Positions 1 to 64,000 of a stretch of 64,000 nucleotides of DNA are shown in pieces (the stretch's first letter is position 1; each line of letters begins with the position of its first letter). Position numbers and translations under genes: made by a program. The stretch is from Capsulimonadaceae bacterium (lineage in GTDB: Bacteria; Armatimonadota; Armatimonadia; Armatimonadales; Capsulimonadaceae): the NCBI GenBank assembly GCA_031292625.1, contig JARLGU010000062.1, positions 100,354 to 164,353 of the forward strand, written 5' to 3'. The notes beneath the pieces were generated by a model. It was not told the origin of the DNA and ran no database searches. It saw only the letters and a list, made by a program, of their open reading frames with translations.

Positions 1-2
1 AG

Positions 3-593
3 ATCTACCCTTATATCAAGAGCACGCAGGTCTTTCTGTGTCCCGACGATACCGGCGCTGGAGACATTTGCTCGTACGCGGTAAACGACAACATTGTCCC
101 GGCTCCGCCGGGGGCGTCCTCGACAACCATTCCGGTCGCCTGGCCGCTCTCTCGATTTTCGTCTCCGGCAAGGACCGTGCTGCTCTGCGAGGTGATCAAC
201 AGCACGACGAATGTCTGGCCCAACTACACCATTCCGGTGGACACGACGGCAAATAATGGACGCGGATGCTCGCCTGCCGGCAACGGGTACGGTTCCTACG
301 TGACCGGATGCAACCAGGGGGCTGGCGCTGGATATGTTCAGTATGTGACGGGCTACCTCAACCTGTCCCAATCGGCTGGACAAAACAATGGCAATGAGTC
401 GGCGTATTACAGTGCGGCGGGGCGCCATTCGGGCGGATCTTGCTACCTTTTGGCGGACAACCACGTTAAGTGGATGATGTCAACCTTGGTCGCATCCGGA
501 ATTGACAACCAGTATTCGGGCAGTTGCGGAGTCAATAGTTTGGCCGCGAATACCGGATGTTCGTCGGTAGCCGCGACTTTCAGCCTGCTGTAG
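3..593 (+). CDS. Pseudopilin-like / DUF1559-like secreted protein, 5' truncated by window start
   Basis: Frame open from base 3 (IYPYIKSTQVFLCPDDTGAGDICSYAVNDNI...) through ORF 177..593; C-terminal GRHSGGSCYLLADNHVKWM resembles the H-x-DG type ending of prepilin-type proteins. Confidence 0.6.
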   Translation: MYPYIKSTQVFLCPDDTGAGDICSYAVNDNIVPAPPGASSTTIPVAWPLSRFSSPARTVLLCEVINSTTNVWPNYTIPVDTTANNGRGCSPAGNGYGSYVTGCNQGAGAGYVQYVTGYLNLSQSAGQNNGNESAYYSAAGRHSGGSCYLLADNHVKWMMSTLVASGIDNQYSGSCGVNSLAANTGCSSVAATFSLL

Positions 594-606
594 CTTCTTG
601 GTCTGA

Positions 607-838
607 ACTTCTGTTAAGCTGGACGTTCGCTTGCTGTGCGTTGAGCGAGTGTTTCCCGTAAATAGGTCAGGACTTGGGAATGCTACTATGGCCACTGGAT
701 CATTTTTCAAGCGCTTCGCGAACGGCTTGCCAGCAGGTTGCGTGTTAAGCGGCTAAAGAAAATTGGCCAGCCCGGCCATGGAGGGCATCTTAATCCTCAT
801 CTTCTCTTATAAAGCAAAAGTCCTATTAAGTCTATTTA
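607..838 (+). repeat. Dispersed intergenic repeat X, copy A (uninterrupted)
   Basis: Shares 'cgcttgctgtgcgttRagcgagtg...ggtcaggacttggga...tttcaagcgcttcgcg.acggcttgcca.cagg.tgcgtgttaagcggctaaag...ccagcccggccatggagggcatcttaatcctcatcttctctt' with 63636-63829 and its 3' half with 14785-14936. Confidence 0.85.
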
Positions 839-852
839 ATGGAGATCACGAG

Positions 853-2358
853 ATGATTACGTTCAATTTCCCACGTCCGCTAGGCCGTGAGACCGTCGGG
901 GCACATTGCGAGCGCGGATACCGGCGGCGGTCTTTGCGAACCGCGATGTTCCTCGCGCTTGCCGTATTGGCGGCGCTTTCGTTGAAGCCCGCCGTCTGTG
1001 CGCCGGCGCCGCCGCAAGCTGCCGCCGCAGGATACGTTGTGAATACGTTTAGCAGCACCTTCACTTCCCAGACCGTTGATGTCGGTCACACGTTTAAACC
1101 GGGCTATCAGTGGTATGCCTCCCGTTGGTACTACAACACGCCGACCGATGCGGCGTCGATCGCCTTGGGCAGCGATGGGACCATTGTGCTCGATTCGGAT
1201 GGCACGCGGGCTGGCAATAATAATGCGCAGATTTCGACATTCTCCGTGCCGGACTCGGGTTCTGGGTCGGTGTCCGGTCTCGTCGGCACGGCTTTTGGCG
1301 GAGGCGGCTATTTCGAGGCCACGTTAGCCTTTGATCCCGCGGCTGTCTTTAAGGCAAGCGCGTTACTGGGTTCGTCGGCAGCAGGATGGCCGTCCTGGTG
1401 GGGCATGTCGGCGGAGCATCTCGCTGGGATGCCCGCTGGGCAGTATTGGTACTACTACGATCCGTCGGAGGCAGATCATGCGTACGCGCACTTTGCGGAA
1501 ACCGACTTCTTTGAATATGACGTGGCGACAAGCAACAATCCCCTGGCATGGGGCGGCAACATGGCGGATTGGTTTGGCAAATGGACGAAGAGCGCCGGGT
1601 ACTCGAGCGTCCAGACTCCGTGGGCGAACAAGCTCATGAACGTACCGTCCGGTACGGACTTTAGGCAGTTCCATAAGTATGGTTATCTGTGGGCGCCTGC
1701 GACTACGAACGAGAACGGTTACGCAAAATACTATTTCGACGGGCGGGAGGTTGGCAGCCAACCGGTCACGTGGAGCCAATACCAGGGGCAAGCGCCTCCG
1801 GCCTCGTCGTCGACGCCGTGGACACAGGGGATACTCGACCAGCAGCATATCGGACTGATACTGGGATCGGGCGTAAACGAGCCGATGACGGTAAAGTCCG
1901 TGAACGTATGGCAACGCTCGGCTAATCAGAATATTGGGTTTGGCACCCTGTACGATCCTCTTTATGACCTGTCGAAAGCATATTTCCAGAGCAATATGAG
2001 CGTCGATAATTCGTCCCCGGCGGATTTCAACGGCGACGCCAGCAGGGCGTATCGACTGACCCTTTCGCCCGGCGTGTTGGTCTACCGCCTGAGCAATGTT
2101 GCGTCCTTTACCGCGAGGATCTTTGCGGTTAATGGCTCGACCGCGACCGCTGCCTTCGAGGTTTCCCCGGACTACGTCAAGTGGATGCCAGTCGCGACAT
2201 CGTCTCCGGCCGTGGTTCCCACGACAAAGGGGTGGAGCTACCGGGATCTGAGCAACCGCACTCCGATTCCGAAAGGCATGAACTACCTGCGAATCACCCT
2301 TGCCGGAGGTTCGGAAAGCCCTTCGGATCGAGAGATCGGGCAGGTACGGATCAACTAG
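853..2358 (+). CDS. Secreted glycoside hydrolase family 16-like protein
   Basis: Signal peptide; ETDFFEYD resembles the GH16 E-x-D-x(x)-E motif; WPSWWGM and FHKYGYLWAP...YYFDGREV are typical of GH16 agarase/carrageenase-like folds; SD ggag before ATG 853. Confidence 0.65.
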   Translation: MITFNFPRPLGRETVGAHCERGYRRRSLRTAMFLALAVLAALSLKPAVCAPAPPQAAAAGYVVNTFSSTFTSQTVDVGHTFKPGYQWYASRWYYNTPTDAASIALGSDGTIVLDSDGTRAGNNNAQISTFSVPDSGSGSVSGLVGTAFGGGGYFEATLAFDPAAVFKASALLGSSAAGWPSWWGMSAEHLAGMPAGQYWYYYDPSEADHAYAHFAETDFFEYDVATSNNPLAWGGNMADWFGKWTKSAGYSSVQTPWANKLMNVPSGTDFRQFHKYGYLWAPATTNENGYAKYYFDGREVGSQPVTWSQYQGQAPPASSSTPWTQGILDQQHIGLILGSGVNEPMTVKSVNVWQRSANQNIGFGTLYDPLYDLSKAYFQSNMSVDNSSPADFNGDASRAYRLTLSPGVLVYRLSNVASFTARIFAVNGSTATAAFEVSPDYVKWMPVATSSPAVVPTTKGWSYRDLSNRTPIPKGMNYLRITLAGGSESPSDREIGQVRIN

Positions 2359-2474
2359 ATCGGATTACGAAAGAACAAAAGAAAGGATGCACGGCATTAG
2401 GGGGCGGCGCGAAGTTCGGCCGCCGAATCGACGGGGCTGCCGCCGGCATTATGCTGTGCACGGAGTGATTAGAC

Positions 2475-3518
2475 ATGAACAGGAAGATTAAGGCGCTGGT
2501 ATTTACGTCGACGCAGGGCGTGGAAGTCGCCGAGTTCTCGTTGCCGGAGTGCGGCGAGGATGAGGTCGTCGTACGGACGATTTACTCGATGATTTCCACC
2601 GGGACTGAACTGCGCGTCCGTTCGGGCAAGCAAGATATGAGCGGCGACATGCCGTATTACCCAGTTATTCCGGGCTATTCCGTGGTTGGCGAGATTGTAG
2701 AGACCGGCGCAAAGGCGGTGGGCTGGCGGGTCGGCGACCTCGTGAGCGGACGCAATCCTGGCAGGACGATTGAGGGTCTTCGATCGACCTGGGGAGGGCA
2801 TGCGAGTTACCATGTCTATCCGTCCGCCGGCTACGCTCAACCGGTCCTTTTGCCGCCGAGTGCACGGTTGCTCGATTACGTTGCCGTCGAGCTCGCCGCG
2901 ATCAGCGGGAGGGGAGCCCGTGCGGTTGCTCCCGCGCCTGGCGAAACGGCGATTGTGCTCGGTCAGGGAATGATCGGCGCGCTTTCAGCAGCCTGGCTTG
3001 TTGCCAAGGGCGTGCGCGTCGGCGTTGCGGATCTCTCGCAGCGGCGCTTGAAGCGCGCGGCGGAGTGGGGCGTCAGCGCGACCTTTGCCGTAGACGAACC
3101 GGCGGTTGCGGAGCGCATCAGCGCGTTTACGGGCGGCGGCGCGGATATCGTAGTCGAAAGCTCAGGGACGATGGCTGGCGTGAAGCTCGCTGGTACTCTT
3201 TTGCGCAACCAACGGATTTCGGGAGTAGGGGCTTCAATTCGTTGGCCGCGCCTCCTCTTCCAAGCGTCGTACACCGATACGCTCCCTATATCGCCGACGA
3301 CGTTCTTTACCGGAGAGGGCGCGGTCGTGTTGACCCCGGGAGACCGCTCGGTCGAGGACCGGAATGCCGCGGTCGAGGCGTTTCGGACCGGAACGCTGCG
3401 ATCGACGGCCTTTGTCGATCACATTGTGCCCTACACGGAGGCTGCAAGCGCGTACGATGGATTGCGGACGCGCCCCGATGAGTACTTTTCGGTCGTCTTC
3501 GACTGGACCGCGGAATAG
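2475..3518 (+). CDS. Zinc-binding/medium-chain dehydrogenase-like oxidoreductase
   Basis: MISTGTELRVRSG, GYSVVGEIVETG, GQGMIGALSAAWLVAKG Rossmann motif. Confidence 0.8.
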   Translation: MNRKIKALVFTSTQGVEVAEFSLPECGEDEVVVRTIYSMISTGTELRVRSGKQDMSGDMPYYPVIPGYSVVGEIVETGAKAVGWRVGDLVSGRNPGRTIEGLRSTWGGHASYHVYPSAGYAQPVLLPPSARLLDYVAVELAAISGRGARAVAPAPGETAIVLGQGMIGALSAAWLVAKGVRVGVADLSQRRLKRAAEWGVSATFAVDEPAVAERISAFTGGGADIVVESSGTMAGVKLAGTLLRNQRISGVGASIRWPRLLFQASYTDTLPISPTTFFTGEGAVVLTPGDRSVEDRNAAVEAFRTGTLRSTAFVDHIVPYTEAASAYDGLRTRPDEYFSVVFDWTAE

Positions 3519-3548
3519 GGGACCTTCATGCCGCGTAGCGAGGCCTGA

Positions 3549-3562
3549 GCAAACCGTATTGC
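3549..3562. promoter_or_regulatory. Candidate LacI/GalR-type operator GCAAACCGTATTGC
   Basis: CG-centred imperfect palindrome GCAAnnCGnnTTGC overlapping a -35 element just upstream of a LacI-family gene. Confidence 0.45.
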
Positions 3563-3587
3563 AAACCGTGCTGCGAAACGCTAGAAT
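3559..3587 (+). promoter_or_regulatory. Predicted sigma70-type promoter TTGCAA-N17-TAGAAT
   Basis: -35 at 3559-3564, 17-bp spacer, -10 at 3582-3587; ATG at 3595 is only 7 nt after the -10. Confidence 0.5.
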
Positions 3588-3594
3588 AGATGCC

Positions 3595-4662
3595 ATGGCG
3601 AAAGCACCTTCATCCGGCAAGCCGTTAACTCTTGTCGAAGTGGCGCAGAGGCTTGGCGTCTCAAAATCGACGGTGTCGGCGGCGTTTACCGGGCGCGGCA
3701 CGATCACTGCCGCGCGCCGGGAGGCCGTTAAGAGCGCGGCGGTCGAGTTGGGCTACGAGCCTAATCCACATGCCCAGCAACTGGTGCATGGCTCTCGCAG
3801 CGACATGATCTGCCTGTGCGCCCCGAACTTAGGGGCGGGCGATTTCACGCGGGTTATCGAACTTTTGCAATACGCGATTGTGCAACGCGGCATCGTGGCG
3901 CCCATCCACCTTACGGGCGTCCATCCCAGCGAAGTCGAATACCAGATAACCGTGTTCCGGAGCCTGCGGCTGCAACGCCCTCGCGCGATAGTGTGCTGCG
4001 TGCGGAGGCTGCTCCCGGAACTACGTAAGGAACTTGAGCGTTACATGGCGGCGGGGGGAATCCTTATCGCGGCGGAAGGATATGCGTCAGAGGATATCGG
4101 CAGCGATTGGGTGCGTCACGATGGCAAGTATAACGCCTATGTCGCCACGAAGTATCTGCTCGATAACGGTCACAAAAAGATAGGCATATATCTGCCGTCG
4201 CCAGGCGTATTGGCGCGCCCGGATGCCGAAGACCCTATCTATGAAGGATACCTGCAGGCGCATCGGGAGTTCGGCATAACTCCCCGCCCGGATTGGCTTG
4301 TCAGGAGATCCTATTACGAAGACGGCGGGACGCATATGGCGAAGGTGTTTCTTGCGCTTGAAGAACGGCCATCGGCCATGTTCATTGTGAACGATAACGC
4401 CGCGTCGGCTTTCGTGCAGCAACTTTACCGCGCCGGATTGAGCGTGCCGAGGGATGTGAGCGTCGTCGGACACGACGATGCCGCGGTTGCGGCAGCCTGC
4501 ATGACGCCGCTAACGACCGTTTCATGGCCAATCCGGAGCATGGTCGACGAATTGGAGAAGCTTCTTTTCTCCCGGATTGAGAATGGCTTTGACGGCGTCC
4601 GGCGCGAAGTGATTGTGCGCGGCGAGCTTCGCGTTCGTGAAAGCGTCATGGCGATTTCGTAA
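3595..4662 (+). CDS. LacI family transcriptional regulator
   Basis: N-terminal LTLVEVAQRLGVSKSTVSAAFTGRGTITAARREAVKSAAVELGYEPNPHAQ HTH; periplasmic-binding-like effector domain. Confidence 0.9.
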   Translation: MAKAPSSGKPLTLVEVAQRLGVSKSTVSAAFTGRGTITAARREAVKSAAVELGYEPNPHAQQLVHGSRSDMICLCAPNLGAGDFTRVIELLQYAIVQRGIVAPIHLTGVHPSEVEYQITVFRSLRLQRPRAIVCCVRRLLPELRKELERYMAAGGILIAAEGYASEDIGSDWVRHDGKYNAYVATKYLLDNGHKKIGIYLPSPGVLARPDAEDPIYEGYLQAHREFGITPRPDWLVRRSYYEDGGTHMAKVFLALEERPSAMFIVNDNAASAFVQQLYRAGLSVPRDVSVVGHDDAAVAAACMTPLTTVSWPIRSMVDELEKLLFSRIENGFDGVRREVIVRGELRVRESVMAIS

Positions 4663-4713
4663 GCCGTTCGTCAAACGTCGTGGATTTGGGCGTGACTGAG
4701 TAGGGAGCATGTT

Positions 4714-5442
4714 ATGGATATTATAGACAAAGTCGTAATCGTTACCGGCGCATCGTCAGGGATTGGAGAGGCGGGGGCGAGGCTTCTGGCGGCGGAGGGA
4801 GCGCGAGTAGCGCTTGCGGCCCGCTCGCGCGAGAAACTCGAGACGCTCGCGGCCGAGCTTCCGGATTCGTTTTCAATACCGGTCGATATGACTGATGAAG
4901 CTTCGATCAAGAGTATGGTTGCCGAGGTTGTGAAACACTATGGCCGAATCGACGTTTTGGTGAACAACGCGGGGCGCGGCTCGGCGTGGCTGCCCATCGA
5001 GAAAGTGGACGTCGACGACTATCGAAGCCTCGTTGAACTCAACGTTTTCGGCCCAATCCTCGCGATGCAAGAGGTGATTCCAATCATGCGGAAGCAGGGC
5101 GGCGGGGCGATCGTGAACATTGGATCGGGAACCGTCCATTTGGTGCGCGAGGGCGGAGGGCTTTACCCGGGAACCAAAATTCTGTTGTCGCATATCACGA
5201 GGGTCGCGCGTAAGGAGCTCGAAAAGGATGGCATTACGGTGAGCTTGCTCCATCCGTACATCACGGCGACCAACTTCTTTACGAACATCGCGACGAACCG
5301 CGACGAGCCCCTCGTCGCGAGCCCGGGGCTGCTCGACACCGCCGATTCGGCCGAGAAGGTTGCGCAGGCCATGGTTGAGATCATTCGCAGCGGAGCCGAT
5401 GAGGTTAGCCTCGCTTTGCCGCGATTGCAAGCCTTGCTGTGA
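4714..5442 (+). CDS. Short-chain dehydrogenase/reductase
   Basis: TGASSGIGEAGA, NNAG, S and YPGTK catalytic motif. Confidence 0.9.
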   Translation: MDIIDKVVIVTGASSGIGEAGARLLAAEGARVALAARSREKLETLAAELPDSFSIPVDMTDEASIKSMVAEVVKHYGRIDVLVNNAGRGSAWLPIEKVDVDDYRSLVELNVFGPILAMQEVIPIMRKQGGGAIVNIGSGTVHLVREGGGLYPGTKILLSHITRVARKELEKDGITVSLLHPYITATNFFTNIATNRDEPLVASPGLLDTADSAEKVAQAMVEIIRSGADEVSLALPRLQALL

Positions 5443-5531
5443 TCGCCAGCCGCAATATCCGCTCAGGGCCGCGTCGATAAGCGTCGAGCGTTCCTGAGCG
5501 TTTGTTTTTTCGTCGATTATTGTTGCCCCCC

Positions 5532-5562
5532 TTGACCTCGAGTTGCTCTAGGATCGTAAACT
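5532..5562 (+). promoter_or_regulatory. MerR-family-type promoter: TTGACC-19 bp-TAAACT with dyad CCTCGAG-ttg-CTCTAGG in spacer
   Basis: Read directly at 5532-5562; elongated 19-bp spacer and spacer-centred dyad are hallmarks of MerR-family-controlled promoters. Confidence 0.6.
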
Positions 5563-5667
5563 GATATTCGAGACTCTTTTTATCGGTGCTCAGACGCCTG
5601 GCATCCATAGAAATCGGCTCGACTGTTCAACTTCCCGTATTGGGAAGCTGCCAAGAAAGGACGCGCT

Positions 5668-6666
5668 ATGAAACAACGCAAACTGGGAACTACTGGACCT
5701 CTGGTTAGCGAGGTTGGCCTCGGCTGCATGGGCATGTCCGCGTTTTATGGACCGGCTGATCGAACGGAGAGTATTGCCACGATCCACGCGGCGCTCGATG
5801 CCGGAGTGACGTTGCTCGATACCGGCGACTTTTACGGAATGGGGCTCAATGAGCTTCTGGTCGGCGACGCTCTGAAGGGGCGTGCCCGGGATGCGGCGAC
5901 AATCAGCGTCAAGTTCGGAGCGCTGCGAGGGCCGGATGACGCTTGGCTCGGATATGACGGCCGTCCGGCGGCTGTAAAGAACTTCGTCACCTATTCGCTG
6001 CGCCGTCTTGGCGTCGACTACATCGATATCTACCGGCTTGCGCGTGTCGATCCCGCCGTCCCGATCGAGGAGACCGTCGGCGCGATCGGGGAATTGATCG
6101 ATGCCGGCTACGTCCGGCACGTCGGCTTGTCGGAAGCCGGAGCGCAGACAATCCGGCGAGCAGCGGCGGTGCGACCTATTTGCGACTTGCAAATCGAGTA
6201 CTCGCTCATTACGCGAGGCATCGAAGCCGCGATCCTGCCAACGTGCCGCGAACTGGGCATTGGCATTACGGCCTACGGCGTCCTCTCGCGCGGACTGCTC
6301 AGCGGCCATTGGAGTGCCGATCGGAACCTCTTGAGTACCGATTTCCGCAATCATAGCCCTCGGTTTCAGGGAGACAACTTGACCCATAACCTGGCGATTG
6401 TGGAGGTGCTTCGGCAGATTGCCGTGCAGAAGGATCTCACGCCCGCCCAGCTTGCGATTGCCTGGGTGCTTGCCCGCGGCGAAGATATCGTGCCGCTGAT
6501 CGGCGCCAGGCGTCGCGACCGGCTCAGCGAGTCGTTGGGCGCGCTGGAAACTGCGCTTAGCGGGGACGACTTGAGGCGAATCGACGAACTCGTTCCCGCC
6601 GGGGCCGCTGCTGGCGATCGGTATCCCACCGCGCAGATGGGGTTCCTCGATAGCGAGCGGCAGTAG
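5668..6666 (+). CDS. Aldo/keto reductase
   Basis: KLGTTGPLVSEVGLGCMGMS, LDTGDFYG, ISVKFG, GLSEAG; AKR family motifs. Confidence 0.9.
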   Translation: MKQRKLGTTGPLVSEVGLGCMGMSAFYGPADRTESIATIHAALDAGVTLLDTGDFYGMGLNELLVGDALKGRARDAATISVKFGALRGPDDAWLGYDGRPAAVKNFVTYSLRRLGVDYIDIYRLARVDPAVPIEETVGAIGELIDAGYVRHVGLSEAGAQTIRRAAAVRPICDLQIEYSLITRGIEAAILPTCRELGIGITAYGVLSRGLLSGHWSADRNLLSTDFRNHSPRFQGDNLTHNLAIVEVLRQIAVQKDLTPAQLAIAWVLARGEDIVPLIGARRRDRLSESLGALETALSGDDLRRIDELVPAGAAAGDRYPTAQMGFLDSERQ

Positions 6667-6717
6667 GGCGGCATCTATGGCGCACGTCATGCAACCGCAA
6701 CGCCTGATGCGCGTCTA

Positions 6718-6747
6718 CGCACACGGGCCGTCGTCGACCCGTGTGCG
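6718..6747. terminator. Bidirectional terminator-like hairpin between convergent genes
   Basis: Perfect 10-bp arms CGCACACGGG / CCCGTGTGCG with 10-nt loop; no U tract. Confidence 0.5.
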
Positions 6748-6863
6748 TGGGATGTTCTGGATGAACGTCTCGCCGGCGTTCTTGTCGATCGCGTCGAGGC
6801 GCGCGACAATTCCGATGCCGAAGACCTCGCTGTCGTATGGTACATTGCATCTTTGGACGACCG

Positions 6864-8129
6864 CTATTCGTAGCGAAGCGCATCGATTGGACTGAGGGCG
6901 GCGGCTTTCGATGCGGGGTAGATGCCGAAAAAGAGGCCAACCGCGGCGGACACGACCAGGCCAAGCACGACCGACGTGCTGCTGACGATTGTGTTCCAGT
7001 GCGCGAGCGAAGCCAGCAAAATCGCGCCTCCGGCGCCGACCATCACGCCGATGACTCCGCCGAGGATCGAAATGATTGCGGCTTCAATGAGGAACTGCAT
7101 CAGGATATCTCGCGGCGTCGCCCCGATCGCCTTGCGGATTCCGATCTCCCGCGTCCGTTCAGTGACCGACACCAGCATGATGTTCATAATGCCGATGCCG
7201 CCGACGACGAGCGAAATCACGGCGACAGCGCTGAGCAGGCTGGTCATGGTGTCCGCGACGCTTGCCTGGCGCTGCATGATTTCAGTCTGGCTGGTAATCT
7301 GAAAATCGTCGTTCTGAGGATAGGGCGGCCGGAGGTGGTGACGCAGGCGCAGGAATGCCGCGATTTGCTGCTGCGCGAGCGGCATCATTTCCGGCGTCGT
7401 ACAACGGATCGAAAGGAAGTTGATATACGTCGTGTTCAACATTCTCAACATGGCCGTGTTGATTGGACACAGGACCACGTCGTCTTGATCCTGCCCAAAC
7501 GATCCTGCGCCCTTAGCGGTTTGCATGCCCACAACGAGAAAATCGACATTGTTGATGCTGATCGTCTTGCCCGTCAGATCCGCCGTCGGATCGTTCGTCA
7601 GGTTAAGCGCGACCGTCTTTCCCAGGACGCACACTTTAGCGTTGCCGGTATCTTCGAACTCGGTGAAAAATCGGCCGCTGTCGACGGTGGTGTTGTTCAC
7701 GAATCCGTAATCCGCCGTAGTGCCAATCAGACTCGTATTCGCGTTGTTGGAGCCGTACTTGAGCTGGACGGTGCCGCGCACCTGAGGGGCGATCGCGGCA
7801 ACCGATTGCGGAAATTCTTCGGCGACCATTTTGGCGTCAGGGAGCGTCAGATGGTTTGAGCTGTATACTGCGGTCTTTCCGCCTAATAGCGCTGCCTGGG
7901 TGATCGCATAGTTGATATGCAGCGTGTTCGGGGCAGGGCGAATTTGCAGCAGGTTGGTTCCCAGGGAGTTGATTGCGTCGGTAACGTTCTTGGTTGCTCC
8001 CTGGCCGATCGCGACGACGATGATCACGACGCCGACGCCCATGATGATGCCTAGCATCGTCAGTCCCGTACGCATCTTGTTGCTTGACAGGCCAAGCATC
8101 GCAAGTCTGATATTGTCCAGCAGGTTCAT
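6864..8129 (-). CDS. MacB/FtsX-type ABC transporter permease
   Basis: MLGIIMGVGVVIIVVAIGQGA; GGIGIMNIMLVSVTERTREIGIRKAIGATPRDILMQFLIEA; DALRYE C-terminus. Confidence 0.9.
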   Translation of the reverse strand: MNLLDNIRLAMLGLSSNKMRTGLTMLGIIMGVGVVIIVVAIGQGATKNVTDAINSLGTNLLQIRPAPNTLHINYAITQAALLGGKTAVYSSNHLTLPDAKMVAEEFPQSVAAIAPQVRGTVQLKYGSNNANTSLIGTTADYGFVNNTTVDSGRFFTEFEDTGNAKVCVLGKTVALNLTNDPTADLTGKTISINNVDFLVVGMQTAKGAGSFGQDQDDVVLCPINTAMLRMLNTTYINFLSIRCTTPEMMPLAQQQIAAFLRLRHHLRPPYPQNDDFQITSQTEIMQRQASVADTMTSLLSAVAVISLVVGGIGIMNIMLVSVTERTREIGIRKAIGATPRDILMQFLIEAAIISILGGVIGVMVGAGGAILLASLAHWNTIVSSTSVVLGLVVSAAVGLFFGIYPASKAAALSPIDALRYE

Positions 8130-8154
8130 GGCGCTCGATCTTTCTCTTGACCGT

Positions 8155-8946
8155 CTAATGAATAGGGGCCGTCGCTACATGGCCGGCGGCTCTTGCTGCC
8201 TCGTCTCGTATGCGATCTTCGTTCAATCGAACGATAACCTCGCTGGCGATCAGCCGGTTGGTAATTTGAACGTCGCCGATCACGTGTCCGTCCTTGATTG
8301 AAACGATGCGTCTGCAATGTTGACCGATGTCCGGTTCGTGTGTGACCATCACGACCGTGCGTCCTTCGTCGTTGAGTTCCTGAAAGATCTGCATGATCTC
8401 CTCGCTCTGCTGGCTCGCCAGGTTGCCCGTCGGTTCGTCGGCGAGAATGAGCTTGGGGTCCGACGCCAGCGCCCGCGCGATGGCGACCCTCTGCTGCTGG
8501 CCGCCGGATAGCTCATTGGGCTTGTGATCGAGGCGGTCGCCTAAGCCGACTCGCTCAAGCGCCGCAATCGCGCGCTCGGTGCGATCGGGACGCTTTCCGT
8601 AAACCATCGGAAGCTCGACGTTCTCCAATGCCGATGTGCGCGCAAGCAGGTTAAACCCTTGGAAGACGAAACCAAGCTTTCGGTTCCGTAGTCCGGCGAG
8701 TTCTGTTTCATCCATGTCGGCGACTTCGACGCCGTCGAACTGGTACGATCCGCTAGTTGGCACGTCGAGACAACCGATGATATGCATTAGGGTAGATTTA
8801 CCCGAGCCTGACGGTCCCATGATCGCGACGAATTCTCCGGCATGGATGTCGAGGTCAACGCCATCCAGCGCGCGCACGGTCTGCTCGCCCATTTCATACG
8901 TTTTCCTGATTTCCCGCATCTTTAGCAGAGGTAGTTTATCGGCCAT
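8155..8946 (-). CDS. ABC transporter ATP-binding protein (MacB/LolD type)
   Basis: Walker [10 protein letters not shown], signature [15 protein letters not shown], Walker B LILADEP. Confidence 0.95.
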
Positions 8947-10739
8947 TATGAACCTTTCGATGCGCTGCTGCCGTGAGCGCCGAACGGATTCGTGGGGCCG
9001 CGGCTTGGGCCGTGAAGCTGATTGGGGCCTCCGGCCAGGACAATCGTCTCGCCTTCGGTCACGCCGCTCGTGATTTCGGTGTTAACTCCGTCTGTGCCGC
9101 CGGTTGTCACGATTGCCGTGCTCACCTCCGGCTTGCCGTTGACCATCTTGACCACGCTGACAGTCGTTCTCTTCGTGCCGACGTTGAGCGCGACGGAAGG
9201 GACCAGTAGGACATTCTTGAGTTGGCCGATTCGGATCTTGCAATCGGCTGTCTCGCTGGGGCGCAGGAGATGCTGCGGGTCCTTTATAGCCAGGGTGACA
9301 TCGTAAGTGATAACGCCCTGTTGGACTGTCGCGCCGGCATCGATCTTGGTAACGACGCCGATGAACGGATGCGCAGGAAGGGCGTCGACCTGAATCTTCG
9401 CTTTCTGTCCAATTTTGATTTTGGAAATATCCGTTTCATCGGGGAATGAATCGACCTGCAGCCGGTTAAGATCGCAAACGGTAATCAGCGTTGGCGCCGA
9501 GAGGCCGGCCGCGATCGTTTCTCCTTGCTGTATCGCAAGGGCAATCACCGTGCCGTTGATCGGCGTCCGGATCTCACCCTTGGCAAGCTGCACTTTGCTA
9601 TATGCAACGAGCTGCGTGTTCGCGGCAAGGGTCGCTTTGTCTTGTTGGATCGCCTGCTGTTTGATCGGATCGTTAGCCATGTTGGCGATGGAGACCTGTA
9701 GCGCCTGTAAGTCGTGCGAAACGGTTGCCTGGGCATCTCTGACGTTCTCGCGATCAACATCGATTAGGTTCTTTTCCGCCTCGGCCTCCGCGAGCGCCGA
9801 TTGGTCGGCCGCTTGGCTTTGCTCGGCTTGCGTCACGGCGTCGCGATAGGTTTCGAGGTCGGCATTCACCTTCTGTTGCACCAGTGTCAGGTTTTGCTCA
9901 GCCGTTGCGACGTTGGACTGGTCGACTTGAGCGGTTGATTCGGCTTGATCGACGACGCTCTGCGCGACAAATCCTTTCTGCAAGAGCGCCTGCTGGCGCT
10001 GGTAGTTAAGCGCTGAGTTGTGCGCGGTCGCTCGCATCGATCGGAGTGCCTGCTGGGCATTGGCGACGTTTAGTTCCGCGCCAGCCTTCGTCTGATCGTA
10101 ACTTGCCTGGGCTGATGCTAGCGCGGCCTTCGCGCCCGCCAGGTTGGCCTTCGCCTTGGCGATGTCCTGCGGGGTCGCGATAAGCTGCTGACGGAGCGTC
10201 GCTTGTGCCGAGGCAAGCTTAGCTTGATCTCCGGCGACGGTGGACTTTGCTTGCTGGACGCCCATAACGTCGGTAACGTGCGTTTGGTTGACGCCTTCCT
10301 CATCCTGCAAGAGTTTGGCTTGCGCGTTGGCAACGTTGGCTTGAGCTTGTTTGACGTTTGCCTCGAGGTCCGGCGTCCATAACTTTGCGATGAGCTGACC
10401 GGCTTTCACGCTACTTCCGATATCGGCGTAAAGGCTCTGCACGGTTCCGGTAATCTGGGAACCGATGTTGATTTCAGCGCCGGTTTGCGGTTCAACGTTG
10501 CCGGTTGCGTCGACGCTCTCCGTTAAATCGCCGCGAGTGACCGTGCCTGTAATCATTGGGCCGGAGCTCGTATTGGCGCCTTTCAGGTTGTACCAAATCC
10601 AGCCGCCTACAGCCAAGAATACGACGATTACCAAGACGATGCGGGATATGGGCGCCTTCTTTGCCTTAGGCCTTCGCGGAGCAGAAGGCTCCGCGCGGGA
10701 CGCGCTACTGTCCTGCGGTGTTGTGACAGGTGTTGTCAT
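8946..10739 (-). CDS. HlyD/MacA-family periplasmic adaptor
   Basis: N-terminal TM helix, lipoyl/coiled-coil and barrel-sandwich segments; start set at [12 protein letters not shown] with upstream GAGAGG SD. Confidence 0.9.
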
Positions 10740-10761
10740 GGATTCTAACCTCTCGTCGAAC

Positions 10762-11319
10762 TTAAAAGGTCTCGGCTGGCAAAACCGAGCGTTCATCCGC
10801 CGAACTGCCGTCGAGTTCTGCAGCGGACAAGAGTGCGGCAGCCTGCCTGCCGATGCGATCCAGGGTTTGGATTGCATCGAGAAGCGCGGCGCGCTCCTCG
10901 ACGTCGATCGCCTGCCAAATCACTTCCAGCCGGGCTCGTCGTCGCGCTTTACGCTCGCGTATCCACGCGATGCCTTGCGCGGTCAGACGCAGGCGGACAA
11001 TGCGGCGATCGCTCGGGTCGCTTATGCGTTCAACCAGCCCCTGGCGAATCGCGCGGTCGGCGGCCTGCGTGAGAGCGCTGCCTCTAATACTCAGCTTGAC
11101 GCTAAGACGGCCCATCGTTTCGCCGGTATCATCGTCCGGCAAGGACTTGACGAGGCGGAACTGCGCGAGCGGCAACTGGGCGAACTGTCCCTCCAACAGG
11201 GTTCTTCCCAGAAAGCGGGTGGCGAGATCCGGCAAAATTTGCTCAATCGTCGCGATGCTGGCGCGATCGTCCGCTCGCATATTCGCGGGCGTTTCCATAT
11301 TTGACTTTTCAGGCTCCAT
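10762..11319 (-). CDS. MarR family transcriptional regulator
   Basis: GRLSVKLSIRGSALTQAADRAIRQGLVERISDPSDRRIVRLRLTAQG winged-helix signature. Confidence 0.85.
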   Translation of the reverse strand: MEPEKSNMETPANMRADDRASIATIEQILPDLATRFLGRTLLEGQFAQLPLAQFRLVKSLPDDDTGETMGRLSVKLSIRGSALTQAADRAIRQGLVERISDPSDRRIVRLRLTAQGIAWIRERKARRRARLEVIWQAIDVEERAALLDAIQTLDRIGRQAAALLSAAELDGSSADERSVLPAETF

Positions 11320-12871
11320 TTAGCGTACTCACTGGCGCAACATCGTTGATGCCGAGATCGCGCTGCAGGGCGGCGTCGTAATTGTAGAACGAGTATAGAG
11401 CCGTCACGTATTGATTTTGGGCTTGCGTCAAGGTCACGTCCGCAGTCGTAACATCGAAAACCGTCGCGAGGCCCACTTGAAGTTGCGCCACCTCGGCGTC
11501 GAATGTGGCGTGTGCCGCCGCGACGGCGGCGTTGGCAAGCTTGACCTGATCAAGCGCTCCCGTGCGATTAGCGGCATCTTGCTCGATTTGCGTGCGCAAC
11601 GCCTGCCGCATCACCTCATATTGGTCGATCGACGCGTCTAGCTGGGCTTTGGCCGCCCGCACGGCATCGTGTGTCGCGCCTGCATCGAAAAGCGGGAACG
11701 ATGCGGACAATTCGACCGTGGAGTCCGAGCCGATCGGCTGAGATCCCGCATTGTTGAAATACGTGTACGTGTAGGCGCCGTTGATCGCGATCCCTGCTTG
11801 CAATTGAGCTTGCTTGACGTTAAGTTTTTGTGCTTCGATGAGCTGCTGTTGCTGTTTCAGGTCAGGTCGAGCCTCTTGCGCGATCTTGAAGTACTCGTCG
11901 ATCGTCTTCGGCGGGACGGCCGCTGGAGCGGGCGGAAGCTGCTCGATACCCGTGGTTGGCGCGGTCGACGGCGCTTCGTTTGGCGGCGGGGCGGCCGGGA
12001 GGTTCGCCGCAGTCTGCGAAGTGCGCGCGGCGACATCGGGCGCTGGCGCCGGCTCTGGCTGGGGGCCTCCGGTTAACGGCGCAAGCGTCATTGGGAAATT
12101 GGAAATAATCCCCATCGCATTTTTCAGGGCCGACGTCGCGACGCTTACGGCTGTCTGGTTTTGCGAGAGCGCGACCTGCGCGGCCGCAAGATCCGATCGT
12201 GGCTGGAATATGGCGGATTTCGCGGCCGTGCCCGCATCGATTTCGGCCTGGACAAGACCGACTTCCTGTTGAGCCCGATTGATCTCCAGCTCGGCTACGC
12301 GCACCAGATCCATGGACTTTAGCACGCTGAAGTAGGCCTGGGTAACCGTAAGGATGGTCTGTTGATTGACGTTCGTCGCGCCGGCCTTCGCCGCGTCGAG
12401 GTTCCGTCGCGCTTGGGCGTTCAACACTTCGCGCTGGCCGTTGTCGAAAATGTTCTCCGTTACGACCACTCCCCCTTGTCCCGCGGAAAACGCGCTTGAC
12501 GCCGCGCTCGTCGAGGACAGGCCGGTCGAGGGATTGTACGCGCTCTTTCCGTTGGGATAACTCCGATTCTGCTGGAGGTATTCGTAGGTTGGCGCAATCG
12601 TTGGAAAATACTTGGCTTGATTCTCCTGCTTGAGCGCCTCCGCCTGCTGCGTCTGCGAGTGCGCAATATGCACAAGAGGCTGCCGGTGAGTGGCGATCGC
12701 AATCGCTTCTTGAAGCGTAAGCGGTGTTGGCAACGGCTGCGGCTGTGCGGGAAGGGTAATGTCGGCCTTAGCCGCCAAGGGCGTTCCGAGGATGGCGATC
12801 GCTGCCGTCAGAGCGGCCATGCGCCGTCGAGAATGAGTTTGGTCGTATCCGGAAATCATGGAAATCGACAC
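11309..12871 (-). CDS. TolC-family outer membrane efflux protein
   Basis: Signal peptide, LTLQEAIAIATHRQPLVHIAHSQTQQAEA, two OEP repeats; GTG start with SD aagaaaggc. Confidence 0.85.
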   Translation of the reverse strand: MSISMISGYDQTHSRRRMAALTAAIAILGTPLAAKADITLPAQPQPLPTPLTLQEAIAIATHRQPLVHIAHSQTQQAEALKQENQAKYFPTIAPTYEYLQQNRSYPNGKSAYNPSTGLSSTSAASSAFSAGQGGVVVTENIFDNGQREVLNAQARRNLDAAKAGATNVNQQTILTVTQAYFSVLKSMDLVRVAELEINRAQQEVGLVQAEIDAGTAAKSAIFQPRSDLAAAQVALSQNQTAVSVATSALKNAMGIISNFPMTLAPLTGGPQPEPAPAPDVAARTSQTAANLPAAPPPNEAPSTAPTTGIEQLPPAPAAVPPKTIDEYFKIAQEARPDLKQQQQLIEAQKLNVKQAQLQAGIAINGAYTYTYFNNAGSQPIGSDSTVELSASFPLFDAGATHDAVRAAKAQLDASIDQYEVMRQALRTQIEQDAANRTGALDQVKLANAAVAAAHATFDAEVAQLQVGLATVFDVTTADVTLTQAQNQYVTALYSFYNYDAALQRDLGINDVAPVSTLNGA

Positions 12872-12921
12872 GCCTTTCTTCTTTTAACGGGCGATCCGAG
12901 ATCGTTAGCGGTTCGTAGTAG

Positions 12922-12940
12922 GTATTATAACAGTTAATAC
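12922..12940. promoter_or_regulatory. Dyad GTATTA-N7-TAATAC covering the minus-strand -10 (TATAAT) of the efflux operon; candidate MarR operator
   Basis: Perfect 6-bp inverted arms; minus-strand TATAAT at 12929-12924. Confidence 0.5.
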
Positions 12941-13276
12941 ACGTAAAATATTCATGTCTATAAATTAATTGCGTCGCGTGCGCTTTGTGCGGGTATCTTA
13001 TTCGTAGGCTTTCAGATCGTTCGTCGGTGTTTTTTGGGGGAGCGAGGGTCGCGGGTTCGTCGTCGTCAAGGCAGATTCCGGCATAAGGTGTCTATTCCCT
13101 GGCGTCCTGACGGTCAAGCACATTGGCAAGCGGCGCATGAAGCACATCGTGTAAATAATGAGGGGAAGCTGCATTCTTTCGCGATACTTAGATCGCAAGT
13201 TGCTCGGCGAGGTCACATCTGGCGCGCCAATGGCTTTTGCGTTGTGATCAAGGACATTGGTTAGCACGATCAGATT

Positions 13277-14623
13277 ATGCCGATATTTGCAGTAAAACAG
13301 CTTCCATCCATGTTTCGCGCGCTTCAGTCGCGAAATTACCGTCTCTTCTTTTGCGGACAAAGTTTATCGCTTATCGGCACGTGGATGACTCGTGTCGCGA
13401 CGAGCTGGTTAATCTACAAGTTGACGGGTTCGGCTATCCTTCTTGGCACGCTTGGTTTCGCCACGCAGATCCCCACTTTCATTCTTGCGCCCTTTGCCGG
13501 CGTTCTCGTGGACCGGTGGGATCGTTACCGGATTATGGTTTCGACTCAGACGCTGTCCATGATCCAGAGTTTCCTCCTCGCGCTGCTTACGCTTACCCAC
13601 GTTATCACGGTCTGGGAAGTGATCGCCCTCGGCGTGTTCCAGGGACTGATCAATGCATTCGATACGCCGGCGCGCCAATCGTTCATGATACGGATGGTGG
13701 ACAATCACGAGGATCTTGGCAACGCGATCGCGCTCAACTCGTCGATGGTGAATTCCGCTCGGCTAATCGGGCCATCGATCGCGGGAATCATCATTGCCAT
13801 GGCCGGGGAGGGAACATGCTTCTTCGTCGACGGCGTGAGTTATGTCGCCGTAATTGCGTCGCTGCTAATGATGCGGATTGACGGAACCCCTGTTTCCCTT
13901 GGTCAGAACAGCCTTTCTATCCTGAAGTCCATGACGGAGGGTTGGCGATATGTCTCGACATTTCTCCCGATCAGGCATTTGCTCACCCTGCTTGCGCTTA
14001 TTAGCTTGCTCGGCATGCCGTATACGGTCCTCCTGCCGGTATTCGCAACCCATTCGCTTCACGGCGGTCCAAAGACATTAGGCTGGCTTAATGCGGCGGT
14101 CGGGAGCGGCGCACTGATCGGCGCGTGGTCGCTGGCGGCGCGGAAGTCGGTCTTGGGGCTTGGCAGAAAGATCGCGTGGGCCGCGGTGATCTTTGGCTCG
14201 GGGCTCGTCGGCTTTTCACAGTCGCATATCTTGTGGGTGTCGCTTCTGTTGCTGATGATTACTGGTTACGGTTTCATTGCGCAGCTGGCATCGGGCAACA
14301 CGATTATGCAAACGGTCGTGGACGATGAAAAGCGCGGGCGGGTTATGAGCTTCTACACAATGGCGTTCGTGGGGACGACGCCATTTGGAAGTCTGCTTGC
14401 CGGATTCATGGCGGCGCATTTCGGCGCTCCAATGACGCTCGCGGTGTGCGGGACCCTATGTATCGCCGGGGGGATTTGGTTCGCCTCCGGTCTCACCGCG
14501 TTCCGGCGAGACCTACATCCGATCTATATCAGACTGGGTCTCGTAAAGGCATCGTCCGATCAGACCGTCGTGGAGGTTGAGAACGTGGTGTCGCCGCCGG
14601 TTGAAGAAGTCGTCGAGGAATAG
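13277..14623 (+). CDS. Major facilitator superfamily transporter
   Basis: LQSRNYRLFFCGQSLSLIGTWMTRVATSWLIYKLTGSA...; about 12 hydrophobic segments. Confidence 0.9.
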   Translation: MPIFAVKQLPSMFRALQSRNYRLFFCGQSLSLIGTWMTRVATSWLIYKLTGSAILLGTLGFATQIPTFILAPFAGVLVDRWDRYRIMVSTQTLSMIQSFLLALLTLTHVITVWEVIALGVFQGLINAFDTPARQSFMIRMVDNHEDLGNAIALNSSMVNSARLIGPSIAGIIIAMAGEGTCFFVDGVSYVAVIASLLMMRIDGTPVSLGQNSLSILKSMTEGWRYVSTFLPIRHLLTLLALISLLGMPYTVLLPVFATHSLHGGPKTLGWLNAAVGSGALIGAWSLAARKSVLGLGRKIAWAAVIFGSGLVGFSQSHILWVSLLLLMITGYGFIAQLASGNTIMQTVVDDEKRGRVMSFYTMAFVGTTPFGSLLAGFMAAHFGAPMTLAVCGTLCIAGGIWFASGLTAFRRDLHPIYIRLGLVKASSDQTVVEVENVVSPPVEEVVEE

Positions 14624-14784
14624 TTGGTACTCAGACGCGCGTTTTTTATGGCGAGCCCGGTCCCCAACTGCGGTAGAGCCGAGATAGAAAACGGCGGTTC
14701 TGTCGCCGGTGAACGAGTGCCGTCCGCGTGGTTGGCCGCTTCATGGGCATAGACCTCCCTGTGGCGATTCGGCGCCGGCTCAGG

Positions 14785-14936
14785 GGCATCGGTCAGGTAG
14801 GGCGGACCTGCCTACGCCGACGTGCCTTACTGGTCAAGCGCTTTGCATGCGGCTAGCCAACAGGCTGAGTGTTTAGCGGCTAAGGAAAAATGGCCAGCCC
14901 GGCCATGGAGGGCATCTTAATCCTCATCTTCTCTTA
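14785..14936 (+). repeat. Dispersed repeat X, copy B (3' part), interrupted by a MITE
   Basis: ggctagccaacaggctgagtgtttagcggctaaggaaaaatggccagcccggccatggagggcatcttaatcctcatcttctctta; continues after the insertion at 15181 (acaaagcgaaaatcc..ctatttaat). Confidence 0.75.
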
Positions 14937-15180
14937 GAGGGTGTATAAAAACCGTGCGCCTCGGTAATCAGATTTCGGATGGCTCATGCCGCCAGGGCAT
15001 TTTTTCTTGGTCGCTGCGCTCCAGGTTAAGCACAGTCAGCTGATTGCGACAATATCGCCGTCTTCGGCGCATGAAGAATGGCCGCCCGGCCATGGAGGGC
15101 TCCGAATTCTTTATTCGTATTGCCCGCCCATTGAATAAAGTCGCCGCTGTACAACGCGCTTTGACTTTTTACACAAACTC
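14937..15180 (+). mobile_element. MITE-like non-autonomous element (about 244 bp) inserted in repeat X
   Basis: Imperfect TIRs GAGGGTGTATAAAAACC / GACTTTTTACACAAACTC; TTA (or CTCTTA) on both sides; copy A gives the empty site ctcttctcttataaagc. Confidence 0.65.
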
Positions 15181-15329
15181 TTACAAAGCGAAAATCCTAA
15201 CCACAATGCTATTTAATATTGGGACGGCGTGGAGTCGCCTTACAATCTTCGTTTGCAATACACTCTTCACGCCGTATTCATGACGGCCCGGTAACCTACC
15301 GGCAAGCGAGTCTATCAAGTTGAGGGCAT

Positions 15330-16280
15330 ATGAAGCACTACGCATTGTTGCATGATCCGAAATGGGCAATATCGGCAAGGCCCGGAGCTATCGCGCTCTG
15401 CGTCACTGTGATAATAGGACTATGCGCCTCGACCGGGATCGCCAGAGCCGACGTCACAATTGTCGAGAAGGTAACGATGACGAAGGTGGATCCCACGAGC
15501 GTGCCCCCATCACCGCCTAATTCGGGGCCTATCGTTTCACAAGGCGTTACGCTGTACTTCAAAGGCGCCAACGCGAGATCGGAACTCGATAGCGGTCAGG
15601 TCACAATTTACGATGGAGCGAATGAGAAGGTCTACACTCTCGATCCGTCAACGAAGACGTACTTCCTTCGCCCATTGAAGAATATCGAGGTCGCCCCCCA
15701 AAATCCAACGGGTTACAAGCCGGTTTCGATGACGACGGAAGACGCCATAACGATTACGCAAGGCGACGAGACACAAACGTTCGCAGGCACTTCAGCCAGG
15801 GCGTTCATTATCAGCGGGACGGTCACGGTTCGCCCGGAGCAAATTGGCGGCGGCCATCATCGGCGCTCCGACGGCTACGGCGGCGGCGAGCCGGATGGCG
15901 ATAGCGGCAGCCCGGACGCTTCCTCCCCGTTCGATAATAGCGGGGCAAGGACCGTCGAGGTGTCTGGCGAGGTTTGGCTTTCGGAAACCGTGAAAATTCC
16001 GAACGACAAGAAGGCGACATTGTTTCCAGCACTGTTCGTTGAAGCGCAGCCAGACAACTTCGTGTTTAAGCCGCTTGCCGATAAGCTGGCCAAGAAGAAA
16101 GAGATCCCGCTGGACAGCCGTGTTTCCGTGACGCATTCGACTCCCTATGGCACGAACATCACCGTGACAACCTCCACGCTTGCGACGAGCTTGTCACAGG
16201 CCTCGCTGCCGGATTCGCTATTCCACGTTCCGGTGGGATACACGGAAGTTCCAGTGCCGGATCGGCGGCCGCAGCGGTGA
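15330..16280 (+). CDS. Secreted protein, DUF4412-like/hypothetical
   Basis: Signal peptide ending GIARADVTIVEKVTMT; GANARSELDSGQVTIYDGANEKVYTLDPSTKTY. Confidence 0.55.
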   Translation: MKHYALLHDPKWAISARPGAIALCVTVIIGLCASTGIARADVTIVEKVTMTKVDPTSVPPSPPNSGPIVSQGVTLYFKGANARSELDSGQVTIYDGANEKVYTLDPSTKTYFLRPLKNIEVAPQNPTGYKPVSMTTEDAITITQGDETQTFAGTSARAFIISGTVTVRPEQIGGGHHRRSDGYGGGEPDGDSGSPDASSPFDNSGARTVEVSGEVWLSETVKIPNDKKATLFPALFVEAQPDNFVFKPLADKLAKKKEIPLDSRVSVTHSTPYGTNITVTTSTLATSLSQASLPDSLFHVPVGYTEVPVPDRRPQR

Positions 16281-16345
16281 CCCGCGCGGCAGACCAGGAT
16301 CCTCAAGAAGCAGGCATTTGCTAAGAGTGTATCGAAAGTGCACTC

Positions 16346-17140
16346 ATGGTTCCTATTAATTCCACTAGCCCGATCCGCATTTGGCCAGGCCTTGCGCCTG
16401 GAGAAACCACTGCCGATTCCGGGCATCCCGGCGATACGTCGGGCAACGTTTTGCGGTTGACCGGTGTGACGTCCGCCGAACTCTTTCTTTACGGCGCGGC
16501 GCAGGATGCGCGAAAGCCGGCGGTGCTTGTGTGCCCTGGCGGAGGGTACTCGATCCTTGCGTCGGACCTCGAGGGCAGCGAAATCGCGCAGTGGCTGGCG
16601 CAACTGGGCTTCGTCGCCGCCGTTTTGCACTACCGCGTCCCGGACAAGCGAGACGGCGCATACCAGGACGGCCGACGGGCTTTGTCCTGGCTTCGCGCGC
16701 ATGCCAGGGAATACGGCATTGATCCAAATCGTGTCGGCGCAATGGGCTTTTCGGCAGGCGCTCATCTGGTGACGCGTCTTGCGGCAGGTCTCTCAGAGCG
16801 GCCCTACGAACCGGTTGATTTGATTGACGATTCCGGCTGCCGGCTGGATTTCGCACTGCCGATTTACCCGGCCTACCTGGTCGATAACGGAACGGGCGCG
16901 CCGTCCGCGGACGTGGCCCCAAGCGCGTCCATGCCGCCCCTCTTCCTCGCGCAGACCAGCGACGACGCGCACTTTTGCTCGGATGTGTATGCCAATTTCG
17001 CGGCTAAAGCAGGCGTGGATGTTACAAGCAAGGTCTACGCAACGGGCGGACACGGCTATGGCATCAGGCTGCCGGCAACGGTTCCAGCGTCGCTGTGGAA
17101 GACGGATGCCGCGGATTGGCTTGCGCGTTTCTTGCGCTAG
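16346..17140 (+). CDS. Alpha/beta hydrolase (acetylxylan esterase/BD-FAE-like)
   Basis: VCPGGGYSILASDLEGSEIAQWL, GFSAGAHL nucleophile elbow, C-terminal GGHGYG. Confidence 0.85.
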   Translation: MVPINSTSPIRIWPGLAPGETTADSGHPGDTSGNVLRLTGVTSAELFLYGAAQDARKPAVLVCPGGGYSILASDLEGSEIAQWLAQLGFVAAVLHYRVPDKRDGAYQDGRRALSWLRAHAREYGIDPNRVGAMGFSAGAHLVTRLAAGLSERPYEPVDLIDDSGCRLDFALPIYPAYLVDNGTGAPSADVAPSASMPPLFLAQTSDDAHFCSDVYANFAAKAGVDVTSKVYATGGHGYGIRLPATVPASLWKTDAADWLARFLR

Positions 17141-17661
17141 GCGTCGTCGCCAAGCATTCGGAATGGCTGGGGACCTGTCGCGCGAACGGCTGCTTCGAAG
17201 TCAAGGAGCGCAATCTTGCGCGCCAGGCCGCCTCCGTAGCCGACCAGCTTGCCGTTTGCTCCGATGACGCGGTGACAGGGAATGACGATCGCGATCGGAT
17301 TCTGCCCGTTGGCGAGACCGACCGCGCGCGACGCCTTCCGGTTGCCGATTTGTTCGGCGAGCTCAGCATACGACACGGTCACGCCGTACGGAATATCGAG
17401 AAGCGCTTGCCAGACTGTTTTCTGGAAGCCGGTTCCCGCCGGGGCGAGGGGTAGGTCGAACGTCAGACGCGCACCGGCGAAGTATTCGTCGAGCTGCATG
17501 CGCGCTATGGAGAAGATCGGCTCGGCGTCGTCGCGCCGTCCGGTGGGCGTTGCGTCGCCAAACCACAACCCTGTCAGCAGATCGCCGCTTGCGGTCAGCG
17601 TGAGGTCCCCAAGCGGCGATTCGATTGATGTGTACGTGGTCACGTGCAAGCGGCTCTTCAC
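17137..17661 (-). CDS. ogt: Methylated-DNA--[protein]-cysteine S-methyltransferase
   Basis: PIAIVIPCHRVIGANGKLVGYGGGLARKIALL. Confidence 0.95.
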   Translation of the reverse strand: MKSRLHVTTYTSIESPLGDLTLTASGDLLTGLWFGDATPTGRRDDAEPIFSIARMQLDEYFAGARLTFDLPLAPAGTGFQKTVWQALLDIPYGVTVSYAELAEQIGNRKASRAVGLANGQNPIAIVIPCHRVIGANGKLVGYGGGLARKIALLDFEAAVRATGPQPFRMLGDDA

Positions 17662-17666
17662 GCTGG

Positions 17667-18515
17667 TTACTTGGACGGCTTACCGTCGATCAGCGAGCGC
17701 GTATATTTGACCGAACGGGGCAGGGCGGTGCGCGGGTCTTCGGCGCCTTCGTACTCGATGTTCAGCCAGCCCGAAAACGACGCGGCCTTAAGCTCGTTGA
17801 TGCAACTTTCGAGGGCGACGTCTCCTTCTCCGATCGCCGTGCCTGCGTATTTCAGGCCATCCAACGAAGTGTACGCAAAGCCGTCAAACGATTCGGGCAC
17901 TTCGCGGAAATCCTTGAAATGAACCATAAATGCCTGAGTGGCAAGTGAATGGATGGCCTCGTGCGGGGATTGGTGGACAAGCAGGAAGTTGCCGGTGTCC
18001 GGGTTCGCGCCAAGCGCCGGGCTGCCGACCGCCTTGAGGATGCGCTTGACCTGATCGCTCTTGCCGGCTAGCTTTCCGTGGTTCTCGAGAGCGAGACGCA
18101 CGCCCTTTGCTTCCGCATAGCGCGAAGACTCGGAAAGTCCCTCAACAATCCAGTCGAACGCTTGCTCGAAGCTGATCCCTTCCTTGGTATTGCCCGCGAA
18201 GACGCGCACGATCTTCGCGCCGAAGTGAAGCGCACTGTCTACGCCGACGCGGATCTTGTCGACGGCCGCTTTGCGATCGTCAGCGCTCGTGGTCACAAAA
18301 TCGTTGGAGACCGAGTAGACTCCGACCTCAACTCCCGTGGCCGCCAGCGCTTCGTCTACCGCCGCCAGCTCCGCCGCCTTGTCCCGCCAGAGGGGCTCAA
18401 GCAGCTCGACGCCATCCGCGCCAATCTCATGGACGGTGCGGATAAATGTGGGAATGTCGATCTGGCCGTTCTTCCAGAGATTATAGTACGAATAGATGCT
18501 AACGCCTAACTTCAT
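17667..18515 (-). CDS. Sugar phosphate isomerase/epimerase (TIM barrel)
   Basis: GVSIYSYYNLWKNG..., LALENHGKLAGKSDQV, GANPDTGNFL. Confidence 0.85.
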   Translation of the reverse strand: MKLGVSIYSYYNLWKNGQIDIPTFIRTVHEIGADGVELLEPLWRDKAAELAAVDEALAATGVEVGVYSVSNDFVTTSADDRKAAVDKIRVGVDSALHFGAKIVRVFAGNTKEGISFEQAFDWIVEGLSESSRYAEAKGVRLALENHGKLAGKSDQVKRILKAVGSPALGANPDTGNFLLVHQSPHEAIHSLATQAFMVHFKDFREVPESFDGFAYTSLDGLKYAGTAIGEGDVALESCINELKAASFSGWLNIEYEGAEDPRTALPRSVKYTRSLIDGKPSK

Positions 18516-18566
18516 TGTTGATCTCTCTTCCTTATGTCGGTTTCCGTTACCTTGCTGCGAGATTGC

Positions 18567-19112
18567 TTACAGGGCGCTGGCGGAGCGGAGGCGGCTCACG
18601 CAAAGCAGACCGGCGATGCTCTTGGCGTCGCGGATCTCGCCCGAATCGATCTTGGCGAGCGCTTCGTCGAGCGTGATGACTTCCTGGATGATGAACTCGT
18701 CGTCGTCGCCGACTCCCGGCGTAGGCGTCAAATCCTGGGCGAGATACACGTGGATCTGCTCCGACGAGTATCCGGGAGCGACGAACATGCTGAACAGCTT
18801 GTGAATTCGGCCTGGCGAAAGCTGTATCTCTTCGATCAACTCACGGCGTACGCAGTCTTCAACGTTTTCGTCGCGGTTCAGACTGCCCGCGGGAATCTCG
18901 AGAAGCGGTCCGCCTGCTGGAAGCCGGTTCTGGCGCACGAGCACGACGCGGCCGTCATCGAGCAGCGGGACGGCGGCCATTGCGCCATTGTGCTCGACGA
19001 CTTCTCGGGTCGCCTCGCGACCGTTGGGCAATCTGACCGTGTCCACGCGGAGGTTGATGACTTTTCCTTCGTAAACCCGCTTCGTCGAAAGAACTGTTTC
19101 TGTAATATCCAT
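18567..19112 (-). CDS. NUDIX hydrolase (ADP-ribose pyrophosphatase-like)
   Basis: Nudix-box region IPAGSLNRDENVEDCVRRELIEEIQ (canonical GX5EX7REUXEEXGU, degenerate at the first G-x5-E spacing). Confidence 0.85.
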   Translation of the reverse strand: MDITETVLSTKRVYEGKVINLRVDTVRLPNGREATREVVEHNGAMAAVPLLDDGRVVLVRQNRLPAGGPLLEIPAGSLNRDENVEDCVRRELIEEIQLSPGRIHKLFSMFVAPGYSSEQIHVYLAQDLTPTPGVGDDDEFIIQEVITLDEALAKIDSGEIRDAKSIAGLLCVSRLRSASAL

Positions 19113-19129
19113 TGTGATTGATCTCTCTC

Positions 19130-20182
19130 CTATCGTACCATTTCCCGCCGCTCGCGCACCAGACTAGCTGCATACAAGCCTGCTGCCGCGGCGGACTCGA
19201 AAAACAACGGGTCTTGCGAAGGTCCGCGCCCCATTGTCGTCACTGCGATGCCACTGGACGCCATGTGCGCTACGACCTCCGCCGCGCCGTCCATCTCTCG
19301 TAAATAATGCCGTTCGGCCAGGCCGGTAAAAGCCGTGCCCGTGGGGATTGGGACGGCGCACGGCGCAAGAGTTGCATCCAGGGCGGTCCGCGAATGGTGG
19401 CTGATTCCCTGGTGGCGCGGACGCCCATCCGCGCGGCTCATGCGAACCGCCGCAATGGGCGCGCCTCCGAGCGCCGAAGCCGTGTTGAGATGCGCCGCTT
19501 GCTCTAGGCCGCCGAAGCCGTACTTCGTGCCCGTTCCCGCATTTCCCGGTCCCTGGATGACAACGGCGACGTCGCATTGCAGGATGTAACGCGCAGCGAT
19601 CAGCGCCGACGCGACTGTTACCGTCTCATAATCCGCGCCAAACGCCTGTCCTGCCGTGATCGTCCACGCGAGCCACCCGGCGGCCTTCAGCGCACGTACG
19701 AGGCGGCTCAGGCCGATCGGAAGCGCGGCGGCGTCGCTCATGATGTAGGCGACGCGTGCGGCGGATTGCGCGAGGGCGGCGGTGATCGGCGCGAGCTGCG
19801 AGTGGATCTGGCCCACGATAACAGGGAAGCCGTCCAACGTTCGATCCCATACGTCTTTGTAGACCGGCTGTTCCTCTAAGGTCAGCACCGCGTGCTGTAC
19901 GGGGGTGTAGCGAGCCTTGATAATATGGCCGTCGAATGCCGGAGGCGCGGCGTCGGCGCCGAGGACCGCCATCACGAAATCATAGCCGCCCGTGCCCAGA
20001 CCGAGTGTCGCGGCGGTCCGGTTGAGCACAACGCGACTTTCTGGAACGACGCGGCCGGTTAGGTCGACAAAGTTCAACGCGGGACCGAACTCCGTCACGA
20101 TTTCCTGCAGCGAGCTGTCCAAGTCCTTGGCGCTGTTGACTGTTCCGGTTGCGCGGTGCAGCATTCCGCTCATTCGCGCCAC
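19130..20182 (-). CDS. DUF3866 family protein
   Basis: GRVVPESRVVLNRTAATLGLGTGGYDFVMAVLG and overall organisation as in DUF3866 proteins. Confidence 0.7.
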   Translation of the reverse strand: MARMSGMLHRATGTVNSAKDLDSSLQEIVTEFGPALNFVDLTGRVVPESRVVLNRTAATLGLGTGGYDFVMAVLGADAAPPAFDGHIIKARYTPVQHAVLTLEEQPVYKDVWDRTLDGFPVIVGQIHSQLAPITAALAQSAARVAYIMSDAAALPIGLSRLVRALKAAGWLAWTITAGQAFGADYETVTVASALIAARYILQCDVAVVIQGPGNAGTGTKYGFGGLEQAAHLNTASALGGAPIAAVRMSRADGRPRHQGISHHSRTALDATLAPCAVPIPTGTAFTGLAERHYLREMDGAAEVVAHMASSGIAVTTMGRGPSQDPLFFESAAAAGLYAASLVRERREMVR

Positions 20183-21312
20183 TCTGCCGCCGTACGGACA
20201 ATCGAGAGGGCAAGGCGAACGGCTTGCACCATGTCTGAAATCTCGACGAACTCACCGTGCGTGTGCACGTTCTGCATTCCGCAGCCGACGACGACCGTCG
20301 GAATGCCATGGCGGTTAAAGACGTTCGCGTCCGATCCGCCGCCGGTAACTCTCAAAAGGTAGTCGAGCCCAGCTTGTTCGGTTGCCTTCTCGGCGAGTTC
20401 AAGGACTGGACTGTCCATCGGAATTTCGTAGCCTTCGTAGTTGCGATCAATTTTATATTCGCACGTTCCGCCTAGCTCCGCGGCGGCCTGGTCGAACTGT
20501 TCGATCATATGCGTGCGTTGGACCTCCAGCTTTGCGGGGACGCGCGAGCGCGCTTCGCATTTAAGGTAGACCGCGGGAGTGATGATATTCGCGGCCGTTC
20601 CGCCGTGAATGATCCCGACGTTTGCCGTCGTGTCCGGATCGATCCGGCCAAGCTTCATGCGGGATATGGCGTTCGCCGCGATCCGGATCGCGGAGACTCC
20701 TTCCTCCGGCGCGGCGCCGGCGTGCGCGGCCTTTCCGCGGATCCAGACTTCAAACGTATCCTGTGTAGGCGCATGGTAGACGAACGCGCCTACCGGCGGC
20801 CCCGAATCGAACACAAAGCCATATTTCGCCTTAATTCTGGCGGGGTCCATCGCCGACGCGCCGAGAAGTCCGATCTCCTCGCAGATGCTCAGCAAAACTT
20901 GAATGTCGCCATGCGGCTCACCAGATTCGTTCAGCTCCGTAAGCGCCTCGAGAAGCGCTGCGACCCCGCATTTGTCGTCCGCTCCAAGTATTGTCTTGCC
21001 GTCGGTTTTGATGATGCCGTCTTCGATGACCGGCGCGATTCCCGGAGTTGCCTCGACCGTGTCGAGGTGAGCCGAGAAAAATATCGGCGGGGCGCTTGGA
21101 AGGTTGCCTTTCTTGAATGCGATCAGGTTTCCCGTATTACCGCCGCCGACTTTTTCGCCTGCGTCGTCGTATTCGCACTCGAAACCGATCGCCTCCAGGC
21201 AGCGCTGCGCGAGTTCGGCGGCTGCGCGTTCCGAACGCGGCGGAGTGTTTTGGCGAACAAGATCGAGGAAAAGGTCGACAAGGCGATCCTGGTTTACGGC
21301 GTCGGGCAGCAT
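20170..21312 (-). CDS. M20 family peptidase (PepT-like)
   Basis: FFSAHLDTVEATPGIAP, LGADDKCGVAALLEAL, ICEEIGLLGA, GGGSDANVFN. Confidence 0.9.
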   Translation of the reverse strand: MLPDAVNQDRLVDLFLDLVRQNTPPRSERAAAELAQRCLEAIGFECEYDDAGEKVGGGNTGNLIAFKKGNLPSAPPIFFSAHLDTVEATPGIAPVIEDGIIKTDGKTILGADDKCGVAALLEALTELNESGEPHGDIQVLLSICEEIGLLGASAMDPARIKAKYGFVFDSGPPVGAFVYHAPTQDTFEVWIRGKAAHAGAAPEEGVSAIRIAANAISRMKLGRIDPDTTANVGIIHGGTAANIITPAVYLKCEARSRVPAKLEVQRTHMIEQFDQAAAELGGTCEYKIDRNYEGYEIPMDSPVLELAEKATEQAGLDYLLRVTGGGSDANVFNRHGIPTVVVGCGMQNVHTHGEFVEISDMVQAVRLALSIVRTAAEWRE

Positions 21313-21530
21313 GGCTTTCTAGGCTCCTATCGGCAAGCGCGGATCTAGCGATGGAAATACAGTAGGTTGATTCGACCAACCAATCGGCATTTCCTGTCAG
21401 ATGCGGCATCGCGCGGAGGGCAATTCACGATTGTGGCAGTCGTCGCCGCAACTGCCGGGTCCCGCCAGGGAGGCGAGGCAGGAGCGTACCCGCAAGCGTG
21501 CGAAGATCATGCGAGCTGGCGACCGTCAGA

Positions 21531-22082
21531 TTAACGCCCCTGATCGAGTGAGACGAGCGAATAATCGGCTTGCGTCGGGCATGGCAGCTCCGCCGGAGGC
21601 AAAATTGCGCGCAGGAGTGAGATCTGTCCGGAATGGTAGGAATCGTGGTGGCTGATTGTGCTGATGATACGCCACGCCGGCCAATAGGCCCCCCAATTCG
21701 TCATGCGGGGACTCGTGAGATCTTGCTCGGTCAAATTGGCCCAGCTAGTCATCCAGTAGCGGTGCGCGTCATGCAGATGGTTTATATTGTCTTGCCAATT
21801 GGCGCCGAGTTCGCGAACGCGCGCAAACACATCGTCCCAGCCGAACTCGTTCTGGCGAAACGCCGCGCTGGCGTACATGATTTTGGATGTCGCAAGATGT
21901 TGGACGATTTCGAGGATTGAACCGCGCGTCGCCAAGTCGCCCGTGCCGCGCATCGATGGGATCGCCCACGCTTGCTTTTCGTCGATGCCTTCTAGCGCAT
22001 CGAGAAGATCGCCCCATGCTTGTTCGGCGTCGAGGGTCATAAAACGAACCTGCGAAGGCTCTAAATTGGTCGGAACCGGCAT
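21531..22082 (-). CDS. DinB family protein
   Basis: Four-helix pattern with metal-binding His: EIVQHLATSKIMYASAAF, ISHHDSYHSGQISLLRAI. Confidence 0.85.
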   Translation of the reverse strand: MPVPTNLEPSQVRFMTLDAEQAWGDLLDALEGIDEKQAWAIPSMRGTGDLATRGSILEIVQHLATSKIMYASAAFRQNEFGWDDVFARVRELGANWQDNINHLHDAHRYWMTSWANLTEQDLTSPRMTNWGAYWPAWRIISTISHHDSYHSGQISLLRAILPPAELPCPTQADYSLVSLDQGR

Positions 22083-22216
22083 AGCGACGATGCTCCATCT
22101 TGGCAGCCGTCTTCGGATGCCGGGAACTATTCTACCCGGTGATAGTGAGAGTTAAGCGCGAATCGTTCCGTGGAAATTGCCGGATTTACGGGTGAGGTTT
22201 TGCCCAGTCGCATCGA

Positions 22217-22675
22217 TTAGCCGTTCGTTTGCTGCTCACTTGCAAGAGCTGCCAGAAGGGCGTCGATGCCGGCTTGCGACACTTCCGTGTCTTGCTCGCC
22301 GGATCCCGAGCTGCAGCCAACGGCTCCGATCGTTTCGCCAGTTGGGAGCTTGATTGGGAGACCGCCTTTAACGATCATGAATTTGCCGGCGTTCGAGACA
22401 TTGATCCCGAATGCAGGTCCCCCTGCCTTGGCGGACTCGGCGTAATTGGCGGTCGGCAGGCGAGTGCCCGCGGCCGTATAGGCCTTGCCGATTGCGACAT
22501 CGATTGACGTGAGCTTTGCGCCGTCCATGCGATGGAATGCCAGCAGGTGCATGGCATCGTCAACAATGGCGATGTCCATGTCGACGCCGATACCGGCTGC
22601 TTTCGCCTCGGCGGCGGCGAGGATAATTCGCGCGCCGTCGAGGGTGAGTTTGGTTGTAGGGCGGGTGAGCGCCAT
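22217..22675 (-). CDS. GlcG/HbpS heme-binding-like protein
   Basis: LTLDGARIILAAAEAKAAGIGVDMDIAIVDDAMHLLAFHRMDGAKLTSIDVAIGKAYTAAG; start set at MALTRP. Confidence 0.85.
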   Translation of the reverse strand: MALTRPTTKLTLDGARIILAAAEAKAAGIGVDMDIAIVDDAMHLLAFHRMDGAKLTSIDVAIGKAYTAAGTRLPTANYAESAKAGGPAFGINVSNAGKFMIVKGGLPIKLPTGETIGAVGCSSGSGEQDTEVSQAGIDALLAALASEQQTNG

Positions 22676-22686
22676 ACGTGCCGCCT

Positions 22687-23742
22687 TTACTTGTCGGCCC
22701 GGCGAACCGGGTCCACGATAACGCCGTCGAAGACGGCTGCATTGGACTTGACGTGGCAATCGTTGCCGACGACGCAACGTTCAAGCTGCGTGCCGCGCAT
22801 TACGACGGCGCCGTCCCATAGGATCGTTTCCTTGAGGCTTGCGCCGATTTCGACCACGCAGTTGTTGCCGATGACCGTATTCTCCTGAATGGAGACTCCC
22901 GCTTCGATCTTGACATTGTTGCCGATCGCTACCGGGTAGCCAATATCGGCGGTCGGGTCGATCTCGACGTCTTCGCCCATCCAGACGTACTTCCGCTGCT
23001 CCTTCATTGGAAAGTGAAGTGTTACCCGCTCGGCGAGCGCATCCACATGCGTCTGACGGTAGACTTTAAGATTGCCGACATCGCGCCAGTATGACGAAGT
23101 CAGATGACCGAATATGGGCTTTTTCTGTTCGAGGAGGCGAGGGAACAAGTTGTGGCCGAAGCCGTAGAATGTCCCTTTGGGAATGAAGTCGAAGATTGAT
23201 TGATCGAAAACGTAGACGCCGGTATTGGCGGTGTTCGAGAAGATAACCTCGCCTTTGGGCTTTTCCAGGAAGCGCGTGATTCGCCCGTTTTCGTTCATGA
23301 GAACGATGCCGTATTCGGAGGGGTCGTCCACCAGGGAGAGCCCGATGGTCGCGACTGCCTTCTTTTCAACATGCGACTTGAGGATCTTGGAGAAATCCTT
23401 ATCGCTGATATCGTCGCCGCCCACCACGAGAAACGGATCGCCGTTGCCCTCGGTGAAGAATTTCTCGCATCGTTTCACGGATCCGGCGTCGCCCCATAGG
23501 GTGTCTTCGCGCGAGTAGTGAAGCTTGACGCCAAACTTGCTGCCATTTCCGAGATGCGCTTCGATTACATCTCCAAGGTAGTAAAGATTGATCATGATCT
23601 CGTCGAAATTGTGGCGGCGAAGCTGATCGATAATGTGTTCGATCACGGGGCGATTGACGATCGGGACCATCGGCTTCGGGATATTGCGCGTCAACGGATC
23701 AAGGCGCGAACCAACGCCCGCTGCCAGAATCATTGCCTTCAT
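22687..23742 (-). CDS. NDP-sugar pyrophosphorylase (nucleotidyltransferase + left-handed beta helix)
   Basis: MKAMILAAGVGSRLDPLTRNIPKPMVPIVNRP; hexapeptide-like C-terminus. Confidence 0.92.
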   Translation of the reverse strand: MKAMILAAGVGSRLDPLTRNIPKPMVPIVNRPVIEHIIDQLRRHNFDEIMINLYYLGDVIEAHLGNGSKFGVKLHYSREDTLWGDAGSVKRCEKFFTEGNGDPFLVVGGDDISDKDFSKILKSHVEKKAVATIGLSLVDDPSEYGIVLMNENGRITRFLEKPKGEVIFSNTANTGVYVFDQSIFDFIPKGTFYGFGHNLFPRLLEQKKPIFGHLTSSYWRDVGNLKVYRQTHVDALAERVTLHFPMKEQRKYVWMGEDVEIDPTADIGYPVAIGNNVKIEAGVSIQENTVIGNNCVVEIGASLKETILWDGAVVMRGTQLERCVVGNDCHVKSNAAVFDGVIVDPVRRADK

Positions 23743-24053
23743 GCGTGTGTGCGTCTCCTTTGAACTTGATGCAAGGAAATCACGTACCGAGACAGACCCA
23801 GCACACCGGCCGCAACCGCTTTAGATGCGCGCGGACGGAGCGAAAGGGCAATCCCGGAAGAATCATACCCAATAAAGACCGGGGATTGTGTTTGACTTTC
23901 GCGAGCAATGCCATCGTGGGGCGTTTTGAAGAGTTTAGAACGACTAAACTTAAAGTCAGAGGGAAGCTGGCCGAGACGGTGTTTGCGATTGTTTCGGATA
24001 GCATGCGATGAGGAATAGTATTAGAAATTGATAATTTTATTCGTTACTTAGAG

Positions 24054-24062
24054 TGCTATAAT
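24054..24062 (+). promoter_or_regulatory. Extended -10 promoter element TGCTATAAT
   Basis: TGn-TATAAT in the AT-rich region ~200 nt upstream of the FecR-TPR-barrel gene. Confidence 0.35.
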
Positions 24063-24259
24063 GATTGCCTTCGTGCAAAAATTGCTCAGTGCTCGTGAAA
24101 TTCCGTCTATTGTCCCTGTTTTTACGTCGTCATGCTCAGAAAAATTCATTAAACAATGAGACAATTAAGTGCACGAAGCGTAAGTGCCTGATATACTGTA
24201 ACAGCATGCCTCATTGCTTGGGATGTTCCAGCCTCTGATAACGATGGAGCCCGCGTTTC

Positions 24260-27200
24260 ATGATGATGACTAATTCGACTTCGTCTTACTTCTTGCTCGT
24301 TCGTATTGTCGTTCTCCTTTTCGTCTCATTATCGATCGTATGTACGGTGTCTACCGATGCCGGCGCGGCAGGTTCCTTCCTCGCCACGGTCGTCGCGCGA
24401 ACGGGCGAGCTAGACGTCACGCATGCGGATACGGGGCAATCTTCGCCGGAGGCCGAGCATGCACTGCTTTACGCGAACGATATTGTCTCCACCGGGGCAA
24501 CCGGCCGCGCAAATCTATTGTTTGCGGACGGCACCCAGTTGTTTTTGAACAAACAAACAAGCGTCTCGATTGTTCCTTCCGAGGCAACCCCCAAACTGCG
24601 CCGGGTTCTTTTTCAACTGGTGCGAGGCGAGGTCTTCGTTCGTCTGCGGCCCAATAATATCATTGCTACCCGCGCCGCCATGGTCGCCGTTCGAGGCACT
24701 GAGCTTGCGTTGGCGGTCGGCAGCGACGACAGCACGGTCGTGACGGTTACGACTGGATCGGTCGACTTCTTCAACGAACACGGCTCCGTGCGGGTAGATG
24801 CAGGGCAGCAGAGCACAGCGAGCGTAGGGTCGGCGCCGCGAAAGCCCGTCACGGTGCAGGCAGGCAATTTGCTTTTTGAATGGACGCTTGATGTGTCTCA
24901 GGCGCGCATCGAGCGAGAACACGTTTATGTTACGGCGGATCCGGCGCTTCTGGCAGAACAATTGAAGGTGCGCGCGGCTGCGGCAAACGCCGGGCATCCA
25001 ACGGGGGGCGCCTTTCTGGATTATGGGGATGTGTTGAGCGACGCTCATCGCTATCAGGATGCTTTCGAGGCCTACAAGAATGCAGTAAATGATGCCTCTA
25101 CAAGCACGCAAGCTAATATACGTTTGGGCTTCACCCTTCTTCGCCTCGATCGCCTCCACGATGCTCAGGATGCGTTTACGCGCGCCATGCCTGCTTCGCC
25201 GGCGCGACTCGGTCTTGCGTGGACCGCTCTTAGAGAAAATCGGTATTCCGATGCGGTCTTGTTCGCTCGCGGCGCGGATGGCAGCGTAAGCAACGATCTC
25301 GAAGCAACGCTCGTGACGGGAATCGCGCTCACGCGCCAGTTCGATACGCGTGCAAGCGGCAGGAAAATTCTGGCCGGCGCGACTCTTCTGTCGGATCCTT
25401 CGCTCGGGCATGAAGCGCTTTCTTGGCTTGCGCTTGCGGAATCGGCCGATGGGGATTTTGGCTTGGCTTTCACACACGCCCGCGCTGCCGTGGCTCGGGC
25501 GCCAAGGTCGCCTTTGGCACATGGGACGCTGGCGATCGTTTCCCTGTGCGCGGGAGATACGGATGCGGCTTATCACGAGGCTAAGGTCGCGAGCGCCCTC
25601 GATCCTGACGATGTGCTGAGCCAGGTCATCGAGAGCTACGGTTTGCTGATGGCTAATCAGCCGGACCGTGCGGCGCGCGTCGCGGCAAAGGCGGCGGCGT
25701 TGGAACCCGAGTTGCCCGAAGCCGAATATATTCTCGGTTTGGCGGATGTCGCTCGAAACGATTATCACCACGCGGAACGCGAATTTTCCGCGACCCTCGA
25801 CTTGGCGCCATCCTTTACGCCCGCGGCCGCGGCCCTTGCGAAACTCCGCGCGAGACGGGGGAATGTGGGCGGCGGCAAGAGTTTGCTGCAGACCATGATC
25901 GGCAAGCACCCTGACTCCGCGGATCTGCACGAGGCTCTCGCCGAGATGCTGTACGATTCTCACCAGTACGCTTCGTCCGAGAAACAGTACCGGATAGCCG
26001 CGCGCTTGGAGCCGGATAGCGCCTTAGCACATGCGGGACTCGCACGCGTTCTTATTGATCGTAAGGATCTCGCCGAAGCGATCAAGGAAGCTCGTAAGGC
26101 CGTAGACCTTGCGCCCTCAGTCGCTCAGTATCATGCCATCCTCGGTCTCGCTTACCAGTACGGCTTTGGCACGGAAGGAGCGGCGGACCAGCAAGCAACC
26201 CGCGAGTTTCGCGACGCGCTGGCGCTCGATTCTCGCAATAGTCTGGCGCGCGCCGAGCTCGCGCTGCTTTCGCTCGGAAGTTCGTCGGAAGACAACGGTT
26301 TACAAGGTACCTCCGCTGTGAACCTTTCGGACATTGCGCAGGGAAGCGCGATCTTCGCTGAGGAGCAACGTCAGCGGAATGCCGCGACGTCGCTCGCAAA
26401 CATCACGCAGGCAATTTTGTACGATCCCTCCGTGGCGCGGCAGTTGACGCCTGGCGGTCAAAGCACCGAGGTTTCAGCAGAGACGGGCAAAACGCATGAC
26501 GAGGTGTTCGCCCAGCAGAGCGTCAGCTTCCTGAACGGGGCGGGAAACGCCTTCGCCCAATATAAGAACGACCTGGATAAAGAGAGTGGAACGGATGGCC
26601 GGATAGAAACCGGCGTGGGGTATGTCGCCATACAACCATCCAAGGACCTGACCGTGCTTGGCTCCATGATCCGCCAGATTAACGACCAGTCCTTCCCGTT
26701 TCAGGCGATGATCGGCGCACCGACGACCCAGCTATCGACCGGCGACTTGGCGAACGTCGCGGTCGGACAGAGGCTTGGCGATAACGTCTCCGCGTGGGTT
26801 GGACTGAGCGGCCTGTTCACGCAAGATTCGTACGCAAATCCGAATGGCGGCATTGTTTGGGAAGTGTCTAACTCACGGAGCGTCGTTCCCGAGGTGCGCA
26901 TCGACATCAATCCGAATCTCAACGCCAAGCATTCTCCGCGCTTCTCGTTTGGCATCGCATCGGGACCGCAGACGGTGCACACAGCCTCGCTTGAGGCGAG
27001 CTTCGATCCGTTTTTCCCGTCAACCCCGTATCAAGTCGGTACGACCCAGGCTGTACAAAACGTTTATGCCAACGCATCATGGAACGTCGACTCAAGGTTG
27101 TTCTTCGCAGGCCAAATTCGCTCGCAGCGAACGACGCAGCAGGATATTACGCCGCAGACGCACGTTGATGTCCTTCTCCCTTCCGCCCAAGTCAGCTACC

Positions 27201-27949
27201 GCGCGCAACGCGATTTGCTCCTTCGCGTGATCGCTGGACGAGACGCGCTGAGTACGACGCTGGCCACGCTTATGCCTAACGATTCCCTGGTAGCAATGGA
27301 GCAAGACGTCTTGCCGATCGGCAACGCGGATCAGACGGAGTCCCTTGAGTTCGATGTCGAGCGTTACTTCCGCGCGGCGACCGTGAAAGTCTTCGGATTC
27401 GAGACGTACTCCCGCGATCTTCTCTATGGATCGCAGGCGCCAATGTCCGCGTACTCGACCGTTAACATGGCGGATCGGGTGACGCGTTCAGGCGGAGGGA
27501 TCAGAATTGACGCGCCTGTCGCCCGTTCGCTCTTTGCGAGCGGCTACTTTGTGTCGTCGACGACTGACAGCGTTTGGGGGCAGGATCCTCTGATTATGGC
27601 AACGGCGACTCACTCGTATGGATATGGAACGCTGCCATATTCCCCGCACTACAATGCGTCGTTCGGTCTGAGCTATGTTGATCGTGCTACAAGGGTGAGC
27701 TGCGCGGTGAGGTACCAGGGAGGCCTTAATATTGAAGCCGTTACCGTGGATGAATTTGGGGACCAGTTCTATACGACGCAGTCGTTTTCGTCTCAGACTT
27801 ACATCGATGCCTCGGTGCGTCGAAAGCTTCTCGAAAACCTGGACCTGTATTTCCAGGGGAAGAATCTCATGAACGCCCCTGAGCTGCAGTTTAGTACATT
27901 GCAAGTTCCAGGGAGAGTATTTGAAACCGGCGCAACTCTTCGTTTCTGA
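24260..27949 (+). CDS. Secreted FecR-domain / TPR-array / outer-membrane beta-barrel fusion protein
   Basis: Signal peptide; FecR-like LYANDIVSTGATGRANLLFADGTQLFLNKQTSV...VRGTELAL; repeated TPRs (aa ~250-680); TonB-receptor-like end LDLYFQGKNLMNAPELQFSTLQVPGRVFETGATLRF with terminal Phe. Confidence 0.75.
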   Translation: MMMTNSTSSYFLLVRIVVLLFVSLSIVCTVSTDAGAAGSFLATVVARTGELDVTHADTGQSSPEAEHALLYANDIVSTGATGRANLLFADGTQLFLNKQTSVSIVPSEATPKLRRVLFQLVRGEVFVRLRPNNIIATRAAMVAVRGTELALAVGSDDSTVVTVTTGSVDFFNEHGSVRVDAGQQSTASVGSAPRKPVTVQAGNLLFEWTLDVSQARIEREHVYVTADPALLAEQLKVRAAAANAGHPTGGAFLDYGDVLSDAHRYQDAFEAYKNAVNDASTSTQANIRLGFTLLRLDRLHDAQDAFTRAMPASPARLGLAWTALRENRYSDAVLFARGADGSVSNDLEATLVTGIALTRQFDTRASGRKILAGATLLSDPSLGHEALSWLALAESADGDFGLAFTHARAAVARAPRSPLAHGTLAIVSLCAGDTDAAYHEAKVASALDPDDVLSQVIESYGLLMANQPDRAARVAAKAAALEPELPEAEYILGLADVARNDYHHAEREFSATLDLAPSFTPAAAALAKLRARRGNVGGGKSLLQTMIGKHPDSADLHEALAEMLYDSHQYASSEKQYRIAARLEPDSALAHAGLARVLIDRKDLAEAIKEARKAVDLAPSVAQYHAILGLAYQYGFGTEGAADQQATREFRDALALDSRNSLARAELALLSLGSSSEDNGLQGTSAVNLSDIAQGSAIFAEEQRQRNAATSLANITQAILYDPSVARQLTPGGQSTEVSAETGKTHDEVFAQQSVSFLNGAGNAFAQYKNDLDKESGTDGRIETGVGYVAIQPSKDLTVLGSMIRQINDQSFPFQAMIGAPTTQLSTGDLANVAVGQRLGDNVSAWVGLSGLFTQDSYANPNGGIVWEVSNSRSVVPEVRIDINPNLNAKHSPRFSFGIASGPQTVHTASLEASFDPFFPSTPYQVGTTQAVQNVYANASWNVDSRLFFAGQIRSQRTTQQDITPQTHVDVLLPSAQVSYRAQRDLLLRVIAGRDALSTTLATLMPNDSLVAMEQDVLPIGNADQTESLEFDVERYFRAATVKVFGFETYSRDLLYGSQAPMSAYSTVNMADRVTRSGGGIRIDAPVARSLFASGYFVSSTTDSVWGQDPLIMATATHSYGYGTLPYSPHYNASFGLSYVDRATRVSCAVRYQGGLNIEAVTVDEFGDQFYTTQSFSSQTYIDASVRRKLLENLDLYFQGKNLMNAPELQFSTLQVPGRVFETGATLRF

Positions 27950-27959
27950 GTTGCGCCGG
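27927..27959. terminator. Hairpin CCGGCGCAACTC / GAGTTGCGCCGG overlapping the stop codon
   Basis: Perfect 12-bp arms, 9-nt loop; TGA at 27947-27949 lies at the loop/arm boundary. Confidence 0.55.
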
Positions 27960-27975
27960 CAAGCTCCCCGAGCCT

Positions 27976-28422
27976 TTACGCCGAAGGATTGGGGACCCAG
28001 CAGACTGCATTGCTGGATTTGTTCCAAGCGCTGCCGAGGCTAGCGAATGCCGTGGGGCTCGCGGTGAACAGATAGACGCCGTCCGAGGTGTTCTCGGCTA
28101 TGTGCAACGCTCCCCAGCCGCTCGGCATGCTGGCGGTGGCGGGAAGAACATAGCCGGCCGTTCCTCTGTTCGTCCATCCTTTCGAGACAAGGGTCGTAAT
28201 GACCGAGGCCGTTGTCGTGTAATAGTTGCTTCCCGTGCTCGGATTGCTTGCACGATAGAGGGCGACAAGTCCGGTGTAGTCGGTGGAGGCGGAGTAGATG
28301 TTGCTCGTGGGGGAGTACCAGTAGCTATACCCCTCGGTCAACAGGGTCGACGCTTCGGAAGAGTCGGCGGTGAGAATGTAGTCGGTGCTGTTTGTCAGCG
28401 AATAGAAAGACTCGAGTGACAT
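27976..28422 (-). CDS. Small DUF5648-like/beta-trefoil-like protein
   Basis: Repeated FYSLT...,YRASNPSTGSNYYTTTASVITTLVSKGWTNRGTAGYVLP, YLFTASPTAFASLGSAW pattern. Confidence 0.5.
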   Translation of the reverse strand: MSLESFYSLTNSTDYILTADSSEASTLLTEGYSYWYSPTSNIYSASTDYTGLVALYRASNPSTGSNYYTTTASVITTLVSKGWTNRGTAGYVLPATASMPSGWGALHIAENTSDGVYLFTASPTAFASLGSAWNKSSNAVCWVPNPSA

Positions 28423-28595
28423 TCGTCAATCTCCTTTTGAACGCACAATAAACAAACGTCTGCTTGTGTGGTTCACTCTTGTTATGCCTTAGCTTTATCC
28501 AGAGTAAACAATCGCCTTGGTTCTTTTGCTCGCTGCGCGGCGAGCTGCACTTATGCCGAATGTGGCTTGGCGTGTACGCGCCAGCCTGAAGCTAT

Positions 28596-31523
28596 TCAAT
28601 TCTCCTGAATGTACACCACAAATGGCGCCCAGTAACGGGGTTCGCGACTTTCGTTGCCGCTGAGTCCGCCATGGATCAATCCGACCTGAGCCTCTCGCAA
28701 TGCTTCTTGGACCGGTAGGCGTTCGTTTGTTCGGGCCTCGTAGAACCGCTTCATGAATGCCCGTACGGACGGATCTTCCACGCTCCATAGCGTTGCAAGC
28801 AGTGATCTTGCGCCGGCTCTGGACGCAATTCCTGCTACGCCATCCACCTCCTTCCCATCCTGATCGGTTTCCGGGGCGCCGGTTTGACACGCGGAGAGCG
28901 TGAGTAAATCTACGCCGCGGAAAAGATCAGGGATACGGCCGATGCCGGCCAGCGTCAACAACGTTCCATCGCCCAGCAGCAGGCAGGACCGCGATGCGTC
29001 CGCCGCGTGCAGGTGAAAGTGAGTCGCGATATGCACGATGCCAAAACCGTTTTGGAGCGCCGTTCTCGCAGCGCCAAGCGTGAATTGCTCGTCGAGCAAT
29101 CGGACATGAGACTCGTTTGTATTCGCGGTGACCGCTTTCAGTTCCTCCGGCACCTCGGGAAGCGCCGGGAAGTCCAGCAGGTTGCCGGTCTGCGGCTCTT
29201 CGACGACATGCTGTTTTGACACGCCCATCGCCAGCGTGCCATGTCCTTCCTCGACTGTCTTGCGCACTTTGACCGGCGACGCGATCGCAGTCGACCAACG
29301 TTCCGCGAGGTACTTTGAACCGTCGTAGAGCCCGGCCATCGGCACGTATCTTAGGACGCCGTCAAGGGACCAAATCGTTGCCGTTACGCGTGCTGCTGCA
29401 AGCAATGCGGCAACTCGAGGGGGCAGTACGATATTGTAGATCTTTTGCGCGGCCGGACGAGGATCTTGAGAAGGATCTTCGAGCGCCTGGCGAAGCCGGA
29501 AAACGTCTCTGTTCAGGTCCTCGGCACGAATAGCCGTGCTTGCTATAATCCTCCGCCCGCCAGTGGCCGCAATGATGCGGACGCCATCCGGCGTGACGAG
29601 CGTCCAGATGCGTGCCACACCGGGACGCTTCGGCGTCGGGAGCAGAGATTCCTTTGCCGTCGACGGATGGCTGCGTTGGCTGGCCGGCGGAAACGCGCGG
29701 CACATCGCCTGGGTGATCGCGTCCTCGGATGCGGCGCTCTCCGTCAGCGCCAACGCAACGCGCTCCGGACTCGTCAATTCGACTATCCGTTGGATGCCGG
29801 TCAATTGCGCATTCGATGCGATGCGTTTGTCTTCGCGGATAGGCGGCTTTTGCCCTCGCACGAGGACGATGCCGTCCCGAACGGGTGGGCGCTGCCCGCG
29901 TACAAGGACCTCGCCGCCGCGAACGGGAGGGCGCTGGCCTCTCACGAGCACTTGACCGTCCCGGTCAAATTCGTCGAGCTCTTCTCCCTTTAGCAGTGCA
30001 AGCACGCTGATCGCTTCATTTATTCGGCCCTGGTCGATGAGGATGTTTGCGAGGGTGCGATAAGTCTGTGCGTGAGCGGAGCAAAACGCGTTCCGCGCGT
30101 CGTAAGAGAAGCCGCTCAGGCCTTCGCGAATCGCCTCGTAGCGGCCGACCGCGCGTTTGCCCCAGAATACGGCGGCATCAGGCGAACCTGCTGCACGGGC
30201 GACTTCCATGAGTACGCTTTCGGCTCTTGCGGCAAGGGTCGGATCCGGAGCGGTCTTGAGCGCAAGTATGGCGCGGTATCCCGCCTTCATGGCCTGACGC
30301 GCCGCTCCCATGCGGAGATCCAGAGATGCAAGGTCAGTCAGGCAGATGCCCATTCCTGCCGGATCGTGGAGAACTCCCGCGAGGCGGTAGGCCTCTTGAA
30401 TCTCCCGGCGAGATGCGCTGAATGATCCGGCGTCGGCGTCGAGCCGTCCGAGGTCGCTCAGGGCAGCTTGCTCTCCGATCAGATCTCTGGATGCGCGCCG
30501 CAGCGTGAGGGAGCGCGTAAGAGATGTGCGCGCTTCGGCAAGGCGTCCTTGGTAGAATCGGGCATAACCGATGTTTCCGAGTACGGTGGCCTGCCCGTCG
30601 ACGTCCTTTTGCGCCTGAAACTCGGCGAGGGCGGCGGAATAGGTTGTTACCGCCTTCGCGTAGAGCCCGGTTGCGTGGTAAGTTGCGCCCAGGTTTGCGG
30701 TCGCCGCCGCCGCGATTGACGAGTGGCGGGCTGCCGCCGCCAGCTTGTGAGCGGTCGCGAAGTCTTTTGCGGCGTCGCCGTAGTTGCCGGACGACCGGAG
30801 CACAAGGCCCAGGCTATTGAGGACCGCGTCGCCGGGCGCCCTTGGCCCTGCTTCCTGGCACAGCTTATCAGCGCGGCGCAAAGACGCCAGCGAGTTGTCG
30901 TAATCCCCAAGGCGCCAGAGGAGAATGCCAAGGTCGTTGAGGGCGATTGCTTCCTTTGCGGAGTCCTGAATCCCATGCGCTGTCTGGTGGGCCTTGGTGT
31001 ACCATCTCCTGGCGTCGCTATAGCGCCCGGACCGCACGTTCAAATCGGCGATGGCGACGCAGTCTTCGATGAGCGTGGGCTGGGCGAGCTTGAGGTCGAT
31101 TGCGTAACAGCGCTGAAGAAGGGCGGCGGCGCGGGACAGTTGCGCGCTGGACTCCATGGCCGTCGACCAAACGCGGTCGTTGCCGGCAAGCGAAAGGGAG
31201 ACCTGGTCTCGGTCGAGGCCGCGAGGAAAGCGGCCGAGAGCACGCTGGAGGATCTGATCTGCTTGCGAGTACCGGCGAAGCTTGGTCAAACAGGATGCCT
31301 CGCCAAGCACGTAGATAACGTCGCTCCTATCCAAACTCGCCGCGCGGTTGTATAGCCGGAAGGCCGCTGGCAGGTTGCCGTCGCGTTCGGCCGCTGACGC
31401 TTGCATATATAACAAGTGCGCATCAGCAGGCTGGGCGGCCGGCGCTGGCTTGTCCGTGCTGTTGGTCAGCATCAGAGAAAGCATGATGACCGTTATAATC
31501 ATCGTTAGGGAACGTCGCATCAT
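28596..31523 (-). CDS. Secreted TPR-CHAT domain protease-like protein
   Basis: N-terminal signal peptide; tandem TPRs; CHAT His motif IVHIATHFHLH and Cys motif LLTLSACQTG; GARSLLATLWSVED. Confidence 0.88.
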   Translation of the reverse strand: MMRRSLTMIITVIMLSLMLTNSTDKPAPAAQPADAHLLYMQASAAERDGNLPAAFRLYNRAASLDRSDVIYVLGEASCLTKLRRYSQADQILQRALGRFPRGLDRDQVSLSLAGNDRVWSTAMESSAQLSRAAALLQRCYAIDLKLAQPTLIEDCVAIADLNVRSGRYSDARRWYTKAHQTAHGIQDSAKEAIALNDLGILLWRLGDYDNSLASLRRADKLCQEAGPRAPGDAVLNSLGLVLRSSGNYGDAAKDFATAHKLAAAARHSSIAAAATANLGATYHATGLYAKAVTTYSAALAEFQAQKDVDGQATVLGNIGYARFYQGRLAEARTSLTRSLTLRRASRDLIGEQAALSDLGRLDADAGSFSASRREIQEAYRLAGVLHDPAGMGICLTDLASLDLRMGAARQAMKAGYRAILALKTAPDPTLAARAESVLMEVARAAGSPDAAVFWGKRAVGRYEAIREGLSGFSYDARNAFCSAHAQTYRTLANILIDQGRINEAISVLALLKGEELDEFDRDGQVLVRGQRPPVRGGEVLVRGQRPPVRDGIVLVRGQKPPIREDKRIASNAQLTGIQRIVELTSPERVALALTESAASEDAITQAMCRAFPPASQRSHPSTAKESLLPTPKRPGVARIWTLVTPDGVRIIAATGGRRIIASTAIRAEDLNRDVFRLRQALEDPSQDPRPAAQKIYNIVLPPRVAALLAAARVTATIWSLDGVLRYVPMAGLYDGSKYLAERWSTAIASPVKVRKTVEEGHGTLAMGVSKQHVVEEPQTGNLLDFPALPEVPEELKAVTANTNESHVRLLDEQFTLGAARTALQNGFGIVHIATHFHLHAADASRSCLLLGDGTLLTLAGIGRIPDLFRGVDLLTLSACQTGAPETDQDGKEVDGVAGIASRAGARSLLATLWSVEDPSVRAFMKRFYEARTNERLPVQEALREAQVGLIHGGLSGNESREPRYWAPFVVYIQEN
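29834..29962 (-). repeat. 42-bp triplicated coding repeat (14-aa unit VLVRGQRPPVRGGE)
   Basis: GQVLVRGQRPPVRG-GEVLVRGQRPPVRD-GIVLVRGQKPPIRE between the TPR and CHAT parts. Confidence 0.8.
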
Positions 31524-34183
31524 GGTTCCTCCGGCATATGTGATAGCAATTCTACCGCCAGTTCGTTAACCGCCGTATCTCTGCCCTGTTCGCGGAACAT
31601 TGCAAACTGTGTTGGGTTCAGGTTTTTGCGGACACGGCTCAGGGCATCGTCAATGGCCGGTCGAGCAAGCGCGGGCAGCGGCGCGCCAAGCGAGGCGCGG
31701 CCGGCTTCGCAGGCGCCAAGCAGGACGGCGGCTTGCTGGATCTTCCCGGTTAGCGTGCAGAGCTGCGCGATCGATTCGATCGACTCGATGATTCCGGGCC
31801 GGTCGGAGAGGCCCAGTCGTATTGAAAGTCCTTCTTTAAGGAAGCGTCTCGCCTTGGGCATATCGCCGACGCAACTCCAGATTCGCCCGAGGCCGTCGGA
31901 AGCTGCCGCGATTCCCCAAGCATCGTTGGCGGAGCGGTCTAGGTCGATACTTCGTTCAAAGTTCTTCATTGCGACGTCAATTTGTCCCGATGCCAGTGAG
32001 AGGAAGCCAAGATTGAGCAAGCAGGCGGATTCGCCGGCAACATCGTTTCGTTGTCTCTGGATTTGCAATGCTTGGTTTAGGAGATCCGCCGCGCGCGCGT
32101 ATTCGCCCCGGTCTGACGCGATGAGACCCAGGTTGTTCAGACAGTCCGCGATGCCCGACATGTTCTCGCGCGCTTGCCAGAGCGCGAGACTTTCCTCGAA
32201 CGCGTAGGCGCTAAGATCCAGATCGCCGGTGGAGCGGGCTAGGCCGCCGAGCGCCGAATAGGCGATCGCAAAGACCTCATCGCTAATCAGTGCGTTTGGA
32301 ATATCCAGAAGCCGTGCAAGCCAGTCCGTCGGTTCCTTGAACATTCCCTGGATTGTCCAGTATCGGTACAACGCGGCGCATACCCTGACGCCGTATTCCG
32401 AGTCCACCTGCCCCAGCGATCTTGTCATTACCGCGCGAAAGTTTGCGATTTCATCCGACGTGCGCATCACCGCAGCTGCTTGCCTGCTCCAGAGATCCCC
32501 CTCGATGTCCTCGGCCAGCCTGACAGCCCAGCGAGAGTGGGCGCGCAACAACTCTGTGTGCTCGTCTGTCTGCTTAAAGTCGGCGTATGCGAGTTCGCGG
32601 ATCGCCTCCAGCATATGGTATCTTGAGCCCGATGCCGTTTCCCGGAACATGACGAGCGATTTGTCGACAAGCTCAGCCATGAGCTCTTCGGCGCCGTCCT
32701 TGTCCGTCAAGCCGGTAGAACAGACGTCCGCCGCTGCGTCCAGGCTGCATCCGCCGGCAAAAACGGACAACCTCATCAAGAACGTAAGTTCTTCCGGTGT
32801 AAGCAGCCGGAAGCTCCAACGGATCGTATCCTGGATTGTCTTTCGGCGGCTCGTGCTTTCGCGCGCGGTCCTGAGTACGGAGAAATCGGCTTCGAGACGT
32901 CTCCAGAGGTCGTCAACGCTCATCGACCTGAGCCTTGCCGCGGCCAATTCGATAGCGAGCGGAACGCCATCGATTCGTTCGCAAATCTTTGTGACAGGCA
33001 CGACGTTGTCTTCGTTTAGCGTGAAGCCCGGATGAACGGCGGCGGCGCGGTCCACGAAGAGCGCGATCGATTCGGCAGTGTCGGGGCGCATCTCGCGCTT
33101 CTTGCCGGCCTGGGTGGGACTGGCGAGCGATGAGAGACGTAGATGGCGCTCGCCCGCGATTGATAGAGGCTCGCGGCTCGTCGCAAGTACGCGCAGGTTT
33201 GGGCACTCTTTAAGGAGGCGCTCGACGGCGGCCGCGCAGCCAATGAGCACGTGCTCGCAGTTGTCCAGCACGAGCATAGTCGCCTTCATCCCAATCTCCT
33301 GGCACAGACTGATGATCGAGGGAATGGAAGCGTCCTCTTTGATGCCAAGAGTCCGCGCTATCGTTTGGGCGACCAGGGTTTGTTCGGTAAGCGCCGCGAG
33401 TTCGATGAGCCAGCTTCCGTCAAGGTTCGTCTGCGTGAGAGCCCAGTGTATGGCGAGCCGCGTCTTGCCGATCCCGCCCGGTCCCAGGAGAGTCAGCAAT
33501 CTGCCGGACGAGAAGGCCGCGTCCAGCTTTGCCAACTCGCTAGCCCGTCCAACGAACGAGTCGGTTTCCGCCGGAATGTTCGTCCACGCCGATTTCGTTG
33601 AACGAAGCGGAGGAAACTCGCCGCGCAGCGACGAGTGGGTAATCTGGTAGACGTCCTGCGGCGAGTTAAATCCGCGCAGGTAGTACGAGCCGAGAGGTTT
33701 AGTCAGCACGCCGCCGGGCGCTCGTGCGTTGACGGCGGCCGATGTTTGGGCGCATGCAAGGATCTGTCCCCCATGGCCAAGGTCAAGAATACGCGCCACC
33801 AGGTGGGCGCACACTCCGTAGAACTCGTCGCCTCGCTCCCACGCTCCACCCGTTGAGACGGCCATTCGAGCAGGCAGGAAGGGGGTATCCCTGCCCTGAG
33901 GAGCCTGCAAGTCTTGTTGAGCGCCAACCGCGCTCATTACCGCGTTCAGCGGGTCGTCGAATACCGCGCAAAGGCCGTCCCCGGTACTCCGGAAAACGCG
34001 GCCGCCGTGGCTCTGGACGCGCCGCCTGATAATGTCCTCAACGCTTAAGAGGGCGTTGCGTACTTCGGAGACAGGCGATTTCTGCCAAGCTTGTGTGCTC
34101 CCCTCGATATCAGTATAGAGGAACGTGGCCGTACGGTAAGGGAGATCCTGAAAGGATACGATCGGTTGTTCGTCGTTGACCAT
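31520..34183 (-). CDS. Class III nucleotide cyclase domain + STAND (NB-ARC-like) ATPase + TPR regulator
   Basis: TATFLYTDIEGSTQAW and RVFRSTGDGLCAVF; P-loop LLGPGGIGKTRLA; AELAALTEQTLVAQTIARTLGI; C-terminal TPRs; start at MVNDEQPIV. Confidence 0.85.
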   Translation of the reverse strand: MVNDEQPIVSFQDLPYRTATFLYTDIEGSTQAWQKSPVSEVRNALLSVEDIIRRRVQSHGGRVFRSTGDGLCAVFDDPLNAVMSAVGAQQDLQAPQGRDTPFLPARMAVSTGGAWERGDEFYGVCAHLVARILDLGHGGQILACAQTSAAVNARAPGGVLTKPLGSYYLRGFNSPQDVYQITHSSLRGEFPPLRSTKSAWTNIPAETDSFVGRASELAKLDAAFSSGRLLTLLGPGGIGKTRLAIHWALTQTNLDGSWLIELAALTEQTLVAQTIARTLGIKEDASIPSIISLCQEIGMKATMLVLDNCEHVLIGCAAAVERLLKECPNLRVLATSREPLSIAGERHLRLSSLASPTQAGKKREMRPDTAESIALFVDRAAAVHPGFTLNEDNVVPVTKICERIDGVPLAIELAAARLRSMSVDDLWRRLEADFSVLRTARESTSRRKTIQDTIRWSFRLLTPEELTFLMRLSVFAGGCSLDAAADVCSTGLTDKDGAEELMAELVDKSLVMFRETASGSRYHMLEAIRELAYADFKQTDEHTELLRAHSRWAVRLAEDIEGDLWSRQAAAVMRTSDEIANFRAVMTRSLGQVDSEYGVRVCAALYRYWTIQGMFKEPTDWLARLLDIPNALISDEVFAIAYSALGGLARSTGDLDLSAYAFEESLALWQARENMSGIADCLNNLGLIASDRGEYARAADLLNQALQIQRQRNDVAGESACLLNLGFLSLASGQIDVAMKNFERSIDLDRSANDAWGIAAASDGLGRIWSCVGDMPKARRFLKEGLSIRLGLSDRPGIIESIESIAQLCTLTGKIQQAAVLLGACEAGRASLGAPLPALARPAIDDALSRVRKNLNPTQFAMFREQGRDTAVNELAVELLSHMPEEP

Positions 34184-34388
34184 CGTGCAATCTGGTGTGA
34201 ATCGAGTGCCTGGTAGACGGCCTCCAATGGAGCCGGACGCCCGGCGTGCGGCGGAATGCCCGCGTCGCACAACCCCGTGGAATAGCGAGCGGAGACTCGC
34301 CACCCCGGTCCTATGGGACAAGCGGGCGATGCCGATCCGCGCGAGACGTGATCGCCAGCCTTTCTGAACTCTATTGTATATATATTCG

Positions 34389-34877
34389 TCATTGAAGTTC
34401 AAATCCCTGCGCCGACATCCGCGCGGAATCGGCGGCGTATGCGTCTTCCGAGGAGATTGCCGGGCTAATCGAGACACTGCCTTTGTATAGCCCAGGGCGG
34501 CGTCGCGCTGTCAACGTCCCGTTGCTCTGGTTGTTGACGGCGGTCGCAAGAATTTTCTTGCAAACGCTGCCAAGATCGTTGTAGACATCGGCGGTCTCAA
34601 CAGGGACGATCGTGAAACCGCGATCTTCTAGAGCCTGCAGGCGAGCGATGTCTTGCGCGGTGCGCCGGCTGCGCATCGGCAGATCGAACTCGACCGCGAC
34701 GCGCGCGCTCCGGCAGCAGAGACCGACGATGTGATCGCCGACAATGGCATCGCGAGTAAACTGAAGGCCAGGGAGTAAGATTGTTCCGAGCTCACTCCAG
34801 AGAAGCAGTTCGGCGGGTGGAAGGGACTCGCCAATGTCGTTTTTCGAATCGCTCTGTTTAATAATCGTTGCGGGCAT
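34389..34877 (-). CDS. DUF559/Vsr-like (PD-(D/E)XK fold) protein, apparently degenerate
   Basis: PPAELLLWSELGTILLPGLQFTRDAIVGDHIVGLCCRSARVAVEFDLP...RLQALEDRGFTIVPVETADVYNDL aligns by eye to the DUF559 pattern. Confidence 0.5.
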   Translation of the reverse strand: MPATIIKQSDSKNDIGESLPPAELLLWSELGTILLPGLQFTRDAIVGDHIVGLCCRSARVAVEFDLPMRSRRTAQDIARLQALEDRGFTIVPVETADVYNDLGSVCKKILATAVNNQSNGTLTARRRPGLYKGSVSISPAISSEDAYAADSARMSAQGFELQ

Positions 34878-34993
34878 CTTGCTCCTCCAATATACGGCAA
34901 CCGGAATGGCCGGTCTTCATTCATAATTGTATGCTTGGAGCGGCCTGCCGCCTATGACAAAAGTCACAAAGGCCGGCGCTTAGAAAGAAATTC

Positions 34994-35707
34994 ATGAATG
35001 TTTACGCACTGAAAGCAGTTTCGATATTCTCCGGCCTGGACGGGGACGATCTCGCCTTGCTGGCGTCGCATGCGAGGACGGAGGCGTTCGAGGCCGGTAG
35101 CCCCCTCATTCATCAGGGAGATCGTGAAGCCCCCTTGTTTGCGATCACCGCCGGACGAGTCAAGGTGTTCCGGACCTCGGCGTCGGGTCTGGAAGTGATT
35201 ATCGCCGTCCGAGGGGTGGGCGAGTGCCTTGGGGAACTGAGCGTGCTCGACGGGGCCCCCCGCAGCGCAAGCGTCGCCGCGGTCACCGATGTGGAGGCGA
35301 TCCAGATCGACCGCCTCGCCATGAGACAAGCCGTCTCCGCTAGCCCGAAGCTGGCCTGGGCGCTCTTGACCGCCTTGTCGCTGCGGCTGCGCGAAGCGTC
35401 GGACACCATTGAGGCCATGGCGACGAAATCGCTTATCGAGCGCCTCGCGTTCGTGCTCATCTCGATCGGCGACCAGCACGGCGCCGCGATCGACGCCTCC
35501 GACAACGCGCCGGTCAAGCTGCCGGCTCCGTTGACGACGACGGACCTTGCCGCGCTCGTCGGCAACTCCCGCGAAAAGGTGACAAAGGCGCTGACCTCCC
35601 TGCGCGCCAAGTCGCTTGTCTCGCGCGATCCGCACGACCATGGGCTTATCCTTGACGACCCCGCGTCGCTGCGTCACCTGGCGGACGGGGAGATGGATCT
35701 TCCTTAG
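34994..35707 (+). CDS. Crp/Fnr family transcriptional regulator
   Basis: cNMP-binding fold GDREAPLFAITAGRVKVFR...LGELSVLDGAPRSASVAA; HTH TTTDLAALVGNSREKVTKALTSLRA. Confidence 0.92.
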   Translation: MNVYALKAVSIFSGLDGDDLALLASHARTEAFEAGSPLIHQGDREAPLFAITAGRVKVFRTSASGLEVIIAVRGVGECLGELSVLDGAPRSASVAAVTDVEAIQIDRLAMRQAVSASPKLAWALLTALSLRLREASDTIEAMATKSLIERLAFVLISIGDQHGAAIDASDNAPVKLPAPLTTTDLAALVGNSREKVTKALTSLRAKSLVSRDPHDHGLILDDPASLRHLADGEMDLP

Positions 35708-35723
35708 GGGACCATCGTCCGCT

Positions 35724-35754
35724 CCCGGCGGGGCGCTGGCGGCAGTCCGCCGGG
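35724..35754. terminator. Hairpin CCCGGCGG / CCGCCGGG downstream of crp-like gene
   Basis: Perfect 8-bp arms, no U tract. Confidence 0.4.
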
Positions 35755-36057
35755 TCCTGCTCACGCCCTTCGCATGCGTCCCGCAATCCTCCCGTCGCGG
35801 CCATTAAGCGGCCCTTTATCTTACGATAGTCGCCAATGGACGTAATTGTAGGCGTCCGATGGCAATCCTCGTCGAATGCAAAATTTCTCACCGGTCCACT
35901 GAATGGGATTTATTGTAGCAATTCTCTCTTGTCACGTGGGAGGCACTATGGCTTGTCCGGTTCTAAAGCGTACTAGTAGTTTATGATAGGTAAACTTGTT
36001 TTTGTCGTTTATCTACCACAATTGAATTTAAAATTCACATAATACATACTATTGCTC

Positions 36058-36086
36058 TTGACGTTTTCCGGCATTTCGAAGATAAT
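36058..36086 (+). promoter_or_regulatory. Predicted promoter TTGACG-N17-GATAAT for the giant gene
   Basis: -35 at 36058-36063, -10 at 36081-36086, optimal 17-bp spacer. Confidence 0.6.
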
Positions 36087-36149
36087 AACCCTGCTATACG
36101 ACGCTTGCTTGTCGTAAAGCCGTGATTGCGTGGCGCTCGCTGTTTTGAG

Positions 36150-36334
36150 GCGCCAGCGTTATCCCCTGTAAGTTGTACGAACTGTTGCTGGGGGCTCGAC
36201 GCGCCCGGTCTTGTTTAGCTCCGGCGCTTTCCCCCATAGGTTGTACTAACTCTTGGTAGGGGTTCGCGTGTCTGTTCTTCCGAAGACCCGCCGTTGTCCC
36301 CGTCCGTTGTATCCAGTGTTGGTGAGGGCTCGAA
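36150..36334 (+). repeat. Tandem ~67-bp leader repeat array (3 units, possible degenerate 4th) in 5' UTR of the giant gene
   Basis: Cores 36162-36199, 36228-36266, 36297-36332: tCCCC...GTTGTAc.aactgTTGgtgGGGgcTCG; GTTGTA at 36172, 36240, 36306. Confidence 0.7.
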
Positions 36335-39300
36335 ATGTACCGAAATATCCTGTTCGCAATTATCATCGCTTTCTCGCTTCTCGGCTTCTCCGGAGTTGGC
36401 AGGGCGCAGGCGCTGCCGGCCATAACGTCCATCAGCGCTGTCGTGGCTGACGCTACCACGTCGTCCATTACATTGTCTTGGAGCGCACCGAGCGGCGCAA
36501 CGACGGGCGTGACGTACAACATTTATCGGGGGACTAAATCAACTGTGTATGCTGGAACACCAGTTGGGACGGCGTCTTACCCTGCAACGACATTTATTGA
36601 CTCCGGCCTTACGCCAGGCACGCAATATTTTTATGTTGTGACATCGGTTATTACGGTTAGCGGTACGAAATACGAGAGCCTTTACAGCACGCCTGAAGTG
36701 TCGGAATACACGCTTTGCTCCTCGACGACCCTAAACGTCCCGACAGTTCCCATTAGCTCATGGGAGGAAGTCGATCTTTCGTGGACAGCGGTTACTGGAG
36801 CAGCGAGCTACAACGTTTATCGCGAGGCTACGTATTTGGGCGAAGCGTTGCCTCAGTGGACTTGCATCAAGGTGGGCTGCTTAACAACAAAGTTTGTTGA
36901 TGATGGCATCAACGACACCACCGCGCCAGATCCGGGTGCCGGTGGATCTGGCGCCGGCGAAGTACCGGAGTCGTACTCGTACTACGTTACAGTCAACAAC
37001 CAGCAGGGCACTGCGCATACTGCTGGCACTGAAGGGACGGCGACGCTTGGCCTGGAGAGCAACACGGTAACTGCTACCGCAAACGGGCCGGTAGATCTCA
37101 CTGCGGTCGTCGGCGGGAACAACCAGGCCGCGCTGACGTGGACAGACACAGATAACGCATTAAGCTACAATATTTACCGTGCCACGTCGAGCGGTAATGA
37201 AGTACTTGTTAAGAGCGGTATTACAGCCAAGAGTTATACTGACACGGGGCTCGCTAGCGGAACTTGGTATTACTATCGAGTGACAGGCAACTACAGCACC
37301 TGGATTCCTACATACGAAAGTGGTAAGAGTAACGAGGCTTACTCGGAGACTATCCCAATTGTTCCGGCAAACCTGACTGCTGTGGGCAGCAACGCGCAGA
37401 TTTTGCTTAGTTGGACAATTTGCCCAAACGCGATTGGCTACAACCTCTATCGTAGTTCGACTTCGTCCGGCGGACCGTGGTCCAAAGTTACCGAAGTTTC
37501 CTCGGCCCTATCGAGCTGCGCGGACTCTAGCCTTACTCCTGGACAAACCTATTGGTATTACTTGACATCGCTTTCGTTTGGCGGCGAGAGCGCCCCAAGC
37601 AACGTCGCATCGGCTACGGTCGCGGGACCGACTAATTTGATTGCCACGCCTGGAAACGCCCAGGTCTTGCTGAATTGGTCCGCCGCGACAGGGGCTTCGA
37701 CTTATTATATTTACCGAACCTTGGCGAATGGGGCAGCGGGCAGCGAAAATTCGACATACATCGCGACGGCCACGTCCACGAGTTATACGGACCAGTCTGT
37801 TACAAACGGCGACACCTATTATTACGAGGTGAGCGCCGAGACGCCTTTGGGAGCCGGCGCCGTGAGCAATGAGGCCTCTGCTACCCCCGCTGTTCGGCCG
37901 GCGGTGCCGACGGATCTTGTTGCAACGCCTGGTATACAGCAGGTCGCTTTAAGCTGGAACGCGCCAGTGGGTGCAACGGGCTCTGTGACCTATACCGTCT
38001 ACCGAGGGACAGCGTCTGGCGGCGAAAGCCTTCTTGCGGCAAATATTACCTCGACCACCTACTCGGACACGGGATTGTCCAATAATCAGATCTATTACTA
38101 CTATGTGACGGTGACTATCAACGGTTCTGAGAGCCTGCCGAGCAATGAGGTGTACGCGACGACGCCGCCCGCCGCTCCGACAGGTCTGACCGCGCAGGCG
38201 CAAACGGGGCCGAATGTCCTGCTGAACTGGAATGCGAGCGCCGGCGCCACAAGCTACAATATTCTACGCAGTACGGCGTCTGGATCCGAGCAGGTTCTGA
38301 CGAGCACTACGCCAGCCACGGTCACCGCAACCACCTACACCGATACGACGGTAAGCGGGGGCACGACTTATTATTATGAAGTTCAGGCGGTTAACAGTGT
38401 AGATGCGTCAGTTCCGAGCGCATCAAGCGCGGAGGCAAGCGCGACGACCGTGCCTTCGGCGCCGACGCTCAATGCTCCTGTTGGCGGCAACCAGCAGATC
38501 ATCTTGTCGTGGTCACCGTCGGTCGGGGCAACTGGCTACAATGTTTATTGCGGGACATCGCCAGGCAGCGAAACGAAAGTGGGGCAGGTTTCTTCTTCGG
38601 TGACGACCTTCACGAACGCAGGACTTTCGAACGGAACCACCTATTACTATGAGGTGACCGCATATGATGCGGGCGGAGAAAGCGTAAAGAGCAACGAAAC
38701 GAGCGCAATTACGATCCCCGCTGCTCCGATCAATCTTTCGGCTACGGGCGGCGCTACGAGCATATCGCTGACGTGGACTGCTTCCACAGGGGCGTCGAGC
38801 TACAATATCTATCGCGGCACATCTTCAGGCGGCGAGGTAAAGATTTCCACCACGCCTGCTACCGTCACCTCTACGACCTACAGTGACACTAGCGTCACAT
38901 CCGGTGACACCTATTTTTACGAAGTGACTGCCGTTAACAACACCCCTGCCGAAAGCAGTAGGAGCAACGAGGTATCGGTAAGTGCGACAACCACCCCCTC
39001 GGCCCCGAGCGGTCTTTCGGCTACCGTGCCATCGGGCGGCCTTGCGCAGGTTGTCCTTGCATGGTCCGCTCCTTCGACCGGGACGGTTGCTACGTATAAC
39101 ATCTATCGTAGCGCGACGTCTACCCCGTACACGTGGACGCAGGTGACTGCCGTTCCCTCGACGAGCACCGGCTATACGGATTCGAGTGTTTCGCTTGCCA
39201 AGGTCTACTACTACGAGATCACGGCGGTGAACGGCAGCGGGGTCGAGAGTTCCGCAAGTAACGTCGCGAGTGCAACGACGCCTTTGGCAGCCCCAACGGG

Positions 39301-42300
39301 ACTGACCGCGACCGGCGGGACGCAGCAGGTCGTACTCGCTTGGACGGCGGTTAGCGGCGCAACGAGCTATGACGTTTATCGATCGCTTACGTCCGGCGGC
39401 GAGGCCCAAGTCCAGACCGGAGTGACGACGACAAGCTATACGGATTCATCTCTGACGCCGGGCACGACCTACTACTATGAGGTGACGGCGGTCTACAGCG
39501 GTGTCGAGAGCGCGCGGAGCACCGAGAAGAACACCACGACGATACCGGCCGCTCCCAGCCTCAATACGCCGGTTCCCGGCATCGGACAGGTCGGGCTCTC
39601 CTGGACGCCTCCCAGTTCAGGGCCGGCGCCGTCGAGCTACAACATATATCGCTCCACGACCCCAGGCGCTGAGGTTGACGTCAAATCGGGCGTGACCTCC
39701 ACGAGCTATGCGGACACAACTGTAAGTGCCGGCACGACCTACTACTACGAGGTGACTGCGGTCAATGCGGGAGTTGAGAGTCCGAAGAGCGCTCCAGAGC
39801 AATCCGCTACGACGTATCCCGCAGCGCCATCCGGGCTAGTCGCGACGGGCGGACAAGCCAAGGTTTCGTTGACTTGGACCGCTTCCACCGGAGCATCAAG
39901 CTACAACATTTTCCGTGGAACTTCGCTGGGAGGCGAAGCGCAGATCACAACTTCGCCGGTCACCGTTACTACCACAAGTTACACCGATTTGGCAGTCAGT
40001 ACCGGCACCGTTTACTACTACTACGTGACGGCGGTCGGCGCCAGCGGGCAGAGCAGCGGCAGTAATGAACAGAGCGCGACTACAGCGCCTGCCGCGCCGA
40101 CGCTCGCTGCTCCTGCCGCAGGTAATGGCCAGGTCGTTCTATCTTGGAGCGAGGCCACTGGTCAGACGGTCACCAGCTTTAATATTTACCGGGGCCTATC
40201 GGCTGGCGGCGAATCGACAACGCCGATCGCATCCACATCCGGGACTTCAACGACGTACACGGATACAAGTGTTACGAATGGGGCGACCTACTATTACTAC
40301 ATGACCGCCGTAAACTCTGGCGGCGAAAGCCCGGATAGCACGGAACAGGGACCCGAAAACCCGGTGTCTGCGATCTCGGCGCCGACACTTGCGCTGGGAA
40401 CGCCTGCGATTCCGCTCGGGGGCGCGGCCTCGATTTCTCTATCATGGACGGCTGGCGGAACGGGAACTGCCGCGACGTACAATGTCTACCAGAGCTTGAC
40501 AGGCATTGCGGGCTCATGGTCGGTTGTAGCGTCGGTTCTTTCGTCTGCTACGAGCTATACCGTTACGGGGCTGAGCGCGGACACTCTTTATCACTATTAT
40601 GTGACGGCAGTCACGAGCGGTGGAAGCGAGAGTTCTGCAAGCAATACGGTAAGTGACACGACCCCGACAACGGCGCCTGCGATTACCACGATCACTGGCG
40701 GCAGTTCGCAGGTTTCGTTAACATGGACGCGACCTACAGGCGCGACCAGTTTCAATCTCTACCGCTCCTCCACGGGTGCTGGCGGGGAAGGTTCAACCCC
40801 ATACCAGTCGTCGCTGACGGCGCTTACCTTTACCGACACGAGTGTTAGTTCCGGCTCCAAGTACTACTATTATATGACTGCCGTTAACGTTGGCGGGGGC
40901 GAAAGTGCCGCTAGCGCGGAGAAGAACGCTACGACGATTGCGGCGGCGCCGACACTTTCTGCGCCTGTTGCTGGCAACGGTCAGGTCGCTCTTTCGTGGA
41001 CGGAGACGACCGGCCAGATCGTGAGCAGCTATAACATTTACCGTGGAACCGCGTCAGGCGGCGAGAGCTCGACGCCCCTAGCGTCAGTGACTTCCACTTC
41101 GACGACGTACACGGATACGACTGTCGCGAATGGAACGCAGTATTGGTACTTCGTTACCGCGGTCAACGCGGGCGGCGAAAGCGGCCACGGCTCCGATCAG
41201 GCGGCGACTCCCTCAGCGCCAACTACTCCAACAGCGCTGAACGCGACTGGCGGGAACCAGCAGGTTCTGCTGACCTGGACGGCTCCGGCTGGGAGCCCGG
41301 CCAGCTACAACATCTACCGCAGCCTCACATCCGGCGGCGAAGGCACGACGGCGTATAAGACGGGCGTGAGTTCGACGAGCTATACGGACAGCGGTCTGAC
41401 GAACAACACGCAGTATTTCTATGAGGTGACGGCCGTTTACAGCGGCGCTGGCGAGAGCGCCAAGAGCACGGAAGCCGCTGCGTGGACGCTTTGCGCCGCG
41501 CCGACGCTCCTGGCTGCGACCGCCGGCAATGGGCAGATCGGCTTGTCGTGGACGGCGCCAACCGGCGGCGCGTCGAGCTACGACGTATTCCGGGGCACCA
41601 GCTCTGGCGCAGAGACCTCGCTCACGACGGTCACGTCGACGAATTGCACCGACTCATCAGGTCTCGCCAATGGCACGACGTACTACTACTACGTGACGGC
41701 CGTTAACGGGGCGGGCGTTCAGGGCCCTCGAAGCAATGAACCCCATGCGACGCCGTCAGCCGCGATCCCTGCGAACCTGACCGCGACCGCGGGAAACGCG
41801 ACCGTAACGCTTGCTTGGACCGCTGTTAGCGGCGCGACGGCCTATAACATCTATCGAAGCGCCACGTCCGGCGGCGAGGGGACCACGGCCACTTACAGCC
41901 CGGCGGGCACGGCGACGACATACGCGGACAGCGCCGTGACGAACGGCACGGCAAACTATGAAGTGACGGCAATTACGTCCGGCGGCGAAAGCGCCAAGAG
42001 CAATGAGGCGAACGCCACGCCTCTCTCGCCCGGGCCGACGAGCCTTGTCGCGACTCCTGGCAATCAACAGGTCTCGTTGACCTGGACCGCGCCAACGGGC
42101 GCCACGGGCTCGACGACATATAGTGTGTATCGTGGAACATCCTCTGGCGGCGAGGCGCTTACGCCGGTGGCGACAAGCCTTGCCGGCACTACGTACGTCA
42201 ACTCGGGCCTGACGAACGGCACGACATACTACTACGAAGTGACGGCGGTGACATCTTCGGTTGAAAGCGCGAAGAGCAACGAGGCCAGCGCCGCGCCCGT

Positions 42301-45300
42301 GCCTCCGGCTCCTACGGCGCCGACAAACCTGTCGGCGACCGGCGGATACCAGCAAGTCGCGTTGACGTGGACGGCTGGGAGCGGCGCATCGTCGTACTCC
42401 GTCTATCGCGGCACGGTCGCGGGCGGCGAGGCTGCCACCCCCATCGCATCCGGCGTGGCGTCGACGAGCTTTACGGATAATGCGGCGACGGACGCGAGCA
42501 GCACTCCGGCCAACAACCTGACATACTACTACACCGTCATCGCCGTCAATAGCGTTGGCGTTGCGAGTTCATCGAGCAACGAGGCGCACGCGATGACCCT
42601 GCCTGGGCCGCCGACCGGTCTCAATGCCGTGGGCAGCAATCAGGTGATTTCGCTGACGTGGACCGCGCCGTCGGGCGGCGTGTCCGGATACAGCGTATTC
42701 CGAGGCACGGCCTCCGGTGGGGAGTCCTTCCTGACAAGCGTCCCGTCGACGGTGACCAATTGCTTCGATACCGGCGTTTCGCCCGGCACCACGTACTACT
42801 ACTACGTGACGTCGCTAAACAGCGCCGGCGGCTCGAGCACCGCCAGTACCGAGGCGCACGCTACGGCATCGCCGGCAGCTCCCGTCCTCGCCTCGGCAAC
42901 CGCCGTGAACAAGCAGGTGACTCTCGTGTGGGCCGCCTCGACTGGCGCGACGAGTTACAACGTGTATCGCGGGACAACCGCTAGCGGCGAGTCCGCAACG
43001 CCTGTCGCAACCGGCATCGCCGCGCTAACATATGTTGATACCAGCCTTACGGATGGCACGACATACTTCTACGAGGTGACGGCTGTCGATGCCGGCGGCG
43101 AGAGTCTCAAGAGCAACGAATTGAGCGCGACTCCGACGCCGGGCGCGCCGACGAACCTGATCGCAACCGCTGGTAACCAGCAGGTCTTGCTGACGTGGAC
43201 GGCTGGGGCCGGCGCCGCGACCTATAATATCTACCGTGGATCGACTTCAGGCGGCGAGGGCACGACGCCCTATAAGACGGGCGTGGCGACTGCGAGCTAT
43301 ACTGACACCGGCCTAACTGATGGCACTACGTACTATTACACGGTGACCGCGGTGAACGTCGACGAAAGCGCGGCGAGCAATGAGGCGCACGCGGCTCCGG
43401 CTCCCAACGCGCCGGCAGGACTGAGCGCGACCGGCGGCAGCCTCCAGGTTTCCCTTAGCTGGACCGCGTCGGCCGGGGCTGTAACCTATAACGTGTACCG
43501 GGGAACGACGTCAGGCGGCGAATCGGCGACGGCCATACAGACCGGTCTGACCAGCCCGAGCTATCTCGACACTGGCCTAACCGCCGCAACGCAGTATTTC
43601 TACAAGGTGACTGCGGTCAACGTCGACGAGAGCGCCAAGAGCGCGGAGGCGAATACGTGGACCTTCGCGCCAGTTCCGACCGGCCTCCTGGCCTCGGCGG
43701 GCAATAAGCAGGTTTCACTAACGTGGAACCCATCCGGCGGAGCTACAAGCTACAACATCTATCGCGGAACGACGTCAGGCGGCGAAGGAAGCACGGCCTA
43801 TAAGACGGGCGTGACTACCGCAAGCTACGCCGATACGAGCGTGAACGATGGTACGAAATACTTCTACACGGTGACGGCCGTCGACGCAGGAGGCGAGAGC
43901 GCCCAGTGCTCGGAAGCGTCCGCAACGCCGGTTCCCGACAAGCCGACGAACCTGATTTCCACACCCGGAAACCAGCAGGTCGTGCTGGCGTGGACGGCTG
44001 GGGCCGGCGCTGTGACCTATAACATCTATCGTGGATCGACTTCAGGCGGCGAAGGCACGACGCCCTATAAGACGGGCGTAGCGGCCGTGACCTACACCGA
44101 CTCCGGCCTAACTGATGGCACGACGTACTATTACACGGTGACCGCGGTGAACGTCGACGAGAGTGCGGCGAGCAACGAGACATCCGCAGAACCGCTTCCA
44201 AATGCGCCAACAGGCCTAACGGCCACTGCCGGCGAGGCCCATGTCTCGCTTTCGTGGACCGCATCCGCCGGGGCGGTGACTTACAATGTCTACCGTGGAA
44301 CGTCGGCAGCCGGCGAGGCCGCGACGCCGGTCCAGACAGGCGTAACGGGGACCACGTATAACGATCCCGGTCTCACCGATGGCCAAACGTACTATTATAA
44401 AGTTACCGCCGTCAACACTGACGAAAGTAGCAAGAGCAACGAAGCGTCCGCGACGCCGCTTCCCGACGGCCCAACCGGGCTGATCGCAACCGGCGGCGTT
44501 CAGAGCGTCTTGCTTAACTGGACGGCATCTGTGGGCGCAACCAGCTACAAGGTCTACCGCGGAGCATCCTCCGGCGGCGAAGGCTCGACGGCCGTAGCGA
44601 CCGTGACCAGCCCGACCTACACCGACCCCAGCTTGAGCGACGGTACGACTTACTACTATAAGGTGACCGCAGTCAACGGTTTGGAAACCGCCAAGAGCAA
44701 CGAGGCCAACGCCATTACGATGGCTGCGGTGCCCACGATCCTCACGGCGGCCGCAAGCAATCAACAAGTGTCGCTTACGTGGACAACCTCCACCGGCGCA
44801 ACCAGCTACAACGTCTACCGTGGAACGACGTCAGGCGGCGAATCGGCGACGCCAGTCGCGACAGGCCAGACGACGGGAGCGTTTACGGATAGCGGTCTGA
44901 CCGATGGCACGACTTATTACTACGAGGTTACGGCGCTCGATAATGCCGGCGAAAGCGCGAAGAGCCAGGAAGCACCGGCTAAACCTGCGCCGAGCACGCC
45001 GACTGGCCTCACCGCGACGGGCGGCGCTCAGAGCGTTTCGCTGTCCTGGACAGCGCCTGCCGGAGCCTCAACCTACAACGTTTACCGTGGAACCACATTG
45101 GGCGGCGAGAGCAGCACTCCCGTTGCCACGGGGGTGCCCGGTACGACTTACGTCGACTCAGGTTTGGCGGACGCCACCAAGTATTTCTACAAAGTGACGG
45201 CCGTGAACGGCGCTGAAAGCGGGCAGAGCGGGGAATCTTCCGCGACAACGTACGCTGCGGTTCCGTCGATTCTGACGGCGACGGGCGGCGCTCAGAGCGT

Positions 45301-48300
45301 TTCGCTAACATGGACCGCGTCTACCGGCGCAACCAGCTACAACGTCTACCGTGGCACGACGTTGGGCGGCGAATCGGCGACGCCCGTTGCGACGGGGCTG
45401 ACCAGCCCAAGCTATCTCGACACCTCGTTGAGCGATAGCACGAAATACTATTACGAAGTGTCAGCGCTGGACGCGGGCGGTGAAAGCGGCAAGAGCGCCG
45501 AGGCGCATGCAACCACATTTGCTCCCGCGCCAACGGGCCTCACGGCAACTCCCGGCAACCAACAGATCGTGTTGAACTGGAATGCATCCAGTGGCGCGAC
45601 GAGTTACAACGTCTACCGTGGCACGACGTTAGGCGGCGAAGGCGCGACGGCCGTAGCGACCGTGACCAGCCCGACCTACACCGACCCCGGACTGACGGAT
45701 GGCACGACGTACTTCTACAAGGTGACGGCGGTTCTCGCGGGCGGCGAGAGCGCTAAGAGTAACGAGGCGACGGCTGCGCCGCTTCCCGATGCGCCGGCAG
45801 GCTTGAGTGCAACTGCGGGTAACCAGCAAGTCTCGTTGACCTGGACTGCCTCGGCTGGCGCAGTGACCTACAACGTCTACCGTGGCACAACGGCGGGCGG
45901 CGAAGGCGCGACGCCTTATAAGACGGGCGTGGCGACCGCGAGCTACACCGACACCGGACTGACGGACGGTACGCCGTACTACTACAAAGTGACTGCGGTG
46001 AATGTCGATGAGAGCGGCGCCAGCAATGAGACGTCCGCGACGCCGCTGCCTGACGCGCCGTCAGGTCTGACGGCAACTAGCGGCAGCTTGAAGATCTCGC
46101 TCTCTTGGACGGCGTCCGCCGGTGCGTTGACTTACAACGTTTACCGTGGGACTGCGGCTGGAGCGGAGTCGGCAACCCCGATTGCGACTGGCGTGACTTC
46201 GACAAGCTACACCGATACGGGTCTATCTAGCTTGACGACGTACTATTATAAGGTGAGCGCGGTGAACGTCGCCGTAAGCGCCAAGAGCAACGAGGCGCAC
46301 GCGAAGACAGTTGCCGCAGTGCCGACTGGCCTTTCCGCCGTGCCCGCGCATGAACAGATCTCGTTGACCTGGACTGCGGTCACCGGCGCAACGAGCTACA
46401 ACGTCTACCGCGGCACGTCGGCGGGCGGCGAAGCGGCGACGCCTGTTGCGACGGGGTTGACCACCGCGACTTATACGGATACGAGCCTGGCCGATGGGAT
46501 TCCGTACTATTACAAGGTGACCGCGGTCGATGGGGATGGCGAGAGCGCCATGAGTTCCGAAGCCACCGCGACAACGTTCGCTTCGGTTCCAACCGGCCTG
46601 ACCGCGACGCCGGGCAATCAGCAGATCACGCTGGCCTGGACGGCATCAACGGGAGCGGTCAGCTATAAGGTGTATCGTGGAACGACGGCGGGTGGAGAGG
46701 CGGCGACTCCGGTTGCCGTGGGACTTAAAACTTGCGCCTATGTCGATACGGGCCTGACCAACGGCACGACGTACTATTACACGGTCACCGCGGTTGATGC
46801 AGGCGGCGAGAGCGGTGCCAGCAACGAGGCCCACGCTGCCCCGGTCGCTAATGTTCCAAGCGGGCTCACCGCGACGGCCGGCAACTTGAAAATTACGTTG
46901 TCTTGGACGGCGTCCGCCGGCGCTGCGACGTACAACGTCTACCGAGGGACGACCTCGGGCGGCGAATCGGCGACGGCGATTGCCACGGGCGTGAGCAGTA
47001 CGAGCTACGTTGACACCGGCCTCACCGCCGCAACGCAGTACTTCTACACGGTGACAGCGGTCAACGTAGATGAAAGCGCTCCGAGTAACGAAGCGAACGC
47101 AACGACGTTTGCGGCAGCGCCGACCGGTCTAACGGCGGTGGCGGGAAGCCAGCAGGTGTCGTTGACATGGACTGCCTCGTCGGGTGCGGCGAGCTACAAG
47201 GTCTACCGCGGCACATCGGTCAACGGGGAGGCAGCTACCGCGGTTGCGAGTGGCGTTACAGCGACAAGCTACACCGATACGTCCTTGACCGACGGTACGA
47301 CGTACTACTACAAGGTCTCGGCTGTTGGGGTGGGCGGTGAAGGCCCCGTGAGCAGCGAAGCGTCCGCGACACCGCTCCCGGATGCTCCGACCGGGCTGAC
47401 GGCCACTGCCGGAAATCTGCAGGTTTCGCTTTCATGGACGGTGTCCGTTGGCGCTCTGACCTACAACGTGTACCGGGGAACGTCCGCCAATGGCGAATCG
47501 TCGATACCTGTTGCGACTGGCTTGACTGCCGCCGCGAAGGCGACGACCGTATCCTATAACGACACGGGCCTCTCGGATGGCACGACATACTACTACAAGG
47601 TGACGGCTGTTAGCGGCGTCGAGAGCGCTAAGAGTAACGAAGCGTCCGCGAAGCCTCTTCCGGTCACGCCAGTGAGTCTGACGGCAACGGCGGGCGATCA
47701 GCAAGTTGTCCTGTCGTGGAGCGCAAGCACGGGGGCCGTGACCTACAAGGTCTACCGAGGCACAACGTCCGGCGGCGAAGCGTCGACTGCCGTTGCGTCC
47801 GGAGTGACGTCCACGGGTTGGACCGATACGACCGTGACGAACACGAAGACCTATTACTACTACGTCACCGCAATCAACGGCGCTGGCGAAAGCCCGGCCA
47901 GCAACGAAGCGAGTGCGACGCCGTTTGGCGCAACGAACCTGACGGCAACGGCCGCGCCTTCCCAGGTGACACTGTCGTGGACGTCCGCGGGTTCTCAGGC
48001 TACAGGATACAACCTGTACCGCGGAACGGCCGCAGGCGGCGAAGCGTCGACGCCTCTCGCGACGTTGACATCGTCGACGACGAGCTATGTCGACAATAGC
48101 GCGAACAGCGGCGCATCCGCGCCTGTCAACGGTACGACGTACTACTACTACGTGACGGCGACGACCGCGTCCGGCCAGAGCGCCAAGAGCAACGAAGCCT
48201 CAGCAACGCCGGAGCCGGCTATTCCATCCGCTCCGACGGGCCTGACGGCGACCGCAGGATATCAGCAAGTCTTGCTCTCGTGGACGGCTGCCGCAGGGGC

Positions 48301-49741
48301 GGTTTCCTATAACGTCTACGCAGGCACGACAAGCGGCGCTGAAGCAGCGACGCCGGTTGCCAGTGTCGCCGCACCGTCGGTAGGCTACACTCAGATGGCA
48401 TTGACCAATGGGCAGGCTTACTATTACCAGGTTACGGCGGTGAATGGGGGAGGGGAGAGCGCCAAGAGCAGCGAGGCGACCGCGACTCCGGAGCCGCCGA
48501 GCGCGACCGCTCCAACGTTCTCGCCCGTTGCCGGGACATACACGTCTCCGCAGACGGTGACGATAACGGACTCGCTTACCGGGGCAGCAATCTACTACAC
48601 CACGGACGGAACGACGCCTACGACGTCATCCACGTTGTATAAGACGCCAATCGCGGTGAGTACGACTACGACGATCAATGCGATTGCCATCGTCTCCGGA
48701 TTTGCGAACTCGTCCGTATCGACGGCGACGTTCACAATCCAGGTGCCTGTTCCAGCGATATCGCCGGACGGCGGCTCGTATGTCTCGAAGGTAAAGGTCT
48801 CCTTAACCGACTCGTTGGCGTCTGCAACTCTGCTGTACACAATTGACGGCAGTAATCCGGCGACGAGTTCGACGGCGAGTACATACTCGGGAGCGTTTTA
48901 CCTGACCTCCAGCGCAACCGTGAATGCCGTCGCAAAGTCGGGGGCTGCGACAAGCGCCGTGGCTTCGGCTGCGTTTACAATTCAGCCTCAAGTTCCAGCG
49001 CCGTCAATCTCGCCGGCGTGGGGGACATACTACGGACCGGTAAGCGTGACCATCACGGACTCGCTCAGTTCGGCGAAAATCCTGTACACGACCGACGACA
49101 GCGACCCGGCAACGAGCGCTACGGCAGTGGTCTACTCGGGAGCGTTTACCGTCTCCAGCCGGTGCACCGTTACGGCCGTGGCGATCGCGTCGGGCTATGC
49201 AAATAGCGCGGCGACAGAGGCCAGTTACACGCTCGTGCCGCCATCGTATACGGCCGGTCTCAGTTTCTTCTCGTGTCCGTATGATTATCCTGGAATTGCA
49301 CTGGATACGTTATTCGGATACACGGGAGTGAAACTGGCGACGTGGTCACCCGGTGACGACGCTTGGTACGTGACCCCCAACGGAGCCGCGAACGCGATCC
49401 GGCTGGGCCAAGGCTACTGGGCCAGGTTCCCTGAGGATGTAACACTGACAAGCTTCGGCACTTCCGCGGATATAACCAAAACGTTCGCAATCAGCCTGAC
49501 GGCTGGCTGGAACATGATTGGCGATCCGTTCGCAACATCGGTGGCGCTCTCCTCTACGACGTACGGTTCAAGCTCATTGAGCTTCGCATCCGCGTCTTCC
49601 GGGTCGAATCCGCTGATCTGGTCGACGGTGTACAGCTACTCGGCATCGGCAGACAATTACGTCGCGGCAACCAGCCTCGCTCCATTGCTTGGCTACTGGA
49701 TCTACGCATATCAAAGCACGACGATGTACGTGCCGTACTAG
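36335..49741 (+). CDS. Giant secreted multidomain FN3-repeat protein (4468 aa) with CHB_HEX_C-type repeats and a C-terminal conserved domain
   Basis: Signal peptide MYRNILFAIIIAFSLLGFSGVGRAQA; ~45 FN3-type units (SWTA..GA.SYNVYRGTTSGGE...YTDTGLTDGTTYYYKVTAVN..GES..SNEA); C-terminal Y.TPQTVTITDS...IYYTTDGTTPT repeats. Confidence 0.92.
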   Translation: MYRNILFAIIIAFSLLGFSGVGRAQALPAITSISAVVADATTSSITLSWSAPSGATTGVTYNIYRGTKSTVYAGTPVGTASYPATTFIDSGLTPGTQYFYVVTSVITVSGTKYESLYSTPEVSEYTLCSSTTLNVPTVPISSWEEVDLSWTAVTGAASYNVYREATYLGEALPQWTCIKVGCLTTKFVDDGINDTTAPDPGAGGSGAGEVPESYSYYVTVNNQQGTAHTAGTEGTATLGLESNTVTATANGPVDLTAVVGGNNQAALTWTDTDNALSYNIYRATSSGNEVLVKSGITAKSYTDTGLASGTWYYYRVTGNYSTWIPTYESGKSNEAYSETIPIVPANLTAVGSNAQILLSWTICPNAIGYNLYRSSTSSGGPWSKVTEVSSALSSCADSSLTPGQTYWYYLTSLSFGGESAPSNVASATVAGPTNLIATPGNAQVLLNWSAATGASTYYIYRTLANGAAGSENSTYIATATSTSYTDQSVTNGDTYYYEVSAETPLGAGAVSNEASATPAVRPAVPTDLVATPGIQQVALSWNAPVGATGSVTYTVYRGTASGGESLLAANITSTTYSDTGLSNNQIYYYYVTVTINGSESLPSNEVYATTPPAAPTGLTAQAQTGPNVLLNWNASAGATSYNILRSTASGSEQVLTSTTPATVTATTYTDTTVSGGTTYYYEVQAVNSVDASVPSASSAEASATTVPSAPTLNAPVGGNQQIILSWSPSVGATGYNVYCGTSPGSETKVGQVSSSVTTFTNAGLSNGTTYYYEVTAYDAGGESVKSNETSAITIPAAPINLSATGGATSISLTWTASTGASSYNIYRGTSSGGEVKISTTPATVTSTTYSDTSVTSGDTYFYEVTAVNNTPAESSRSNEVSVSATTTPSAPSGLSATVPSGGLAQVVLAWSAPSTGTVATYNIYRSATSTPYTWTQVTAVPSTSTGYTDSSVSLAKVYYYEITAVNGSGVESSASNVASATTPLAAPTGLTATGGTQQVVLAWTAVSGATSYDVYRSLTSGGEAQVQTGVTTTSYTDSSLTPGTTYYYEVTAVYSGVESARSTEKNTTTIPAAPSLNTPVPGIGQVGLSWTPPSSGPAPSSYNIYRSTTPGAEVDVKSGVTSTSYADTTVSAGTTYYYEVTAVNAGVESPKSAPEQSATTYPAAPSGLVATGGQAKVSLTWTASTGASSYNIFRGTSLGGEAQITTSPVTVTTTSYTDLAVSTGTVYYYYVTAVGASGQSSGSNEQSATTAPAAPTLAAPAAGNGQVVLSWSEATGQTVTSFNIYRGLSAGGESTTPIASTSGTSTTYTDTSVTNGATYYYYMTAVNSGGESPDSTEQGPENPVSAISAPTLALGTPAIPLGGAASISLSWTAGGTGTAATYNVYQSLTGIAGSWSVVASVLSSATSYTVTGLSADTLYHYYVTAVTSGGSESSASNTVSDTTPTTAPAITTITGGSSQVSLTWTRPTGATSFNLYRSSTGAGGEGSTPYQSSLTALTFTDTSVSSGSKYYYYMTAVNVGGGESAASAEKNATTIAAAPTLSAPVAGNGQVALSWTETTGQIVSSYNIYRGTASGGESSTPLASVTSTSTTYTDTTVANGTQYWYFVTAVNAGGESGHGSDQAATPSAPTTPTALNATGGNQQVLLTWTAPAGSPASYNIYRSLTSGGEGTTAYKTGVSSTSYTDSGLTNNTQYFYEVTAVYSGAGESAKSTEAAAWTLCAAPTLLAATAGNGQIGLSWTAPTGGASSYDVFRGTSSGAETSLTTVTSTNCTDSSGLANGTTYYYYVTAVNGAGVQGPRSNEPHATPSAAIPANLTATAGNATVTLAWTAVSGATAYNIYRSATSGGEGTTATYSPAGTATTYADSAVTNGTANYEVTAITSGGESAKSNEANATPLSPGPTSLVATPGNQQVSLTWTAPTGATGSTTYSVYRGTSSGGEALTPVATSLAGTTYVNSGLTNGTTYYYEVTAVTSSVESAKSNEASAAPVPPAPTAPTNLSATGGYQQVALTWTAGSGASSYSVYRGTVAGGEAATPIASGVASTSFTDNAATDASSTPANNLTYYYTVIAVNSVGVASSSSNEAHAMTLPGPPTGLNAVGSNQVISLTWTAPSGGVSGYSVFRGTASGGESFLTSVPSTVTNCFDTGVSPGTTYYYYVTSLNSAGGSSTASTEAHATASPAAPVLASATAVNKQVTLVWAASTGATSYNVYRGTTASGESATPVATGIAALTYVDTSLTDGTTYFYEVTAVDAGGESLKSNELSATPTPGAPTNLIATAGNQQVLLTWTAGAGAATYNIYRGSTSGGEGTTPYKTGVATASYTDTGLTDGTTYYYTVTAVNVDESAASNEAHAAPAPNAPAGLSATGGSLQVSLSWTASAGAVTYNVYRGTTSGGESATAIQTGLTSPSYLDTGLTAATQYFYKVTAVNVDESAKSAEANTWTFAPVPTGLLASAGNKQVSLTWNPSGGATSYNIYRGTTSGGEGSTAYKTGVTTASYADTSVNDGTKYFYTVTAVDAGGESAQCSEASATPVPDKPTNLISTPGNQQVVLAWTAGAGAVTYNIYRGSTSGGEGTTPYKTGVAAVTYTDSGLTDGTTYYYTVTAVNVDESAASNETSAEPLPNAPTGLTATAGEAHVSLSWTASAGAVTYNVYRGTSAAGEAATPVQTGVTGTTYNDPGLTDGQTYYYKVTAVNTDESSKSNEASATPLPDGPTGLIATGGVQSVLLNWTASVGATSYKVYRGASSGGEGSTAVATVTSPTYTDPSLSDGTTYYYKVTAVNGLETAKSNEANAITMAAVPTILTAAASNQQVSLTWTTSTGATSYNVYRGTTSGGESATPVATGQTTGAFTDSGLTDGTTYYYEVTALDNAGESAKSQEAPAKPAPSTPTGLTATGGAQSVSLSWTAPAGASTYNVYRGTTLGGESSTPVATGVPGTTYVDSGLADATKYFYKVTAVNGAESGQSGESSATTYAAVPSILTATGGAQSVSLTWTASTGATSYNVYRGTTLGGESATPVATGLTSPSYLDTSLSDSTKYYYEVSALDAGGESGKSAEAHATTFAPAPTGLTATPGNQQIVLNWNASSGATSYNVYRGTTLGGEGATAVATVTSPTYTDPGLTDGTTYFYKVTAVLAGGESAKSNEATAAPLPDAPAGLSATAGNQQVSLTWTASAGAVTYNVYRGTTAGGEGATPYKTGVATASYTDTGLTDGTPYYYKVTAVNVDESGASNETSATPLPDAPSGLTATSGSLKISLSWTASAGALTYNVYRGTAAGAESATPIATGVTSTSYTDTGLSSLTTYYYKVSAVNVAVSAKSNEAHAKTVAAVPTGLSAVPAHEQISLTWTAVTGATSYNVYRGTSAGGEAATPVATGLTTATYTDTSLADGIPYYYKVTAVDGDGESAMSSEATATTFASVPTGLTATPGNQQITLAWTASTGAVSYKVYRGTTAGGEAATPVAVGLKTCAYVDTGLTNGTTYYYTVTAVDAGGESGASNEAHAAPVANVPSGLTATAGNLKITLSWTASAGAATYNVYRGTTSGGESATAIATGVSSTSYVDTGLTAATQYFYTVTAVNVDESAPSNEANATTFAAAPTGLTAVAGSQQVSLTWTASSGAASYKVYRGTSVNGEAATAVASGVTATSYTDTSLTDGTTYYYKVSAVGVGGEGPVSSEASATPLPDAPTGLTATAGNLQVSLSWTVSVGALTYNVYRGTSANGESSIPVATGLTAAAKATTVSYNDTGLSDGTTYYYKVTAVSGVESAKSNEASAKPLPVTPVSLTATAGDQQVVLSWSASTGAVTYKVYRGTTSGGEASTAVASGVTSTGWTDTTVTNTKTYYYYVTAINGAGESPASNEASATPFGATNLTATAAPSQVTLSWTSAGSQATGYNLYRGTAAGGEASTPLATLTSSTTSYVDNSANSGASAPVNGTTYYYYVTATTASGQSAKSNEASATPEPAIPSAPTGLTATAGYQQVLLSWTAAAGAVSYNVYAGTTSGAEAATPVASVAAPSVGYTQMALTNGQAYYYQVTAVNGGGESAKSSEATATPEPPSATAPTFSPVAGTYTSPQTVTITDSLTGAAIYYTTDGTTPTTSSTLYKTPIAVSTTTTINAIAIVSGFANSSVSTATFTIQVPVPAISPDGGSYVSKVKVSLTDSLASATLLYTIDGSNPATSSTASTYSGAFYLTSSATVNAVAKSGAATSAVASAAFTIQPQVPAPSISPAWGTYYGPVSVTITDSLSSAKILYTTDDSDPATSATAVVYSGAFTVSSRCTVTAVAIASGYANSAATEASYTLVPPSYTAGLSFFSCPYDYPGIALDTLFGYTGVKLATWSPGDDAWYVTPNGAANAIRLGQGYWARFPEDVTLTSFGTSADITKTFAISLTAGWNMIGDPFATSVALSSTTYGSSSLSFASASSGSNPLIWSTVYSYSASADNYVAATSLAPLLGYWIYAYQSTTMYVPY
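48520..49235 (+). other. Three tandem chitobiase/beta-hexosaminidase C-terminal-like (CHB_HEX_C) domains
   Basis: AGTYTSPQTVTITDSLTGAAIYYTTDGTTPTTSS; GGSYVSKVKVSLTDSLASATLLYTIDGSNPATSS; WGTYYGPVSVTITDSLSSAKILYTTDDSDPATSA. Confidence 0.7.
49244..49741 (+). other. Conserved C-terminal domain (CTD) shared with the S53 peptidase protein
   Basis: SYTAGLSFFSCPYDYPGIALDTLFGYTGVKLATWSPGD...GQGYWARFPEDVT...AGWNMIGDPFATS...GYWIYAYQSTTMYVPY. Confidence 0.9.
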
Positions 49742-49751
49742 CAACCAGGCG

Positions 49752-49781
49752 CTTCGGGCGAGACCATTGTTTTGCCCGAAG
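49752..49781. terminator. Hairpin CTTCGGGC / GCCCGAAG after the giant gene
   Basis: Perfect 8-bp arms with a long (14-nt) loop. Confidence 0.35.
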
Positions 49782-49871
49782 TGCTCGATTATCGGACTGG
49801 GGCAATATGGAATGATGCCCCTAGACATAACTTCGTTCACGGGATAAACCGGGGCATGATCTCCGTTCTAA

Positions 49872-50333
49872 GTGCAAGGTATGACGGGCGTTAATATTAT
49901 GGAAACAACGAGACTATTTATTCGCTTGACGGCTTTGCTTGCAGCAATTGCGGCAATGTTGATTGCTGCCGGTTGCGGCGGCGGCGGTGGAGGAGGCGGC
50001 TCGACATCATCGTCGAGCACCTACACGGTTACAGGCACGGTCACGAATATGACCACGGGCTATACCTATACGGTAAGCTATATCGGCACCTCCACGGTGA
50101 GCACAACCGCGGATCCGACCACCGGCAAGTTTGCGTTAACGATCCCGGCTGCCGCTGTACCGGCGACGACTTCCGGAGTCGTCCAGGTTAAGGATCAGAC
50201 CGGCACGACTGTTTCTACCGTAACCGTGTCGGCCGCGACCGTGACGGCTGCGACGACTGTAAGCTTGGGCACGATTTCGGCCACAACCACCGTGTCAGCG
50301 CCGCCCGCGCCGCCTTCGCCTCCGTCACTGTAG
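49872..50333 (+). CDS. Small lipoprotein with Gly linker, beta-sandwich-like domain and Pro-rich tail
   Basis: Lipobox MLIAAGC followed by GGGGGGGG; YTVTGTVTNMTTGYTYTVSY...LGTISATTTVSAPPAPPSPPSL; start may be 49872, 49881 or 49899. Confidence 0.8.
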   Translation: MQGMTGVNIMETTRLFIRLTALLAAIAAMLIAAGCGGGGGGGGSTSSSSTYTVTGTVTNMTTGYTYTVSYIGTSTVSTTADPTTGKFALTIPAAAVPATTSGVVQVKDQTGTTVSTVTVSAATVTAATTVSLGTISATTTVSAPPAPPSPPSL

Positions 50334-50381
50334 GAAGGCGCGCCAGACGGCGCAACATGCGGGTCGTCGCAACTACTGTGA

Positions 50382-50424
50382 GCGGCGAGAGCGCACTTCA
50401 GATCGGCTGGTGCGCTCTCGCCGC
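50382..50424. terminator. Hairpin GCGGCGAGAGCGCA / TGCGCTCTCGCCGC
   Basis: Perfect 14-bp arms, 15-nt loop, no U tract. Confidence 0.55.
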
Positions 50425-50595
50425 AATAATCCGTATGGGCGACCGATCCTCCCCATCATCTTGAGCATCGTTCGATGCTATTTCCAGTACCCGGCCGTCG
50501 ATCCTTTTTGTCCATCGCCGCCTGCTTGCGAAGCGCATCGTCGTGGTCGAAATGATGCGGGATTGGCGTTGCAGCAAGGTCGTCCGCGGATGCAA

Positions 50596-51037
50596 GAGGG
50601 TGTGTAATAAACTGGCGTATTGTGAGAAGGATTCAGGACGGCTCGTGCCGCCGGGGCAATTTTTTGCCCGCGCCTCGTTCACGGCGGTGATTTACGGTGC
50701 TTCGTCAACACGCGTACGGCCTTTTGCCGCCATCGTCCGCCGGTCACGGACCGGTCTCGCCCGCGCCTCGTTCACGGCGGTGATTTGCGATGCCTCGTCA
50801 ACACGCGTACAGCCTTTTGCCGCCATCGTCCGCCGGTCACGGACCGGTCTCGCCCGCGCCTCGTTCACGGCGGAGAGTTCCGATGCCTCGTCAACACGCG
50901 TACGGCCTTTTGCCGCCCGGGTCCGATTGCAGCGCACATCGTGAAGCAGTGAAAGCGCTTTGACGACCCTTTTTCAAAAACGGCCACGGCGGCCGGGGAG
51001 CCGTCTTACAAGACCTTTCGATTCTTTATGCACGCTC
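50596..51037 (+). mobile_element. MITE-like element related to 14937-15180, carrying three 93-bp units
   Basis: Left end GAGGGTGTGTAATAAACTGGC, right end (rev. comp.) GAGCGTGCATAAAG; shared 'ggattcaggacggctcgtgccgccggggcaatttttTgcccgcgcc' with 63830 onwards. Confidence 0.5.
50671..50940 (+). repeat. 93-bp tandem repeat, ~2.9 units
   Basis: cgcctcgttcacggcgg begins at 50671, 50764, 50857 (period exactly 93); each unit contains the CCGGTC-acg-GACCGG dyad. Confidence 0.9.
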
Positions 51038-51401
51038 TAAGATCCCCGTCTCTTTCATCCTCGCCGCGTGTTGTCAGCCTGCCTTGCGTGCTTCAGAGCG
51101 ACCGGAGTCCGCCGGAATACGCACGTTTTCTTGTGCCGACGCACGATGTAATTCAGATTCCTTACAAACGTGGATTTATCCACATTGTGGCGTATTAGGC
51201 GATGAATGAAGGAGATCGGCGTAAGCACGAGGAATACATCGATTGTGCTGCCAAGGAAGGTCGCGCTTTTCGGATTTTGTGCCTATAATGAGGTCGCCTT
51301 CCTGTGCAAAGGCTTTTTGGCAAGCAGAGGGAGGGACTCTAGCAAGTCTTATTTGGCACTCTATACCCATCAACGTAAAACGTCGACTCCGGAGGCCGGT
51401 A

Positions 51402-52379
51402 TTGAGAGTTGTCATCCGTAATCTGAACGATTGCCCGTACGCTGGCGGCAGGCGCGCTGTTTGCTCCTTTCCACATGCGCATCATCCTGGATTCCGCAGC
51501 TTGGCCTTTACGCTGATTGAGCTGCTCATCGTGATGACGATTATAAGTCTACTGGCAGCCATTCTATTTCCTGTGATGGCCACGGCACGGGAGCATGCCA
51601 GGCAGTCAGTGTGCATTTCTAACCTCAACCAAATCACGCGCTCTGTCGCAATGTATGAGCAAGACTACGATGACCGTTGTCCCATGTACTTTACGGGCCT
51701 AACGGTGACGCCGGGGAGCAGGGTTCCTGGCTATGGCGGCGCCCCCAATCCTCCGAATCAATACTGGCCCGAGTTGATTGCTCCGTATGTCCAGCGGCAG
51801 TCGGGACACGACTTGAATACCGCCTCGGCGATTTTTATTTGCCCATCTGCTCCCTATAGTCCCGCCGCAGTGACGTCGCATGCAATTTCCAACGATCCGT
51901 CGTATGGTCTGACCGACAATTGGGCGGAATGGTATTGTCCGGACGACTGCAACAATGGAACGGGGCAAGCTCACTCCTTGACCGAGGCCATTTCACCGGG
52001 GCAGACGATCATGTTTACCGAAACTCTCACCGATGGCGACGTCGACTATCCGGGAATTGCGCTGGCCTTGACGCCGATTGACGGGGCTAATACCGGATAT
52101 TGGTATTCCGATTGCGACGCACAGAAAATTCCATCGTTCAGCGTTCAACGAATGTTTGTCGACATATCATGGCGTCACCAAGCTCGCAAGGTGAATTGGT
52201 GCGATACGCCGCCGTCAGGGGCGCTTGTCAACGTTGCGTACGCAGATGGGCATGCTGCCTCTCGCACGCTGGCTCAGTTGTCCGACTTTCGGCAATGGTC
52301 GATCAAACAGGGCAAAGGCGATGTCGGATGTCATTACAATACCGGCGGCGACGGTAGTTGGGGATGCTGGTATCCTTAG
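51402..52379 (+). CDS. Prepilin-type N-terminal cleavage/methylation (pseudopilin, DUF1559-like) protein
   Basis: FTLIELLIVMTIISLLAAILFPVMATAREHARQSVCISNLNQI; VNVAYADGHAASRTL; proposed TTG start preceded by GGAGG-N6. Confidence 0.85.
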   Translation: MRVVIRNLNDCPYAGGRRAVCSFPHAHHPGFRSLAFTLIELLIVMTIISLLAAILFPVMATAREHARQSVCISNLNQITRSVAMYEQDYDDRCPMYFTGLTVTPGSRVPGYGGAPNPPNQYWPELIAPYVQRQSGHDLNTASAIFICPSAPYSPAAVTSHAISNDPSYGLTDNWAEWYCPDDCNNGTGQAHSLTEAISPGQTIMFTETLTDGDVDYPGIALALTPIDGANTGYWYSDCDAQKIPSFSVQRMFVDISWRHQARKVNWCDTPPSGALVNVAYADGHAASRTLAQLSDFRQWSIKQGKGDVGCHYNTGGDGSWGCWYP

Positions 52380-52394
52380 GATTGAGCGAGGGCC

Positions 52395-53432
52395 ATGGTT
52401 TACTCACTTGCCGAACAAGGAGACGTTTTCAATCAAAAGGTTGTAAATGCCGACACCGTCATAGAGGTCGACAGGATCCTACGTTCGTTGGCCGAACACG
52501 AATTTGATGAAATAGGGCGTCTGCTTCAAAACACTGCCGAGATTTTCATGCCTGTCGATTCGTGCTATCTTTGTATGTGGGACGAAGACAGCAAGATGTT
52601 GCGGTTTACATATAACTATGACGTGGAAGCGACCTGGGGCGTTGATTTTCCATGCGTGGCGCCCCTTGGAAACGGGCCTTCGTCATATGTTGTGAGAAAC
52701 AAAACCAGCTATGTGCTCAATTCGCCCGATCGAAGCGTGCAGGATGCGGGAATGACGTTCGGTGATACCTGTCGCACTTCGGCCTCGGCTCTTCATGTGC
52801 CGGTTGCGGCGGACACCGGCCTGGACAATCTGTTGATTCTTGGCGTCTTTTCCGTCCAATCGTATACGGCGAACGCCTACGATTCGCAAGATCTTCGTTT
52901 TGTAGAGTGGTTGGGGCGCTCGGCCGGACAGGCTATGCTAAGCAAACGCCGCTCTGCAGTACACGAGGCCACGACGGCCGAAATCAAGCAACTAAAGGAC
53001 GAACTCAGCGTCCGCGAAATCAGTTTGGTCAATTCGTTCATTACTCTCTTCCGCGAGATCGATGTCGCAATCAATGCTCTTATCGAGAGCCCGCCGGCGA
53101 CCTGCCATATGGTTAAGGAAAGCCTTACGGCCCTGGCGAAGATAAGCCAGAGGGTACAGGCAAAAGCGACCTGCCTGCGATTTTCGACGCCAGGGATTCG
53201 TCAAGCTGAGTACGACTTCGAGGCGCGGCTTACCGAGCGTGAAAGAGAGTTGCTTCCATATTTCGCCAGTGGCATGACCTATAAAGAGATCGGATCTCAC
53301 CTCAACATCTCCGTGAATACCGTTAAGTTCCACCTGGGAAACATCCTCACCCATCTGGGCATTCAAAGCCGCTCCCAAATCCCAATGCGACTTTCGGAAG
53401 CGCAGTCGCGAATGCTTAAATTGCCCAAATAG
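52395..53432 (+). CDS. GAF-like sensor + LuxR-type HTH regulator
   Basis: C-terminal LTERERELLPYFASGMTYKEIGSHLNISVNTVKFHLGNILTHLGIQSRSQIP. Confidence 0.85.
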   Translation: MVYSLAEQGDVFNQKVVNADTVIEVDRILRSLAEHEFDEIGRLLQNTAEIFMPVDSCYLCMWDEDSKMLRFTYNYDVEATWGVDFPCVAPLGNGPSSYVVRNKTSYVLNSPDRSVQDAGMTFGDTCRTSASALHVPVAADTGLDNLLILGVFSVQSYTANAYDSQDLRFVEWLGRSAGQAMLSKRRSAVHEATTAEIKQLKDELSVREISLVNSFITLFREIDVAINALIESPPATCHMVKESLTALAKISQRVQAKATCLRFSTPGIRQAEYDFEARLTERERELLPYFASGMTYKEIGSHLNISVNTVKFHLGNILTHLGIQSRSQIPMRLSEAQSRMLKLPK

Positions 53433-53494
53433 AGACGTAAAGACTGTTGTTGCGGCCCGGCAAATTAGTCTGAGGCACGCTTGTGAGGTCCTCG

Positions 53495-53531
53495 CAAGGG
53501 GGAGGCATTCGATGGCAATGCCTCCCCCTTG
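53495..53531. terminator. Bidirectional terminator hairpin CAAGGGGGAGGCATT / AATGCCTCCCCCTTG
   Basis: Perfect 15-bp arms, 7-nt loop, between convergent genes. Confidence 0.75.
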
Positions 53532-53552
53532 TAGGCGATAGCGTGAAACCGC

Positions 53553-55466
53553 CTAGTGATTCGTTGCCGACGTCGTTCCGGCGTTGTTGTTCGTTCCCTT
53601 CCCTGGCGTTTTGCTGGTGGCCGGCGCCTTAGCCGCTGGCTGTACCGCCGACGTCCGGACGTTGCTTACCGCAGCTGGAGAAGAGGCCGGCGTGCGGCTG
53701 AATGCCGTGGACTGCGATTGTCCTCCACGGTTTCCCGTAGCCCCGCCCATTCCTGACAGACTTTGGCTGAGGCCGCCGCCAGACGGCTGGCTCTGGATGT
53801 TTGACGTGCGCGCTCCGCTGCTCGTGTTTCCCGAAAATGTGCGGCTGGGCGTGCTCGTCTGACTGCTCGAACCGCCGTTGGATTGGTTTGCGATCGGCGT
53901 ACGCGGAGGAATGACTGTCGTTCCCGTACTCGTCGCCGTATGGTTCACCGCGCTGCCGGATGTGACGCGACTGCCCGGCGTGCTCGTCGTCGCGCCGTTC
54001 GTTGCGCTGCCAGATGTGACGCGACTGCCCGGCGCGCTCGTCGTCGTGCCGTTCGTTGCGCTGCCGGATGTGACGCGACTGCCCGGTGCGCTCGTCGTCG
54101 TGCCGTTCACTGCGCTGCCGGATGTGACGCGACTGCCCGGCGCGCTCGTCGTCGTATGGCTGGTCGCGCTGCCAGGCGTTTCGATATCGTGGCGTGCGGC
54201 CGCATTCACCGGCTCGTGGACGCCGGGAACCGGAGATTGCGCGTGGCCGGGCGACAGGTGGTCTGGTCTGCGAACATCTTCATGACGCGGCGGCACGGGA
54301 GCTTCCCGGTGGACGATGCCGTGGTCGGGCTGCCGATCTGGGTGCCGGATATCGTTTCCATGCATGGGACCATGCTCATCGACGTGATGGCGGTTCCAAT
54401 CGGATCTGCGATCTTGAACTTCGACTCTGTGGTAGATGTTGCGGTCACGATAGGCTGGGTGGAACCCGCCGGCGTGTCCGCGATAGTACTCATGGTAGCC
54501 GCTCCATCCTTCGTAGCGCGCGCCGCCGATCTCGACGACAAGGCCTGGCGTAGCCATCAGCGCTACACCGTTGGAATAGGCTCTATGGCTCCAATAGCCT
54601 CCCCGGTAAAACATCCCGTGATACCAGCCCATCTCGTTGTAGGCATCCCAATTCGGGGCTACGCCAAGGTAAACCGGCACCGACGGATGAAACCCTGGCG
54701 AGAAGGGATACCATCGTCCATCGCTCACCGTGGCGTTTTCGAGGTAGCCGTCGGGAGGAAGATAGAGAATCGGCGTCGCGCCGTCGCGGTTCACGAATGA
54801 CATCGTGCCGTCGTAGCTTAGCCCAAACTTCATCACGTAAAGGTTTTGATCGGTAAACGGTACAAGGATGGTTTCGCCCTGTGTGTCATATATCTGGTAG
54901 CCGCCGGCATCGAACGATGCTCGTACAATGGAGACGCTTTGATTCTGCGGAATGTCCGTCCAATTGAATACGTTGTTTTGCTCGACTGGCGGGCTTGGAG
55001 GGGAGACAACGACCGGGGGGGCAACTTCGTTCTGAATCAGCTTGGGTTCAAAGTACCCTCCGGAACTGCCCATGAACTGCAGCCGGTAGAGCGATAACGT
55101 TCGATGTCCCGTCAACGGAATATCGATAAAGACAGGGGACTGTCCTGACCGGACGAACGTCTCGAATGCCTTTTGACCGTCGACGTCTACGCGGAAGGAC
55201 GAAAACTCGCGTCGGCCGTCCGCGATGCCGACGTAGGCTTGAAAGCGATCAAATGACGAAACGTCAAATGTTGCGGGGCCTCGATCCGGCCAGCAATGGT
55301 AGTCGAAAGGCTTTCCTCTCACGGATGTCAGATTGTTGGCGAACGCCCATGAACCGGACATTGGGTGGATCTGATCGTCAAGCCTCACGACCAGAGGGTC
55401 GCTGTGAGTTGTTTTGATGAGCAAGCACAGAAGCAATGGCAGCAAAGCCAGAAATAGCCGTTTCAT
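53553..55466 (-). CDS. Secreted NPCBM/NEW2-like domain protein with His-rich segment and Ser/Thr-rich repeat tail
   Basis: Signal peptide MKRLFLALLPLLLCLLIKTTHS; PATFDVSSFDRFQAYVGIADGRREFSSFRVDVDGQKAFET; start with SD AAGGAAG. Confidence 0.7.
   Translation of the reverse strand: MKRLFLALLPLLLCLLIKTTHSDPLVVRLDDQIHPMSGSWAFANNLTSVRGKPFDYHCWPDRGPATFDVSSFDRFQAYVGIADGRREFSSFRVDVDGQKAFETFVRSGQSPVFIDIPLTGHRTLSLYRLQFMGSSGGYFEPKLIQNEVAPPVVVSPPSPPVEQNNVFNWTDIPQNQSVSIVRASFDAGGYQIYDTQGETILVPFTDQNLYVMKFGLSYDGTMSFVNRDGATPILYLPPDGYLENATVSDGRWYPFSPGFHPSVPVYLGVAPNWDAYNEMGWYHGMFYRGGYWSHRAYSNGVALMATPGLVVEIGGARYEGWSGYHEYYRGHAGGFHPAYRDRNIYHRVEVQDRRSDWNRHHVDEHGPMHGNDIRHPDRQPDHGIVHREAPVPPRHEDVRRPDHLSPGHAQSPVPGVHEPVNAAARHDIETPGSATSHTTTSAPGSRVTSGSAVNGTTTSAPGSRVTSGSATNGTTTSAPGSRVTSGSATNGATTSTPGSRVTSGSAVNHTATSTGTTVIPPRTPIANQSNGGSSSQTSTPSRTFSGNTSSGARTSNIQSQPSGGGLSQSLSGMGGATGNRGGQSQSTAFSRTPASSPAAVSNVRTSAVQPAAKAPATSKTPGKGTNNNAGTTSATNH
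53945..54180 (-). repeat. 54-bp tandem coding repeat (18-aa TTTSAPGSRVTSGSAVNG)
   Basis: gatgtgacg at 53959, 54013, 54067, 54121 (period 54). Confidence 0.9.
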
Positions 55467-55620
55467 AATGCGTTCTTCCTTGTCGATGCTTTGAACAAAC
55501 GAAATGAGTGTCGAAGAGCTCAAGCTTAGAGATGGATAGTTCAAGCGCTGATGCTCTGCGTGATGCTTGTTTTAGGGCGTGAGAGCTTCGCTAAGTTCCT
55601 ACTGCTAGAACTGAAAAGGA

Positions 55621-55653
55621 GTCCTCCGCGCTGTCGATGGCAGCGCGGAAGAC
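55621..55653. terminator. Hairpin GTCcTCCGCGCTG / CAGCGCGGAaGAC downstream of the OmpW-like gene
   Basis: 9-bp perfect inner arms, 7-nt loop. Confidence 0.5.
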
Positions 55654-55696
55654 TTAAAGCAGGAGGTGCACTCAGCCCGAAATGAAAGCAGTCACT

Positions 55697-56320
55697 CTAG
55701 AATGACCATCCGACCAGGATGCTCGTGCCGGCGACGCTGTCGCCGGAAAGCTTTCCGGGATCGGTATAGCCGAGCTCGACGAGCCCGCGCTTGTTGAACA
55801 TGATTCCAGCGCTGATCTTGTAGCCAACGTTCGTATTGTTGACCGTGGATGTGCCGCTGTCGCCGTCCGCCGTCGAAACGAACAACTTCGCCTGGTTGCC
55901 ATAGACGCCTACTCCAGCGCCAAGATACGGGACAACAGACTGGCTATTGCCCTGGCTAAAGAGATACTTGACGCCGTAGCCAACTCCAACGGATGTCACG
56001 TCCAAAGAAGCGGAGTCTCCGAGGTCGTCCGATGCGGATTTATTTGCATAGGCCACGTCGAGGTAAATGCTCGAGAGCGTCGATGGGACGATTTGCCCCT
56101 TGAGCGGGAACTCCGCGCCGATGCTCAACCAGGTATCGCCCATTAATGTCTTGAGATCGTCGTTCGATGGAAGGTATACGCCCAGTTTGATGATGGGTTG
56201 GTACGGCGTGGTCGTTGCCGGTGCCGCAGGCTTGGTCGTGTCCTGATCGGCTTGCGCCACCGACGACCAAAGCATGGGGGTCAGTGCAATGGCCACTGCC
56301 GCGATAAATTTCTTGTTCAC
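55697..56320 (-). CDS. OmpW-like outer membrane beta-barrel protein
   Basis: Signal peptide; YLDVAYANKSA..., GVGYGVKYLF, VPYLGAGVGVYG; ends ILVGWSF with terminal Phe; GTG start with SD ggagag. Confidence 0.75.
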   Translation of the reverse strand: MNKKFIAAVAIALTPMLWSSVAQADQDTTKPAAPATTTPYQPIIKLGVYLPSNDDLKTLMGDTWLSIGAEFPLKGQIVPSTLSSIYLDVAYANKSASDDLGDSASLDVTSVGVGYGVKYLFSQGNSQSVVPYLGAGVGVYGNQAKLFVSTADGDSGTSTVNNTNVGYKISAGIMFNKRGLVELGYTDPGKLSGDSVAGTSILVGWSF

Positions 56321-57105
56321 TAATCTTCTCTCCTTGATATGCCCGCAATCGGTCTTCGATTCCGATCGCGGGAGTCTTTGTGAATTTTGTTGTGATCCTC
56401 AGATCGACCTGACGGAATAGAACGCTCCCGTAATAGGAAGCCATCTTCCCAACATAAGTCGTATCTGCGTCTACGGCGCACAACGCGAGCCTTGCTATCC
56501 GCCTGCGCGACGGTGCCTAATGGTAAAGCGCTGAAACAGGCATGAGGCTTCGAACGCAAGCGGAGTGAAATGCCGTTACGCCCATTGCGGCATAATCGGC
56601 AGATGCCAAATAGGAAGTCTGGAACATCCGTTAACTTTCTAGATGCCGCGAAAACTAGGGTAATAGCAAGAACGCGCTTGTATTATTATATTTGTGATCG
56701 TTATAGCTTGTCACCATTCAAATGGACTGTCTTTGCCTACCTACATGGGTAGGTCTCGCGCGTTAGAGGGCAAGTGCTGCCTCCCTGAGTTCGATGAAAT
56801 AGCGCGTGGATCGCGGCCGTCGAGTGGCCGCTAGCGTCGTTTGACCTTCGTTTTCGATCATCGGCCCTACCCGAATGAATAGGTAAAGACTCCTCGTACG
56901 GACAGGAGAAGAGCGTTATGTTGCCATTCATAATATGAGTGGGCGTATGGACACGCTTTCATTCTCCCGTCTACTTCGTTTCTTGCGTGCAAGAGACGCC
57001 GAGCCGTGGGCTTTCTGCAGTCGCAACGACCAACTTATCCAACTTGTTTGCACGCTGCCGCGCCACATGCGCCGCGCTCTCGCAAAGCGCCGTGAAGGAG
57101 TTCCG

Positions 57106-60100
57106 ATGAACCGACCGATGAACGTAACATTCTTGGCAATTCTCATGACACTGCTCGCGGCGCCTTTCGCAAATCCGGCGCCGGTTGGCTACGTCGCGCT
57201 ACCGGGCCATGTTCGCCCATTGCCTGCCGGTGCGAAATACGTCGGCAGCGTGGCGGAGACGGAGCCGATCGCCCTCGGAATCGCACTTCCCAATCGGAAC
57301 CGGGAGGCGCTGGATACGCTGATTAAGAGGATCTACGATCCCAAAGATGTTTTGTACGGAGAGTATCTGACTCCGGAAGCCTTCGCGGAGGGGTACGGGC
57401 CAACCCAGGCGGATTACGATGACGTGAAAAGCTGGCTGTCGGCGCAGGGATTCAATGTCACAAAGGAGTTCTCCAACCGGCACCTCATCATGGTTGCGGG
57501 GACAGCCAGCGTGGTCGAGAGCGCTTTTAACGTGCGCCTCAGCCGGTACGAGTCATTAGAGGGACGAAAGTTCCGGGCGCTGGATGCCAACCCATCGCTT
57601 CCAGCCGCGCTTGCGCCCAAGATACAGGAGATCGAGGGGCTGGACAGTTCCGTGGAGGCCGCTCCCGCGATTATCAAGCGGACGACATTTGTCCGCGAGC
57701 CTGCAACCGGCACGTTCAAGGGATTTGGTCCGGTGGACTGGCACAACTGCTACAATTTGGATTCCGCCAGCTTAACAGCCTCAGGGTTGCCGTCCAATCT
57801 CGACGGCGCCGGTCAAACTGTTATGCTGCTCGAGTGGGGGGGCGGTGGATGCACTCCTTCGGATATAGCAGGCTTCACGAACTATTTCGCCAGTTACTTC
57901 GGCAGTCAATACTCCGCCCCGCTGTTGCAGGTTTTTGGGCCATACGACAGCTATTCGGGAGGCGATCCTGAGACGACCCTTGACGTCTGTTGCATCCTCG
58001 ACCTAGCGCCCAAAGTGAGCAGGATCGTCGTCTACGTGGATAGCGATGGCGCGGACGCCTGTTTCACGAACTTCGCTACGGATACGGTCGATACCGGAAC
58101 CGGAAAGCTCGCGGATGTTGGAAGTACGTCGTGGATGTACAAGGGTGAGACTGCGGACCAATCTGAATATGACATCTTAGCTGAAATCGCGGCTCAAGGT
58201 CAGTCCATATATAGCGCGGCCGGCGACTGGGGCGTTTATTGGAAGGATGACGTTCCGGAAGTGAGCAATGTCGTCCCTCTCGATCCGAACACCCAGCCAT
58301 ACATAACATCCGTTGGCGGCAGCACGGTCGCCGTTACGAGCAACGGCGCTTGGAGCAACGAGGTCGTGTTTAACCAGATGTCGAACAGCTCAGCCGACAA
58401 TGCGGGCGGGGGCGGCATAAGCACGGCGTGGAGCATTCCATGGTATCAGTCCACCTATATTCCCGCATCTAATGCCTCTGGCTATTCGACGACGATGCGC
58501 AATTATCCTGACGTGACTCTTGCCTTTTTCGACTACGCAATTTGTTTGAACGGCAAGATGGAGGAGTACGGCGGTACGAGCGCGGCGGCGCCAATGTGGG
58601 CAGGTTTCACGGCCCTCGTTAACCAAGAGCTGAAAAAGCAGAATAAGGCTGACTTAGGTTTTGCAAATCCAAGCCTCTACCGGCTAGCTTCAACGAGCCA
58701 CTACAGCAGTGACTTTCACGATATTGTGAAGGGCAACAATGGACCGCCTTCCGGCGCCGCCGCGGCGGGCGCTTATACGGCGGCGGCCGGTTACGATCTT
58801 TGTTCCGGATGGGGCAGTTTCAATGGGGCTAATCTAATCCGCGATCTTGCCGCGACCACGAATACGACTACGACGGCGTTGGCCGCATCGCTTGACAGCC
58901 TAACGTATGGCGATAGCATTACGTTCACCGCTACGGTTGGCGAAACTGTTCCCGACGGCGAAACCGTGACGTTCTTCAACGGCAGCGCCTCGATAGGGCA
59001 AGCCAAGCTCACAGGGGCAAAGGCGACGATAACGACGACCACGCTTACCGCGGGGAGCGACACGATAACGGCAGTCTACGGAGGCGACGCATCGTTCGCG
59101 TCGAGTACATCGAACGCGGTAGAGGTGACCGTAAATCAGCAAAACACCGTGACGAAGGTCGTATCCTCGCTGAACCCCACGACGTACGGCAATAGCGTAA
59201 CTTTTACGGCGACGGTCAGCCCCAAGATTCCAGATGGCGAATCCGTGGAATTTTACGATGGAGCCGACTCCATTGGCACCGGCACTTTGACAGGGTCAGT
59301 CGCGTCCTTTACTACGTCCACGCTTAACGCCGGTTCGCATAACATTATTGCGTACTATATCGGAGACACGAACTACGTACCGAGCGGATCGACTACGCTT
59401 GCTCAAGTTGTCTCCAGCATTTCGACGAACATCGTCGTGACGACGACCACAAATCCATCGACTTCGGGAACGCCGATCGTGTTTACCGCAGCGGTCAGCC
59501 CAAGCGTTCCGGACGGGGAGACCGTGACGTTCACTTCCGACAACAGCGTGACGGATGGCCAGCCGGCGGGCGTGATGGGAACGGGAACGACGAGCGGCGG
59601 TTCCGCAACGCTCACGCTTACCGAGTGGGGGAATTGGCTCCTTGATGTCGTTGCAACCTATCCAGGCGACGGGAATTACGCCCCTTGTACGTCAAGCACA
59701 TACAAGCAGGTCGTAGTCACTGGGACGACGCCTACTGCGACCGTTCTCGACTCGTCGGAAAATCCGTCAACTTATGGCGATGATGTCGAGTATACGGCTA
59801 CGGTCAGTCCCGACGTTCCGGACGATGAACCCATCGTATTCTGGGATGGCGGCACGGTCATCGATTGGGGGTGGACATACGGGGGCAGCGCCACAATTGA
59901 TACGTACGAACTAACAGCGGGCATTCACAATATAAGCGCAACTTACTTTGGCGATGCTTCCTATGCCGGCAGTTCCGCGAGCCTCTCGAACCAGATCGTC
60001 TACGGAGATGGTTGGAGCGCGACTACGACAACGCTGCAATCCTCTCTCAATCCATCAGGCGCAGGCGCATCGGTCACGTTTACAGCCAACGTCGGCCCGA

Positions 60101-61635
60101 CGGTTCCAGACGGGGAGAGCGTGACCTTCTACGACGGCGCGAGTCTAATCGGCAGCGGCCTAACCTCAGGCGGGAGCGCCAGCCTTTCGACGACGGCTCT
60201 GTCACTGGGCGACCACACGATTACCGCAACCTATATAGGCGACTACACGTACGCACCGAGCACATCGAGCAAGCTGACGCAGGCGGTAAAGAATGCTACC
60301 GCCGCGAGTTTGTCATCGTCCGCTAATCCATCGGCTGCCGGAAACCCCGTTACGTTTACCGCGTCGCTCTCTCCGAGTGTGCCTGATGGCGAGGTGATCA
60401 CCTTTCAAGACGGGAGCGCCGTGCTTGGCACAAGCAAAACCGCGGCATCCGCTGCCACCCTGACAACGTCCTCGATGACGGCCGCTAGTCACACAGTCAC
60501 GGCGGTTTATTCGGGGGACGCAACATACGGACCATGCACGTCGAACGTCGTGACACAGGTGGTCACGGCGGCCACGGCGACTTCCTTGGCGTCTTCCATG
60601 AACCCGTCTAGCTTTGGCGCATTGGTGACTTTGACTGCTACCGTTACTCCGAGCGTGCCGGACGGCGAAACGGTGACTTTCTACGATGGAGGCAAGTCGA
60701 TAGGCACTGGCTCTACCGTCGCTTCAGTCGTCTCGCTTGCGACATCGGCGCTGGCGGCGGGCAGTCACGCGATCACGGCAAGCTATGCCGGAGACACGGT
60801 CTACCTTAAGAGCACCTCGACCGCGCTGACTCAGTCCGTTAACAAGGGCTCCGTCACGACAACAATCGTGTCCTCCGTAAACCCGTCGACTTTCGGCAGC
60901 CCTGTTACGTTCACTGCGACGCTTAGTCCGAACGTTCCGGATGGCGAGACGGTTACATTCGACGATGGCGGCACATCGATCGGCACGGGGACGATGTCCG
61001 GTTCCGTGGCGACGCTCACGACGTCAGCACTTTCGGCCGGTAGTCACACCGTAACTGCCGCGTATCCGGGTGACGCGAACCTTGCGGCCAGCACGTCGAG
61101 CCCATTGGCGCAGTTCGTTACGCAGCTCGGGCCGTCCTATCCGGCCGGTCTTAACTTCTTCTCATCGCCTTACGACTACCCTGGCATTGGTCTCGATGCC
61201 TTACTCGGCTATAAGGGTGTCAAGCTCGCCGTGTTTTCGCCTGCGGATTACGCCTATTTTATCACTCCCAACGGTCCCGCTGGTTCGATCCGCCTTGGCG
61301 TTGGATACTGGGGGCGTTTCCCGCAGGCTGTTACATTCGCGAGCCAGGGTACGCCAGCGCCAGCGAACACGGCATTTGAGATTGGCTTATCTGCTGGCTG
61401 GAACATGATTGGCGATCCATTCACCAAGTCGATTGGGCTGTCGAGCCTGACGTTCGGGCCGCTCGCTCTCTCGTTCAGTCAGGCGACGAGCGGAGTTAGC
61501 CCAATCGTCAGCGGCGCCTTTTGGAGCTATTCGTCTACTTCCAATAGCTACACGGCTGCGTCGAGCCTGGATGCGCAGAAGGCATATTGGGTCTACGCTT
61601 ACTCGGATACGACAATGTACGTGCCAGCCGACTAG
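57106..61635 (+). CDS. S53 (sedolisin/kumamolisin-type) peptidase with pro-domain, Ig-like repeats and the shared CTD
   Basis: Pro-kumamolisin N-terminus; E-TTL-D (PETTLDVCCILDLAPK), SAAGDWG and GTSAAAPMWAGF; ~9 Ig-like repeats NPS..G..VTFTATVSP.VPDGETVTFYDG; SD gaaggag before ATG 57106. Confidence 0.92.
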   Translation: MNRPMNVTFLAILMTLLAAPFANPAPVGYVALPGHVRPLPAGAKYVGSVAETEPIALGIALPNRNREALDTLIKRIYDPKDVLYGEYLTPEAFAEGYGPTQADYDDVKSWLSAQGFNVTKEFSNRHLIMVAGTASVVESAFNVRLSRYESLEGRKFRALDANPSLPAALAPKIQEIEGLDSSVEAAPAIIKRTTFVREPATGTFKGFGPVDWHNCYNLDSASLTASGLPSNLDGAGQTVMLLEWGGGGCTPSDIAGFTNYFASYFGSQYSAPLLQVFGPYDSYSGGDPETTLDVCCILDLAPKVSRIVVYVDSDGADACFTNFATDTVDTGTGKLADVGSTSWMYKGETADQSEYDILAEIAAQGQSIYSAAGDWGVYWKDDVPEVSNVVPLDPNTQPYITSVGGSTVAVTSNGAWSNEVVFNQMSNSSADNAGGGGISTAWSIPWYQSTYIPASNASGYSTTMRNYPDVTLAFFDYAICLNGKMEEYGGTSAAAPMWAGFTALVNQELKKQNKADLGFANPSLYRLASTSHYSSDFHDIVKGNNGPPSGAAAAGAYTAAAGYDLCSGWGSFNGANLIRDLAATTNTTTTALAASLDSLTYGDSITFTATVGETVPDGETVTFFNGSASIGQAKLTGAKATITTTTLTAGSDTITAVYGGDASFASSTSNAVEVTVNQQNTVTKVVSSLNPTTYGNSVTFTATVSPKIPDGESVEFYDGADSIGTGTLTGSVASFTTSTLNAGSHNIIAYYIGDTNYVPSGSTTLAQVVSSISTNIVVTTTTNPSTSGTPIVFTAAVSPSVPDGETVTFTSDNSVTDGQPAGVMGTGTTSGGSATLTLTEWGNWLLDVVATYPGDGNYAPCTSSTYKQVVVTGTTPTATVLDSSENPSTYGDDVEYTATVSPDVPDDEPIVFWDGGTVIDWGWTYGGSATIDTYELTAGIHNISATYFGDASYAGSSASLSNQIVYGDGWSATTTTLQSSLNPSGAGASVTFTANVGPTVPDGESVTFYDGASLIGSGLTSGGSASLSTTALSLGDHTITATYIGDYTYAPSTSSKLTQAVKNATAASLSSSANPSAAGNPVTFTASLSPSVPDGEVITFQDGSAVLGTSKTAASAATLTTSSMTAASHTVTAVYSGDATYGPCTSNVVTQVVTAATATSLASSMNPSSFGALVTLTATVTPSVPDGETVTFYDGGKSIGTGSTVASVVSLATSALAAGSHAITASYAGDTVYLKSTSTALTQSVNKGSVTTTIVSSVNPSTFGSPVTFTATLSPNVPDGETVTFDDGGTSIGTGTMSGSVATLTTSALSAGSHTVTAAYPGDANLAASTSSPLAQFVTQLGPSYPAGLNFFSSPYDYPGIGLDALLGYKGVKLAVFSPADYAYFITPNGPAGSIRLGVGYWGRFPQAVTFASQGTPAPANTAFEIGLSAGWNMIGDPFTKSIGLSSLTFGPLALSFSQATSGVSPIVSGAFWSYSSTSNSYTAASSLDAQKAYWVYAYSDTTMYVPAD
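61135..61635 (+). other. Conserved C-terminal domain (CTD) shared with the giant FN3 protein
   Basis: SYPAGLNFFSSPYDYPGIGLDALLGYKGVKLAVFSPAD...GVGYWGRFPQAVT...AGWNMIGDPFTKS...AYWVYAYSDTTMYVPAD. Confidence 0.9.
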
Positions 61636-61669
61636 TCTGGCGGTTTAAGTCACGGAGCAGACAATACAG

Positions 61670-62095
61670 ATGAAGCTATTCATTGCAGATCGGAAACGAT
61701 CGCCCATTAAACTCGCGGTTGCCATACTGGTCCTTTCTGCCGCAACCCTTCTTGCCGGATGCGGGGGCGGCGGCGGCGGAAACAGCGGAAGCAACGTCGT
61801 TACCGTAAATGGCAAGGTGGCGGACAAGTTAACTTCAAAGCCGCTCGCGTCTCGCGTCGTCAGTTTGAGCGGTACGTCTTTTAGCGCTACCACGGATGCC
61901 AGCGGGGCGTTTAGCTTTGCGGGCGTGACGACTGGAACGTATACGCTGGTGATTAAAGACAGCTTGGGGAGCACGGACGGCGCCGTCGCCGTCGATGTGA
62001 GCGGGGCGAACGGCGCAGCCGATGACCTTGGGACGATCAGCATCGATACGTCCGGTACGCCCCCTCCACCTCCGTTGGTTCGGGCAGGGAAATAG
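61670..62095 (+). CDS. Small lipoprotein with Gly linker and carboxypeptidase-regulatory-like domain
   Basis: Lipobox TLLAGC followed by GGGGGG; VTVNGKVADKLTSKPLASRVVSLSGTSFSATTDASGAFSFAGVTTGTYTLVIKD; LGTISIDTSGTPPPPPL. Confidence 0.85.
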   Translation: MKLFIADRKRSPIKLAVAILVLSAATLLAGCGGGGGGNSGSNVVTVNGKVADKLTSKPLASRVVSLSGTSFSATTDASGAFSFAGVTTGTYTLVIKDSLGSTDGAVAVDVSGANGAADDLGTISIDTSGTPPPPPLVRAGK

Positions 62096-62098
62096 GGT

Positions 62099-62132
62099 CC
62101 TGCCGGTTGGCGGTCCGGCCGTACCGGCAGGT
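62099..62132. terminator. Hairpin CCTGCCGGT / ACCGGCAGG
   Basis: 9-bp perfect arms between convergent genes. Confidence 0.5.
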
Positions 62133-62140
62133 TCGATGGC

Positions 62141-63502
62141 CTAAAGAACGATCGATCCGCCAGACGCCAATTCGTTTCTCACGTCGCCAACCGAGACGGC
62201 TCGAATGTTTCCGCTTTGTGAACGTACGGCGAGCGCAGCCGCAACACCGGCCGCCTCGCCGGTTTGATTGAGGTTGACCATTACTCGGATCGCTCCATGT
62301 GCCGCTTGGTCGGCGTCGATCATTCTGCCGGCGACGACGATGTTGTCGTATGGCCCCTGCGGGAGCATGCTGCGCAGGGGGATCTGGTAGTAAGGCGTGT
62401 TTGCCGAACCTTCAGGACGCCAACGCGAGACCTCCGTTGGCCGGCCAGGGCAGGAATAGCGCTGCGTTCCGTCAAGGTACATTAGCGTCGTGCCGGGCTT
62501 GTCGCTATGGTGGATGTCCACGGGATAGGTCCCGTTTGCTATCGCATCATCGAACCGCACCCCTTCGAGTATGTCGTCTTTCGTTAGCTGGTATGCGCAT
62601 CTCACATGCCGGGACTCGCGAATCCCGATGCGCGCGGGCAGGGTGGTAAGCGTCAACTTGGTGTCCGGCGCGTATTTTCGCAAAATGTCCTGAATCGCCC
62701 GAACCTGGCGACGACCTTCCATCTCCGCGTAGGTCAGATAGCTCGCATCCGCGCAGCTTCCGCCCGAAACCCGGGTGCCTGCCAGCATAATGACGTCGCT
62801 GCCAGGGATGCCCGCGTACCAGACAAATCCCTGCGGGAAGCCGTACTCTGCCCCATGTTCTTGGACGAGATTTCCCAGGTCCACGCCTTTGAGCCGGGAC
62901 AATCCTTCTAAGAATGCGCAAGTCGTCGAAGGCTGGATCTGGTTTGCGTTGTATGTTTCAAGACCGAGCCTCGCGCAGAGATCCCCGTCGCCCGTGGCGT
63001 CGATAAACGACTTCGCGAGGATTGCCCCACGACCGGATTTGTTCTCGACGATCACGCCCTGAAGACGTTCGTCGTCGCCGACGTATGGGGCTGCAAATTG
63101 GGTGTGCAGGTAAGGAGTGACGGTCTTCGCTTCTCGGACCATTTCGTCGAGTTCGATCGTAAGCTCCGCCGAATTGAACTCCCAAAAGTCGTGGACATTC
63201 CGTTCTTTGACCCTGACAGCGCCACGTTTGCTCAGACGCGTCATTACATCAGTGGTCAGGCCCGCGATAATCTGCCGATCGAAGAACGCATCTAGCGGCG
63301 GATGCCAGAGGTTGACAAGCGATAGGGTTGCAACGCCGCCGAAGCAGCCCATACGCTCAACGAGGATCACGCGGGCGCCTAAGCGAGCTGCGCGAATTGC
63401 CGCGAAAACGCCGGTGCAGCTTCCGCCAAGGACGCAAACGTCGGCCTCCTCAAGGATTGGAATACTGCGGGACGGTTCAACAATCAGGCCATAAGCTTCC
63501 AT
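62141..63502 (-). CDS. FAD-dependent oxidoreductase
   Basis: EADVCVLGGSCTGVFAAIRAARLGARVILVERMGCFGGVATLSLVNLWHP; FIDATGDGDLCARLG. Confidence 0.88.
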   Translation of the reverse strand: MEAYGLIVEPSRSIPILEEADVCVLGGSCTGVFAAIRAARLGARVILVERMGCFGGVATLSLVNLWHPPLDAFFDRQIIAGLTTDVMTRLSKRGAVRVKERNVHDFWEFNSAELTIELDEMVREAKTVTPYLHTQFAAPYVGDDERLQGVIVENKSGRGAILAKSFIDATGDGDLCARLGLETYNANQIQPSTTCAFLEGLSRLKGVDLGNLVQEHGAEYGFPQGFVWYAGIPGSDVIMLAGTRVSGGSCADASYLTYAEMEGRRQVRAIQDILRKYAPDTKLTLTTLPARIGIRESRHVRCAYQLTKDDILEGVRFDDAIANGTYPVDIHHSDKPGTTLMYLDGTQRYSCPGRPTEVSRWRPEGSANTPYYQIPLRSMLPQGPYDNIVVAGRMIDADQAAHGAIRVMVNLNQTGEAAGVAAALAVRSQSGNIRAVSVGDVRNELASGGSIVL

Positions 63503-63635
63503 CTTGATCTCTCCTCAATATCCTTTTGCGAACAGCGCCGAGCTTGTTTGCGTTGTGGTACGAACGCAGTTCGCTGAACAATGAAGATTGTTGCACGTAC
63601 GTACGCCGTTATCGCGCATTTGCGTTGGAATTAAC

Positions 63636-63829
63636 CAGTTGGACTTCCGCTTGCTGTGCGTTAAGCGAGTGGGTACCGTAAATTGGTCAGGACTTGGGAG
63701 CGCTTCTCAGGCCGCTGGGCGATATTTCAAGCGCTTCGCGTACGGCTTGCCAACAGGCTGCGTGTTAAGCGGCTAAAGAGAAATGACCAGCCCGGCCATG
63801 GAGGGCATCTTAATCCTCATCTTCTCTTG
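63636..63829 (+). repeat. Dispersed repeat X, copy D
   Basis: ~190 bp closely matching 607-812; ends at ...catcttctctt where a MITE-like element begins. Confidence 0.85.
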
Positions 63830-64000
63830 GAGTGTAATTAACTGGCATATTGCGAGAAGGATTCAGGACGGCTCGTGCCGCCGGGGCAATTTTTCGCCCG
63901 CGCCTCGTTCACTGCGGTGTTTTACGATGCTTCGACGACACGCGTACAGCCCTTTGCCGCCATCGTCCGCCGGTCACGGACCGGTCTCGCTCGCGCCTCG
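63830..64000 (+). mobile_element. MITE-like element (5' part, truncated by window end) with 93-bp repeat unit
   Basis: GAGTGTAATTAACTGGCATATTGCGAGAAGGATTCAGGACGGCTCGTGCCGCCGGGGCA...; 93-bp unit 63901-63993 then a second unit starts. Confidence 0.55.

Follow-up and report, generated by a model that had tools for sequence, protein, structure and literature searches.

Two copies of a dispersed repeat, X, in the window (the whole 64,000-nucleotide stretch analyzed here) are each interrupted by a second element, M or an M-like relative, at what looks like the same internal position. The locus thus raises the question of whether M is directed to X, whether X and M multiplied together after a single joining event, or whether X happens to offer a target of a kind that M uses anywhere. 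The preliminary description of this DNA had proposed either site-specific targeting of X or co-evolved composite repeats.

The uninterrupted reference, copy A, occupies positions 619 to 825 on the plus strand. Sequence comparison and target-duplication analysis showed that it is 207 bp long, with TTAAG on either side (614 to 618 and 826 to 830). The left part of copy D (63640 to 63828, plus strand) starts with the left terminal inverted repeat TTGGACTTCCGCTT, as other X copies do, and is 88% identical to copy A across 189 bp. It then breaks off at ...CATCTTCTCTT, at about X base 190; copy A runs on past this site as ...TCTCTTATAAAGCAAAAGTCCTA. From 63829/63830 to the window edge, the sequence is 92% identical to an element at 50596 to 51037, a solo M copy outside X on the plus strand (442 bp, with three 93-bp units), whose flanks CAA and TAA represent an imperfect TNA duplication. 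The M sequence inside copy D (63829 to 64000, plus strand) begins GGAGTGTAATTAACTGG and corresponds, at the same 92% identity, to 50599 to 50770. The break of X and the start of a related element in copy D, as first described, were thereby confirmed.

Copy B, also on the plus strand, holds a different M-type element. The right-hand part of X up to the insertion site (14834 to 14936) is 89% identical to copy A, with the left part diverged or lost. The insert itself (14937 to 15180, plus strand) reads GAGGGTGTATAAAAA...TTTTTACACAAACTC, is 244 bp long without the 93-bp repeat and has TTA on each side. The right end of X follows at 15181 to 15199 (plus strand) and reads TTACAAAGCGAAAATCCTA. Copies B and D therefore do contain two inserts at one X site, as had been noticed. 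One detail was misread: "ctatttaat" had been taken for X sequence, but X ends with CCTA, which in copy A is followed by the TTAAG target duplication.

Contig C33 (164,353 bp; the window is C33:100354-164353) stops at window base 64000, so that the M insert of copy D is cut off inside its array of 93-bp tandem units. Contigs C20, C21, C23 and C53 likewise begin or end within M, as does the window at 63829 to 64000, and these MITEs are a likely cause of assembly breaks. Elsewhere in the window, a single open frame of 4468 aa (36335 to 49741) with about 30 repeats of 264 to 267 bp encodes a giant repetitive protein, and five head-to-tail 54-bp units (53929 to 54198) lie inside the minus-strand open frame 53553 to 55544. 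The gene at 62141 to 63502 has its best protein relatives in Verrucomicrobiota, at about 61%.

X is a gene-less element of about 207 bp present in about 40 copies (43 matches in its own genome), with the terminal inverted repeat TAGGACTTTCGCTT at both ends. Of the 21 copies that could be tested, 9 have an exact 5-bp target duplication, and several more match at four of five bases; examples of the duplication are ATTGT (contig C46), ATAGC (C18) and the TTAAG of copy A. At the start of contig C41 we found a 1,117-bp element, L077, which encodes an IS701-family transposase (NF049921, 349.7 bits) and carries at both ends 14-bp terminal inverted repeats identical to those of X. X encodes no transposase, and the comparison of X with L077 revealed no similarity outside the ends. 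Since the 14-bp ends are identical and L077 has the IS701-family transposase, X is a MITE, a non-autonomous derivative bearing IS701-family ends, and L077 could, judging from these sequences, move it.

M is also gene-less. Its ends read GAGTGTGTAATAA...TTACACACGCTC, with GAGTGTGTAATAA as the terminal inverted repeat at both ends, and its length is about 256 bp plus a variable number of 93-bp tandem units, from zero to several (256, 348, 441 and 534 bp). There are at least 85 copies in the genome (52 among the matches listed, 88 copies aligned), and degraded extra copies are present in an unselected 800-kb sample. M duplicates TNA, exactly in many copies, inside a TCTNAGA-like target, and a TNA target has been reported for the IS1031 subgroup of IS5 (PMC12016507). 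The TNA duplication and the GAG... ends are IS5/IS1031-type hallmarks of a non-autonomous MITE. An autonomous partner was not found in the genome, an absence made uncertain by the draft state of the assembly (65 contigs): the IS5-type families PF13340 and PF13586 are absent, and all six PF01609 matches lack M-type terminal inverted repeats. We therefore term M IS1031-like rather than an IS1031 derivative. A 1,041-bp stretch running from one terminal inverted repeat to another at C38:219890 was considered as the autonomous partner and turned out to be two separate MITEs. An Rfam search with X and M returned no family above its gathering score.

Across the genome, 8 of about 35 X copies hold M or an M-type insert at exactly one site, and the site is empty in about 27 others. 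The occupied copies are D, B, C38:205879, C18:59818, C48:28691, C60:145699, C21:43572 and C21:182, and TTA duplications border several of the inserts. It had been suggested that X should resume beyond the insert. When this was checked on other genomic copies, X was found to resume as TTACAAAGCGAAAGTCCTA or a close variant in five (B, C38:205879, C48:28691, C60:145699 and C21:43572); no X is visible beyond M in C18:59818 and C21:182. In two further X copies, C22:17809 and C58:123234, the M-type insert lies at another TTA site, close to X base 58. Both are X/M chimeras joined at a common motif, in which the right half of X replaces the right end of M. A ninth insert, reversed, adjoins the same X site at C19:87383. 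The surrounding region (C19:87350-87980) contains a reversed M between two X right ends, which suggests rearrangement or nested X insertion.

We then asked what the M target preference alone would predict. A position matrix was built solely from M insertion sites outside X, giving the consensus TCTNAGA. When five X copies were ranked with it, TCTCTTACAAA was the top-scoring site in every one. For seven copies that have the site intact, the predicted share of X-internal insertions falling at this site was 61 to 77%, and the observed share was 8 of 10; in an X copy with a mutated site, the prediction fell to 4%. Because a matrix derived from sites outside X ranks this site first and predicts that most X-internal insertions fall there, generic target preference explains the hotspot, leaving at most a 2- to 5-fold excess. 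That excess comes from a comparison with intergenic sites scoring as high as the X site, of which there are 27 in the unselected 800 kb and about 195 genome-wide: occupancy of the X site (8/35) is about 2- to 5-fold above theirs, with p between 0.002 and 0.1 depending on the assumed M total. As X is free of genes, selection against insertions near genes could produce such an excess, and recognition of X is unnecessary to account for it. Thus, the proposal of site-specific targeting stands in so far as one site has been hit repeatedly and mostly independently, but recognition of X itself is not needed once the TCTNAGA matrix is considered.

Taken with the element boundaries, terminal inverted repeats, duplications, multiple origins and target motif observed in this genome, these results make it very probable that the locus is a nested MITE, in which an IS1031-like M lands repeatedly at the best-matching target within an X that carries IS701-type ends. 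In the putative mechanism, an M transposase, whose source was not found in the genome, would cut at TNA within a TCTNAGA-like target. The best match to this target in X is TCTC-TTA-CAAAG, in the right subterminal part about 17 to 20 bp from the X end; for that reason M elements have landed there repeatedly, with duplication of the TTA. Because landing in a gene-less, intergenic element would presumably be harmless, the insertions would survive.

It is improbable that M instead integrates through specific recognition of X, whether of the sequence or of the hairpin, in the way that some IS recognize REP sequences. Such recognition would be consistent with the residual 2- to 5-fold excess over equal-scoring intergenic sites and with the orientation of M in X, which is alike in eight of nine cases (two-sided p = 0.04); this is so at a target that is close to a palindrome, and the matrix gives a slight preference to the opposite strand. 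X and M each form a hairpin over nearly the full length and fold better than shuffled sequence does (z = -5.4 for X and -4.4 for M), and the M site lies close to the base of the X hairpin. However, most M copies are at TCTNAGA sites outside X, a matrix blind to X already ranks the X site at the top, and harmless landing accounts for the excess equally well.

Slightly less probable still is that an X::M composite formed a single time and then spread as a whole by means of the X ends. In its favor, C38:205879 and C58:123234 keep the X ends and near-perfect (4/5) duplications around the whole composite, all inserts but one share their orientation, and the chimeras C22:17809 and C58:123234 are X and M sequences joined at a shared motif. 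The trees argue against it. In the tree of the X core, the eight occupied copies required eight label changes, and placing them in a single clade was rejected (AU p = 0.008). In the tree of M left parts, there were six changes for seven X-resident copies, at least five of them forced by supported branches, and a single clade of X-resident M was rejected as well (AU p = 0.0006), even though a few bases of flanking X were retained in the aligned M rows, which would favor clustering. Both trees are low in resolution, resting on short alignments of about 100 columns. Moreover, the insert in copy B is a different M type, and the occupied copies differ from one another, the X parts in their internal deletions and the M parts in the number of repeat units. 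Because the X tree and the M tree both reject one shared composite, the M insertions in X are mostly independent, and descent from one composite is rejected under the model used. The co-evolved composite initially proposed is therefore rejected as the only origin, even though X/M chimeras do occur. Spread of M between homologous X copies by gene conversion rather than transposition is very unlikely indeed: the chimeras show that inter-repeat recombination occurs, but the M parts within X are mostly not mutual closest relatives, and several inserts are flanked by TTA duplications.

Apart from the shared site, X, M and the copy-B insert have homologous inverted arms, short stretches of which match one another, even though the ends of X and M are of different IS types. 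Each of these arms can be read as an intrinsic terminator acting on transcription that runs into the element. In the right arm of X, the left arm of X and the right arm of M, transcription entering from outside would meet a hairpin and then a run of T. The outermost stem pair, ahead of the T-run, is C-G 51 times (CGGCC..GGCCG) and T-A 18 times (TGGCC..GGCCA). X rarely lies between divergent genes (1 of 27, versus 78 of 317), and no clear bias was seen in the gene context of M. These features are suggestive of bidirectional terminators, a function predicted here from sequence for the arms of both elements. We consider it possible, though doubtful, that a portable bidirectional terminator module has been captured by unrelated terminal-inverted-repeat systems and may favor the oriented nesting of M in X. 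If terminator-like arms are indeed common to MITEs with unrelated ends, this would point to exchange of a regulatory module between mobile families, which would matter more than the nesting.

In their right arms, X and M, MITEs with different ends, share the motif AAAAAYGGCC..GGCC..GGAG (in the window, for example, at 750 to 786, 14877 to 14913, 15065 to 15100 and 50975 to 51000), and at least four more short elements in the unselected 800-kb sample carry it (L182, L183, L189 and L192). In three X copies (C45:53331, C61:62571 and C58:123176; loci L021, L028 and L109), the center of the GGCC palindrome is the 36-bp GGTTCGACAAGCTCACCGCCCTGAGAGCGCCGAAGG or a close variant; two of these copies are sisters in the X tree.

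We also surveyed the distribution of both elements. Among the 41 genomes searched, which included the source genome, neither X nor M was found in the 40 others (from the same family, order or phylum), and an exact X motif had no match in a collection of named genomes.

Both elements resemble known systems in part. X shares its exact 14-bp terminal inverted repeat with L077, the resident member of the IS701 family, but differs from that family in lacking a transposase and any similarity past the ends. M resembles the IS1031 subgroup of the IS5 family in its TNA target, 3-bp duplication and ends starting with GA; unlike that subgroup, it lacks a transposase, and the genome yielded no partner IS. 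Another likeness is to BrickBuilt of Porphyromonas gingivalis (PMC4596501), an intergenic MITE with IS5-type terminal inverted repeats (GAG...CTC) and a variable internal tandem array; however, its units are 23 bp rather than the 93 bp of M, its target duplications are irregular rather than TNA, and the sequences differ. BOX, RUP and SPRITE of Streptococcus pneumoniae (PMC10969869) are, like X and M, small intergenic elements that nest mutually, some with terminator-like hairpins. In contrast to them, X and M reuse one target base, which the target motif explains, and the sequences are unrelated.

The REP-targeting IS (PMC1525189), to which the locus was first likened, also insert repeatedly into a dispersed palindromic repeat. 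The analogy proved to be loose: both partners here are MITEs, and M uses a degenerate 7-bp target, mostly outside X, so that its insertion is not confined to the repeat. Nesting of small elements in each other (PMC10969869) and the use of repeats as targets by IS (PMC1525189) have both been reported, and the nested X/M arrangement is what would ordinarily follow when two MITE families and a degenerate target motif come together. It provides a quantified one-genome case in which seemingly site-specific insertion into a repeat arises from ordinary target preference, and in which the two MITE families, the motif targeted by M and the IS701 partner of X are all defined.
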